From Deltaproteobacteria bacterium (GTDB lineage: Bacteria > Myxococcota_A > Polyangia > Polyangiales > JADJMO01), in NCBI GenBank assembly GCA_022843175.1, contig JALHOE010000063.1, positions 1 to 41,727 on the forward strand: a stretch of DNA of 41,727 bases, written 5' to 3'. The translations under genes were made by a program, and so were the position numbers. Each line of letters opens with the position of its first letter. Position 1 is the stretch's first letter. This document shows positions 1 to 41,727 of the stretch, piece by piece. The notes under the pieces are model-generated. The model was given only the letters and a program-made list of their open reading frames with translations. It did not search any database and had not been told where the DNA came from.

Positions 1-738
1 CGCGAGGCGGTCGGCCGCGCACGGCAGCCGTGACGGCTCGCGGACGACGCCGGTCGAGAGGCGGCCGACGAGCTGCGCGCTCGCGCCGGCGCGCGTGAGG
101 TGGAGCGCGATCGGCCTCGCGCGGTCGGCCACGTAGAACGCGCCCTCGGCGTCGAAGCCGACGGCGCCGGGGATGAAGACGGGATCCCACAGCGACAACG
201 GGATGGACGCGAGCAGGCGCACCCCGGTGGGGGCAGCGCCCGCCGCCACCGCGTCGCGCGGGACGATCCCGAGCTCGGCCAACGCCGAGACGGCGGCGCG
301 CTCGACGCCCTCGTGCGCGAGGGTGGGCGCGCGCCGCAGCAACGCCTCGGCCACCGCGCCGCCGAGCGTGGGGGCGACGGTGACGAGGTTCTCGCCGAGG
401 TTGAAGAGCAACGTCAGCGTCGGGAGGCGCTCCGGCGATGGCAGCATTGGCAGCAACTGCGGGACCAGGTCGAGCCACAGGATCGGGAAGTAGCGATCGG
501 GCCAGCCGGGGTTGTCGCGCCACGCGTCGCTCGAGACGCCGAACGCCCGCGAGCCGATCGACTCCATGTGGAGGCGGAACACCGCGGCGAGGAGCGCATC
601 GTGCCCGGGGCCGAGCGCCTGCTCCAGCGGCTTGAACCCGCGCTCGAACAAGTACTCCGCGACCTCCGGGCGAAACGCCGCGTAGGCGCGGTGCGCCTCG
701 GCCAGCGTCCGACCCAGAGCCTCGCGAAGGTCCCCCAT
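1..738 (-). CDS. Hypothetical protein, C-terminus beyond the window edge
   Basis: The minus strand is open from an ATG at 738 to the window edge, giving 246 codons with no stop, so the C-terminus is missing. I do not recognise the family. The first ~120 residues look helical (start MGDLREALGRTLAEAHRAY). Around residues 207-220 the stretch GAVGFDAEGAFYVADR resembles one blade of an NHL or SMP-30 type beta-propeller, which is only a hint. There is no signal peptide, so a cytoplasmic protein is likely. The frame has the base usage expected of a real gene in this genome, and a + strand frame across the same bases does not resemble a protein. The 20-base dispersed motif falls inside the gene at 439-458, read here as LLPMLP. 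The start is divergent from the lipoprotein gene at 835. Confidence 0.6.
   Translation of the reverse strand, partial: MGDLREALGRTLAEAHRAYAAFRPEVAEYLFERGFKPLEQALGPGHDALLAAVFRLHMESIGSRAFGVSSDAWRDNPGWPDRYFPILWLDLVPQLLPMLPSPERLPTLTLLFNLGENLVTVAPTLGGAVAEALLRRAPTLAHEGVERAAVSALAELGIVPRDAVAAGAAPTGVRLLASIPLSLWDPVFIPGAVGFDAEGAFYVADRARPIALHLTRAGASAQLVGRLSTGVVREPSRLPCAADRLA
439..458 (+). repeat. Dispersed 20-base motif, copy 1
   Basis: The bases read TGGCAGCATTGGCAGCAACT, a copy of the consensus TGNCAGCAWTGGCAGYAWCW found at four places in the window. It consists of two 9-base-spaced TGNCAGYA units. It lies inside the partial gene 1-738, read on the opposite strand. Confidence 0.6.
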
Positions 739-834
739 CTGCGGGGGAAGCGTAGGGTCGAATGGGATAGCGATCGAGGGAGGACTCTCGCGAGCGCGCG
801 CGAACGTGCGGCGACTGATGTAGGCTCCCGCGCC

Positions 835-1410
835 ATGATTGCTCGACGCGCTTTCCTCCTCCTCTCGCTGCTCGTTCTCGCCCTCGTCGGCTGCGGTCCG
901 CGCTGGGTCATCCACCAGCAGGCCACGCCGAACCCGCTCAACGGCCAGCGCAAGTTCAACCTCGAGGGCATGCACTGGGAGAACCTCCGCATCGGCGGCA
1001 AGGACGAGGCCGGCTACCTCGCCGAGAAGGACGAGAAGCAGCGCGCGAGCTTCCAGGAGGACAAGGCCGCGTTCCAGGAGCGCTTCATCGCGGGCCTCAC
1101 CAACCGCGCTCAGGGCATCGGCCTCGTTCCGGCGCCCCCCGGCGAGCAGGGCCTCTACACGCTGCGCCCCTCGGTCACCTTCTTCGAGCCGGGCTTCTAC
1201 GCCTACGCCGCCGCCCGCGACAGCGAGGTCGACATCACGGTCCAGATCGTCGCGCAGGACGGCAAGCTCATCGACGAGATCACCATCCACTCGCGCGTCG
1301 CCGCCACGATGACGTCGCCCGCGAGCGGTGGCCGCATGCGCACCGCCGGCGAGGACGTCGGCAACGTCACCGGCAAGTACATGCTGCTCCGCACCGGCCT
1401 CGCGAACTGA
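835..1410 (+). CDS. Putative lipoprotein, unknown function
   Basis: The product has 191 residues. A basic N-terminus and hydrophobic stretch end in the lipobox LVGC (Cys at about residue 20), so export and lipidation are expected. The mature part is polar and has no family I can name. A Lys/Glu/Gln-rich helical segment lies near residues 55-85, followed by beta-rich sequence (LYTLRPSVTFFEPGFY, DSEVDITVQIVAQDG), as in small periplasmic or outer-membrane-anchored proteins whose C-terminal half resembles DUF4410-like domains; that similarity is weak. The frame stays open upstream to 100, but the signal peptide fixes the start at the ATG at 835. A strong hairpin terminator follows at 1433, so the gene is probably monocistronic. 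Confidence 0.8.
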   Translation: MIARRAFLLLSLLVLALVGCGPRWVIHQQATPNPLNGQRKFNLEGMHWENLRIGGKDEAGYLAEKDEKQRASFQEDKAAFQERFIAGLTNRAQGIGLVPAPPGEQGLYTLRPSVTFFEPGFYAYAAARDSEVDITVQIVAQDGKLIDEITIHSRVAATMTSPASGGRMRTAGEDVGNVTGKYMLLRTGLAN

Positions 1411-1432
1411 CTACGACAACCTCCTAACCCGG

Positions 1433-1462
1433 GCCGCGCGCGCAAGCGCGCGGCTTCATTTT
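1433..1462 (+). terminator. Rho-independent terminator after the lipoprotein gene
   Basis: A perfect 9-bp stem (GCCGCGCGC at 1433-1441 with GCGCGCGGC at 1446-1454) is closed by a GCAA tetraloop of the stable GNRA type and followed by TTCATTTT. It lies 22 bases after the stop at 1410. It is the clearest intrinsic terminator in the window. Confidence 0.8.
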
Positions 1463-1515
1463 GTGCGCGGCACAACAGTTGAAATGGAACTCATGGAAGC
1501 GAAGGAAACGCCACC

Positions 1516-1938
1516 ATGAAGACCATTGCAGCGCTGTTGTTGTCCGTGTCGATCGCGGCCGTTGGGTGCGGAAGGAGCACTCCAGAGCCCAAGGGCCCCG
1601 TAGAGATGGTCAGCACGGATCCGAGCGCGGCCGCGCAGGGCAAGGTGCATGTGACCGACGCGGGCAGCGGCAACGCCCACGTCGTGGTCGAGATCCACCA
1701 CGTGCCGAGCGCGGCCAAGACCGCCCCCGGCGCCACGACCTACGTCGTGTGGGCCCACCCCGTCGGCGGCAAGCCCATGAACCTCGGCGCGCTCAAGGTC
1801 AACGACGACCTGACGGGCGAGCTTCGCACCCTGACGCCGATGAAGCACTTCGACCTGTTCATCACCGCCGAGTCGACCCCCGAAGCGAGCGCGCCGACGA
1901 GCGTCCCGGTCCTCAGCGCGCGCGTCGATCGCGATTGA
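1516..1938 (+). CDS. Lipoprotein with anti-sigma-K-like (RskA C-terminal) domain
   Basis: The product has 140 residues and begins MKTIAALLLSVSIAAVGC, a lipoprotein signal with Cys at 18. The mature part (about residues 45-140) is a single beta-rich domain. Its pattern YVVWAHPVGGKPMNLGALKV followed by NDDLTGEL and FDLFITAE resembles the extracytoplasmic domain of RskA-type anti-sigma factors, without the transmembrane and cytoplasmic parts. It therefore probably is a free-standing anchored domain of unknown role rather than an anti-sigma factor. A GAAGGA-like ribosome site lies upstream. The gene converges on the glycosidase gene, with only two bases between the stops (1938 and 1941). Confidence 0.75.
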   Translation: MKTIAALLLSVSIAAVGCGRSTPEPKGPVEMVSTDPSAAAQGKVHVTDAGSGNAHVVVEIHHVPSAAKTAPGATTYVVWAHPVGGKPMNLGALKVNDDLTGELRTLTPMKHFDLFITAESTPEASAPTSVPVLSARVDRD

Positions 1939-1940
1939 AG

Positions 1941-3368
1941 CTACGAACGCTCGCGGCGTACGCGGAGCCGCCGGCGTACCCCATGGACTGACGCGAGCAG
2001 CGCGAGCACCCACGCGCCCTCGGTGGCCTTGCCGGGCGTCGAGCAGCCGCACGAGCCCTGCGCGGCGTCGGGCTCTCCGGGCGTGGCGCTCGGACCCGCG
2101 TCGTCGCCGGGCAGCGCCGCGTCCACGCCCGGGCCCGCGTCGGCGACCCCGGCCTCGCAGTCGCCGGCCACGAGCGGGCACTCGTCGTCCTCGTCGAACT
2201 TACCGTCGTTGTCGTCGTCGCCGTCGCACGCGTCGCCGAGGCCGTCGCCGTCGGTGTCCTTCTGATCGGGGTTGGCGACGTCGGGGCAGTTGTCCTTGTC
2301 GTCGACGGTGCCGTCGCCGTCGAGGTCGGTGGGCACCGCGGACTTCTCGAGCGGGATGTCCTCCTTCACGTCGGCGCCGGCGGCGACGGTCTTGGTGACG
2401 CTGGCCGTGACGTAGCCCGATTTGGTGACGGTGATCTTGTAGGTGCCGGCGGCGGCGAGGAACGCGTACGCGCCCTTCGCGTCCGTCACGTCGGCGCCGA
2501 GGCCGGTGATGGTGACGTTGGCTCCCGCGATCGGCGCGGTGATCCCGCTCGTCTCGTGGACGATCCCGGAGATACTGCCAATGCTGCCAGACTTGGGCGC
2601 GAACAGCGCGAGGTGGTTGCCGACGACGCGCTCGCTGCCGTCCGACGGGCGATTGACCACGCCGATGCCCGTCACGTACATCGCGCTCGACCCGCCGCCG
2701 TCGAGGTTGAGCGCGGTCCACGCGCCGAGCCCCTTGAGCAGCGTGCCGAGCTCGGCGCACGTCATGCCGATGCTGGCGCTGGAGCGGCCGTCGACGACGA
2801 CCATGTACACCGTCCTGTTGTCCTTCGAGAGGCCCACCGCGGTGCGCGGGTGTCGGTTGGGGCACAGCGTGCCCGACGTGTTGGGCTGAGCGACCCCGTC
2901 GACGACGATCGCGGGGTGGCCGGACACGACGCCGCGCATCCACGTCTTGTCGAACGGCACCACCAACGACGGCTTGGAGATCTCGACGCGCGTCGCGTCC
3001 TTGTCGAACGAGAAGGTGCCCGAGCTGGTGGTGTCCTTGGTGTCGGTCCACGCCACGCCCGCGCCGGCGGCGAGCCCGCTCGTGGAGTAGTCGGTGTACG
3101 AGAAGAAGTCGGCGTTGATCGCGGCCTGCGCGGAGATGAGCTTGGCGAACGCCGAGGGCGTGCGCTTTCGCTGCGCCGTCGCGGTGGACTCGAACCGCAC
3201 GCCCGGCACGCTGAGATCGACGACCAGCGCGTGGATTCTCCACGGGTTGGTGGTGGTGCGCATCAGCCGCCGCACGCCGTCGTACGGCGTGGTCCACGTG
3301 TCGGCCGCTCGGGCGGCGGTGGGCACCAGCGCGAGGAGGGCGACGGCGGCGACGGCGTGCAAGCGCAT
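1941..3368 (-). CDS. Secreted phosphodiester glycosidase-like protein with Ca-binding repeats and MYXO-CTERM-like tail
   Basis: The product has 475 residues. A Sec signal peptide occupies residues 1-22 (ends ARAAD). Residues ~40-255 match the phosphodiester glycosidase (NAGPA/DUF2233) fold: [23 protein letters not shown] and the signature [13 protein letters not shown]. Residues ~265-340 form a carboxypeptidase-regulatory-like beta-sandwich ([23 protein letters not shown]). Residues ~345-400 carry thrombospondin type 3 Asp-rich repeats ([28 protein letters not shown]). The end has GSCGCSTPG, a hydrophobic stretch and RRRLRVRR, the layout of the myxobacterial MYXO-CTERM sorting tail, though its helix is short and carries a His. 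The likely role is removal of sugars from phosphodiester-linked glycans at the cell surface; the substrate is unknown. A 20-base dispersed motif lies in the linker between the first two domains. Confidence 0.85.
2570..2589 (-). repeat. Dispersed 20-base motif, copy 2
   Basis: Read on the minus strand it is TGGCAGCATTGGCAGTATCT. It encodes GSIGSIS at the linker between the catalytic and beta-sandwich domains of the 1941-3368 protein. Seven further bases downstream (CCGGGAT) also partly match copy 1. Confidence 0.6.
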
Positions 3369-3445
3369 CCATCGAGCCTAGCGCGCGCGACCGCGTCGGG
3401 AATGGTCACTGGACCCCCGGGGGAGGGTGTTACGTTCGTCCGCGG

Positions 3446-4030
3446 ATGGGACCCACGAACATCGTTCAGGCCGGCGATCCCGTGCTCCGCACCGCGGCCA
3501 ACCCGGTCACCGAGTTCGGCACGCCGGAGCTGCGCGAGCTCGTGTCGACGATGATCCGCGTGATGCAAGAGGCGCCCGGAGTGGGGCTCGCCGCGCCGCA
3601 GATCGGCGTGCCGCTGCGGGTGATCGTCCTCGAGGACGAAGAGGGCCGCATGGCGCGCCTCTCAAAGAAGCAGCGCGACGCGCGCGAGCGCGTGCCGTTC
3701 GGCGCGATCGCGTTCATCAACCCGACCCTCGAGCTCCTCGGCGACGAGCAGATGACGTTCTTCGAGGGCTGCCTGAGCGTCGCCGGCTGGGCCGCGCTCG
3801 TCCCGCGCGCGCGCACCGTGCGCGTGACGGGCTTCGACGTCGAGGGCCGTGAGGTCGAGTGGGAGGTCTCCGGTTGGCCGGCGCGCATCCTCCAACACGA
3901 GGTCGATCACATCAACGGCACCCTCTACATCGACAAGATGCTCAGCCGCACCTTCTGCGCCGCGAGCGAGCTCACGGGCCGCTGGGCAGACTCGACCCCC
4001 GACGAGGTGCGCAAGGCGCTCGGTGCGTGA
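3446..4030 (+). CDS. def: Peptide deformylase
   Basis: The product has 194 residues and removes the N-formyl group from nascent proteins in the cytoplasm. All three family motifs are present: GVGLAAPQIG (45-54), EGCLS (107-111, Cys109 as metal ligand) and QHEVDH (150-155, with His151 and His155 as metal ligands and Glu152 catalytic). An extra polar loop at about residues 64-84 (GRMARLSKKQRDARERVP) lies between motifs 1 and 2, as in longer actinobacterial and myxobacterial forms. There is no fmt gene next to it, unlike in many bacteria. The stop abuts the stop of the convergent SDR gene, with no room for a terminator between them. Confidence 0.95.
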   Translation: MGPTNIVQAGDPVLRTAANPVTEFGTPELRELVSTMIRVMQEAPGVGLAAPQIGVPLRVIVLEDEEGRMARLSKKQRDARERVPFGAIAFINPTLELLGDEQMTFFEGCLSVAGWAALVPRARTVRVTGFDVEGREVEWEVSGWPARILQHEVDHINGTLYIDKMLSRTFCAASELTGRWADSTPDEVRKALGA

Positions 4031-4951
4031 TCACACGGGGAACGCACGCGCGAAGCTGTCGATCGCCCCGCGCTCGTCGACCTCGTGCACGAAGCCCGTG
4101 GCGCGGCGGAACGCGGCGTGGTCGACGAGCACCGGGTACTTGAGGTGCTCGATCGCGCCGCGCGCGAGCTTCGGGAGGCCGAAGCGCCCGAGCATCGCCG
4201 CGAGGAGCGGCTCGGGCAGCGGCACCCGGGTGCGGCCGGTGAGGCGGATGATCATCGACAGCGGCACCGGCGCCGGGCCGGCCACGTTGAACACTCCGCG
4301 CGGCGCCTTGTCGATGGCGAGCTCGAGCGCGCGGACGACGTCGCTCTCGTGCATGAACTGAAAGAGCGGATCGAACCCCGCGACGGTGGGCACGCGCTTG
4401 CCGCGCACGAAGCCGGCGAGCGTGCCGTGGCCGGTGACGCCGAACGTGTAGCAGAAGCGGAGCACCGTGGTCGCCATCTCGGGGTGGCGCCACAGCGCGT
4501 TGCTCGCATGGAGATCGGCGGCCACGAGATCGGCCAGCTCGGGGAAGCTCGCGAGGGCGAGCGGCGGCTCCTCTTCGACGTGATAGAGCGGCGACTCCGG
4601 GCCGGCGCCGTAGAACGTGTGGCGCCCGACGAACACCACGTGGGGCACGCCGTAGTTCTGGCAGTGCTCGAACACCGCCTGGGTGCCGCCGAGGTTGATG
4701 CGATAGCGCTCCTCGGTCACCTCGGCGAAGTGCGAGACCGTGGCCATGTGCACCACGGCGTCCGGGCGCAGCTTGCGGAACACGTCCTCGGCGGCGCGCT
4801 TGCGCACGTCGACCTTGTGCACCTCGATGTTGGCCGGAGCGTCGGGCCAGCCGCGCCGGTCGACGCCGACGACCTGGTCGCCGCGCTCGGCCAGCCGCTT
4901 CGCGAACAGGCGCGCGATCGGCGTGGAGATGCCGGGGATGAGCACCTTCAC
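4031..4951 (-). CDS. NAD-dependent epimerase/dehydratase-like (extended SDR) protein with degenerate active site
   Basis: The product has 306 residues with an extended SDR fold. It has an N-terminal Rossmann strand (MKVLIPGISTPIA), Asp at the end of beta-2 (VVGVDRRG), VDVRKR, and LRPDAVVHMATVSH as the usual NAG-like region. The glycine motif is altered (GISTPIA instead of GxxGxxG). The catalytic Tyr-x3-Lys expected near residue 145 is absent; the sequence there is ADLVAADLHASN. It may bind a nucleotide or lipid without redox catalysis. The start GTG overlaps the stop of the upstream acyltransferase gene (GTGA), so the two are translationally coupled. The pairing suggests a role in lipid or envelope metabolism, which is inference. 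Confidence 0.8.
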   Translation of the reverse strand: MKVLIPGISTPIARLFAKRLAERGDQVVGVDRRGWPDAPANIEVHKVDVRKRAAEDVFRKLRPDAVVHMATVSHFAEVTEERYRINLGGTQAVFEHCQNYGVPHVVFVGRHTFYGAGPESPLYHVEEEPPLALASFPELADLVAADLHASNALWRHPEMATTVLRFCYTFGVTGHGTLAGFVRGKRVPTVAGFDPLFQFMHESDVVRALELAIDKAPRGVFNVAGPAPVPLSMIIRLTGRTRVPLPEPLLAAMLGRFGLPKLARGAIEHLKYPVLVDHAAFRRATGFVHEVDERGAIDSFARAFPV

Positions 4952-5742
4952 GGCTGCGACCTCCCGAACTCGATGAGCTGGGCGACGCGCGACTTCACCT
5001 CTTCGACGTAGCTGTGCACGATCTCGTCGTCCTCGCGGCCGGTGCCCTCGAACCGGAGCGGCTCGCCGTAGTGGATCGAGATCTTCGCCGGCACCGGGAT
5101 CGGCAGCAGCCAGGGCGTGAAGGGCAGGTAGGGCACGCCGAACGCGCGGCCGATTTCATAAGCATTATATACAGTCGGCAGGGCGTCGCCGGCGCCGCAC
5201 ACGGCGAACGGGACGATCGGCGTGCCGGTCGCGAGCGCGAGCCGCATGAAGCCGGTGCCGAAATCGACGAGCGAGTCACGCTGGTGGTAGAGCTTCGCGG
5301 TGCCGCGCGCGCCCTCGGGGAACACCATCAGCAAGCGGTCGTCGCGGAGCAGCCGCTCGGCGTTCTCGGGGAGACCGGTGAACTGCCCGCAGCGGGAGGT
5401 GGTCATCGCGGCGAACGGGATCTGCTCGATGAACTTCTCGGCCATGCCCTGCGCGAGGCGCGGCGGCTCGAGCTCGAGCATGCAGGAGGCGAGCACCATC
5501 GCGCCGTCGATCGCGACGCCGCCGGAGTGGTTGCCGATCAACATCCCGCGGCCGCGCGCCGGGATGTGCTCGGCGCCGGTGACGCGCACGCGGAAGTAGT
5601 GCCGGTAGAACCAGCGCAACCCGGAGAAGAACCGCGAGAGGGTGACCTTCTCGACGCCGTACGGGTCGACGCCGACGCTGCTCCAGGGGATCTCGAGTCG
5701 ATCGACGCGAGCGGCGATGTCGGGGTGGATGAGCAGCGCCAC
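4948..5742 (-). CDS. Lysophospholipid acyltransferase family protein (PlsC-like)
   Basis: The product has about 264 residues. It probably transfers an acyl chain to a lysophospholipid or other acyl acceptor at the inner membrane. Motif I is NHSGGVAID (His72; the Asp lies seven residues on, wider than the classic H-x4-D, as in the MGAT-like branch). Motif III is FPEGARG (141-144) and motif IV is TPIVPFAV. The frame stays open to 5892, but that would run into the divergent gene at 5822, so I chose the GTG at 5742. A GTG at 5760 is the alternative, and a sequence complementary to the 16S tail (GGAGGTGAT) lies between the two. An AT-rich run of rare codons occurs at 5154-5176. The gene is coupled to the SDR gene downstream by a GTGA overlap. 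Confidence 0.85.
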   Translation of the reverse strand: MALLIHPDIAARVDRLEIPWSSVGVDPYGVEKVTLSRFFSGLRWFYRHYFRVRVTGAEHIPARGRGMLIGNHSGGVAIDGAMVLASCMLELEPPRLAQGMAEKFIEQIPFAAMTTSRCGQFTGLPENAERLLRDDRLLMVFPEGARGTAKLYHQRDSLVDFGTGFMRLALATGTPIVPFAVCGAGDALPTVYNAYEIGRAFGVPYLPFTPWLLPIPVPAKISIHYGEPLRFEGTGREDDEIVHSYVEEVKSRVAQLIEFGRSQP

Positions 5743-5821
5743 GCGGCCGGAACGTATCACCTCCGGCGGACTTCTTCGTGGCGACGCGGCGGTTTTCGGG
5801 CTCCAATGCGCCCGACGAGGA

Positions 5822-6442
5822 ATGAGGCGTGGGATCCTGATAGCGCTGCTCGCCTGCGCGCCGCCGGCGAGCGCGGCCAAGCCGCTCCGCACCGAAGAGG
5901 TGATCTACGCCGTCGCGAGCCCGCCCCACGTGCCGGTGTTCGAGGTCGGCACGTGGAGCGGCCTGCAGGACACCCGCAAGCGCCTCGGGATCGGCAGCGC
6001 GCTCGCGCTCGACGCGAGCCTCAACACGCGCGTCGCGTACGTGATCGCCTCGATCGGCCTCCGCCCGTTCTGGGAGCGCTACGGCCTCGCCGGCGACCAC
6101 GGCGGGCACACCGCCGACGCGCTCGGCCTCGGCCTGCCGGTGACCGTGCGCCTCCTGCAATACGCGCTGTGGGTCCCGTTCGTCGCCGTGACGCCGCAGC
6201 TCGTCTACCAGCGCGTCCGCGCCAACGTCGGCGTCGCCCCGGCCGACGCGCTCCCCGACCGCATCGCCGAGACCCGCCACTTCGCGTTGCAGCTCGGCGG
6301 CGGCATCCGCCTCGGCGGCCACAGCCCCTTGGCGCTCCACCTCGAGGCCGGCTACCGCCTCGCGCCGCTCCACTCGATCGCCAACGGCGACGTGTCGCTC
6401 GCGGGCGCGTACTTCTCGATCAGCGGCCGCTTCGGGTTCTGA
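5822..6442 (+). CDS. Putative outer-membrane beta-barrel protein
   Basis: The product has 206 residues. A signal peptide (MRRGILIALLACAPPASAA) with an Ala-x-Ala type cleavage site is followed by alternating hydrophobic and polar strands (ALALDASLNTRVAYVIASIG, HFALQLGGGIRLGGHS, LALHLEAGYRLAP, AYFSISGRFGF). The chain ends in a C-terminal Phe, the usual outer-membrane insertion signal. This fits a small eight- to ten-strand barrel of unknown role. The Cys in the signal region (LLACAPP) leaves a lipoprotein as an alternative. The ATG at 5822 is chosen because the signal peptide begins there. The gene is divergent from the acyltransferase operon, with about 80 bases between them. Confidence 0.7.
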   Translation: MRRGILIALLACAPPASAAKPLRTEEVIYAVASPPHVPVFEVGTWSGLQDTRKRLGIGSALALDASLNTRVAYVIASIGLRPFWERYGLAGDHGGHTADALGLGLPVTVRLLQYALWVPFVAVTPQLVYQRVRANVGVAPADALPDRIAETRHFALQLGGGIRLGGHSPLALHLEAGYRLAPLHSIANGDVSLAGAYFSISGRFGF

Positions 6443-6482
6443 GGGCCTCGGCGGCCCGGGTCCCCACGGTTACCCTCGGCGA

Positions 6483-8018
6483 ATGTCCCAGGAGTGGTCG
6501 TCGCTCGTCTCGCGTCTCTTCACCGGTCGCGCGCACGCCGAGGGGCCGCTCGAGCTCAAGCTCTCCGCGCGCGAGGGCCCGTCGCTCGCGGCCAAGCTGC
6601 GGCAGGCCTACTACTGGATCGTCAACAACGCGGTCATCGCGCCCTACTACGACATCGAGTACGGCGAGCAGAACGCGCCGCGCTTCGCGTTCCCGAGCGG
6701 CGCCGCGGTGCAGCTGCCCACCGAGGCGAGCTACTGCTCCTACGTGTTACTGCCATTGCTGACATTTGCGACGCGCCGCCGCGCGCTCCTCGTCGGCGGC
6801 CCCGGCAAGGGCAAGACCGCCACCGCGATCCTGATGGGCATCCTCGCCGGCTACACCTACGAGGACGTCCGGCGCTCGGTGCAGCACGGTCATCCGCAGC
6901 TCACCATCGCCGATCTCCTCGGCACGCCGCTCCCGAGCGCGATGATGGAGGCGCGCGCGCTCGAAGAGGTGAAGGTGAGCTGGCGCCGCTGGCTGACGAT
7001 GCGGGTGAAGATCGTCGACGAGTACAACCGCATCCCCACCAAGACCCAGTCGGCGCTGCTCTCGCTCATGGCCGAGGGGTACGCCGAGATGTTCGACCAG
7101 GTGGTCGAGGCGCGCGACGCCGCGTGGTTCCTCACCGCCAACGACGACGCCGGCGGCGGCACGTTCCAGGTGATCGAGGCGCTCAAGGACCGCATCGACC
7201 TCACCATCAAGGCGATGCCGTTCAACTCGCGCTTCCTCGGCACGCTCTTGAGCCGCGTCGAGCGGGGCATCGATCCCAACGAGGTCGTCCCGAACGACAT
7301 CGTCTTCTCGCCCGAGGAGCTCGACGAGCTGCGCCGCGAGATCCGCGCGATCCCGATCCCCGCGCCAGTGCTCCGGCGGCTCGAGTTCTTCGTCGGCCAG
7401 CTCGAGTTCTGCCAGCGCGCGAGCGTCCAGTTCGAATACAAGAACAAGGACACGCTCCGCCTCGCCGGCATCCCGCTCGCGCAGGTGTGCAACGAGCAGT
7501 GCCCGCTCGACAAGACCAAGCACCTCTGCGCGCAGACCCAGCAGGGCCTGTCGGTCCGCTCGTTCCAGACCATCCTCGAGCTCGCCAAGGCGATGGCCTA
7601 CGTGCGCGGCGGCCCCGAGGTCACCGTCCAGGACCTCCGCCAGGTGATCCCCTTCGCGCTCCACGAGAAGATCACCCCCAACGCCGCCGGAGACTTCTTC
7701 CAGATCGAGGGCAACCGCCCGCTCCTCTCCGACAAGATCGCCTGGATTCGCCGCATGTTCGACGCCGCGCTCGCGAGCTACGACCAGCTCGATCGCGACC
7801 ACCACGACGCCGCTCACCGCCTCGCCGAGGAGCTCGATCGCGGGCTCGAGGGCGTCCCCGCGCAGCAGATCGAGCAGCGCATGAAGGAGGTGCAGGCCCT
7901 CATCCAGAAGTCGACCAAGCAGGGCGAGCTCGCCCCGTGGATCTACGAGGACCTCATCCGTCTGAAGTCGATCTACATGCGGTATCAGAACCAGCTGCTC
8001 TGGCTGCGCGGCGGCTGA
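6483..8018 (+). CDS. MoxR-type AAA+ ATPase with a four-cysteine insertion
   Basis: The product has 511 residues. The Walker A motif is GGPGKGKT (105-112), Walker B is VKIVDEYN (175-182), and sensor 1 is LTAND (217-221). The long helical N-terminus and C-terminal lid fit the MoxR branch, whose members act as chaperones that mature partner complexes. Residues 310-349 hold four cysteines (C310, C336, C340, C349) in a region not typical of MoxR proteins, suggesting a zinc or iron-sulfur site. The usual MoxR partners, VWA-domain proteins, are not next to it; only a tiny Cys-rich lipoprotein follows, 13 bases downstream. A 20-base dispersed motif lies at codons 88-94, where TTA and ACA codons stand out in an otherwise GC-rich gene. 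Confidence 0.85.
   Translation: MSQEWSSLVSRLFTGRAHAEGPLELKLSAREGPSLAAKLRQAYYWIVNNAVIAPYYDIEYGEQNAPRFAFPSGAAVQLPTEASYCSYVLLPLLTFATRRRALLVGGPGKGKTATAILMGILAGYTYEDVRRSVQHGHPQLTIADLLGTPLPSAMMEARALEEVKVSWRRWLTMRVKIVDEYNRIPTKTQSALLSLMAEGYAEMFDQVVEARDAAWFLTANDDAGGGTFQVIEALKDRIDLTIKAMPFNSRFLGTLLSRVERGIDPNEVVPNDIVFSPEELDELRREIRAIPIPAPVLRRLEFFVGQLEFCQRASVQFEYKNKDTLRLAGIPLAQVCNEQCPLDKTKHLCAQTQQGLSVRSFQTILELAKAMAYVRGGPEVTVQDLRQVIPFALHEKITPNAAGDFFQIEGNRPLLSDKIAWIRRMFDAALASYDQLDRDHHDAAHRLAEELDRGLEGVPAQQIEQRMKEVQALIQKSTKQGELAPWIYEDLIRLKSIYMRYQNQLLWLRGG
6745..6764 (-). repeat. Dispersed 20-base motif, copy 3
   Basis: Read on the minus strand it is TGTCAGCAATGGCAGTAACA. It lies inside the MoxR-type gene, which reads it in the opposite direction as LLPLLT using low-GC codons. 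Confidence 0.6.
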
Positions 8019-8031
8019 TAACATCCACCCC

Positions 8032-8271
8032 GTGTCCCGCCTCCTGCTCCTGCTCACCGCCGTCGCGCTCGTCGCGTGCCACCGGTTCGGCTCGTGCGAG
8101 CCGGCCGACGTGAACGGCTTCAAGACCGACTGCTCGGGCCCGCAGGGCTGGATCTGGAACGGCAGCGCCTGCGTCTTCGCCCACGCGTGCAACTGCACCG
8201 GCAGCGACTGCCAGAACCTGTATCAAGAGCGCGAGCACTGCGAGACGGCGCATACGCACTGCGGGCACTGA
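8032..8271 (+). CDS. Small Cys-rich lipoprotein
   Basis: The product has 79 residues from a GTG start. The signal MSRLLLLLTAVALVAC gives a lipidated Cys at 16. The mature part carries eight further cysteines (patterns SCEP, DCSG, SACVFAHACNCTG, SDCQ, HCET, HCGH), suggesting a disulfide-knit domain outside the cytoplasm. I recognise no family. It starts 13 bases after the ATPase stop with no clear ribosome site, so coupling to that gene is likely. Small Cys-rich lipoproteins like this are common in myxobacterial genomes. Confidence 0.7.
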   Translation: MSRLLLLLTAVALVACHRFGSCEPADVNGFKTDCSGPQGWIWNGSACVFAHACNCTGSDCQNLYQEREHCETAHTHCGH

Positions 8272-8276
8272 GGGGC

Positions 8277-8292
8277 GTCGACAGTCGACAGT
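8277..8292 (+). repeat. Heptamer repeat (GTCGACA)2, inverted partner of 10637-10665
   Basis: Two GTCGACA units plus GT. The reverse complement is the CTGTCGA heptamer repeated four times at 10637. The last unit also forms a small hairpin, GACAG-TGCG-CTGTC (8287-8300), with no T-run after it. The rest of 8293-8444 shows nothing I can name. Confidence 0.65.
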
Positions 8293-8444
8293 GCGCTGTC
8301 AGCGGTTGGATCGCCGCGCGTGCCAGCGACGACCTTCAAGCCGGTGTTCGCCGCTCAGTAGTCGCAGCCGCCCGTCGTCAACACTCCCCATGTGCGCGAC
8401 ACGTTCTGGCACCGAGCAGTAAACTTTCCGAGCAAGTATCCCGG

Positions 8445-10436
8445 CTACTTCGCGACCTTCACCGCGGTCTTCGTCCAGCGTGGGCTCACCGCCGAGGCGA
8501 GCGCGGTCTGCCCCGGCATCCAGAAGGGCACGTTGCTCGGATCGACGCTCCCCGCCGCAGCGAGCTTTCGATCGATCGCGGTGATCCACATGTTCTTGCA
8601 GAGCGTCATGCCGGTCCCCGCGAAGCAGCTCGCGGGCAGCGTCATGCCCTTCGCCATGCGGTGCCCGTACGGGCGCTCGGCGGAGAACGCGAGCCACGCA
8701 TAGTCGGTGCCGACCGTTGGCGCCCATTGAGGCTGCGTCACGTCGCTGTTCGGCGGGCCGTTCGCTTTGCCGAGCTCGACGACCGTCCCGTCGGCGCGGC
8801 GGACGATCGCGATCCGCCCGGTGACGTTGATCACCGCGGGCGACTGGTACTTCACCGGCCACCACCCGTCGAAGCGCGCGAACGCCACGAGCGACTCGTC
8901 GGGGGAGATTTGCGGGAGCGTGTTGCTCTCGGTGACGTCGAGCGACGCGCCGACCTTCGCCTTCACGAGGACCTTTGGGGCGCCGAAGACGAACTTCTTC
9001 GCCGCCGCGTCGTAGGTGACGGACGCTTCGACGATCGAGCCGCCAACCGAGTCGTCGCCGAGGAGACGTACCCACGCCTTGGGCGGCGATCCGGCTGGAT
9101 CGGGGTTCGGCATCTCGCTGTCGTAGGCGTTGAACACGACGACGCCGCTGTTCGACCAGTCGGGCTGCAGCAGATCGCGCGGCATGCCCGCGGGGAACGC
9201 GGCGAGCCACTCGGTGAGGTTCGAGGGGAGCTCCGCGCCGCTGTCGGGGTCGATGAGCGCGAGGCGAACGTGCCCGGCGGTGTTGTCCGGCACCTTGTCG
9301 GCCTTCGTGACGAGGAACGCAGGGCGCGTGTCGGACTCCTTCGGGTTGAAGACCCCATGGGTCCAGCGGAACCCGGGCGTCACCTTCGTGCCCGGCTCGA
9401 TCGCGGCGACGAACGAGGTCTTCTCCTTGTTCGCGACGAGGGTGCCGAGCTCCATGCCGCCGCTCGTGTACGCGAAGCGGGTGCCATCGCGTGACACGGC
9501 GTGGCACGCGACGCACTTGCTCGGATCGCCCGGCGCCCAAGCGCTCCCGGTCACCGGCAGGGGCGCGAGCTTGCCGCTCGCGAAGTCGAGCACCTTCATG
9601 GAGCCGCTCGACGACTCCCAATAGAAGATCGACGTGTCATCGATGCGATCGCGCGCGACCACGAGCGTCACCGGCGTAGAGCGGAACAAGCCCGAGGCAC
9701 CGAGCGCGTCGACGGTGATCTCGGCCGAGTGACCCGCGGCGCTCTCGGCGACCGTCGCCCACTGCGCCGCGGTCAGGAGCGCCTCGCGCGACTTCGCGTA
9801 GATCGCGAGGTCGAGCGTGTCCGTCGTCTTGACGTTCACGCGCCAGACGTTCGCGTCGGCGCTCTGCGACCACTGCACCTCCATCGGCGGGACGTTGCGG
9901 GGGACGATCGCGCCGTCGAGCGGATACTCGATCGCTGGCGCCTTGGTCGGATCGCTCTTCGCGGTCGCCGCGTCGAAGGACGCCTTGGTCTTGTCGTCGG
10001 TGCCGGGCAGGTACGCGTCCCCGACGAGCTTCACCTTCAACGTGGCGTCCGCGGAGGCGCGCGGCGTTCGCGCGGTGATCGTGGCGACGCCGCCGCGCGT
10101 CGCCTTCCCGACGGTGTTCCCGTCGATCGTCGCGAGCGAGGGATCGCCGAGCGTGAATGCCGCCGTGACCTCGGTCTCGGGCGAGCTCGGCGTGGCCTTC
10201 TCGAAGACCTTGATGGTCGCAGACGTGGACGTCCCATCGAGCTTCGCGGTGAGCACGATCTCGGCGGGCTCGACGCGGAGCGAGGCGGTCGAGGACTCCT
10301 CGGCCCCATCGGCCGCCGTCGAGTCGGCCCCGCTCGCGTCGGTGAGGTCGTTCCCGGCGTCCTTCGAGGCCCCGCTGCACGCGCCGGCGAGGGTGGTGAA
10401 GAGGACGAGTGCAGAGCCGAGGGTCTTGCGCGTCAT
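8445..10436 (-). CDS. PD40/TolB-like lipoprotein with single CxxCH heme motif
   Basis: The product has 663 residues. A lipoprotein signal ends in LAGAC (Cys20), followed by an Asp/Ala/Ser-rich linker. Residues ~50-150 form a BIG2-like immunoglobulin domain (LRVEPAEIVLTAKLDG, ATIDGNTVGKATRGGVATITA). The rest has repeated beta-propeller-type strands (TRFAYTSGG, DESLVAFARFDGW, DYAWLAFSAERPYG) of the PD40/TolB kind. A single heme-binding motif, CVACH (C308, C311, H312), sits in a propeller loop, so one c-type heme may be attached outside the cytoplasm. Its role in electron transfer or sensing is unknown. The gene is flanked at 8277 and 10637 by inverted heptamer repeats. Confidence 0.8.
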   Translation of the reverse strand: MTRKTLGSALVLFTTLAGACSGASKDAGNDLTDASGADSTAADGAEESSTASLRVEPAEIVLTAKLDGTSTSATIKVFEKATPSSPETEVTAAFTLGDPSLATIDGNTVGKATRGGVATITARTPRASADATLKVKLVGDAYLPGTDDKTKASFDAATAKSDPTKAPAIEYPLDGAIVPRNVPPMEVQWSQSADANVWRVNVKTTDTLDLAIYAKSREALLTAAQWATVAESAAGHSAEITVDALGASGLFRSTPVTLVVARDRIDDTSIFYWESSSGSMKVLDFASGKLAPLPVTGSAWAPGDPSKCVACHAVSRDGTRFAYTSGGMELGTLVANKEKTSFVAAIEPGTKVTPGFRWTHGVFNPKESDTRPAFLVTKADKVPDNTAGHVRLALIDPDSGAELPSNLTEWLAAFPAGMPRDLLQPDWSNSGVVVFNAYDSEMPNPDPAGSPPKAWVRLLGDDSVGGSIVEASVTYDAAAKKFVFGAPKVLVKAKVGASLDVTESNTLPQISPDESLVAFARFDGWWPVKYQSPAVINVTGRIAIVRRADGTVVELGKANGPPNSDVTQPQWAPTVGTDYAWLAFSAERPYGHRMAKGMTLPASCFAGTGMTLCKNMWITAIDRKLAAAGSVDPSNVPFWMPGQTALASAVSPRWTKTAVKVAK

Positions 10437-10615
10437 GTCTCGAAGTGTACGTCAGAGCCGTCGGTCGAGGCGGGACGCGCCGCGTTGCGTAAGGGCTATT
10501 GGGACCGGGCCCATGCCCTTGCTCCGACCGCAGCGTGAACCGCCTCACCGAGGGGACGTTCGATGTCCTCGTCCCGGGACAAGGGGCACGGATCGATTTC
10601 GCGGAGATGGGCCGC

Positions 10616-11818
10616 TCAGGGTCTCGCGGCCGCGGGCTGTCGACTGTCGACTGTCGACTGTCGACCGCTGCAGGCGAAGAGCGCGGCCCGGAACTCGGCT
10701 TGCGGATCGAGCCCGCTCCCGCGCGGCACCTGCAGCGTGCGCGCCTCGAGCACCGCGTCGCGGACCTGCTCGGGCGTGACCGTCGACGCGCGGAGCATCA
10801 CGCCCGCGCCGGCGTCGCGGATCGCCGTCATCGCCAGGAACTGATCGAGGTTGCTCGGGATGCCGACGATCGGCGTGCCCTCGGCGAGCGCCTGATAGCC
10901 GGTGCTCGCGCCCCCGTTGCACACCACCACATCGGCGCGGCGCGCGGCGAGGTCGCCGGGGATCATGTCGACCACGCGCACGTTCGACGGCAGCGCCCGC
11001 GGCACGAAGCGTGACGCGGTCGAGAGCACCACGTCGGCGTCGAGCATGCCGAGCCCCGCCAGGACCGCGGGCATCGCCCCGAGCGCGCCCGACGAGCCGA
11101 GCGTCGCGTAAACGAGCGGCCGGTCGCTCGCGCCCCACCACTCGGGCAGCGGCACCCGCGGCGCCCACAGCACCGGGCCGAGGAACGTCTCGTGCGGCGC
11201 GACGCTCGAGAGCGGGGTGATCCGCGGATCGTCGGGGAACAGCACGCGGTCGCCCCAGTTGATGACGTCGAACAGATCGCCGATCGGCGACAGCCCGTAG
11301 CGGCGCCGCAGATCGTTGACCGGGGCGACGAAGTGCTGGAACACCTTGGGGAGCGCGATCGGGAAATACTTCTCGGCCATCGGCACGCCGAGCAGGCGGA
11401 CGATCGGGTGGTCGGGCACCGGGAACGCCTCGCGCACCGCGCGGCGGCTCCAGTACGCGTCGATGAGCGTGCACACCGGCACGCCGCTGACGGGGCCGGA
11501 GATGCACGTGGACCAACGGAGATCGGAGACGATGACGTCGGGCTTCACCGCGTCGATCAGGCGCAGCTCGTCCTTCACGTACCGCGCGAGGGTCGAGGTG
11601 GAATAGATCCGGCGCCCACCGGCGGCCGCCGCCTCGACCTTCTCGGGCGAGAGCGACCAGATTGGCCACCGCTTGAACCGCGTGCCCTCGAACAGCTTCT
11701 CGTCGAAGCGCGCCGAGGCGAAATGCACGTCGAACCCGCGACCGAGGCCGCGCGCGAGCACCATCAAGCGAACGACCTGCGACCAGGTCACCGCCTCGGC
11801 GAGGAAGAGGACCTTCAC
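10616..11818 (-). CDS. Glycosyltransferase, GT1/MGT (UGT/CrtX-like) family
   Basis: The product has 400 residues with a GT-B fold. The N-terminal domain starts MKVLFLAEAVTWSQVVR; DVIVSDLRW lies at ~94-102. The donor-binding region is NGGASTGYQALAEGTPIVGIP (301 onward) and then DQ (325-326), where most GT1 enzymes have HGG; here Asn replaces His. Similar enzymes glycosylate macrolides, sterols or carotenoids (zeaxanthin glucosyltransferase CrtX). It is the last gene of a three-gene ABC operon that diverges from the carotenoid operon, so a carotenoid acceptor is plausible but unproven. The GTG start overlaps the permease stop (GTGA). The final ~16 residues (GRQSTVDSRQ...) are encoded by a heptamer repeat at 10637-10665 and look acquired rather than functional. 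Confidence 0.85.
   Translation of the reverse strand: MKVLFLAEAVTWSQVVRLMVLARGLGRGFDVHFASARFDEKLFEGTRFKRWPIWSLSPEKVEAAAAGGRRIYSTSTLARYVKDELRLIDAVKPDVIVSDLRWSTCISGPVSGVPVCTLIDAYWSRRAVREAFPVPDHPIVRLLGVPMAEKYFPIALPKVFQHFVAPVNDLRRRYGLSPIGDLFDVINWGDRVLFPDDPRITPLSSVAPHETFLGPVLWAPRVPLPEWWGASDRPLVYATLGSSGALGAMPAVLAGLGMLDADVVLSTASRFVPRALPSNVRVVDMIPGDLAARRADVVVCNGGASTGYQALAEGTPIVGIPSNLDQFLAMTAIRDAGAGVMLRASTVTPEQVRDAVLEARTLQVPRGSGLDPQAEFRAALFACSGRQSTVDSRQPAAARP
10637..10665 (+). repeat. Heptamer repeat (CTGTCGA)4 inside the 3' end of the glycosyltransferase gene
   Basis: Four perfect CTGTCGA units followed by C. The glycosyltransferase gene reads through them on the minus strand as GRQSTVDSRQ. The heptamer is not a multiple of three, so each change in copy number would shift the frame and alter the C-terminus. 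The inverted partner lies at 8277. Confidence 0.75.
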
Positions 11819-12834
11819 GCCGTCCTCCGCTGGAGCACCGCGCCCGAGAGCAGCGCGACGGACCCGAAGAGGAGCAGCACGCCGCACGCAGGGAGCACCT
11901 CGGCGATGGGCAGCCCGCGGAACGTCGCCCCCTCGAGCGCCACGATGCCCCACTTCACCGGGCTCGCGCTCGACAGCACGCGCATCCAGTCCGGCATCAC
12001 CGAGAGCGGCACCATCGCGCCCCCGATCATCGCGAACAGGAGGAGCGTGGCCCACGACGCGCCGCCGACCGACTGCTCGGTCCGCCCCATCACGCCGAGC
12101 AGCACGGTGATGCCGCCAAAGCAGACCGCGCACGACGCGATCGCGAGGGGCAGGGCGGCGAACCGCTCGATGCGCACCCCGAACGCGACCCGCGCGATCA
12201 GCACCAGCAGCGCCGCGTCCGCTGCGCACGCGACGATGCACGCGATCAGCTTGCCGAGGAGCAGCGTGTGCATGCGGATCGGCGCGGCGCGGAGGCGCAG
12301 ATGCGTGCCCGAGCGGCGCTCGGCGACCGAGGCCGCGGCGAACGCGCCCGCGCACCCGATGAGCCCCCACAGCACCGCGGCCGGGAACGCGAGCTCGAAC
12401 CCCGAGCGCGGCGCCGTGCCGCTGATGTTCCGCCGGGTGAGCGGCACCGCGCACCCGGCCGAGAGCGCACGGGTGAGCGCGGCGTCGACGTAGGCGCCCT
12501 CGGCGCCGCGGCTCGGATCGACGGCGAGGTTGAGCGCGCCGCCGCGCGCGATGTGGAGCGCTGCCACCGCTTCGCCGCGTTGGACGCGCGCGTCGGCGTC
12601 GGCGGTGTGGATGACCTCCATCCCGACGAGCCCGGTGACGAGCGCCGCCGTTTGGGGAGAGCGCTCCTCGTCGTGGACCGCGATGGCGATCTTCGCCGTG
12701 GACGAGCTGTGGGGATAGATCGCGCCGAACAGCAGCGCGAACGCGAGCGGGAAGACGCACGCCCAGAAGAGCGCGCCCTTGTCGCGGAGGAGCACGCGCA
12801 GATCCTTGCCGGCGATGGCGAGCGCGACGTTCAC
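11815..12834 (-). CDS. ABC-2 type transporter permease
   Basis: The product has 339 residues. One N-terminal membrane segment (LFWACVFPLAFALLFGAIY, ~20-38) is followed by a ~120-residue extracytoplasmic domain (SSSTAKIAIAVHDEE onward). Then come about five hydrophobic segments (AAVLWGLIGCAGAFAAA, LIACIVACAADAALLVLIA, LPLAIASCAVCFGGITVLLG, ATLLLFAMIGGAMVPLS, LPACGVLLLFGSVALLSG). This is the ABC-2 exporter topology of the DrrB/YhgE type. The GTG start overlaps the ATPase stop (GTGA), and the stop overlaps the glycosyltransferase start, so the three genes are one coupled operon. It probably exports a small lipid-like product; its location suggests a carotenoid derivative. Confidence 0.85.
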   Translation of the reverse strand: MNVALAIAGKDLRVLLRDKGALFWACVFPLAFALLFGAIYPHSSSTAKIAIAVHDEERSPQTAALVTGLVGMEVIHTADADARVQRGEAVAALHIARGGALNLAVDPSRGAEGAYVDAALTRALSAGCAVPLTRRNISGTAPRSGFELAFPAAVLWGLIGCAGAFAAASVAERRSGTHLRLRAAPIRMHTLLLGKLIACIVACAADAALLVLIARVAFGVRIERFAALPLAIASCAVCFGGITVLLGVMGRTEQSVGGASWATLLLFAMIGGAMVPLSVMPDWMRVLSSASPVKWGIVALEGATFRGLPIAEVLPACGVLLLFGSVALLSGAVLQRRTA

Positions 12835-13577
12835 GCGGCCCCCTCGGCGCGCAGGAGCGCCTCGAGATCGAGGTGGATGGCGTCGAGCCGGTCCTCGGCG
12901 ATGACACGTCCCTTCGACAGCACCACCACCCGATCGCACACGCGCGCGACCTCGTCGAGGTGGTGGGACGCGTAAATCACCGCGCAGCCCTGCTCGCGGA
13001 GCGCGGTCACCCCGTCGAGCAGGTGCCCCCGTGATGCTGCGTCGACACCCACCGTCGGCTCGTCGAGCAAGAGGAGGGCCGGTTGGTGGATGAGCGCGCA
13101 GGCGACGTGGAGCCTGCGTTTCATGCCGCCGGAGTAGGTGCCCACCCGATCGTCGCGCCGGTCGATGAGCCCCGCGAACGCGAGGCCGTGCTCGACCCGT
13201 GCACGAAGGGCGCTCCGGCCGAGGCCGTGAACGCTGCCGAAGAACCGAAGGTTCTCTGCAGCGGTCAGCTCGTCGTACACGGCAGTAGCCTGGGGAGCGA
13301 ACCCGAGCGCACGCCGGGTGCGCGGGCGCGTGGGATCGCTCGCGCCGGCGATCTCAATCGTCCCCGCGTCGGGTGCGAGGACGCCGGCGAGGAGGTGGAG
13401 GAGCGTCGTCTTACCGGCGCCGTTGGCGCCGAGCAGGCCGACCACCTCTCCTCCTCTCACGGTCAGGTCGACTCCGGCGACCGCGGCCGTGGAGCCGAGC
13501 TTTTTCCTTAAACCCCGCGCTTTCAGCGCTGGAGCCAGGGTTAGACACAAATTCGACATGCCGGCATCCATATCCAT
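12831..13577 (-). CDS. ABC transporter ATP-binding protein (DrrA-like)
   Basis: The product has about 248 residues. Walker A is GANGAGKTT, the Q-loop is GFAPQATAVYDELT, the ABC signature is YSGGMKRRL, Walker B is ALLLLDEPTVGVD, and the switch His lies in IYASHHLDE. It powers the permease encoded next to it. The frame is open to 13838, but upstream codons would overlap crtY. I chose the ATG at 13577; the ATG at 13559 is also possible and would leave a more usual leader, because the predicted promoter puts transcription start near 13590. It is the first gene of the operon divergent from crtY. Confidence 0.85.
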   Translation of the reverse strand: MDMDAGMSNLCLTLAPALKARGLRKKLGSTAAVAGVDLTVRGGEVVGLLGANGAGKTTLLHLLAGVLAPDAGTIEIAGASDPTRPRTRRALGFAPQATAVYDELTAAENLRFFGSVHGLGRSALRARVEHGLAFAGLIDRRDDRVGTYSGGMKRRLHVACALIHQPALLLLDEPTVGVDAASRGHLLDGVTALREQGCAVIYASHHLDEVARVCDRVVVLSKGRVIAEDRLDAIHLDLEALLRAEGAA

Positions 13578-13578
13578 G

Positions 13579-13606
13579 TTGACGTAACCTCGCCTGAGAC
13601 TAACAT
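13579..13606 (+). promoter_or_regulatory. Predicted sigma-70-type promoter of the carotenoid operon
   Basis: The -35 is TTGACG (13579-13584), followed by a 16-base spacer and the -10 TAACAT (13601-13606). Transcription would begin near 13613, leaving a leader of about 24 bases with GGAGG at 13626-13630, six bases before the crtY ATG. The fit and position are good; no experiment supports it. Confidence 0.55.
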
Positions 13607-13624
13607 TGGACGAACATTCGTCAA
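13597..13624 (-). promoter_or_regulatory. Predicted divergent promoter of the ABC-glycosyltransferase operon
   Basis: On the minus strand, TTGACG (13624-13619), a 16-base spacer and TAGTCT (13602-13597). It has the same -35 and spacer as the crtY promoter, and the two -10 elements overlap at 13601-13602, so polymerase cannot easily occupy both at once. Confidence 0.45.
13602..13622. promoter_or_regulatory. Candidate operator between the divergent promoters
   Basis: AACATT occurs at 13602-13607 and again exactly 11 bases on at 13613-13618. A perfect palindrome, GACGAA-CA-TTCGTC, spans 13609-13622. The site covers the -10 and start point of the crt promoter and the spacer and -35 of the divergent one. 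Thermus CarH binds 11-bp direct repeats containing ACA; the spacing and ACA match here, the other consensus base does not. The CarH-like protein encoded at 18598 is the natural candidate. Confidence 0.4.
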
Positions 13625-13636
13625 TGGAGGTTGCGC

Positions 13637-14746
13637 ATGAATCACGAAATGGTCCTGGTCGGGGGCGGCCTGCAGAGCGCGCTGATCGCGCTCGCAACGC
13701 TCGCCAAGCGGCCACGCGCGCGCATCGCCATCGTCGAGCGTGACGCGCGGCTCGGCGGCAATCACCTGTGGTCGTTCCACGAGGGTGACGTGCCGGCGAG
13801 CGCGCGTGAGGTGATCGCGCCTCTCGTCGCGCACGCATGGGACGGCTGGAGCGTTTCGTTCCCCGGCCTCGCGCGCAGCTTCGAGATCCCCTACGCGTCG
13901 ATCACCAGCGAGCGGCTGCACCGGGTCGTGCGCGATCGCGTCGAGGCGCTGACCAACACCACGGCGACGGCGATCGAGGCCAACACCGTGCACCTGAGCG
14001 ACGGTCGAGCGCTCCACGCAGACGTCGTGATCGACGCGCGCGGCCCCGAGCAGGGCTCGTATCCCGGCTGCGGCTTCCAGAAGTTCGTCGGCCTCGAGCT
14101 CGCCCTCCGCGCGCCGCCGAAGAACCTGCGCCCCACGTTGATGGACGCGACGGTCCCGCAGACCGACGGCTACCGATTCTTCTACGTGCTGCCGTTCTCG
14201 CCGGAGCGAGTGCTCGTCGAGGACACGTACTTCTCGAACACACCCACGCTCGGAGACCTCGACGGAGGAATCCTCGAGTACGCATCGCGCATCGGTCTGG
14301 AGGTCGACCGAGTTGTTCGTCGCGAGCACGGGGTCCTCCCGCTGCCGCTCACGATGCAGTTCGCGCCGACCGAGCCGCTCGTCGCCGGGTATCGCGGTGG
14401 CTTCTTCCACCCGACCACCGGCTACTCGTTCCCGATCGCGCTGCGGCTCGCGCTGCACGTCGCGGACTCGTTCCCCCACGTCTTCAACGACGCGTTTCGC
14501 ACGCTGTGCGATCGGCACAATCGGCAGCTCCGCTTCGCCCTCCTCCTCAACCGCCTCCTCTTCGGCGCCACCCCTCCCGAGCACCGGGTCGACGTGATGG
14601 AGCGTTTCCATCACCTCCCGGAGCCCACGGTGCGGCGCTTCTACGCCCTCGAGACCACCGCTGCCGATCGCGCGCGGGTGGTGTGTGGCCGTCCGCCGCG
14701 CGGCGTCTCGCTGCGCGCGGCCCTTGCCCAAATGGTGTCTGCATGA
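13637..14746 (+). CDS. crtY: Lycopene beta-cyclase (CrtY type)
   Basis: The product has 369 residues and cyclises the ends of lycopene to beta-ionone rings. The N-terminal FAD-binding region is LVGGGLQSALIALA (7-20). The catalytic acidic motif is VLVEDTYF (192-199, as IEDTHY in Pantoea CrtY). The conserved FFHPTTGYSFP occurs at 256-266. A textbook ribosome site, GGAGG with six-base spacing, fixes the ATG at 13637. It is the first gene of the six-gene carotenoid operon, directly behind the predicted promoter and operator. The stop overlaps the crtE start (ATGA). Confidence 0.92.
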   Translation: MNHEMVLVGGGLQSALIALATLAKRPRARIAIVERDARLGGNHLWSFHEGDVPASAREVIAPLVAHAWDGWSVSFPGLARSFEIPYASITSERLHRVVRDRVEALTNTTATAIEANTVHLSDGRALHADVVIDARGPEQGSYPGCGFQKFVGLELALRAPPKNLRPTLMDATVPQTDGYRFFYVLPFSPERVLVEDTYFSNTPTLGDLDGGILEYASRIGLEVDRVVRREHGVLPLPLTMQFAPTEPLVAGYRGGFFHPTTGYSFPIALRLALHVADSFPHVFNDAFRTLCDRHNRQLRFALLLNRLLFGATPPEHRVDVMERFHHLPEPTVRRFYALETTAADRARVVCGRPPRGVSLRAALAQMVSA

Positions 14747-15736
14747 GCGCGCATCCGCTTCCGTCCGTCCCCGTCCTCCGCAACATGCTCGACGATCACT
14801 TCGACCTGCGCGAGCTGTCGCGCGCGCTCGGGCTCGACGATCTCGCCGGCCTCGAGCTCGCGCGGCGGGTGCTCCAACCGCCGGTCGCCGACATGGTGTC
14901 GCGTCCGGGCAAGGAGGTGCGGGCGCGCCTCGTCGAGCACGCGTTCAACGTCGCGCGGGCCGCGTCGCCGTGCGAGTGCGCGCGGCTGCCGCCCGAGCTG
15001 CCGCAGCTCGTGGAGATGCTCCACGCCGGCTCGCTCGTCATCGACGACATCGAGGACGAGGCGACCCATCGTCGCGGCGCGCCCGCGTTGCACCGCACCT
15101 GGGGCGTGCCGATCGCGCTCAACGCCGGCAACTGGATGTACTTCTGGCCGCTGTTCGTGATGGCGGGCCTGCCGGTCGATCGCTCGACCGCGGCCTCGAT
15201 GTTCCGCCGCACCGCGACCACGCTCCTTCGCTGTCACCAAGGGCAGGCGCTCGACATCTCGTTGCGGGTGGACGCGCTCACGCAAGGCGACATCCCCTCC
15301 GCCGTCGCGGCCACCACCCGGCTCAAGACCGGGAGCCTCCTCGCGCTCTCTTGCTCGCTCGGCGCGATCGCCGCGCACGCCTCGCCGGCGGTGGAGCAGG
15401 CGCTCGCGATCTTCGGGCGCGAGGTCGGCGTCGCGCTGCAGATGTACGACGACCTCTCGGGCATCGTCTCGCCGTCGCGCAAGGCGAAGGGCCAGGAAGA
15501 TCTCTCCGCGTCGCGACCGACGTGGGTGTGGGCCTGGCTCGCCGAGGAGCTCGAGCCGCACACGTTCCGCGCGCTGCTGCGGGCGCCGCTCGAGGTGATC
15601 CGCGGCCACCTCACCCCGCAGATGCGGCGCAAGCCACGCGAGCACCTCGATCGCGCCATCCACGAGCTGCGCCTCGCAGTTCCCAACGTCTCCATCCAAA
15701 GCCTCGAACGCGACATTCGCACCCTGGAGCACGCCT

Positions 15737-15744
<8 letters not shown>
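14743..15744 (+). CDS. crtE: Polyprenyl (geranylgeranyl) diphosphate synthase
   Basis: The product has 333 residues and is expected to supply GGPP for phytoene. The first Asp-rich motif is intact (DDIED, 101-105, then HRRG). The second is altered: YDDLSG (235-240) has Gly where the final Asp of DDxxD is expected, and ALQMYDD replaces the usual FQxxDD. The IPP-binding region reads GKEVR instead of GKRxR. It is therefore a divergent member; activity and chain length cannot be read with certainty, but its place between crtY and crtI makes GGPP synthase by far the likeliest role. The ATG overlaps the crtY stop, and the last eight bases overlap crtI. Confidence 0.88.
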
Positions 15745-18013
<2,269 letters not shown>

Positions 18014-18033
<20 letters not shown>

Positions 18034-18601
18034 CCTGGCGATCTACTTCGGTCGCTTCCGCGAGTTCCAGCGAGAGGACTGGCTGGTCTACGTGAGCTGG
18101 GTCGGGCTCATGCTCGGCCTGTTCTTCTCCACGGGCGGCTTCCTCCTCTTCGGCTCGACGCACGGGGTCCGGTTCCCCGCCGAGGCCTGGCTCGTCCCGG
18201 TCGGCGCCGCGATCTTCGCGCTCGCGATCTCGATCGACACCATCGGCCACCGCACCGTCTACAAAGAGGTCCTCAAGGGGGCCGAGGGCCTCGTCCACCA
18301 CGTGACCATCTTCTGCGGGATCGGCTCCTGCGTGCTGCTCTGCGCCGCGTACAGCCACCCAGCGACCTTCTGGATCCCGGCGATGGTCCTCACCGTGCTG
18401 TCGTTCGTCTACAGTCTCGTGGACGAAGCGTTCCACTGGACCCGCTATGCGAAGAAGAACTCCGACCGCGTCGAGATGTGGAGTCACGCCCTCATCCTCA
18501 TCGGCCATGGCACGATGATGGTCGGCTGGTGGCGCTGGTTCTTCCTCGGCTACCCGGGAGTCGCAAAGACCGTCAGCCTTCTATCGGGAACACCCTCGTG
18601 A
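18014..18601 (+). CDS. Uncharacterised integral membrane protein of the carotenoid operon
   Basis: The product has 195 residues with four to five hydrophobic segments (about 24-46, 60-75, 97-113, 117-135 and 158-178). I recognise no family. Eight histidines and several acids cluster at membrane edges: D75..H79, E91..H95-H96, D137-E138..H141, E154..H158 and H165. Spacings like E-x3-H recall membrane non-heme iron enzymes (hydroxylases and desaturases), but the standard HxxxH/HxxHH boxes are absent. The gene overlaps crtB by 20 bases and carH by GTGA, so it is made together with the pathway. It could be a carotenoid-modifying enzyme or a membrane scaffold. No other candidate enzyme in the operon would add the hydroxyl that the neighbouring glycosyltransferase would need. 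Confidence 0.75.
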
Positions 18602-19500
18602 GCAAACCCTCAGCGCGCGCGCTGTATCGCATTCAGGCAGTCGCTCGCGCGACGGGCATCTCGGAGCACGCGCTGCGCGTGTGGGAGCGGCGTTACGCGT
18701 CGCTCTCCTCCCAGCGTTCACCGTCCGGGTATCGGCTCTACACCGACGAGGACGTCTCCCGTATCCGCCTGATCAAGGAGCTCCTCGATCAGGGCCACGC
18801 GATCGGCGAGATCGCCGTGCTGGCTCCGAGGGAGCTCGAGCGCATGCGCGATCGCGCCCGCGGCGTCGCGCCCCCCGCGCTGCCGCAGCCGATCGCCGAC
18901 GTCGCGCGCAAGCGCTTCCTCGATGCGATCGCCGCGCTCGACCCGGAAGAGGCCTCGCGCGTGGCTGCGGCCGCCCTCGTCGCCTTCCCGCCCTTCGAGC
19001 TCGTGAGCAACGTCTTCGCCCCCATTCTGGCCGAGCTCGGCGCGCGCTGGCAGGACGGGCGGTTCACCGTCGCGCAAGAGCACGCAGCGAGCGCCGTGAT
19101 CCGCCTCCACCTCGCCGAGCTCCTCCGCATGGTGCGGCCGAGCGACACCTCGCCGTCGATCGTCGCGAGCACGCCCCCCGGCGAGCTGCACGAGTTCGGC
19201 GCGATGCTCGCGGCGGTCACCGCGGCCACGGCCGGCGCGCGCGTCATCTACCTCGGCCCCAACACGCCGGCCGTCGATCTCGCTTCGGCGGCCCGCGCCG
19301 CGCATGCGCGTGTGGTGCTGGTGTCGGCGGTCGCGCTCACGCAGTCCGCGGTCACCAGCACCCTCGCCGAGATCCGTCGCGCGGTGCCCAAGACCGTCGC
19401 GGTGTGGGCGGGCGGGCAGGCGATGGTCAAAGCGCCCCCCGCCGGGATCACCTGGCTGAAGACGCTCGAGGACGTCCGCGCGCAGACCGCGGCGCTGTAG
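18598..19500 (+). CDS. carH: MerR-family B12-binding light-responsive regulator (CarH/CarA-like)
   Basis: The product has 300 residues. Residues ~9-77 form a MerR winged helix (YRIQAVARATGISEHALRVWERRY). Residues ~105-185 form the helical domain with the family motif W-x9-EH (W151, E161, H162). Residues ~186-297 form a cobalamin-binding domain with E-x-H-x-x-G (E196, H198, G201), which supplies the lower Co ligand. In Thermus CarH this architecture senses light through adenosylcobalamin and represses carotenogenesis in the dark. The residue after W151 is Gln152, where Thermus CarH has His132, the ligand that captures Co after light. The start GTG overlaps the previous stop. As last gene of the operon, it probably represses its own transcription. 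CarA-type B12 regulation without light is an alternative. Confidence 0.88.
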   Translation: MSKPSARALYRIQAVARATGISEHALRVWERRYASLSSQRSPSGYRLYTDEDVSRIRLIKELLDQGHAIGEIAVLAPRELERMRDRARGVAPPALPQPIADVARKRFLDAIAALDPEEASRVAAAALVAFPPFELVSNVFAPILAELGARWQDGRFTVAQEHAASAVIRLHLAELLRMVRPSDTSPSIVASTPPGELHEFGAMLAAVTAATAGARVIYLGPNTPAVDLASAARAAHARVVLVSAVALTQSAVTSTLAEIRRAVPKTVAVWAGGQAMVKAPPAGITWLKTLEDVRAQTAAL

Positions 19501-19508
19501 CTAGTGCC

Positions 19509-19528
19509 GGGCGGCGGAGGTTCCGCCC
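19509..19528 (+). terminator. Weak hairpin after carH
   Basis: GGGCGG (19509-19514) can pair with CCGCCC (19523-19528) across an eight-base loop, nine bases after the carH stop. There is no T-run, so any terminator role is doubtful. Confidence 0.25.
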
Positions 19529-19552
19529 GTGGTCGTGCACGTCATCCGTGGT

Positions 19553-19583
19553 CGTGAGCGGGCACGGGCACGGGCACGGGCTC
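19553..19583 (+). repeat. Left inverted-repeat arm with three GGGCAC hexamers
   Basis: GGGCAC is repeated at 19560-19565, 19566-19571 and 19572-19577, then GGGCTC. Bases 19562-19577 pair perfectly with 20005-20020, and the pairing extends to 19553/20029 with one mismatch. An 11-base direct repeat, CCGTGGTCGTG (19527 and 19546), lies just upstream. Confidence 0.75.
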
Positions 19584-19644
19584 GATTGGCTCGCGCTTCA
19601 GCTGCGCACGCAACCGTCCCCCGTTTGGGCGTCGATACGTCCGC

Positions 19645-19998
19645 ATGACGGAACGCCCGCTCCTCGATCACGAGAACCTCGACGCGTACCGCGTCGCCGT
19701 CGAATTCCTCGCGCTCGCCCTCGCGGTACTCGACGACCTGCCGCGGCAACGGCGGGAGCTTCGGTCACAGCTCGAACGCGCCGCGATGTCGATTCCGCTC
19801 AACCTCGCCGAGGGCACCGGGAAGCCGTCGGCAGCGGATCGCGCGCGCTACTACGCGACGGCGCGCGGCAGCGCGCTGGAGTGTGGCGCGGCTCTCGACG
19901 TCTGCGCACTGCTCGGACACGCATCGGCTGAGCAGCTCGATCGAGGCAAGCGCATGCTGAGTCGAATCGTGGCCATGCTTACCCGAATGTGCCGGTGA
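19645..19998 (+). CDS. Four-helix-bundle protein (S23 / intervening-sequence family)
   Basis: The product has 117 residues and is all helical. It shows the family pattern: LDAYRVAVEFLALAL, then SQLERAAMSIPLNLAEGTGK (the conserved SIP-N-AEG core), then YYATARGSALECGAAL (the conserved A-GS-E). Such proteins are encoded in 23S rRNA intervening sequences and, as Avd, accompany diversity-generating retroelements; they form pentameric barrels that bind nucleic acid. No reverse transcriptase or rRNA is in this window. The gene lies exactly between long inverted repeats. The ribosome site is poor. The function of free-standing members is unknown. Confidence 0.88.
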   Translation: MTERPLLDHENLDAYRVAVEFLALALAVLDDLPRQRRELRSQLERAAMSIPLNLAEGTGKPSAADRARYYATARGSALECGAALDVCALLGHASAEQLDRGKRMLSRIVAMLTRMCR

Positions 19999-20004
19999 GG
20001 CCTC

Positions 20005-20058
20005 GTGCCCGTGCCCGTGCACGCTCACGTGCCCGTGCACGCGGACGAGCACGCCCAC
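20005..20058 (+). repeat. Right inverted-repeat arm, nine hexamer units
   Basis: The bases break into hexamers GTGCCC, GTGCCC, GTGCAC, GCTCAC, GTGCCC, GTGCAC, GCGGAC, GAGCAC and GCCCAC, the first ones perfect complements of the left-arm GGGCAC units. The array begins seven bases after the stop of the four-helix-bundle gene. Confidence 0.75.
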
Positions 20059-20095
20059 GAGTCAGAACCTCTGGCCAGATTTCCGCCGAGCGGCA

Positions 20096-20929
20096 CTACG
20101 CCTGCGGCTCCAGGCGGTCGGTGGGGATCCAGTGCTCCTGACCGTCGGGGAACGTCACGAGGCAACCCGTCGCGCGCACCGTGGCTGGGTACTTCTGTCC
20201 GTCGGTCCACACCACCTGCACCGTCGCGCCCGGCGCGAAGCCCGTTGGCTGAGGCGGCGGCTCCTCGACGGACGGCGGCGGCGGGTCGGTGATGGTGTTG
20301 ACCCGCACCTCGATTTTGGGGAGCTCGATCGCCGCGAATGTGTCGCGCTCCGAGTCGCCGGTCCACGCGGCGAGCACGTCCTTCTTGAGCGCATCCACCA
20401 TCTTCGACGACTGCAGGCTGGTGAGGTAGCGATCGCCGGCGAGGGTGTCGCGCACCTTCGACTCGAAGAGCTCGCGCACCTTCGCGCGCACGCGCGCCGA
20501 CAGCGCCACAACGTCGAGGTCCTCGGACTGCCACACCACGAAGTCGGACGGCTCGTCGATCCGCACGCGCACGGTGCCGCGCACGACGATCTTCGCCTTG
20601 TTGGCCTTGGTGTCCTCCATGACCCCGAGGTCCTCGTCGAGCGCGAGGTCGAGGCCATCGTCGTGGATGAACCAGCCGCCCTCGAGCTCTTCGCCGACGT
20701 TATGGCTCCCCGGCTCGAGGATGACGTCGCAGCTCCCGAATCGCAGCCCGAAGAACTTGTCGCGCTCGCCCACGTTGATCAGGCTGCCGGCGGGGATCCC
20801 GCCGTGGACCCGCGACGCGAACGGGCTGCCGCTGCCGCGCGCGAGCGTTCGCCGCGTCGGCATCGGTGAGCCGCACGTCCCGCAGAACTTCCCGTCGCCC
20901 TCGGCGCCACACTTCCCGCAGACCACCAT
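20096..20929 (-). CDS. Zinc-ribbon, SPFH-like protein with C-terminal Tudor/SH3-like domain
   Basis: The product has 277 residues. An N-terminal zinc ribbon (C4, C7, C16, C19: CGKCGAEGDGKFCGTCG) is followed by a Ser/Arg-rich linker. A beta-rich then helical core spans about 40-205 (SLINVGERDKFFGLRFG, KIVVRGTVRVRIDEPSDF, ARVRAKVRELFESKVRDTL), whose order resembles SPFH/virion-core-like proteins. Then come a Pro-rich linker and a small barrel (GATVQVVWTDGQKYPATVRATG..., ~232-277) of the Tudor/SH3 type. There is no signal peptide. It lies 30 bases downstream of the radical SAM gene's stop-side neighbour, on the same strand but transcribed after it, so the two may share a transcript. Function unknown. 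Confidence 0.65.
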   Translation of the reverse strand: MVVCGKCGAEGDGKFCGTCGSPMPTRRTLARGSGSPFASRVHGGIPAGSLINVGERDKFFGLRFGSCDVILEPGSHNVGEELEGGWFIHDDGLDLALDEDLGVMEDTKANKAKIVVRGTVRVRIDEPSDFVVWQSEDLDVVALSARVRAKVRELFESKVRDTLAGDRYLTSLQSSKMVDALKKDVLAAWTGDSERDTFAAIELPKIEVRVNTITDPPPPSVEEPPPQPTGFAPGATVQVVWTDGQKYPATVRATGCLVTFPDGQEHWIPTDRLEPQA

Positions 20930-20959
20930 CGTGCGGAGAAGGATACGCCGAGGCTTGCC

Positions 20960-22927
20960 CTAGCTCACAATCTTGAGCCGACGGCGCGCCCGGGACTCGG
21001 CCTCGAGACGCAGCGCCGAGTCCGGCAGCGTGACCGTACCGAGCGCGGGCGAGAGCGGCAGCGCCTGGTTCTTTGCGTAGACCGGGTGACGCCCCTTGTC
21101 GCGGTACCACTCGGCGGTGGTGGCGTTGGCCTTCATCTGCTCGATGATCTGTCGCCAGCCGACGCCGGTGTTGTAGGCGCAGAAGGAGATCTCTCCCATC
21201 TGCGTGCCGTAGGGGATGATGCACATCTCGGTGCGGCGGAAGTCGTAGTTGAAGAGGTCTTGGAACCACATGCCGGCGACGAAGAGCACGCGCCACTCGA
21301 ACTGCGCGGCGTCGCTCTCGAACTCGCCGACCTTCTTTCCGCGCGCGCCCGTCTGCGACATGAACTGCTTGACCAGATCGAGGAAGCCGTAGTTCGGCGG
21401 GGCCTGATCGGGCTTGAAATTACGGAGCAGCGCGACGAGCAACTCGGCGACGGTGACCGCCTTGCCGTGCTGGCCGCTCGCGATGTCCTGCACGTCCCGC
21501 ATCAGCTGCTCGAGGTCGAGGAAGCGGGTGAGGGGGACCATCTCTTTGGTCTTCTTGTTGACGAAGAGGACGGTGCCGATGCCGCAGTTGGGGTGACAGC
21601 CGCAGTTGACCGCGCCGAACTCGGCGTTCTCGCCGAGGAGCACGTCGGTGAGGTCGGCGAAGGGCGCCATCGACGAGAGCGGGAACCAGTCGCGCATCGA
21701 CTTGATGGCGCCGGTCTGCGCCTCGAGATCCTTGGCGAGGTGGCTCAGCGTGTAGCGCTGCGCCTGGCGGCGCGCCTCGGTCACGTCCTCGTCGCGGCCG
21801 GTGAACGAGACCGGTTGGAACGAGACGACGGTGATCTTGTCGGCGTTCTCGATCGCGAAGTCGACGATGGGGCCGACCTGCTCGTTGTTGATGCCGTTGA
21901 CGACCGTGACCACGAGGATCACGTCGATGCCCGCGGCGTGGAGGTTCTCGATGGCGCGGAGCTTCACGTCGAAGAGGTTGCCGACCTTGCGGTGCGAGTT
22001 GGCCTCGTTGGTGACGCCGTCGAACTGCAGGTAGGCCATGCGCAGACCGGCCTCTTTGGCGGCGCGCGCGAACGAAGGGTCCTGCGCGAACATCACGCCG
22101 TTGGTGGCGCACTGCACGGCGAAATAGCCCACCTCCCGCGCGTATTTGATCGCGTCGAGGAAGTGGGGCGACAGCGTGGGCTCACCGCCGGAGAACTGGA
22201 TCGACATCTGCCGCTTGGGCTTGATCGAGACCGCGTCGTCGAGGATCTGCTTGATCTCGTCCCACGACAGCTCGTGCACGTAGCCGACCTGATTCGCGTC
22301 CATGAAGCACGGATCGCACATCATGTTGCAGCGGTTGGTGAGGTCGACCGTGAGCACCGCGCCGCGCCCGTACTTCACGCTGGAGGTGCCGTGGTTGCGG
22401 AGCTTGGTGAGGGGCGCGAGGAAGTCGCGGCCGGGGAACAGCGACTCGATTCGCTTGAGGAAGGCGGCGTCGATCGCCATCAGGTCCTCGAAGCGGCCGT
22501 GCTTCGGGCACTCCTTGTCCATGAAGATCTTGCCGTCGCGCTCGACGATCTTCGCCTTGATCTCGCCCGGGTTCTCGTGGACGTAGACGGAGAGGTCCTT
22601 CTCGCCGGTGAGCACAGCCGTGCGAACTTCTTTGACACAGTGCGGGCACAGCGAGTCGGTCTCGCGCGGGAAGCCGAGGGTGGGGAACGTCTTCTCGGCT
22701 TTGCGGAGCAGCGGGGCCGGGGCCCACTTCGGCTGGAGCGGCTTGCCGGGGAGCGCCTCGTTGAGCTTTTGGAGGGCCGGCCACGCGAGATCGGCGGCCT
22801 TCGTGAGCGCCTTCTCGAGCGCGAGGGCGAGCTGGCTCCGCTCGGTGCTGTCGGTCTCGACGGTCTCAGCGACTTCCTTCGCGAATTCTTGCGGGGTGGT
22901 GCGCGGTGCTTCGGTCGGGATGTTCAC
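20960..22927 (-). CDS. Radical SAM enzyme of the tetraether lipid synthase (Tes/MJ0619) type
   Basis: The product has 655 residues. An N-terminal metal-binding part has CPHC (94-97) and KECPKHG (138-144). The radical SAM motif C200-x3-C204-x2-C207 (TNRCNMMCDPCFMDAN) binds the 4Fe-4S cluster, and SGGEP (246-250) helps bind SAM. Further Cys clusters, NCGCHPNC (441-448), MC (569) and FCAYNTG (582-588), suggest extra clusters. The CP-C/CpxHG head followed by CNxxCxxCF is characteristic of the MJ0619 family, whose archaeal member Tes joins lipid tails to make tetraethers; bacterial relatives are linked to membrane-spanning or ether lipids. Which C-H bond this one attacks is unknown. The N-terminal ~90 residues are helical and extra. 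A GGAG site eight bases upstream supports the GTG start at 22927. Confidence 0.75.
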   Translation of the reverse strand: MNIPTEAPRTTPQEFAKEVAETVETDSTERSQLALALEKALTKAADLAWPALQKLNEALPGKPLQPKWAPAPLLRKAEKTFPTLGFPRETDSLCPHCVKEVRTAVLTGEKDLSVYVHENPGEIKAKIVERDGKIFMDKECPKHGRFEDLMAIDAAFLKRIESLFPGRDFLAPLTKLRNHGTSSVKYGRGAVLTVDLTNRCNMMCDPCFMDANQVGYVHELSWDEIKQILDDAVSIKPKRQMSIQFSGGEPTLSPHFLDAIKYAREVGYFAVQCATNGVMFAQDPSFARAAKEAGLRMAYLQFDGVTNEANSHRKVGNLFDVKLRAIENLHAAGIDVILVVTVVNGINNEQVGPIVDFAIENADKITVVSFQPVSFTGRDEDVTEARRQAQRYTLSHLAKDLEAQTGAIKSMRDWFPLSSMAPFADLTDVLLGENAEFGAVNCGCHPNCGIGTVLFVNKKTKEMVPLTRFLDLEQLMRDVQDIASGQHGKAVTVAELLVALLRNFKPDQAPPNYGFLDLVKQFMSQTGARGKKVGEFESDAAQFEWRVLFVAGMWFQDLFNYDFRRTEMCIIPYGTQMGEISFCAYNTGVGWRQIIEQMKANATTAEWYRDKGRHPVYAKNQALPLSPALGTVTLPDSALRLEAESRARRRLKIVS

Positions 22928-23042
22928 GCGAAGGTCTCCGTAAATACGCGGGGTTGAGCGCGACAGGCGATGGTGGAGGGGGACGGGGCCGGCGGCAAGT
23001 GAAGATCAAGTTGACCGAGGCGGGACGACGCGGAACGCTTGA

Positions 23043-24194
23043 GTGAACGCAGTGAAGTCAGCCTCTTTCGCCACGATCGCTCTGATCGCGCTCGGCTGCG
23101 CGGCGGCCCCCAAGCCGGCGACGCCGTCGAAGACCCTGGTGCGCTCCATCGCCGCGATCGAGGCGCGGGGCACGTTCCTGCCGCCCCCGCTCGATGGCCC
23201 CCGCCTGCTCGCCAAGAACGTGGAGCTGCAGCTGCCGCGCGGATGCGCTCCGCTCGACATCCCGAGCTTCGTCCGCGTGGCGGAGCTGGTCGACGACGAG
23301 GAGTCGGAGTTCCTCGGCGGCTGCAACATCACGGACGACGCGGGCGCGGCGCGCGCCACCATCGTGCTGATCCGCCACCGCATGACCTTGGAGACGGGCG
23401 ACGACGCCGCAGCTTCACTCAAACGCACGCCCGGCACCTTGAGCGTGCGCACGACCACGGCGGGTCCGACGGCGGGCAACGCGCTCGGCCCCGAGGTGGT
23501 CCTCAGCGAGAACGTGCCCACCGGGCCCAAGTCGCGGCCGTCGGCGTCGGTCTACTTCGGCGCGCAGGACGGCCTCTACGTGCTCTACACCGAGGTCGAC
23601 GGCGATCTGCGCTCGCTCGACGCGTGGGCCGAGGCCGCCACCTCCACCCTCCGGCCCACGCCGTCCGCGCGCCCGATTCGCTGGCGCGCGCCCACTGGCC
23701 TCGCGCCGTCGGCCACCGCGATCGGCAAGCACAAGCTCAAGCTGCCCGAGGGCGTGCAGCTCGTGCCGCCGTCGCGTCGCACGTTCGGGATGCTCGTCGG
23801 CGACGCGACCGATCCGCTCGACGTGCGCGAGTCCGAGCCGATCGCGCGTCTGCGGGACGACGCCGGCGTGGCGCTCGGGGGCATGGCCTATCGCGCCAAG
23901 CTCCTGGCCCCGATCGCGGCGACCCCAGCGCACCTCGCGAAGATCACCGCCGACGTCCGTGGCGTCACCGGCACCGAGACCAAGCTCGTCGCCGCCAAGC
24001 TGTTCGACGTCGCCCGTGTCGACGGCACGCGACCCGACGGCACCCACGAGGTGTTCGCCGCGTTCGAGTCCACGCCCGGCGAGGTCACCGTGCTGCGCCT
24101 CGCCTTTACCAAGGCCAAGTGGCCGGCCTACGCGCCGTTCATCGACGCGATGCTGGCCACGCTCGAGCCCGACGTCGCCGCCGAGCCCTACTGA
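23043..24194 (+). CDS. Putative lipoprotein, unknown function
   Basis: The product has 383 residues from GTG 23043; a GTG at 23052 would give a tighter signal peptide (MKSASFATIALIALGC). The lipobox is IALGC. The mature protein has two similar-looking halves of alternating beta strands (VYFGAQDGLYVLYTEVDGDL; LRLAFTKAKWPAYAPFIDAML) but no family I recognise. Each half ends in a segment like LDAWAEAATSTL or FIDAMLATLEP, so an internal duplication is possible. It diverges from the radical SAM gene and converges on the EEP hydrolase gene with six bases between stops. Confidence 0.75.
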   Translation: MNAVKSASFATIALIALGCAAAPKPATPSKTLVRSIAAIEARGTFLPPPLDGPRLLAKNVELQLPRGCAPLDIPSFVRVAELVDDEESEFLGGCNITDDAGAARATIVLIRHRMTLETGDDAAASLKRTPGTLSVRTTTAGPTAGNALGPEVVLSENVPTGPKSRPSASVYFGAQDGLYVLYTEVDGDLRSLDAWAEAATSTLRPTPSARPIRWRAPTGLAPSATAIGKHKLKLPEGVQLVPPSRRTFGMLVGDATDPLDVRESEPIARLRDDAGVALGGMAYRAKLLAPIAATPAHLAKITADVRGVTGTETKLVAAKLFDVARVDGTRPDGTHEVFAAFESTPGEVTVLRLAFTKAKWPAYAPFIDAMLATLEPDVAAEPY

Positions 24195-24200
24195 CTCCGC

Positions 24201-25322
24201 TCAGAACGTGAGCGTCGTGTCGCTGCCCGGCGAGACCTTGGCGTTGTCTCCGCTCATCCAGCTCTCGTCGTTCCGCAGGAGCTTGATCTCGGTCGGGGCG
24301 GAGAGCTCGGTGAGGACGAGCGCGAACCCGCTGGCGGTGCCTCGCATCGGCCACCCGCGCGTCCAGCTCAGCGGGGGACCGCCGCGGAGCGAGAGCCAGT
24401 CGTCGCCGGCGAGCATCGCGCGACCGACGATCCGGGTGATGGTGACCTTCTCGCGGGCGATCGGCCGGAGCGTAACCAGCACGCCCGGGTGATCGGAGAC
24501 GCGCGGCCCGTCCTTTCCGTCGAGCACGAGGCGGCCCGAGCCGGTGAGGCCCGAGGCGCGGTGCGCGACGACGTGATCGATCCCGCCCGAGGCGGACAGA
24601 TCGCGGAACCCGAGCTCGGTGAACGCGGCGTGTGCGTCGGCGCCGGCGCGCGCGTTGAAGTCGCCCGCGACCACCGCGCCGAAGAGCGGATCGCTGTCGA
24701 CGAGCGCGCGCACCGCGAGCTCGCGCGCCTGCATCGTGCGCGCGTCGGCGTTCGCGTGATCGAAGTGCACCGAGTACAGCCTGAGCGCTCCGACCCTCGC
24801 CGAGACCGCGACGCGGGTGAGCGCCGTCTGCACGCGATGGGGGATCGCTTCTTCGCCGGTGATCGCTCCGCGCACCAGGATTCCGACGCCCTCGTCGGCC
24901 TCGTCGGGGGTGCCCTCCCACGCGCGGTGGGCGAACGTCCACGTGCTCGACCACGTGACGCTGGTCGCGCGCGACAGCTCGGCGGCGAGGATCTTCATCG
25001 CGTCCTCGCCGCGCGCGACGCACGCCTCCTGCACCGCGATGGCAGAGACCTGCTCTCTCGCAGCGAGGTCTGCGATCGCCGCGAACCGCGCGGCGGTCGA
25101 GGCGAAGGCCTCGTTCTTCAGGCAGTGGAGGTTGAGCGAGAGGATCGTGGTCGCCGGGTCGGGTGGCGCGACGTCGGATGGCGCGACGTCGGATGGCGAG
25201 GCGTCGGGGGCTGCATCGGGTTGGGCCTCGGCCGCGTCCTCCATGGGTGGCGCAGCCGCGGGCGCGGAGCTGCACGCAAGCAGCCCGAACACGCAAATCC
25301 CCGTGGGCCAACAAAACCGCAC
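24201..25322 (-). CDS. Endonuclease/exonuclease/phosphatase-family lipoprotein
   Basis: The product has about 373 residues. From the GTG at 25322 it begins MRFCWPTGICVFGLLAC, a lipoprotein signal. An Ala/Pro/Asp linker with short repeats (SDVAPSDVAPPD) follows. The EEP (DNase I-like) fold motifs are present in order: LSLNLHCLKNE, AVQEAC (Glu metal ligand), VAGDFNAR (Asp and Asn), GGIDHV and SDHPGVLVTL (final Asp-His). A ~100-residue C-terminal beta domain follows (ITRIVGRAMLAGDDWLSLRGG). It may be a secreted nuclease or phosphodiesterase/phospholipase of this fold; the substrate cannot be told. Longer starts up to 25526 would run into the divergent PLD gene at 25396. Confidence 0.8.
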   Translation of the reverse strand: MRFCWPTGICVFGLLACSSAPAAAPPMEDAAEAQPDAAPDASPSDVAPSDVAPPDPATTILSLNLHCLKNEAFASTAARFAAIADLAAREQVSAIAVQEACVARGEDAMKILAAELSRATSVTWSSTWTFAHRAWEGTPDEADEGVGILVRGAITGEEAIPHRVQTALTRVAVSARVGALRLYSVHFDHANADARTMQARELAVRALVDSDPLFGAVVAGDFNARAGADAHAAFTELGFRDLSASGGIDHVVAHRASGLTGSGRLVLDGKDGPRVSDHPGVLVTLRPIAREKVTITRIVGRAMLAGDDWLSLRGGPPLSWTRGWPMRGTASGFALVLTELSAPTEIKLLRNDESWMSGDNAKVSPGSDTTLTF

Positions 25323-25395
25323 CAGCGTGTATTGACATGTAGGTGATCGTCCGTCAACGTAACGCACCTCTGAGCTAACAAGACAGGCGGGTCCC

Positions 25396-26805
25396 ATGCG
25401 ATCGGCGCTCCTTCTCGGCCTCCTCTCCCTGACGTCGGTCGCGTGCACGCTCGAGCGTGCGGGTGACGAGGACGTCGTCGGCAAGCGCCTGCAGCGCCAG
25501 ACCACGTGCACGATCCTCGGCGACACGCGCGTCGGCAGCCCGCGCGTCTACTTCTCGCCGTTCGACCCGGTCGAGGACCAGGTCCTGTGCGCGCTCGACT
25601 CCGCGCAGCGCGAGGTCGTCGTCGCGCACTACAACATCCGCAGCGAGCGGGTGCTCGACAAGCTCGTCGCGCTCAAGCGCCGCGGCGTCGACGTGCGCAT
25701 CGCCGTCGACGCGAGCAACGCAGCCAACGAGTGGAACAGCGGCGACGACCGTCTGGAGCGCGAGGGCATCAAGCTCGTGCGCTTCAAGCCCGCTGCGGCC
25801 GGCGCGATCATGCACCTCAAGGCGTCGGTCATCGACGGCGCCTTCGCCATGTCCGGCTCGTTCAACTGGAACGAGACCGCCGCGGCCGGCAACGACGAGA
25901 ACATGATCGCCTTCCGCGATCCCGAGCTCGTCGGCCGCTACCGCGACCAGATCCTCGAGCTCCTCGACGAGCGTCCGCGCAGCGTCGAGGTCGCGCGGGC
26001 CAACGCGTGGGCGGTGCTCCAGTTCGCGCCCGAGTCCCAGGTCGATCGCAGCATCGTCGGCGCCATCGACGCCGCGAAGTCGTCGGTCGACGTCGCGATG
26101 TTCACCTTCACCATGAAGAACGTCGCCGACGCGCTCATCCGCGCGCAGCAGCGCGGCGTTCGCGTCCGCCTGATCGTCGAGGACAAGCAGGACGGCTTCT
26201 CCGACGCCGACGAGCGCCTCGCCGCGGCCGGCGCGCTCGTCGTGCGCGCGGCGAACAAGACCGGGCCGCACTCGGCGATGCACCAGAAATACGCGGTGCT
26301 CGACGGCACCCGGGTGATCACCGGCGCCACGAACTGGACCTTCAGCGGCACCCGCAACAACGAGGAGGACCTCCTCATCCTCGACCTGCCGTCGCTCGCC
26401 TCCGCCTACGCCAAGAACTTCCTCGACCTGCTCCACGTCTACACCGGTCACGACGACGGCTCGCAGCCGAACGCCGCGTCGCCGATCCTCTTCACCACCG
26501 TCCAGCCGGCGACCGCGCTCGGCGACTTCGTGGTGGTCGTCGGGAGCGATCCCGCGCTCGGCGCGTGGAACCCGTGGGCCGGCGTGCCGATGGGCGGCGA
26601 GATGTTCCCGCACTGGACGGCGCGCGCGAAGCTGCCGTCCGGCGCGCGGGTGGAGTGGAAGCTCGTCACCATCCGTCGCAACGGCTCGGTGGAGTGGGAG
26701 CCCGGCGACAATCGCCACCTCACGGTCCCCGCGAGCGGCCGCGCCGTCGTGCTCGGCGGAGCGTTCGGCGACACCGGCAACACCTCCACGCCCGCGGGTC
26801 GCTGA
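25396..26805 (+). CDS. Phospholipase D-like lipoprotein with C-terminal starch-binding (CBM20) domain
   Basis: The product has 469 residues. The lipoprotein signal ends LTSVAC (Cys17). Two PLD repeats each carry a complete HxKx4D motif: HLKASVID (H140) followed by GSFNWNE, and HQKYAVLD (H296) followed by GATNWTFSGTRNNEE. Together they form one phosphodiesterase or phosphatidyl-transferase active site. Residues ~358-460 are a clear CBM20: VVVVGSDPALGAWNPW, ARVEWKLVTIRRNGSVEWEPGDNR. This fold binds alpha-glucans and is sometimes found in mammalian glycogen- or lipid-linked enzymes. A related gene follows with stop and start overlapping by one base (TGATG). The enzyme acts outside the cytoplasm; target unknown. 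Confidence 0.9.
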   Translation: MRSALLLGLLSLTSVACTLERAGDEDVVGKRLQRQTTCTILGDTRVGSPRVYFSPFDPVEDQVLCALDSAQREVVVAHYNIRSERVLDKLVALKRRGVDVRIAVDASNAANEWNSGDDRLEREGIKLVRFKPAAAGAIMHLKASVIDGAFAMSGSFNWNETAAAGNDENMIAFRDPELVGRYRDQILELLDERPRSVEVARANAWAVLQFAPESQVDRSIVGAIDAAKSSVDVAMFTFTMKNVADALIRAQQRGVRVRLIVEDKQDGFSDADERLAAAGALVVRAANKTGPHSAMHQKYAVLDGTRVITGATNWTFSGTRNNEEDLLILDLPSLASAYAKNFLDLLHVYTGHDDGSQPNAASPILFTTVQPATALGDFVVVVGSDPALGAWNPWAGVPMGGEMFPHWTARAKLPSGARVEWKLVTIRRNGSVEWEPGDNRHLTVPASGRAVVLGGAFGDTGNTSTPAGR

Positions 26806-28577
26806 TGCGCGCGCTGCTCCTCTTGTGCATGCTCGGCTGCGCCACCGCGGCCGATCGCGGCGACGACGAGCGCACCGCCGCGCAGGCCGATCGCATCGAC
26901 GCGCCGTCGTGGCTCCTGTCGGTCGACGGCCACGGCACCTGGCAGGAGAACGGCGTCGTGCGCGCGTGGGCCGACGCCCGCGTCGCCAACGTGCGGTTTC
27001 ACAAGCGCGTGCTCGCCGAGGTGGTCGCCGGCGGGATCACCACGCTCCACCCCGCCCAATACAAGGGCGCGATCGGTGGGCAGGAGCGGTGGGGCACCGA
27101 CGCGATCGAGCTCCACAGCGGTCCGGCGTTCGTGCGGTTCCGCCTCCAGCACGACCTCGACCACGACGGCCGCGACGAGATGGTCGAGACCCCGTGGACG
27201 GCGCTGCACGGCGAGGGCAGAGAGCCCGCGTTCGATCCCTGGGCGCCCGGGCTCACGTCGCCGGTCCGCCCCGGCGCCGCGCACCCGCCGGAGCTTCGGT
27301 TCGCGCCGTTCGACGACCCCGGCGCGATGGTGCTCCGCGAGATCGACGCGGTCATCGCGGCCAAGCGCGCGGATCCGAGCGGCCGGCACACCATCCACGC
27401 CGCCATCTTCAACATCAACGACCCGCGCATCGTCGACCGCGTGATCGTCGCCCACCGCGCCGGCGTCGAGGTGCGGCTGATCACCGACGCGAAGAAGCTC
27501 CGCCCGTCGGCCACCTACCTCACCGGCGACGACGCGCTGCTCGCCGCGGGGGTGCCGCTGCTCGGCATCGGACACGGCGGTCGCGCGGCGATGCACCTCA
27601 AGGTCGCGCTGTTCGACGGCAAGAAGGTCGCGACCGGCTCGGCGAACTGGGAGTGGGGCTCGAGCTTCGAGAACCACGAGCTGATGGCGCTCTTCGACGA
27701 CCCGGCGATCGTCGCCGCCTACGCGCAGCGCTTCGAGCGGCTCGCGGGCGGCGCGATCGGCCCGCGCGAGGGCAGCCGCGACGTCGTGTTCGGTCCCGAC
27801 GAGGAGCCGCACCGCCGGCTCGGCGCGCTGCTCGACTCGGCGAAGCACACGATTCACCTCGCGATGTTCACCGCCAAGGACTTCACCTGGGACGCGCGCC
27901 AGTCGCTGTTCGCGAAGCTCGTCGCGGCCAAGCAGCGCGGCGTCGACGTGGTCCTCGTCACCGACGAGGGCGTCGCCGAGGGCAGCGAGTATCACGGCGT
28001 CACCACCCCCGACGACCCGACCGACGAGTGGCTCGAGCGCGAGGGCATTCGCGTCGTGCGCGCGGACGTGCCGTTCGCGAAGTATGCGTCGATGCACCAT
28101 AAGTTCGTCGTCGTCGATCGCGAGACCACGGCGCTCGGCGCCTACAACTGGTACTGGGACTCGGCGTTCCTCAACGACGAGGACGTGCTGTTCCTCCGCG
28201 ACCGCGCGATCGCCGCGCGCTTCGAGGGCGAGGTGGCCGAGCTCTGTCGGCGCTACGACCGCGCCTTCGATCCGTCGCGCTGGCCCGCGGTGCAGGTGAC
28301 GATCGAGGCCGAGCACCGCGGCTCCGCGTGGGGCGAGAGCGTGCTGGCGATCGGCGAGGTCGCCGCGCTCGGCGCGTGGTCACCGGTCCGCGCGCTCACG
28401 CTCACCGGCTACCCCACCTGGCGCGGCACGCTCGTCGCCCCCGCCGGCGCGCGCATCGCGTGGAAGCTCGCGACCCGCCGCGCCGACGGCAGCATCGTCT
28501 GGGAGCAGGGAGACAACCGTCTGCTCACGGTCGCCACCGGCACGTCGGCGCAAACGGTCACGGCCACCTACCGCTGA
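26805..28577 (+). CDS. Second phospholipase D-like lipoprotein with CBM20 domain
   Basis: The product has 590 residues. The signal MRALLLLCMLGC gives a lipidated Cys12. Residues ~35-165 form an extra N-terminal beta domain with a Ca-loop-like stretch (DLDHDGRDEM). Two PLD repeats follow: HLKVALFD (H264) with GSANWEWGSS, and HHKFVVVD (H431) with GAYNWYWDSAF. The C-terminal ~95 residues form a CBM20 (LAIGEVAALGAWSPV, ARIAWKLATRRADGSIVWEQGDNR). The start is set by the signal peptide and the TGATG overlap with the upstream paralogue. The long frame open from 25506 is not coding before 26805. The two genes look like a diverged tandem duplication, and probably work together. Confidence 0.9.
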   Translation: MRALLLLCMLGCATAADRGDDERTAAQADRIDAPSWLLSVDGHGTWQENGVVRAWADARVANVRFHKRVLAEVVAGGITTLHPAQYKGAIGGQERWGTDAIELHSGPAFVRFRLQHDLDHDGRDEMVETPWTALHGEGREPAFDPWAPGLTSPVRPGAAHPPELRFAPFDDPGAMVLREIDAVIAAKRADPSGRHTIHAAIFNINDPRIVDRVIVAHRAGVEVRLITDAKKLRPSATYLTGDDALLAAGVPLLGIGHGGRAAMHLKVALFDGKKVATGSANWEWGSSFENHELMALFDDPAIVAAYAQRFERLAGGAIGPREGSRDVVFGPDEEPHRRLGALLDSAKHTIHLAMFTAKDFTWDARQSLFAKLVAAKQRGVDVVLVTDEGVAEGSEYHGVTTPDDPTDEWLEREGIRVVRADVPFAKYASMHHKFVVVDRETTALGAYNWYWDSAFLNDEDVLFLRDRAIAARFEGEVAELCRRYDRAFDPSRWPAVQVTIEAEHRGSAWGESVLAIGEVAALGAWSPVRALTLTGYPTWRGTLVAPAGARIAWKLATRRADGSIVWEQGDNRLLTVATGTSAQTVTATYR

Positions 28578-28581
28578 ATCG

Positions 28582-29325
28582 TCACTCCACGACGGCCGCG
28601 AAGACCGCCTCGGCCCAGTCGCTCCCGCCCTTCGGGGTGGGGTGGATCCCGTCCTTCGCGCGCTCCACCTTCACCGCGCCCGAGTCGTAGAAGCTACACG
28701 GCGCGGCGTTGGTGCGCTCGACCGAGACGATGCCGGTCTCGCCCTTCCACAGCGGCGGGCTCACCCAGACGCAGGGGCGCGGCGCGAGCTTGTGCACGAT
28801 CGTGCGGACGCGTGGGGCGACGGCCTCGGGCGCCGGGAGGAAGACCTCGTTGGCGCCGAGGGCGACGATCACGACGTCCGGGCGATGCACCACGAGCAGG
28901 TTGTCGAGTCGGTCGCCCTTGCTCCACGACGTGGTCGACGACGAGACCCACGAGTCGTGCACCAGCGTCGCGCCGCGGGATTCGACCAGCTTCTGCAGAC
29001 GCTGGGCGAACCCGGCGTCGACCATGGAGTCGCCGAAGACGAGCACCTTGGTCCCCTTGGTGACCGTGAGCTTGTTCATCGGCGGCGGCGGCGGTGGGGG
29101 GGCGACGGTGGCCATGACCGCGACGGCCGACGCGCTCGGCGACGCGCTCGCCATCGCCGGGATTGCGCTCACCGACACGCTCGGGGCGGCCTTGTTCGCG
29201 CGGCGCTTGCCCTTCGAGGCGACGGGCGTCGACGACGCCCCCGCGACCATCACCGCGAGCAGCACCGCGGCCACGCTCGCACCCGTCGCGATGATCGATC
29301 GACGCCGCGCCATCTCGGCGCTCAC
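28582..29325 (-). CDS. Exported SGNH/GDSL hydrolase
   Basis: The product has about 247 residues from the GTG at 29325, which has GAGG five bases upstream; ATG 29313 is the alternative. An N-terminal membrane segment (IIATGASVAAVLLAVMVAGA) anchors or exports it, followed by an Ala/Ser/Pro-rich linker ending in a poly-Pro run. The catalytic domain (~105-247) has block I VLVFGDSMVDAG (Ser nucleophile), block III VALGANE and block V DGIHPTPKG (Asp-x2-His). The linker suggests it reaches through or lies against the cell wall; related enzymes de-acylate sugars or peptidoglycan. Its stop lies four bases from the stop of the second PLD gene. Confidence 0.85.
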   Translation of the reverse strand: MSAEMARRRSIIATGASVAAVLLAVMVAGASSTPVASKGKRRANKAAPSVSVSAIPAMASASPSASAVAVMATVAPPPPPPPMNKLTVTKGTKVLVFGDSMVDAGFAQRLQKLVESRGATLVHDSWVSSSTTSWSKGDRLDNLLVVHRPDVVIVALGANEVFLPAPEAVAPRVRTIVHKLAPRPCVWVSPPLWKGETGIVSVERTNAAPCSFYDSGAVKVERAKDGIHPTPKGGSDWAEAVFAAVVE

Positions 29326-29382
29326 AGTTGCCTCAAGCGGCGGCGACACGGCGACTTTCCTGCAAGTAGCATGGAGCATCGC

Positions 29383-30153
29383 ATGACCCAACGCCCCAAG
29401 CACCCCCGCTCCGCCCTCATCACCGGGGCCTCGGCCGGAATCGGCCGCGCGCTCGCGGAACGCCTCGCCAGCCGCGGTACAGACGTGGTCCTCGTCGCCC
29501 GTAGGGCCGAGCTGCTCGATGAGGTCCGCGCGGGCATCGAGAGGAGCGGCGGCCGGGCGCGCGTCCTCGCGCTCGACGTCTCACGACCGGACGAGGTCGT
29601 GGAGGCGATCGCCGCGCTCGACCGCGAGCTCCCGCTCGACATGGTCGTCGCCAACGCGGGGATCGGCGGCAGCATCGCGGCGAGCGACATGACCTGGGCG
29701 AAGGTCGCGCCGGTCCTGCAGATCAACGTCATGGGCGCGATCTCCACGCTGTGCGCGGCGCTCCCCGGCATGATCGCGCGCGGGCGCGGGCACGTCGTCG
29801 GCGTCTCGTCGCTCGCCGGCATCCGCGGGTTGCCGAAGACCGCGCCCTACAGCGCGAGCAAGGCCGCGCTCTCCACCTTCCTCGAGAGCCTCGCCATCGA
29901 CCTCGAGGAAACGGGCGTCTTCGTCACCGACGTGCGGCCGGGCTACGTGAAGACCGACCTCACGGCCGGGCGCACCTACAAGATGCCCGGCCTGATGGAG
30001 CTCGCCGACGCGATCGACATCATCACGCGCGGCCTCGACGACGGCGCGCGCGTCGTCGCGTTCCCCAAGCGCCTCGCGGCCGCGCTCGGCGCCACGCGCG
30101 CGCTCCCGATCGCTGCGTACGCGAAGCTCGCGCGTCGGGTGATCTCGCGCTGA
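29383..30153 (+). CDS. Short-chain dehydrogenase/reductase
   Basis: The product has 256 residues with a classical SDR fold. The cofactor motif is TGASAGIG (14-21 or so). VVLVARR with Arg after beta-2 favours NADPH. NAGIGGS, catalytic Ser in GVSSLAG, and YSASK (Tyr-x3-Lys) are all present. GGAG at 29373-29376, six bases before ATG 29383, decides the start over an in-frame ATG twelve bases upstream. The C-terminal tail (RLAAALGATRALPIAAYAKLARRV) is amphipathic and might touch the membrane, as in fatty-acyl or sterol-type reductases. The substrate is unknown. Its stop abuts the stop of the next gene (TGATCA). Confidence 0.88.
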   Translation: MTQRPKHPRSALITGASAGIGRALAERLASRGTDVVLVARRAELLDEVRAGIERSGGRARVLALDVSRPDEVVEAIAALDRELPLDMVVANAGIGGSIAASDMTWAKVAPVLQINVMGAISTLCAALPGMIARGRGHVVGVSSLAGIRGLPKTAPYSASKAALSTFLESLAIDLEETGVFVTDVRPGYVKTDLTAGRTYKMPGLMELADAIDIITRGLDDGARVVAFPKRLAAALGATRALPIAAYAKLARRVISR

Positions 30154-30579
30154 TCAGCCGCCGTCGGCGGCGTCGGGGCCGGCCTCGACGATGGGCGGCG
30201 TGCCGGTGTCGGTCTCGGCCGGCTTCTCGTTGGCGGTGAGGAACGGGCAGAACTTCGCCGGATCGGCGACCGCCTCGCAGTTCTCGCGGATGGCCTTCAC
30301 GCACGCATCGAGCTCGGTCTTCGACGGCTCCTTGGCCGACTCCTGCACGCCGCGGCCGCACTGCACGTCGTAGAAGCGCTGACAACTGCCGACGTCGCCG
30401 TGGGTGGCCGTGAACGACGGATACTGTTGCGGGCACGCCGGGGCGCGCTCGCACCGAGTGCTCTCGATGCGCCGGCACGCGTCGGTCGCCCGTGCGTCCG
30501 ACCCGCAGCCGCTCGCGTGAACCGCGAGGCCGAGGGCGACCACACCGATCGCCAATACCAACGGACGGGCGCGTTTCAT
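30154..30579 (-). CDS. Small Cys-rich lipoprotein
   Basis: The product has 141 residues. The signal MKRARPLVLAIGVVALGLAVHASGC gives a lipidated Cys at 25. The mature part has eight cysteines (ACRRIESTRCERAPAC, SCQRFYDVQC, ACVKAIRENC, FC), fitting disulfide-bonded helical hairpins, and an acidic Pro-rich C-terminus. This type is frequent in Polyangiales; its function is unknown. A GGGGGAG ribosome site eight bases before the ATG at 30579 sets the start. Confidence 0.8.
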   Translation of the reverse strand: MKRARPLVLAIGVVALGLAVHASGCGSDARATDACRRIESTRCERAPACPQQYPSFTATHGDVGSCQRFYDVQCGRGVQESAKEPSKTELDACVKAIRENCEAVADPAKFCPFLTANEKPAETDTGTPPIVEAGPDAADGG

Positions 30580-30635
30580 AGTGTCTGCTCCCCCTAGCAC
30601 GCAGCGCTTTGCCGTGGCCAACTAAGCGGCTCGCC

Positions 30636-31505
30636 ATGGCGCCCTCGCTCGCCGGTTTCGTGCTCGCTGCTGGTCTCGGCACGCGCATTCACGCGCTGTC
30701 GCGCACCACGCCCAAGCCGCTCCTGCCGGTGGGCTTGTCCACGCCCTTCGACCGCGCGATCGACGCGCTCCGTGAGGGCGGCGCGACGCGCGTTCTGGCC
30801 AACGCCTCGCACCTCGCCGCGGCGATCGTCGCGCACGCGCGCACGCGAGATGTCGCGGTGGTCGTCGAGGAGGGCGGCCCGTACGGCACCGCTGGCGGCC
30901 TCGCGAACGCGCGCCTCGACGCCGACGCGGTCGCGATCTGGAACGGCGACATCGTGGCCGACCTCCCGGTGCGGCCGCTCGTCGCGGCGCTGCCCGGCGC
31001 CTCGGCGGTCCTCGCGGTGCGCGGTCGCGAGCCGATCGGTCGCGGCAACGTCGGGCTCGCCGGCGACCGCATCGTGCGCCTCCGCGACCAGCGCGTCGCC
31101 GAAGAGGAGCACGGCGCGTGGTTCGCCGCGGTGCAGGTGCTCGATCGCAGCCTCGTGCAAGCTGCGCCGGCGCGCGGCTGTCTGGTCGGCGATCTGCTCA
31201 TTCCGGCGTTGCTCCGCGGGGTCGTGTTGCGCGCGGTCGAGACCTCCGGCGCGTGGCACGACGTCGGCGATCTCCGCGCCTACCTCGCTGCCAACCTCGC
31301 CGAGGCCCCGCTCGTCGGCGAGGGCGCGCGGGTCGAGGTGCCCATCGGGCGTTCGGTCATCGGCGCCCGCGCCACGGTCACCGGCTCGGGCGCGCTCGAT
31401 CGCGTCGTCGTGTTCCCCGGCGCGCACGCGGTCGCGCCGCTCTCGTCGTGCATCGTGACGCTCGGCGAGGTCGTGCCGGTCGAGGGTGTCGATGCCGTTG
31501 CATAG
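30636..31505 (+). CDS. Sugar-1-phosphate nucleotidyltransferase (NTP_transferase family)
   Basis: The product has 289 residues. The N-terminal signature LAAGLGTRIHALSRTTPKPL (10-29) is the nucleotide-binding loop of the family (GxGTRxx...PKP). EEGGPYGTAGGLANA and WNGDIVADLP (metal-binding Asp) follow, and GAWHDVGDLRAYL is the usual later motif. The C-terminus (VGEGARVEVPIGRSVIGARATV) has the start of a left-handed beta-helix. The length and order resemble MurU/RmlA-like enzymes that make NDP-sugars. The sugar is unknown. It overlaps the photolyase gene by 14 bases, an odd pairing of unrelated functions. Confidence 0.88.
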   Translation: MAPSLAGFVLAAGLGTRIHALSRTTPKPLLPVGLSTPFDRAIDALREGGATRVLANASHLAAAIVAHARTRDVAVVVEEGGPYGTAGGLANARLDADAVAIWNGDIVADLPVRPLVAALPGASAVLAVRGREPIGRGNVGLAGDRIVRLRDQRVAEEEHGAWFAAVQVLDRSLVQAAPARGCLVGDLLIPALLRGVVLRAVETSGAWHDVGDLRAYLAANLAEAPLVGEGARVEVPIGRSVIGARATVTGSGALDRVVVFPGAHAVAPLSSCIVTLGEVVPVEGVDAVA

Positions 31506-32886
31506 GAAGCACGGCAACATTCGGGTCAACGACCCGCGGCTCCGCGTGTGGAACGACCGTCCAATCCTCACCGGCGACTACGTCGTCTACTGGTGCCAGG
31601 CCAACCGGCGCGCGGTCGACAACGTGGCCCTCGAGTACGCGATCAAACGCGCCAACGAGCTCTCCATCCCGTGCGTCGTCTACGAGGCCGTGCGCCCGGA
31701 TTACCCGCACGCGAGCGACCGGTTTCACACCTTCCTCCTCGAGTGCGGCCGCGACAACGCTCGAGTCCTCGCCGAGCGGGGCATCGCGCACGGCTTCTTC
31801 CTCCCCCGCACCGCCCAAGAGGCGCGCGGCGTCGCCGCCAAGGTGTTCGAGCGCGCGGCCCTGGTCGTCAGCGACGATCACCCCTCGTTCGTCTTTCCGT
31901 GGCAAAACCAGGCGGGGGCGCGCCACGCGCCGTGCGCGTTCCTCACGGTCGACGACGCGGCGATCGCGCCGCTGGCGCTGATCCCGGCGCACGAGTCCCA
32001 GGCGCGCACGATCCGGCCGAAGCTGCTCGCGCTGCTCGACGAGTGGCTCGCGCCCGTGCGGCCGATCGAGCCGAGGGTGCGGGGCGAGCTCGATTGGCCG
32101 TTCGACCCCGTCGACTTCGCGCGCGACAAGATCCCGGCGCTCGTTCGTCGCTGCGCGATCGATCACGCGATCGGGCCCATCGAGGACCGCGTCGGCGGCT
32201 CGCGCGCGGCGTGGGCGCGCCTGTCGAACTTCCTCGCGCGCGGCGCTCGTGGCTACGACGAGGGCCGCGACGACGCGACGTCCGACGGCACGAGCGGCCT
32301 CTCGCCGTACCTGCATTTCGGCGCGATCTCCGCGCGCACCTGCGCGCTCGCCGCCCGCGACGCGACGCTGCCGAAGCCCGCCTTCGACGCGTTCATCGAG
32401 CAGCTCGTCGTCCGCCGCGGCCTCGCCTTCAACCACGCGATCCGGGACCCGCGGCACGCGACCTACGAGTCGGTCCCGCAGTGGGCGCGCGACACGCTCG
32501 CCGCGCACGCCCACGACGAGCGTCCCGGCGCCAAACCGCCGGCGGTGCTCGAGCGCGCGCGAAGCGAGGACGAGGTGTGGAACGCCGCGCAGCGGGAGCT
32601 GGTCACGCGCGGTCGCATCCACAACGTGATGCGGATGTTCTGGGGCAAGCGCATCGTCACGCTCGTGAAGCGCCCGCGGGACGCGTTCGAGTTCGCGGTG
32701 CGCATGATGGACCGCTACGCGCTCGACGGCCGCGATCCCAACACCTACGCCGGCGTCGGCTGGTGCTTCGGGCTCCACGACCGCCCGTTTCCCGAGCGGC
32801 CAATCTTCGGCACGGTGCGCCCGATGGGCCTCGGCGCGCTCAAGAAGCGCTTCGACATCAACACCTACGTCCAGTCAATCCCGTAA
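31492..32886 (+). CDS. phr: Class II CPD photolyase
   Basis: The product has 464 residues. It is an FAD enzyme that uses blue/near-UV light to split cyclobutane pyrimidine dimers in DNA. Class II features are clear: VYWCQANRRAVDNVALEYAI near the N-terminus, GLSPYLHFGAIS, FIEQLVVRRGLAFN, and the long C-terminal signature EVWNAAQRELVTRGRIHNVM followed by MFWGKR and DRYALDGRDPNTYAGVGW. The class II family usually has a further Trp pair in this region for electron transfer. A GAGGG site five bases before ATG 31492 sets the start over a GTG at 31486. Together with the CarH-type regulator and carotenoid genes 13 kb away, it indicates an organism equipped for light exposure. Confidence 0.92.
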   Translation: MPLHRKHGNIRVNDPRLRVWNDRPILTGDYVVYWCQANRRAVDNVALEYAIKRANELSIPCVVYEAVRPDYPHASDRFHTFLLECGRDNARVLAERGIAHGFFLPRTAQEARGVAAKVFERAALVVSDDHPSFVFPWQNQAGARHAPCAFLTVDDAAIAPLALIPAHESQARTIRPKLLALLDEWLAPVRPIEPRVRGELDWPFDPVDFARDKIPALVRRCAIDHAIGPIEDRVGGSRAAWARLSNFLARGARGYDEGRDDATSDGTSGLSPYLHFGAISARTCALAARDATLPKPAFDAFIEQLVVRRGLAFNHAIRDPRHATYESVPQWARDTLAAHAHDERPGAKPPAVLERARSEDEVWNAAQRELVTRGRIHNVMRMFWGKRIVTLVKRPRDAFEFAVRMMDRYALDGRDPNTYAGVGWCFGLHDRPFPERPIFGTVRPMGLGALKKRFDINTYVQSIP

Positions 32887-32948
32887 CCAGATAGGCGCGC
32901 GCGTAAGCGAGCGCCTGACCCGCAAGCCCGACCCACAAGCCCGACCCG

Positions 32949-33740
32949 CTAGCGGCAGACGCCGTAGCCGCCGAAGGTGATGCGGCACGTGGTGCCGAAG
33001 CGGCACTCGGCGTTCGACGCGCAGAGCTGCACGCCGGCGCAGAACAGCTGGCAGGTGGCGGTGGGCGTGCCGCCGCCGAGGCCCGCGAAGCAGCAGATGC
33101 GCGGAGCGGGGCAGCTCGCGGAGCTCGAGCAGCCGAGCGTGGTGCCGCCGCCGCAGGTGCCCTTCTTGACGCACGAGACGCCGGTGAAGCTCGCGCAGCA
33201 GTCCTCGGTGGCCGCGCTGCAGAACTCGGAGCCGCAGAGGATGCCGCCCTCCGGCGGCGGACCGTCGGGCGCGGTATCGAACGCCGTATCGAACACGCCG
33301 GTGTCGAAGCCGACGCTGGTGTCGAAGCCGACGCTCGTATCGAAGCCGACGCTGGTGTCGAAGCCGACGCTGGTGTCGAAGCCGACGCTCGTATCGAAGC
33401 CGACGCTGGTGTCGAAGCCCACGCTCGTGTCGAAGGTGACCGAGGTGTCGAACGTGCCGGTGTCGAACTCGATGAACGTGTCGGGGCCGATGCTGGTGTC
33501 GAACTCGACGAACGTGTCGGGGAACGACGTGTCGAACTCGCCGGCCGTGTCGAACTCGCCGGCCGTGTCGAACGACGAATCGAGCTCACCGGCGGTGTCG
33601 CTGGCGGCGGTGTCCGAGGTGGTGTCGGTGTCGACCGAGCCGTCTCCGCCGAAGTCGAAATCGCCGAGGCCGCCGCGACCGCAACCGGCGGACAGGACGA
33701 GCAGGGCAACCGCAGCGGCTCGGAGGATGGGGCGCGACAC
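32949..33740 (-). CDS. Lipoprotein with hexapeptide (FDTSVG) tandem repeats and Cys-rich C-terminus
   Basis: The product has 263 residues from a GTG start; the signal ends LVLSAGC. Residues ~30-165 are low-complexity repeats of the pattern (E/F)DTSxx, seven of which are near-perfect GFDTSV units encoded by an 18-bp tandem repeat at 33301-33426. The regular Asp-Thr spacing could bind calcium or form an extended stalk. The last ~95 residues hold 14 or more cysteines (CGSEFCSAATEDCC, CVKKGTCGGGTTLGC, CPAPRICC), a disulfide-rich head seen in many myxobacterial surface proteins. It looks like a stalk-and-head surface lipoprotein of unknown binding partner. It diverges from the hydrolase gene at 33802. 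Confidence 0.75.
   Translation of the reverse strand: MSRPILRAAAVALLVLSAGCGRGGLGDFDFGGDGSVDTDTTSDTAASDTAGELDSSFDTAGEFDTAGEFDTSFPDTFVEFDTSIGPDTFIEFDTGTFDTSVTFDTSVGFDTSVGFDTSVGFDTSVGFDTSVGFDTSVGFDTSVGFDTGVFDTAFDTAPDGPPPEGGILCGSEFCSAATEDCCASFTGVSCVKKGTCGGGTTLGCSSSASCPAPRICCFAGLGGGTPTATCQLFCAGVQLCASNAECRFGTTCRITFGGYGVCR
33301..33426 (+). repeat. 18-bp tandem repeat, seven units, with 54-bp higher-order copy
   Basis: Units of the form GTGTCGAAGCCGACGCTG run seven times. Units 1-3 (33301-33354) are identical to units 4-6 (33355-33408), including the variant ends CTC and GTA, so a 54-bp block was duplicated recently. Each unit encodes six residues, so copy-number change keeps the frame. Confidence 0.9.
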
Positions 33741-33801
33741 TTCGCAGACTGTACCACGCGAACTTGCCTCGGCACGTCTTCGCGACCAACCTCCGGCCGC
33801 G

Positions 33802-36771
33802 GTGAACACTCGTGCGGCCTTCGTGTTGCTCCTCGCGCTCTCGGGCGCGTGCGGCTCACCACCGCCCGCGCCGCGCGCGGCGGTCCGGCCGGTCGCGGCG
33901 CTATCCGCATCGAGCGTTCCACCTCCGGCAGCGAGCGCGGCGCCGGTCGAGGAGCCCGACCCGGTCGCCACCTTCAAGGACGACGAGGGGGTCCCGATCG
34001 CCGCTGGCCCGGCCGGGCACCTCGGCGCCTGGCTCGCGCTCGGCCCGTTTCGCGTCGACGACCCGAACGCCGGGGCGTTTCGCCCCCCGGTCCGCGACGA
34101 GTCGGGCAAGTCCGACGGCACGACGATCGACGACCACGCGCTCAAGCCGACCTACGGCGGCACGCTGCCCACCCGGGTCGACGTCTTCGATAAGAAGAAG
34201 AATAAGTGGTCGACGGCGCCGGCGACCTGGACGGTCGCCAGCAGCGGCGAGGGCGCGATCGATCTCGAGAAGGTCTTCGGTTCGCAGGGCAAGCCGGCGA
34301 TCGCCTACCTCGGCGGTGTCGTCCGAGTGCCCAAGCGGCAGCGCCTGCTGTTGCTCGTCGGCAGCGACGACGGCTGCGAGGTGATCGTCGACAGCAAGAC
34401 CGTCTTCGCCCGCGACGCCTCGCGGCCGCAGCGCGACGACGACGACCTGATCCCCCTCGACCTCGACGCCGGGGACCACACCTTCGTGTTCAAGCTCCAC
34501 CAGCGCGACGGTGGCTGGGCGATCCGGGCGCGGCTCGTCGATCGCACCTTCGCGCCGCCGCACGGGGTCCGGCTGCTCCTGCCGCTCGCCACCGAGGACG
34601 TCGCGCGCGCCCTCGGCAAATCGATGAGCTGGGTCCGCATCCTCCGCGAGCCGACCGAGGCCGGCTACGCGATCGGAACGCTTGTTCGCTACCCGGAGGG
34701 TGCGCCGGTTCGAGAGCTCGAGGCGCGCGGCAGCGTCGTCGACGTCCTCGAGCCCCGCTCGCTCGGCGGGGTGCCGATCGGCCCGCGCGGCGTCGGCGAG
34801 CACCGCGTCCCGATCGGGGAGCTGCCGGCCATGATCGAGGACGCGGGCAAGACGGTCACCGTGCGGGTCGACATCGCCGGACGTGTCGTCGACGGCTCGT
34901 TCGCCCCGCGGCGCGCGGTGCGCGCGGCGATCCTCCGGGCCCGCGCGGTGCTCCCGAGGGTGTCGGGCGACGTGCGCGCCACCATCGAGCACCTCGAGGG
35001 TCGCCTGACCCAACAGGTCGCCCGCGGCGATCTCGACACCACGGCCCAGCTCGCGGACGCCAAGTTCCTCGACGCGTTCGTGGCCGACGCGGAGGGGGGC
35101 GCCGATCCGATCAGCAAGCGCACGGGCATGATGCGCCTCGCCCACCTCGCGCGCGCCGACGACAAGCCGCAGGCGGTGGGCGTCTACGTCCCGAAGACCA
35201 CGAAGAAGGTGCCGCTCTACGTCGGACTCCACGGCATGAACGGCGGCCCGATGTCGATGATGCGGGTGTTCTTCGGCGGCGACGACGAGAAGAAGTCGAT
35301 GGGCGAGCTCGAACGCGCGATGGGCCCGACGCCGCCGCTCGACGCGTTCGTGATCGCGCCGCACGCCCACGGCAACGCGATGTACCGCCAGCTCGGCGAG
35401 GAAGAGGTCATGGACGCGATCGCGTGGGCGCGCGCGCGCTGGCCGCAGATCGACCCCGATCGCATCTACATCACCGGGTTCTCGATGGGCGGCATCGGCG
35501 CCGCGTCGATCCCGCTCCATCACCCGGACTTCTTCGCCGCCGCGCAGCCGCTCTGTGGCTACCACTCCTACTTCATTCGCCGCGATGTCGCCGGTCGGCC
35601 ACGGCGCCCATGGGAGCAGCTGCTCCTCGAGGAGCGCTCCAACGTGTCGTGGGTCGACAACGGCGCGCGCCTGCCGCTGTGGATCATCCACGGCCAAAAG
35701 GATCTCCCCGAGGAGAACAGCGGCGTGCTCATCGAGGCCTATGAGAAGAAGGGCTTCTCGATCAAGCACGACCACCCCGACCTCGGCCACGACGTGTGGG
35801 GCTTCGCGTACGACAAGCTGCAGCACGTGTCGTGGTTCGCCGGAAAGAAGCGCGACGCGCACCCGCGGCACGTCCGCTTCCGCACCACCCGCCCGCGCTT
35901 CGGCGACGACGCGTGGGTGCACATCGACCAGACCGCCGGCGAGTGGGCGACGATCGACGCCAAGGTGGTCGACGGGACCCACGTCGCGGTGACCACCAAG
36001 GGCGTCGAGGCGTTCCACCTCGATCGCGATCCGGCGCTCCTCAAGGAGGGCACCGTCACCGTCACCGTCGACGGTACGCCGCTGACCGAGCTCGCCGCGC
36101 ACCGCGAGGGCGGGGCGTGGGTCGCCGGGCCGCCCAAAGAGGGCAAGCGCGGGCGGATCACGGGGCCGATCCGCGACGTCTGGAACGATCCGCTCACGCT
36201 CGTCTACGGCACCGAGGACCCGACCCAGACCCGGGTGAACCTCGAGGTCGCGCGGGCGTTCGCCACCATCCGTTGGGGCGTCGACGTGGCGTACCCCATC
36301 CTGAAGGACACCGAGGTCGATCCCGACGCCGTGCCGACGAGGGCGACGATCGTGGTCGGCAACGCGAAGGGCAACCGCCTCCTCCGCGCGCTCGAGCCGT
36401 CGCTGCCGATCAAGGTCGATGACAGCAATGGCAGCATCACCTTCGCCGGCAAGTCCTTCACCGGAAGCCAGCTCGGCGCGGCGTTCGTCGTGCCGCACCC
36501 GAAGGCGCCCGATCAGTACCTGCTCGTCATCGAGGGCGTCGACGCGCTCGGCACCTTCCGCGCGCTGAGCCTGCCCGAGCTGCTCCCGGACTTCGTGATC
36601 TGGGACGAGCGCCTCGCGCCGGCGCGCGGGCAGAGCCTCCTCGGCTTCGGGTCGGTGCTCGCCGCCGGGTTCTTCGACAAGGCGTGGCAGCCGCCCAAGA
36701 CCTTCGACGATCCGCTGGTGAAGCTGCCGACGCCGAAGAACGAGAAGGACGCGACCCCGTATCTGCCGTGA
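33802..36771 (+). CDS. Large alpha/beta-hydrolase lipoprotein (prolyl-oligopeptidase/esterase-like)
   Basis: The product has 989 residues from the GTG at 33802, where a lipoprotein signal begins (ends LLALSGAC). Residues ~60-270 are beta-rich with PA14-like features (LLLLVGSDDGCEVIVDSK, DAGDHTFVFKLHQRDGGWAIRA, quoted in parts). Residues ~450-690 form an alpha/beta-hydrolase: VPLYVGLHGMNGG, nucleophile elbow GFSMGG (Ser561), LPLWIIHGQKDLPEENSG for the acid region and DHPDLGHDVW with the catalytic His. The rest is beta-rich plus another alpha/beta-like segment. It probably cleaves a peptide or ester outside the cytoplasm. A 20-base dispersed motif lies near codon 874. The frame open from 32977 is not coding before 33802. 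The stop abuts that of the convergent gene. Confidence 0.82.
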   Translation: MNTRAAFVLLLALSGACGSPPPAPRAAVRPVAALSASSVPPPAASAAPVEEPDPVATFKDDEGVPIAAGPAGHLGAWLALGPFRVDDPNAGAFRPPVRDESGKSDGTTIDDHALKPTYGGTLPTRVDVFDKKKNKWSTAPATWTVASSGEGAIDLEKVFGSQGKPAIAYLGGVVRVPKRQRLLLLVGSDDGCEVIVDSKTVFARDASRPQRDDDDLIPLDLDAGDHTFVFKLHQRDGGWAIRARLVDRTFAPPHGVRLLLPLATEDVARALGKSMSWVRILREPTEAGYAIGTLVRYPEGAPVRELEARGSVVDVLEPRSLGGVPIGPRGVGEHRVPIGELPAMIEDAGKTVTVRVDIAGRVVDGSFAPRRAVRAAILRARAVLPRVSGDVRATIEHLEGRLTQQVARGDLDTTAQLADAKFLDAFVADAEGGADPISKRTGMMRLAHLARADDKPQAVGVYVPKTTKKVPLYVGLHGMNGGPMSMMRVFFGGDDEKKSMGELERAMGPTPPLDAFVIAPHAHGNAMYRQLGEEEVMDAIAWARARWPQIDPDRIYITGFSMGGIGAASIPLHHPDFFAAAQPLCGYHSYFIRRDVAGRPRRPWEQLLLEERSNVSWVDNGARLPLWIIHGQKDLPEENSGVLIEAYEKKGFSIKHDHPDLGHDVWGFAYDKLQHVSWFAGKKRDAHPRHVRFRTTRPRFGDDAWVHIDQTAGEWATIDAKVVDGTHVAVTTKGVEAFHLDRDPALLKEGTVTVTVDGTPLTELAAHREGGAWVAGPPKEGKRGRITGPIRDVWNDPLTLVYGTEDPTQTRVNLEVARAFATIRWGVDVAYPILKDTEVDPDAVPTRATIVVGNAKGNRLLRALEPSLPIKVDDSNGSITFAGKSFTGSQLGAAFVVPHPKAPDQYLLVIEGVDALGTFRALSLPELLPDFVIWDERLAPARGQSLLGFGSVLAAGFFDKAWQPPKTFDDPLVKLPTPKNEKDATPYLP
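36420..36439 (+). repeat. Dispersed 20-base motif, copy 4
   Basis: The bases read TGACAGCAATGGCAGCATCA, encoding DSNGSI in the hydrolase gene, a frame different from the other copies. Confidence 0.6.
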
Positions 36772-38400
36772 TCAGTTGATCGTGGGCGGGCAGGTCGAGA
36801 GCACGTTGATGCTCGAGAGGATCGGGGTCGTCGCCGAGGTGATGCTCTCGAGGCGGAACTCGACCTCGAGGTACTCGCCCTTCGCCGCGTCGCCGAGCTT
36901 GGCCGCGATGTCGATCGGCGGGACGTCGCCCGGCACCTTCGCGACGGGGAGCCACGGCGCCGCTTTCACGGCGGCGAGGGTGGCGCCAGCGCGCGCGCGG
37001 ATGGTGATCGAGGTGCCGGCGACGGTGGTCGCCTTGTAATCGAGCTTGAGCCAGCGAGCCGTCGCGCCGCACCCCTTGAAGAGGTGGAGGTACTTGCCGA
37101 ACGGGTCGGCAGCGTTGCGCAGCTGGAAGCCGGTCATGTCGCTGTAGGTGTAGGGGCCCTTGCCCGACGCGACGGTGGTGACCGCGTAGCTCTTGGGATC
37201 GATCTTGTAGGCGGTGCTCTCGCCCTGGTTGATCGACCAGACCATGCCATCGAAGTCGATCGCCATGCCGACGAAGTTCTTCGCCGCGCTGCCGAGCGGG
37301 ATGCTCTTCACGACCGCCATGCTCTCGGTGTCGAGCTGGTGCACGCCGAAGCCCGTGTTGGCGACCCACACCGAGCCCTTGGCGTCGACCGCGAGTCCGC
37401 GGTTGAAGCCGTCGACCTTCACCGAGTCCCACTTCGCCGCGGCGACGTCGTAGCGCGCCACGCAGCCCGAGCCCGACGTCCACACGCGGCCCTTGGGATC
37501 GACGGCGATGCCGTACGCGCACGGCGGGTTGGCGATGGTGGTGAACTTCTTGGTCGGGCCGTTGATGTAGCCGACACCGCCGCCCCACACCCAGACGTTG
37601 TGGTTCGCGTCGATCGCGGCGCCGTACGGCTTGAGCGGGGCGACGTTGACGGTGGCCTTGATCGCGCCGGTCTTGGAGTCGAGCTGCACCATTTCGCTCT
37701 TGGACCACAGCCCGACCCACACGCTCGTCGAGAGCTCGCCGTCGAGGCCCTTCTCGGCGTCGAACGCCGCAGCGCGGCCGAGGGAGCCCGAATCGAACTT
37801 GGTGTTCCACAGGACGCACTTGTCGTCGCCCCACGCGCGCACGTCGGTCCCGCCGGCCGAGGTGCCGGTGCCGGGGCCGGTGCACTCCGCGGGGTTGGCG
37901 GCGATCTTCGTCGCCGACGCGCCGCCGCGGTTCACGACCACGACGTCGCCGTTCAAGCTCACCGTCGTGCGCGACGGATCGGGCGACGCGGGGCCGGTGC
38001 GGTAGCGCGCGAGCTCCTTGAGCGTGCGGGTGTCGATCTTGGAGACCGTCCCCTCGGCGCTGTTGGCGACCCAGATCACCGGCGACGTGCCGCCCGCGAA
38101 GCCGCTCGGGTCGATGACGATGTTGCCCTCGGGATCGAGCTTCACGCCCGAAGAGCCCTCGCCCTTCGGATTGAACGGGTTCGGGGTGCCCTTGCCGACC
38201 GTGACGCCGCCGCCGTCGCCGGTGCCCGTCGGATCGGGCGTGACGCCCGGATCGACGCCGCCCGCGTCGCGGTCCTCGCCCGGGTTGCTCGGGTCGGCCG
38301 GGTTGCCGTTGCCACCGAGGTCTTCGATGGACCCCTCGGCGCCGGTGCACGCGGTGGCGACGCTGACGACGAGGGAGATGGCGAGGGCTTGGAACCGCAT
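36772..38400 (-). CDS. Beta-propeller (NHL/Vgb-like) lipoprotein
   Basis: The product has 542 residues. From the ATG at 38400 it begins MRFQALAISLVVSVATAC, a lipoprotein signal. A Gly/Asp/Pro-rich linker follows to about residue 80. Residues ~100-410 contain repeated blades of the streptogramin-lyase/NHL propeller type: SPVIWVANSAEGTVSKID, AAIDANHNVWVWGG, GIAVDPKGRVWTSG, GLAVDAKGSVWVANTGFG, MAIDFDGMVWSINQG. The last ~130 residues form a beta-sandwich-like domain. Such propellers in myxobacteria are usually binding scaffolds; no catalytic residues are evident. Its stop abuts that of the hydrolase (TGATCA). Confidence 0.85.
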   Translation of the reverse strand: MRFQALAISLVVSVATACTGAEGSIEDLGGNGNPADPSNPGEDRDAGGVDPGVTPDPTGTGDGGGVTVGKGTPNPFNPKGEGSSGVKLDPEGNIVIDPSGFAGGTSPVIWVANSAEGTVSKIDTRTLKELARYRTGPASPDPSRTTVSLNGDVVVVNRGGASATKIAANPAECTGPGTGTSAGGTDVRAWGDDKCVLWNTKFDSGSLGRAAAFDAEKGLDGELSTSVWVGLWSKSEMVQLDSKTGAIKATVNVAPLKPYGAAIDANHNVWVWGGGVGYINGPTKKFTTIANPPCAYGIAVDPKGRVWTSGSGCVARYDVAAAKWDSVKVDGFNRGLAVDAKGSVWVANTGFGVHQLDTESMAVVKSIPLGSAAKNFVGMAIDFDGMVWSINQGESTAYKIDPKSYAVTTVASGKGPYTYSDMTGFQLRNAADPFGKYLHLFKGCGATARWLKLDYKATTVAGTSITIRARAGATLAAVKAAPWLPVAKVPGDVPPIDIAAKLGDAAKGEYLEVEFRLESITSATTPILSSINVLSTCPPTIN

Positions 38401-38485
38401 GGGGTGGTTCAGTGCACGTGGCGTGCTCAACGCCCCGGGTGAAAAATTACGAACGATGGTCACTCGAGACCCGTCACATGACCGT

Positions 38486-38513
38486 GACGCCGTCATTGAA
38501 TCAAAACGGCGTC
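38486..38513. other. Hairpin with overlapping palindromes upstream of the propeller gene
   Basis: GACGCCGT (38486-38493) and ACGGCGTC (38506-38513) form an 8-bp inverted repeat around 12 bases. CGTCAC-ATGACC-GTGACG (38472-38489) overlaps it. It lies between the PHP gene stop and the propeller gene start, both on minus, and could end the first transcript or regulate the second. There is no T-run. Confidence 0.4.
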
Positions 38514-38531
38514 GATGTAGGCCCTTGGTTG

Positions 38532-40517
38532 TTACGGGGTGATCCAGATCGGATTCGTGATCGCGAGCGCGCGCTCGTAGCCCGTAAGCCCGATCGCGTC
38601 GTTAATCAGTGGGGATTCGACGATCGCGACCAGCGGTCGCTTGCGCGACGGCAGTGGAAGCGGTGCGTCGACCACCCACGCGCTGCCCTCGAGCCGGGGC
38701 TCCACCTTCGGCAACGGGTCGGGTCCGAGCATGAGGTCGACCTTCGGCGCGCCGAGCCAGGAGGTCTTCGCGATCGTCAGCCGAACCCGCGCCGGATGCG
38801 CAACGGTGTCCCCGACGTTCGCCTCCCCGACGCGCAAGTCGAGCAAGGGGCCGCTCGACACGTACGCGCGCCCCTTCTTGAGCGCGTCGACGATCGCGTC
38901 GATCGAGCGTCCACCGCTCCGCCACGCCGCGCCGACCCGCACGAACGTCCGCGGAAACCCGGCCCACGGAAACGAGATGCCGTGCGAGTCCGACGAGCCG
39001 GTCGCGGTGTGGACCTCGCCGCGATCGAGCAGCTGCAGCCACTCGAGCGTCAGCGCGCGCACGCGACCGAGCTCGCGCAGCTCGTAGCCGTTGAAGATCT
39101 CGAGCGCGTCGTAGTCGCGCTGGTAGCTGTAGGGGCCCTTGGCGACGCCCGTTTTGGCGTCGAGCGCGGCGAAGTCGAAGTACCCGATCGACGCGTCGAC
39201 GTTGCGCATGCGTGGGTGATTCACCTGGAAGATGAACGAGCCCGGGAGCGAGCGCACCGCCTGGAACAACGCGCTCGGCGTCGTCGCGCCCGTGCGCGGG
39301 ATCGGCGCGCCGACGGGCCACGGGAACACGTTGAAGTGACCAAACCCCCCGGCGACGGTGGTCAGCTCGACGCCGCTGAGCGCGCGAAAGCGATCGTCGA
39401 GGTGGAGCGCTGCTGCGGCGGGGCCGTGGTCGCCGACGTGATCGTGCTCGGTCGCCGCGGCGCACTCCACGCCGACCGCCACCAGCGAACGAACCCGCTC
39501 CTCGTAGGACACCGCGGTGGCGTCGAAGCTGGGCCGCGCGTGAACGTGGAAATCGCAGCCGATCCACTCGGGGAGCGGCGTCTCCTCGACGACCGGCAGC
39601 GCGACCCGCAGCGCGTCGCCGGCGACGACCTCGATCTCGGCACGCGCGATCGAGAAGCCATGCCCGTGGGTCGCGCGGAGCGTCCACTTGCCCTCGGGGA
39701 TCGACACCGTCGTGCGTCGCGCGGTGACGTCGATGATCGGGATCGTTCGCTCGGCGTCGCGCGCCGGATCGAGCACCACGGCGGGGCCGGGCACGCGGCG
39801 GACGCCCTCGATCCACACCCGTGCGGCGTGGGCGCCCACGTCGAGCAGGACGTCGGCGTGGGCCCGCGGCGCGACGCTCGCGAGCCGCGCGCCGAGCTGG
39901 GAGGCCTCGCGGGTGCTCGTCGCGGTGCCGACGAACGCCGAGACCTCGACGGCGTCGGACGCGGCGGCCTCGGCCTCGGCCGTGGCGGTGAGGCTCGCGT
40001 CGCCGCGGACCGCGAGCTTCGCGGGCGAGGCGAGCAACGTTTTCTCGAGGACGACGTAGCCGGAGCGCTCGGCGAAGAGCTCGCCCTGCTCGAACGGCCC
40101 CCCGCGATCGAGGACGATCGGGTGGCGTCGCGCGGTGGTGAGGTGGAGCGCGAGCTTCTGGTGCGGCGCGAGGCGCGGCGCGCGCGCGAGCAGCATGACG
40201 TTGCCGCTGTCGATCGTGAGGAGCAGCTCGGCGTCGGTGCCCTCGATCCGGTGGCGGATCGCGGCGGCGCCGCGGAGGCTCGTGGTCTCGCGGCCGACGA
40301 GCCGATGACGCTCGCCGCCGATTGAGACCGCGACCTCGACCGGTGGCCGGTCGGGCCACGGCGCGATCGACAGCGACGACGCCGGACCGCTGACGAAGAC
40401 GCTGAGCGTGCCGCCCTGGAGGAGCATGCCGTCGGCGCGCTCCTCGATCGTCACGCCGCCCCCCTCGTGGCGCTTGGTGCACGCCATCAGCGCGAGGAGG
40501 ATGACCGGCCAACGCAT
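38532..40517 (-). CDS. PHP-domain metallohydrolase lipoprotein (CehA/McbA family)
   Basis: The product has 661 residues. A lipoprotein signal (MRWPVILLALMAC) starts at ATG 40517. Residues ~20-310 are beta-rich and of unknown role. From ~320 the PHP fold shows its metal ligands: CDFHVHARPSFD, TEHDHVGDHG, QVNHPRM and SSDSHG. The C-terminal ~90 residues are a beta domain. CehA (a carbaryl hydrolase) and McbA gave the family its name, but natural substrates of most members are phosphoesters or are unknown. The start overlaps the site-2 protease stop by one base (TGATG), so the gene belongs to the same operon. Confidence 0.85.
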   Translation of the reverse strand: MRWPVILLALMACTKRHEGGGVTIEERADGMLLQGGTLSVFVSGPASSLSIAPWPDRPPVEVAVSIGGERHRLVGRETTSLRGAAAIRHRIEGTDAELLLTIDSGNVMLLARAPRLAPHQKLALHLTTARRHPIVLDRGGPFEQGELFAERSGYVVLEKTLLASPAKLAVRGDASLTATAEAEAAASDAVEVSAFVGTATSTREASQLGARLASVAPRAHADVLLDVGAHAARVWIEGVRRVPGPAVVLDPARDAERTIPIIDVTARRTTVSIPEGKWTLRATHGHGFSIARAEIEVVAGDALRVALPVVEETPLPEWIGCDFHVHARPSFDATAVSYEERVRSLVAVGVECAAATEHDHVGDHGPAAAALHLDDRFRALSGVELTTVAGGFGHFNVFPWPVGAPIPRTGATTPSALFQAVRSLPGSFIFQVNHPRMRNVDASIGYFDFAALDAKTGVAKGPYSYQRDYDALEIFNGYELRELGRVRALTLEWLQLLDRGEVHTATGSSDSHGISFPWAGFPRTFVRVGAAWRSGGRSIDAIVDALKKGRAYVSSGPLLDLRVGEANVGDTVAHPARVRLTIAKTSWLGAPKVDLMLGPDPLPKVEPRLEGSAWVVDAPLPLPSRKRPLVAIVESPLINDAIGLTGYERALAITNPIWITP

Positions 40518-41401
40518 CAGTGGTTGCTGAACGGGATGGGCATGAACAAGAGCACGAACGTGATGAGCATGGCCCACGCGACGGCGCGGCGCCCGACCGT
40601 GAGGTCGCCCGGCTCGGTCGGTGGGTGCTCCCTGGCGCCTGTCGCGCGACCGATCCCCGCGATGAGCCCCCACCACACGAGCCAGTTCAAGCCCGTGAAC
40701 ATCTGCAGGTAGAGATCCTTGCCGCGGATGTGCGACTGATACGCCCGGCTGGTCGCGTAGATCGCGACCGCGAGGAACACCGCCAGCATCCCCTGGTGCA
40801 CGAGGCGCGAGTAGCGGTCCTGGCGCTCGCCGAACAGCGAGTAGGCGATGTGTCCGCCGTCGAACTGACCGACCGGGATCAGGTTGAACATCGTGAGGAA
40901 CAGCCCCGTCCAGCCGGCGAAGGCCGTGGGGTGGAGGAACACGTCGTGGCCGCTCGGGATCGGTCCGAGCACCACGCGCTTGAGCGCGAGGTAGAGGAGC
41001 GACTGCCCCTCGTCGGCGCCGTGCTCGGGGATGGGGAGGACGGGCGAGAGCCGCAGGCCGATGATCAACACCGGCAGCGCGATGACGAGCCCCGCGATCG
41101 GCCCCGACGCACCGATGTCGAGCAGCGCGTTGCGGCTGGAGATCCTGCCGCGCATCGAGATCACCGCGCCGAACGTGCCGAGGCCGAGCGGGAAGGGGAT
41201 GAAGTAGGGCAGCGACGCGTCGACGCGATGACGGCGGGCGAGGAAGTAGTGGCCGAGCTCGTGGGTGAGCAGGATCGCCATCAGCGGTACCGCGTAGAGC
41301 CAGGCGCGGCGAAGGCTGCCGCCCGCGTAGTCGATCCCGACGTAGAAGGTCGAGGCCACGGTCGCGAAGAAGAGGACGATGTGCAGCGCGAGTTTACGCA
41401 C
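40517..41401 (-). CDS. Site-2 protease (M50 family) membrane metalloprotease
   Basis: The product has 294 residues and is an integral membrane protein. The zinc motif HELGH (47-51) lies in a hydrophobic segment, and NLIPVGQFDGGH (163-174) supplies the third ligand Asp171. There are about six hydrophobic segments. Proteases of this family cut membrane-bound anti-sigma factors or signal remnants inside the bilayer. There is no PDZ domain, as in the short group III S2Ps. The GTG at 41401 overlaps the stop of the upstream gene. Neither substrate nor sigma factor gene is in view. Confidence 0.9.
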   Translation of the reverse strand: MRKLALHIVLFFATVASTFYVGIDYAGGSLRRAWLYAVPLMAILLTHELGHYFLARRHRVDASLPYFIPFPLGLGTFGAVISMRGRISSRNALLDIGASGPIAGLVIALPVLIIGLRLSPVLPIPEHGADEGQSLLYLALKRVVLGPIPSGHDVFLHPTAFAGWTGLFLTMFNLIPVGQFDGGHIAYSLFGERQDRYSRLVHQGMLAVFLAVAIYATSRAYQSHIRGKDLYLQMFTGLNWLVWWGLIAGIGRATGAREHPPTEPGDLTVGRRAVAWAMLITFVLLFMPIPFSNH

Positions 41402-41727
41402 GACGCCGAACCTCGGATGCGAGGACGTCGCGGATCGCTTCGACGAGCGCGTCGATCTGCGTCTTGAGCTCGACCCGCGCATCGCCGAGCTCGGTGACCA
41501 CGACGAGCACGTCGTCGGCGAGCTCGGCGTCGACGGCGCGCTCGACGCCGAGATCTTCCAGGCGGGCGAGCGTCGCCGCGCTGCCCCGCACCACCACCTG
41601 CCGCGCACCCTTGAACGTCGCGAGGGCTTCGCGCGCCCACGGCGTGGGGTCCTCTGCCAGGGCTCGACCGAGCGCGCGCTCGGCCACGGCCTTGGTCGCG
41701 GTGACGACGAGGTTGGTCGCGTGCTCG
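41394..41727 (-). CDS. FliH/SctL-like protein, N-terminus beyond the window edge
   Basis: About 110 C-terminal residues are visible; the start is outside. The order GARQVVVRGSAATLARLE, then AVDAELADDVLVVVTELGDARVELKTQIDALVEAI is that of the C-terminal domain of FliH/YscL/V-ATPase-E type stator proteins (basic hydrophobic strand, then DDVLVV-ELG and amphipathic helix). An internal GTG at 41687 could be mistaken for a start, but the frame stays open to the edge. If correct, part of a type III secretion or flagellar export set may lie just beyond the window. The stop overlaps the site-2 protease start. Confidence 0.5.
   Translation of the reverse strand, partial: EHATNLVVTATKAVAERALGRALAEDPTPWAREALATFKGARQVVVRGSAATLARLEDLGVERAVDAELADDVLVVVTELGDARVELKTQIDALVEAIRDVLASEVRRRA

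Follow-up and report, generated by a model that had tools for sequence, protein, structure and literature searches.

A gene of the S23 family in the window, the 41,727-nucleotide stretch of DNA that was analysed, occupies the loop of a long hairpin and is enclosed by an outer pair of terminal inverted repeats (TIRs), the whole forming an element of 593 bp (19504-20096). The reading that we favour, with moderate confidence, is that this locus is one copy of a class of S23-encoding, MITE-like hairpin transposable elements, of which the intervening sequences (IVSs) of rRNA genes look like special cases. The evidence comes from the build of the element, from its dispersed copies and empty sites, and from the recurrence of the same design around S23 genes in other genomes.

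Structure of the window element and its protein

The left TIR GTGCCGGGCGGCGGAGGTTCCGCC (19504-19527, plus strand) has the conserved start (GTRCCGGGCGGCGGAGG..) of the dispersed copies; the right TIR is GGCCAGATTTCCGCCGAGCGGCAC (20073-20096, minus strand), and the two match at 17 of 24 positions. A TA lies directly outside each TIR, at 19502-19503 and at 20097-20098 (neither assigned to a strand), and the left one, given the TA enrichment at left ends of the family, is a putative target duplication. Within the TIRs, the left arm (19529-19585, plus strand) is built around a (GGGCAC)n array at 19553-19578, whose length differs between copies, and the right arm (20003-20059, minus strand), the complement of the left, around a (GTGCCC)n array at 20004-20029. 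These cores of 26 nt each are 96% complementary and 425 nt apart, which recovers to within one base the arms that the initial annotation had placed at 19553-19577 and 20005-20029, with the gene in the loop. The extent of 19524-20062 given there was right as to the gene-in-hairpin arrangement and too narrow as to the element: the pairing extends outward as far as the outer inverted-repeat pair with TA outside it, which had been missed, and the element is therefore a little wider. The RNA of 19503-20099 is predicted to fold at -321.6 kcal/mol (z = -4.7), with none of 100 shuffled sequences as stable.

No Rfam family was matched in a scan of the whole window, which is therefore without rRNA, so that the IVS-like architecture described earlier does stand outside rRNA and between protein genes. 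As in an IVS, the termini of the element are complementary and would pair into a stem that encloses an S23 ORF, and the element is not positioned inside a 23S or 16S rRNA gene. It likewise has the TIRs and the multiple dispersed copies, many of them internally deleted, that characterise a MITE, and it is not a protein-less sequence moved by a related transposase, in that it encodes an intact S23 gene.

The S23 gene runs on the plus strand from an ATG at 19645 to a TGA at 19998, encodes 117 aa, and is the only ORF with a known domain found within the element. Its product matches the profiles PF05635 (S23 / 23S rRNA IVP; E=7e-20, 71.7 bits vs a cut-off of 33.8) and TIGR02436 (E=6e-18), and the AlphaFold2 model is a confident four-helix bundle (pLDDT 96.5), for which Foldseek returned 2gsc (XCC0516; TM 0.89) and 2rld as the closest structures, followed by Avd of the diversity-generating retroelement (DGR) of the Bordetella phage (4dwl/8ub7; TM about 0.75). 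The sequence search also found 2gsc (E=1.4e-15). A profile score above the curated cut-off together with a four-helix-bundle fold places the protein in PF05635, in agreement with the family that had been proposed from the sequence. Residues S49, E56 and E79 are invariant and could be structural, and the protein is without known catalytic motif. Values of dN/dS of 0.02-0.28 between S23 gene pairs indicate purifying selection on the gene where intact pairs could be compared. In searches of plasmid and phage collections, the window protein had no relative at E<1e-5.

Dispersed copies, empty sites and co-variation of the arms

Other copies, which the initial annotation had proposed to look for, are present in the window's own genome (9.75 Mb, 470 contigs): we found 22 protein matches and, at unrelated sites, about 18 copies at the DNA level in which at least one element end is retained. 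Most of these are without part of the gene, and the window copy has the only intact ORF of the subfamily seen. At three unrelated sites (L083 on contig C393, L086 on C75 and L091 on C231) the copies have one common deletion junction, CAACCGTCGCACCG, and a defective derivative has therefore multiplied; four further copies (L088, L089, L090 and L084) carry other deletions. Judged by these sequences, the family includes MITE-like derivatives that have wholly or partly lost the gene and yet still multiplied. TA precedes 6 of 12 intact left ends in this family vs a background of 0.8%, and several left ends adjoin a TAG stop codon within CTAG. A TA on both sides was found only in the window copy and L094, and CA/TG occurs in others. 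Searches of the own assembly with the TIRs recovered only S23-family copies and chance-level matches, and revealed no autonomous, transposase-carrying element that shares these TIRs.

The same genome has hairpins of the form (GTGCCC)n - short loop - (GGGCAC)n with apparently unrelated loops and without an S23 gene, and a complete genome, G015, has a comparable set of hairpins, made up of the arms of the S23 element that lies between rpoD and tRNA-Ile in that genome. The hairpins at L258-L263 of the own genome are of this kind, with polarity opposite to that of the window arms, and apparently occupy intergenic spacers. A second palindromic repeat family, GTAGGCGCGCGCGTCAGCGAGCGCCTA-like, was seen beside the S23 copies L082, L088, L095, L098 and L015 in the own genome, and the S23 gene at L015 is flanked by an inverted pair of these repeats.

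The orthologous site of the window was compared in one congeneric genome, G001, where both window flanking genes lie close together with an unrelated gene between them and the element is absent; a search of relatives for empty sites had been proposed in the initial annotation. G002 and G004 were rejected as matches for this site since the gene neighbourhood is broken there. In another genus, G015 and G030 share the orthologous element between rpoD and tRNA-Ile, and this site is empty in their congener G035 as well as in G006, G039, G025 and G048. The arms of this element are 96% and 90% complementary within the two species, and between the species they have only 65-67% identity, with indels. 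Sequence comparison thus indicates that the arms co-evolve while the arm sequence drifts; such co-variation can also be the product of a mutational process, quasi-palindrome correction, with no selection acting on the structure. Conservation in one place in all relatives, a single copy and arms that do not co-vary had been named as signs against a mobile element; none of them was found, the co-variation coming from this orthologous pair in another genus.

Two further sites, L209 in G015 and L247 in G030, were rejected as clean empty sites after base-level reading showed the palindromic remnants GCGTCACGC and GAACGACCGTGCACGGCTGTTC, and they were therefore dropped as proof of insertion; the short palindromic remnants at these two sites are as compatible with loss as with gain. 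At L344 (G030) and L349 (G015), fused arm ends were seen where the relative has the full hairpin element, and these palindromic remnants could be excision or deletion scars.

Movement of a related element was seen in the 4-Mb Oligoflexia MAG Co_bin.49, where three copies at unrelated loci share 553-589 bp at 98-99%, and at least 21 distinct insertions with different flanks end in GTGAGTACAGGCCCTA, from which one copy differs by a single base. TA is present at the sharp right terminus that is common to all 21 insertions. In two copies the left end is the inverted right end, starting TAGGGCC, and at L274 and L278 the left end is without TA. The near-identical copies hold no recognisable gene other than S23. 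So many insertions (at least 21) of one S23-only element, nearly identical in sequence, in a single MAG mean that the element class moves and, together with the own-genome copies and the absence in the congener, they uphold the earlier proposal of a mobile or selfish element. Larger S23 elements, with 0.7-1.2 kb of homology and unrelated flanks, are dispersed in G006, G030, G053, G025 and G088.

Inverted arrays around S23 genes in other genomes

Among 60 PF05635 loci from 19 genomes of the order, where loci of the same genome are not independent and units differ between genomes, 59 have an array within 1 kb of the S23 gene. Tandem repeats make up 26.8% of bases at up to 500 bp from the gene vs 2-4% at 2-10 kb, and repeats with 6-bp-multiple units 19% near the gene vs about 1% farther out. 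The repeat unit varies by locus while both flanks of one locus match, the inverted k-mer score between left and right flanks being 22 within a locus vs 2.2 between genomes. Inverted arrays, such as AGTCGTC/GACGACT, TCGTAC/GTACGA and CGGGGT/ACCCCG, are found at many of the one-gene loci; at the convergent two-gene S23 loci of G008 and G053 the arrays are direct. At L134, L138 and L142 (G008, G085), each element carries two convergent S23 genes, the Shine-Dalgarno sequence of each gene is buried in a near-perfect upstream hairpin, and L134 and L138 have apparent compensatory changes. The buried Shine-Dalgarno sequences and the compensatory changes suggest translational self-control of S23.

A scan of named genomes yielded 80 relatives, 66 of which had enough flank for an arm test in which 120 displaced positions of the same locus served as control and their 95th percentile as threshold. 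Inverted arms exceeded this threshold at 61 of the 66 loci (median score 24.8 vs 9.5). Going by their record titles, these loci come from lineages such as Myxococcota, Desulfobacterota, Acidobacteriota, Planctomycetota, Verrucomicrobiota, Oligoflexia, Gammaproteobacteria (Thiosymbion), Gemmatimonadota and Sumerlaeota. Most arms are 6-bp periodic (lag-6 identity 0.69 vs 0.30 in controls), and a few loci, such as L286 and L300, have arms that are not arrays. An Rfam scan of 60 related loci found no rRNA at any of them, and only two had any match, a tRNA about 1 kb or more from the gene. Taken over the genomes scanned, the gene-in-hairpin design recurs outside rRNA in at least nine bacterial phyla. 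In a search of largely open-access literature, no earlier account was found of S23 accompanied by arrays or inverted repeats at sites other than rRNA.

Relation to known elements and possible modes of movement

IVSs with an S23p ORF, the setting from which the protein was mainly known before, occur in 23S and 16S rRNA, as in Coxiella and Leptospira (PMC4990558, PMC11270868). The Coxiella IVS has a 28-bp stem, is excised by RNase III and carries heptamer repeats before the ORF, and the study concluded that its S23p is probably not made in vivo (PMC4990558), which counts against the reading favoured here. The window element is like rRNA IVSs in that a long hairpin with complementary termini holds, in its loop, a gene for a protein of that family, and the heptamer repeats adjoining the Coxiella ORF are a further likeness; unlike them, it lies between protein genes and has many dispersed copies, TIRs and hexamer-array arms, whereas the Coxiella IVS is inherited vertically and its ORF is decaying. 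MITEs are defined by TIRs with TA ends and by stable stem-loops (PMC5896051). With bacterial MITEs the window element shares shortness, intergenic position, TIRs, terminal TA, predicted stem-loop transcripts and internally deleted derivatives, but it differs in its conserved protein gene and inverted-tandem-array arms, and a parent transposase was not found in the assembly. Correia- and nemis-type elements are bacterial MITEs. In REP/BIME systems with RAYT (TnpA-REP), intergenic palindromes are apparently tied to one small gene family, which is a likeness to the present case; S23 differs in being without the HUH/Y1 nuclease fold, and the arms here are hexamer arrays. The DGR protein Avd (PDB 4dwl, 8ub7) has the same fold as S23, with only 8-10% identity to the window protein. 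In a DGR a reverse transcriptase with template/variable repeats lies beside the Avd gene; between the arms here neither such a repeat pair nor a reverse transcriptase was seen, S23 being the sole recognisable ORF.

Under the favoured reading, an element consists of outer TIRs, inverted arms of short tandem repeats and an S23 loop gene as its sole recognisable ORF; it would insert at TA, as bacterial MITEs do, and would probably move via a recombinase acting in trans. S23, a presumably pentamer-forming relative of Avd, would bind the stem and act as a factor, encoded by the element itself, for its propagation or maintenance. The IVSs of 23S and 16S rRNA would be members whose insertion into rRNA was tolerable, the hairpin being cut out by RNase III. 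As to the earlier suggestion of an RNA that is cut and bound by its own protein, the hairpin could instead be active as DNA, either as a cruciform or in single-stranded form.

Chance proximity, with hexamer arrays abundant in GC-rich genomes and S23 genes near them by accident, finds some room in the arrays without S23 of the own genome; it is refuted by the steep fall of array density with distance from the S23 gene, by the matching of units on both flanks and by the displaced controls, and its probability is negligible. A role of S23 as mere cargo, with a host or unrelated function, in a TIR hairpin moved by a TA-target (IS630/Tc1-mariner-like) transposase is possible, if not what we expect. 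Terminal TA and TIRs occur in two unrelated genomes, S23-less deletion derivatives propagate, and the published definition of MITEs (PMC5896051) fits; but S23 recurs in the hairpin architecture across many phyla and under purifying selection, which is unexpected for a random passenger, and the ends of other S23 families are quite different, with no TA seen there.

We hold to be doubtful a mobility driven by S23 itself, in which the protein would attach to the hairpin in its single-stranded or extruded cruciform state and, aided by host factors of replication and repair, would move or preserve it. The short palindromic remnants of relatives would then result from deletions through the stem. The fused arm ends at 'empty' sites, the lack of any recognisable gene besides S23 in the near-identical Oligoflexia copies and the occurrence of non-autonomous array hairpins alongside S23 copies in the same genomes are consistent with this, against which stand the lack of a known catalytic motif and invariant residues that could be structural. 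Improbable in our estimate is an element copied through RNA, whose transcript would fold, be cut by RNase III, be bound by S23 and be copied back by a reverse transcriptase in trans in the manner of Avd and DGRs: the Avd fold match, which includes DGR ribonucleoprotein structures, the RNase III excision in Coxiella (PMC4990558) and the strong RNA fold of the window element are in its favour, but the TIR/TA ends point to DNA transposition chemistry. A bolder reading, which we put forward tentatively and think unlikely as a whole, is that S23, as a pentameric four-helix protein, is the self-encoded mobility factor of a widespread class of transposons for which no recombinase is known: it would recognise hairpins whose arms are inverted hexamer arrays, would move or preserve these hairpins, and would stand at the origin of the rRNA IVSs.

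The S23/IVP family is still termed functionally uncharacterised (PMC11270868), and a genome-wide class of genes in hairpins addresses both its function and the origin of rRNA IVSs. The near-identical copies and co-varying arms offer a candidate IVS source and testable substrates, a cognate arm with its S23, and the comparison suggests that the rRNA insertions came from S23 hairpin elements outside rRNA. A figure legend of a large clustering screen names 23S rRNA IVP among CRISPR-array-associated proteins (PMC10910872); because the arms described here are tandem arrays, S23-flanking arrays mistaken for CRISPRs may explain the association. Elsewhere in the window, at 33281-33600, long imperfect tandem repeats with a period of 18/54 overlap long ORFs.
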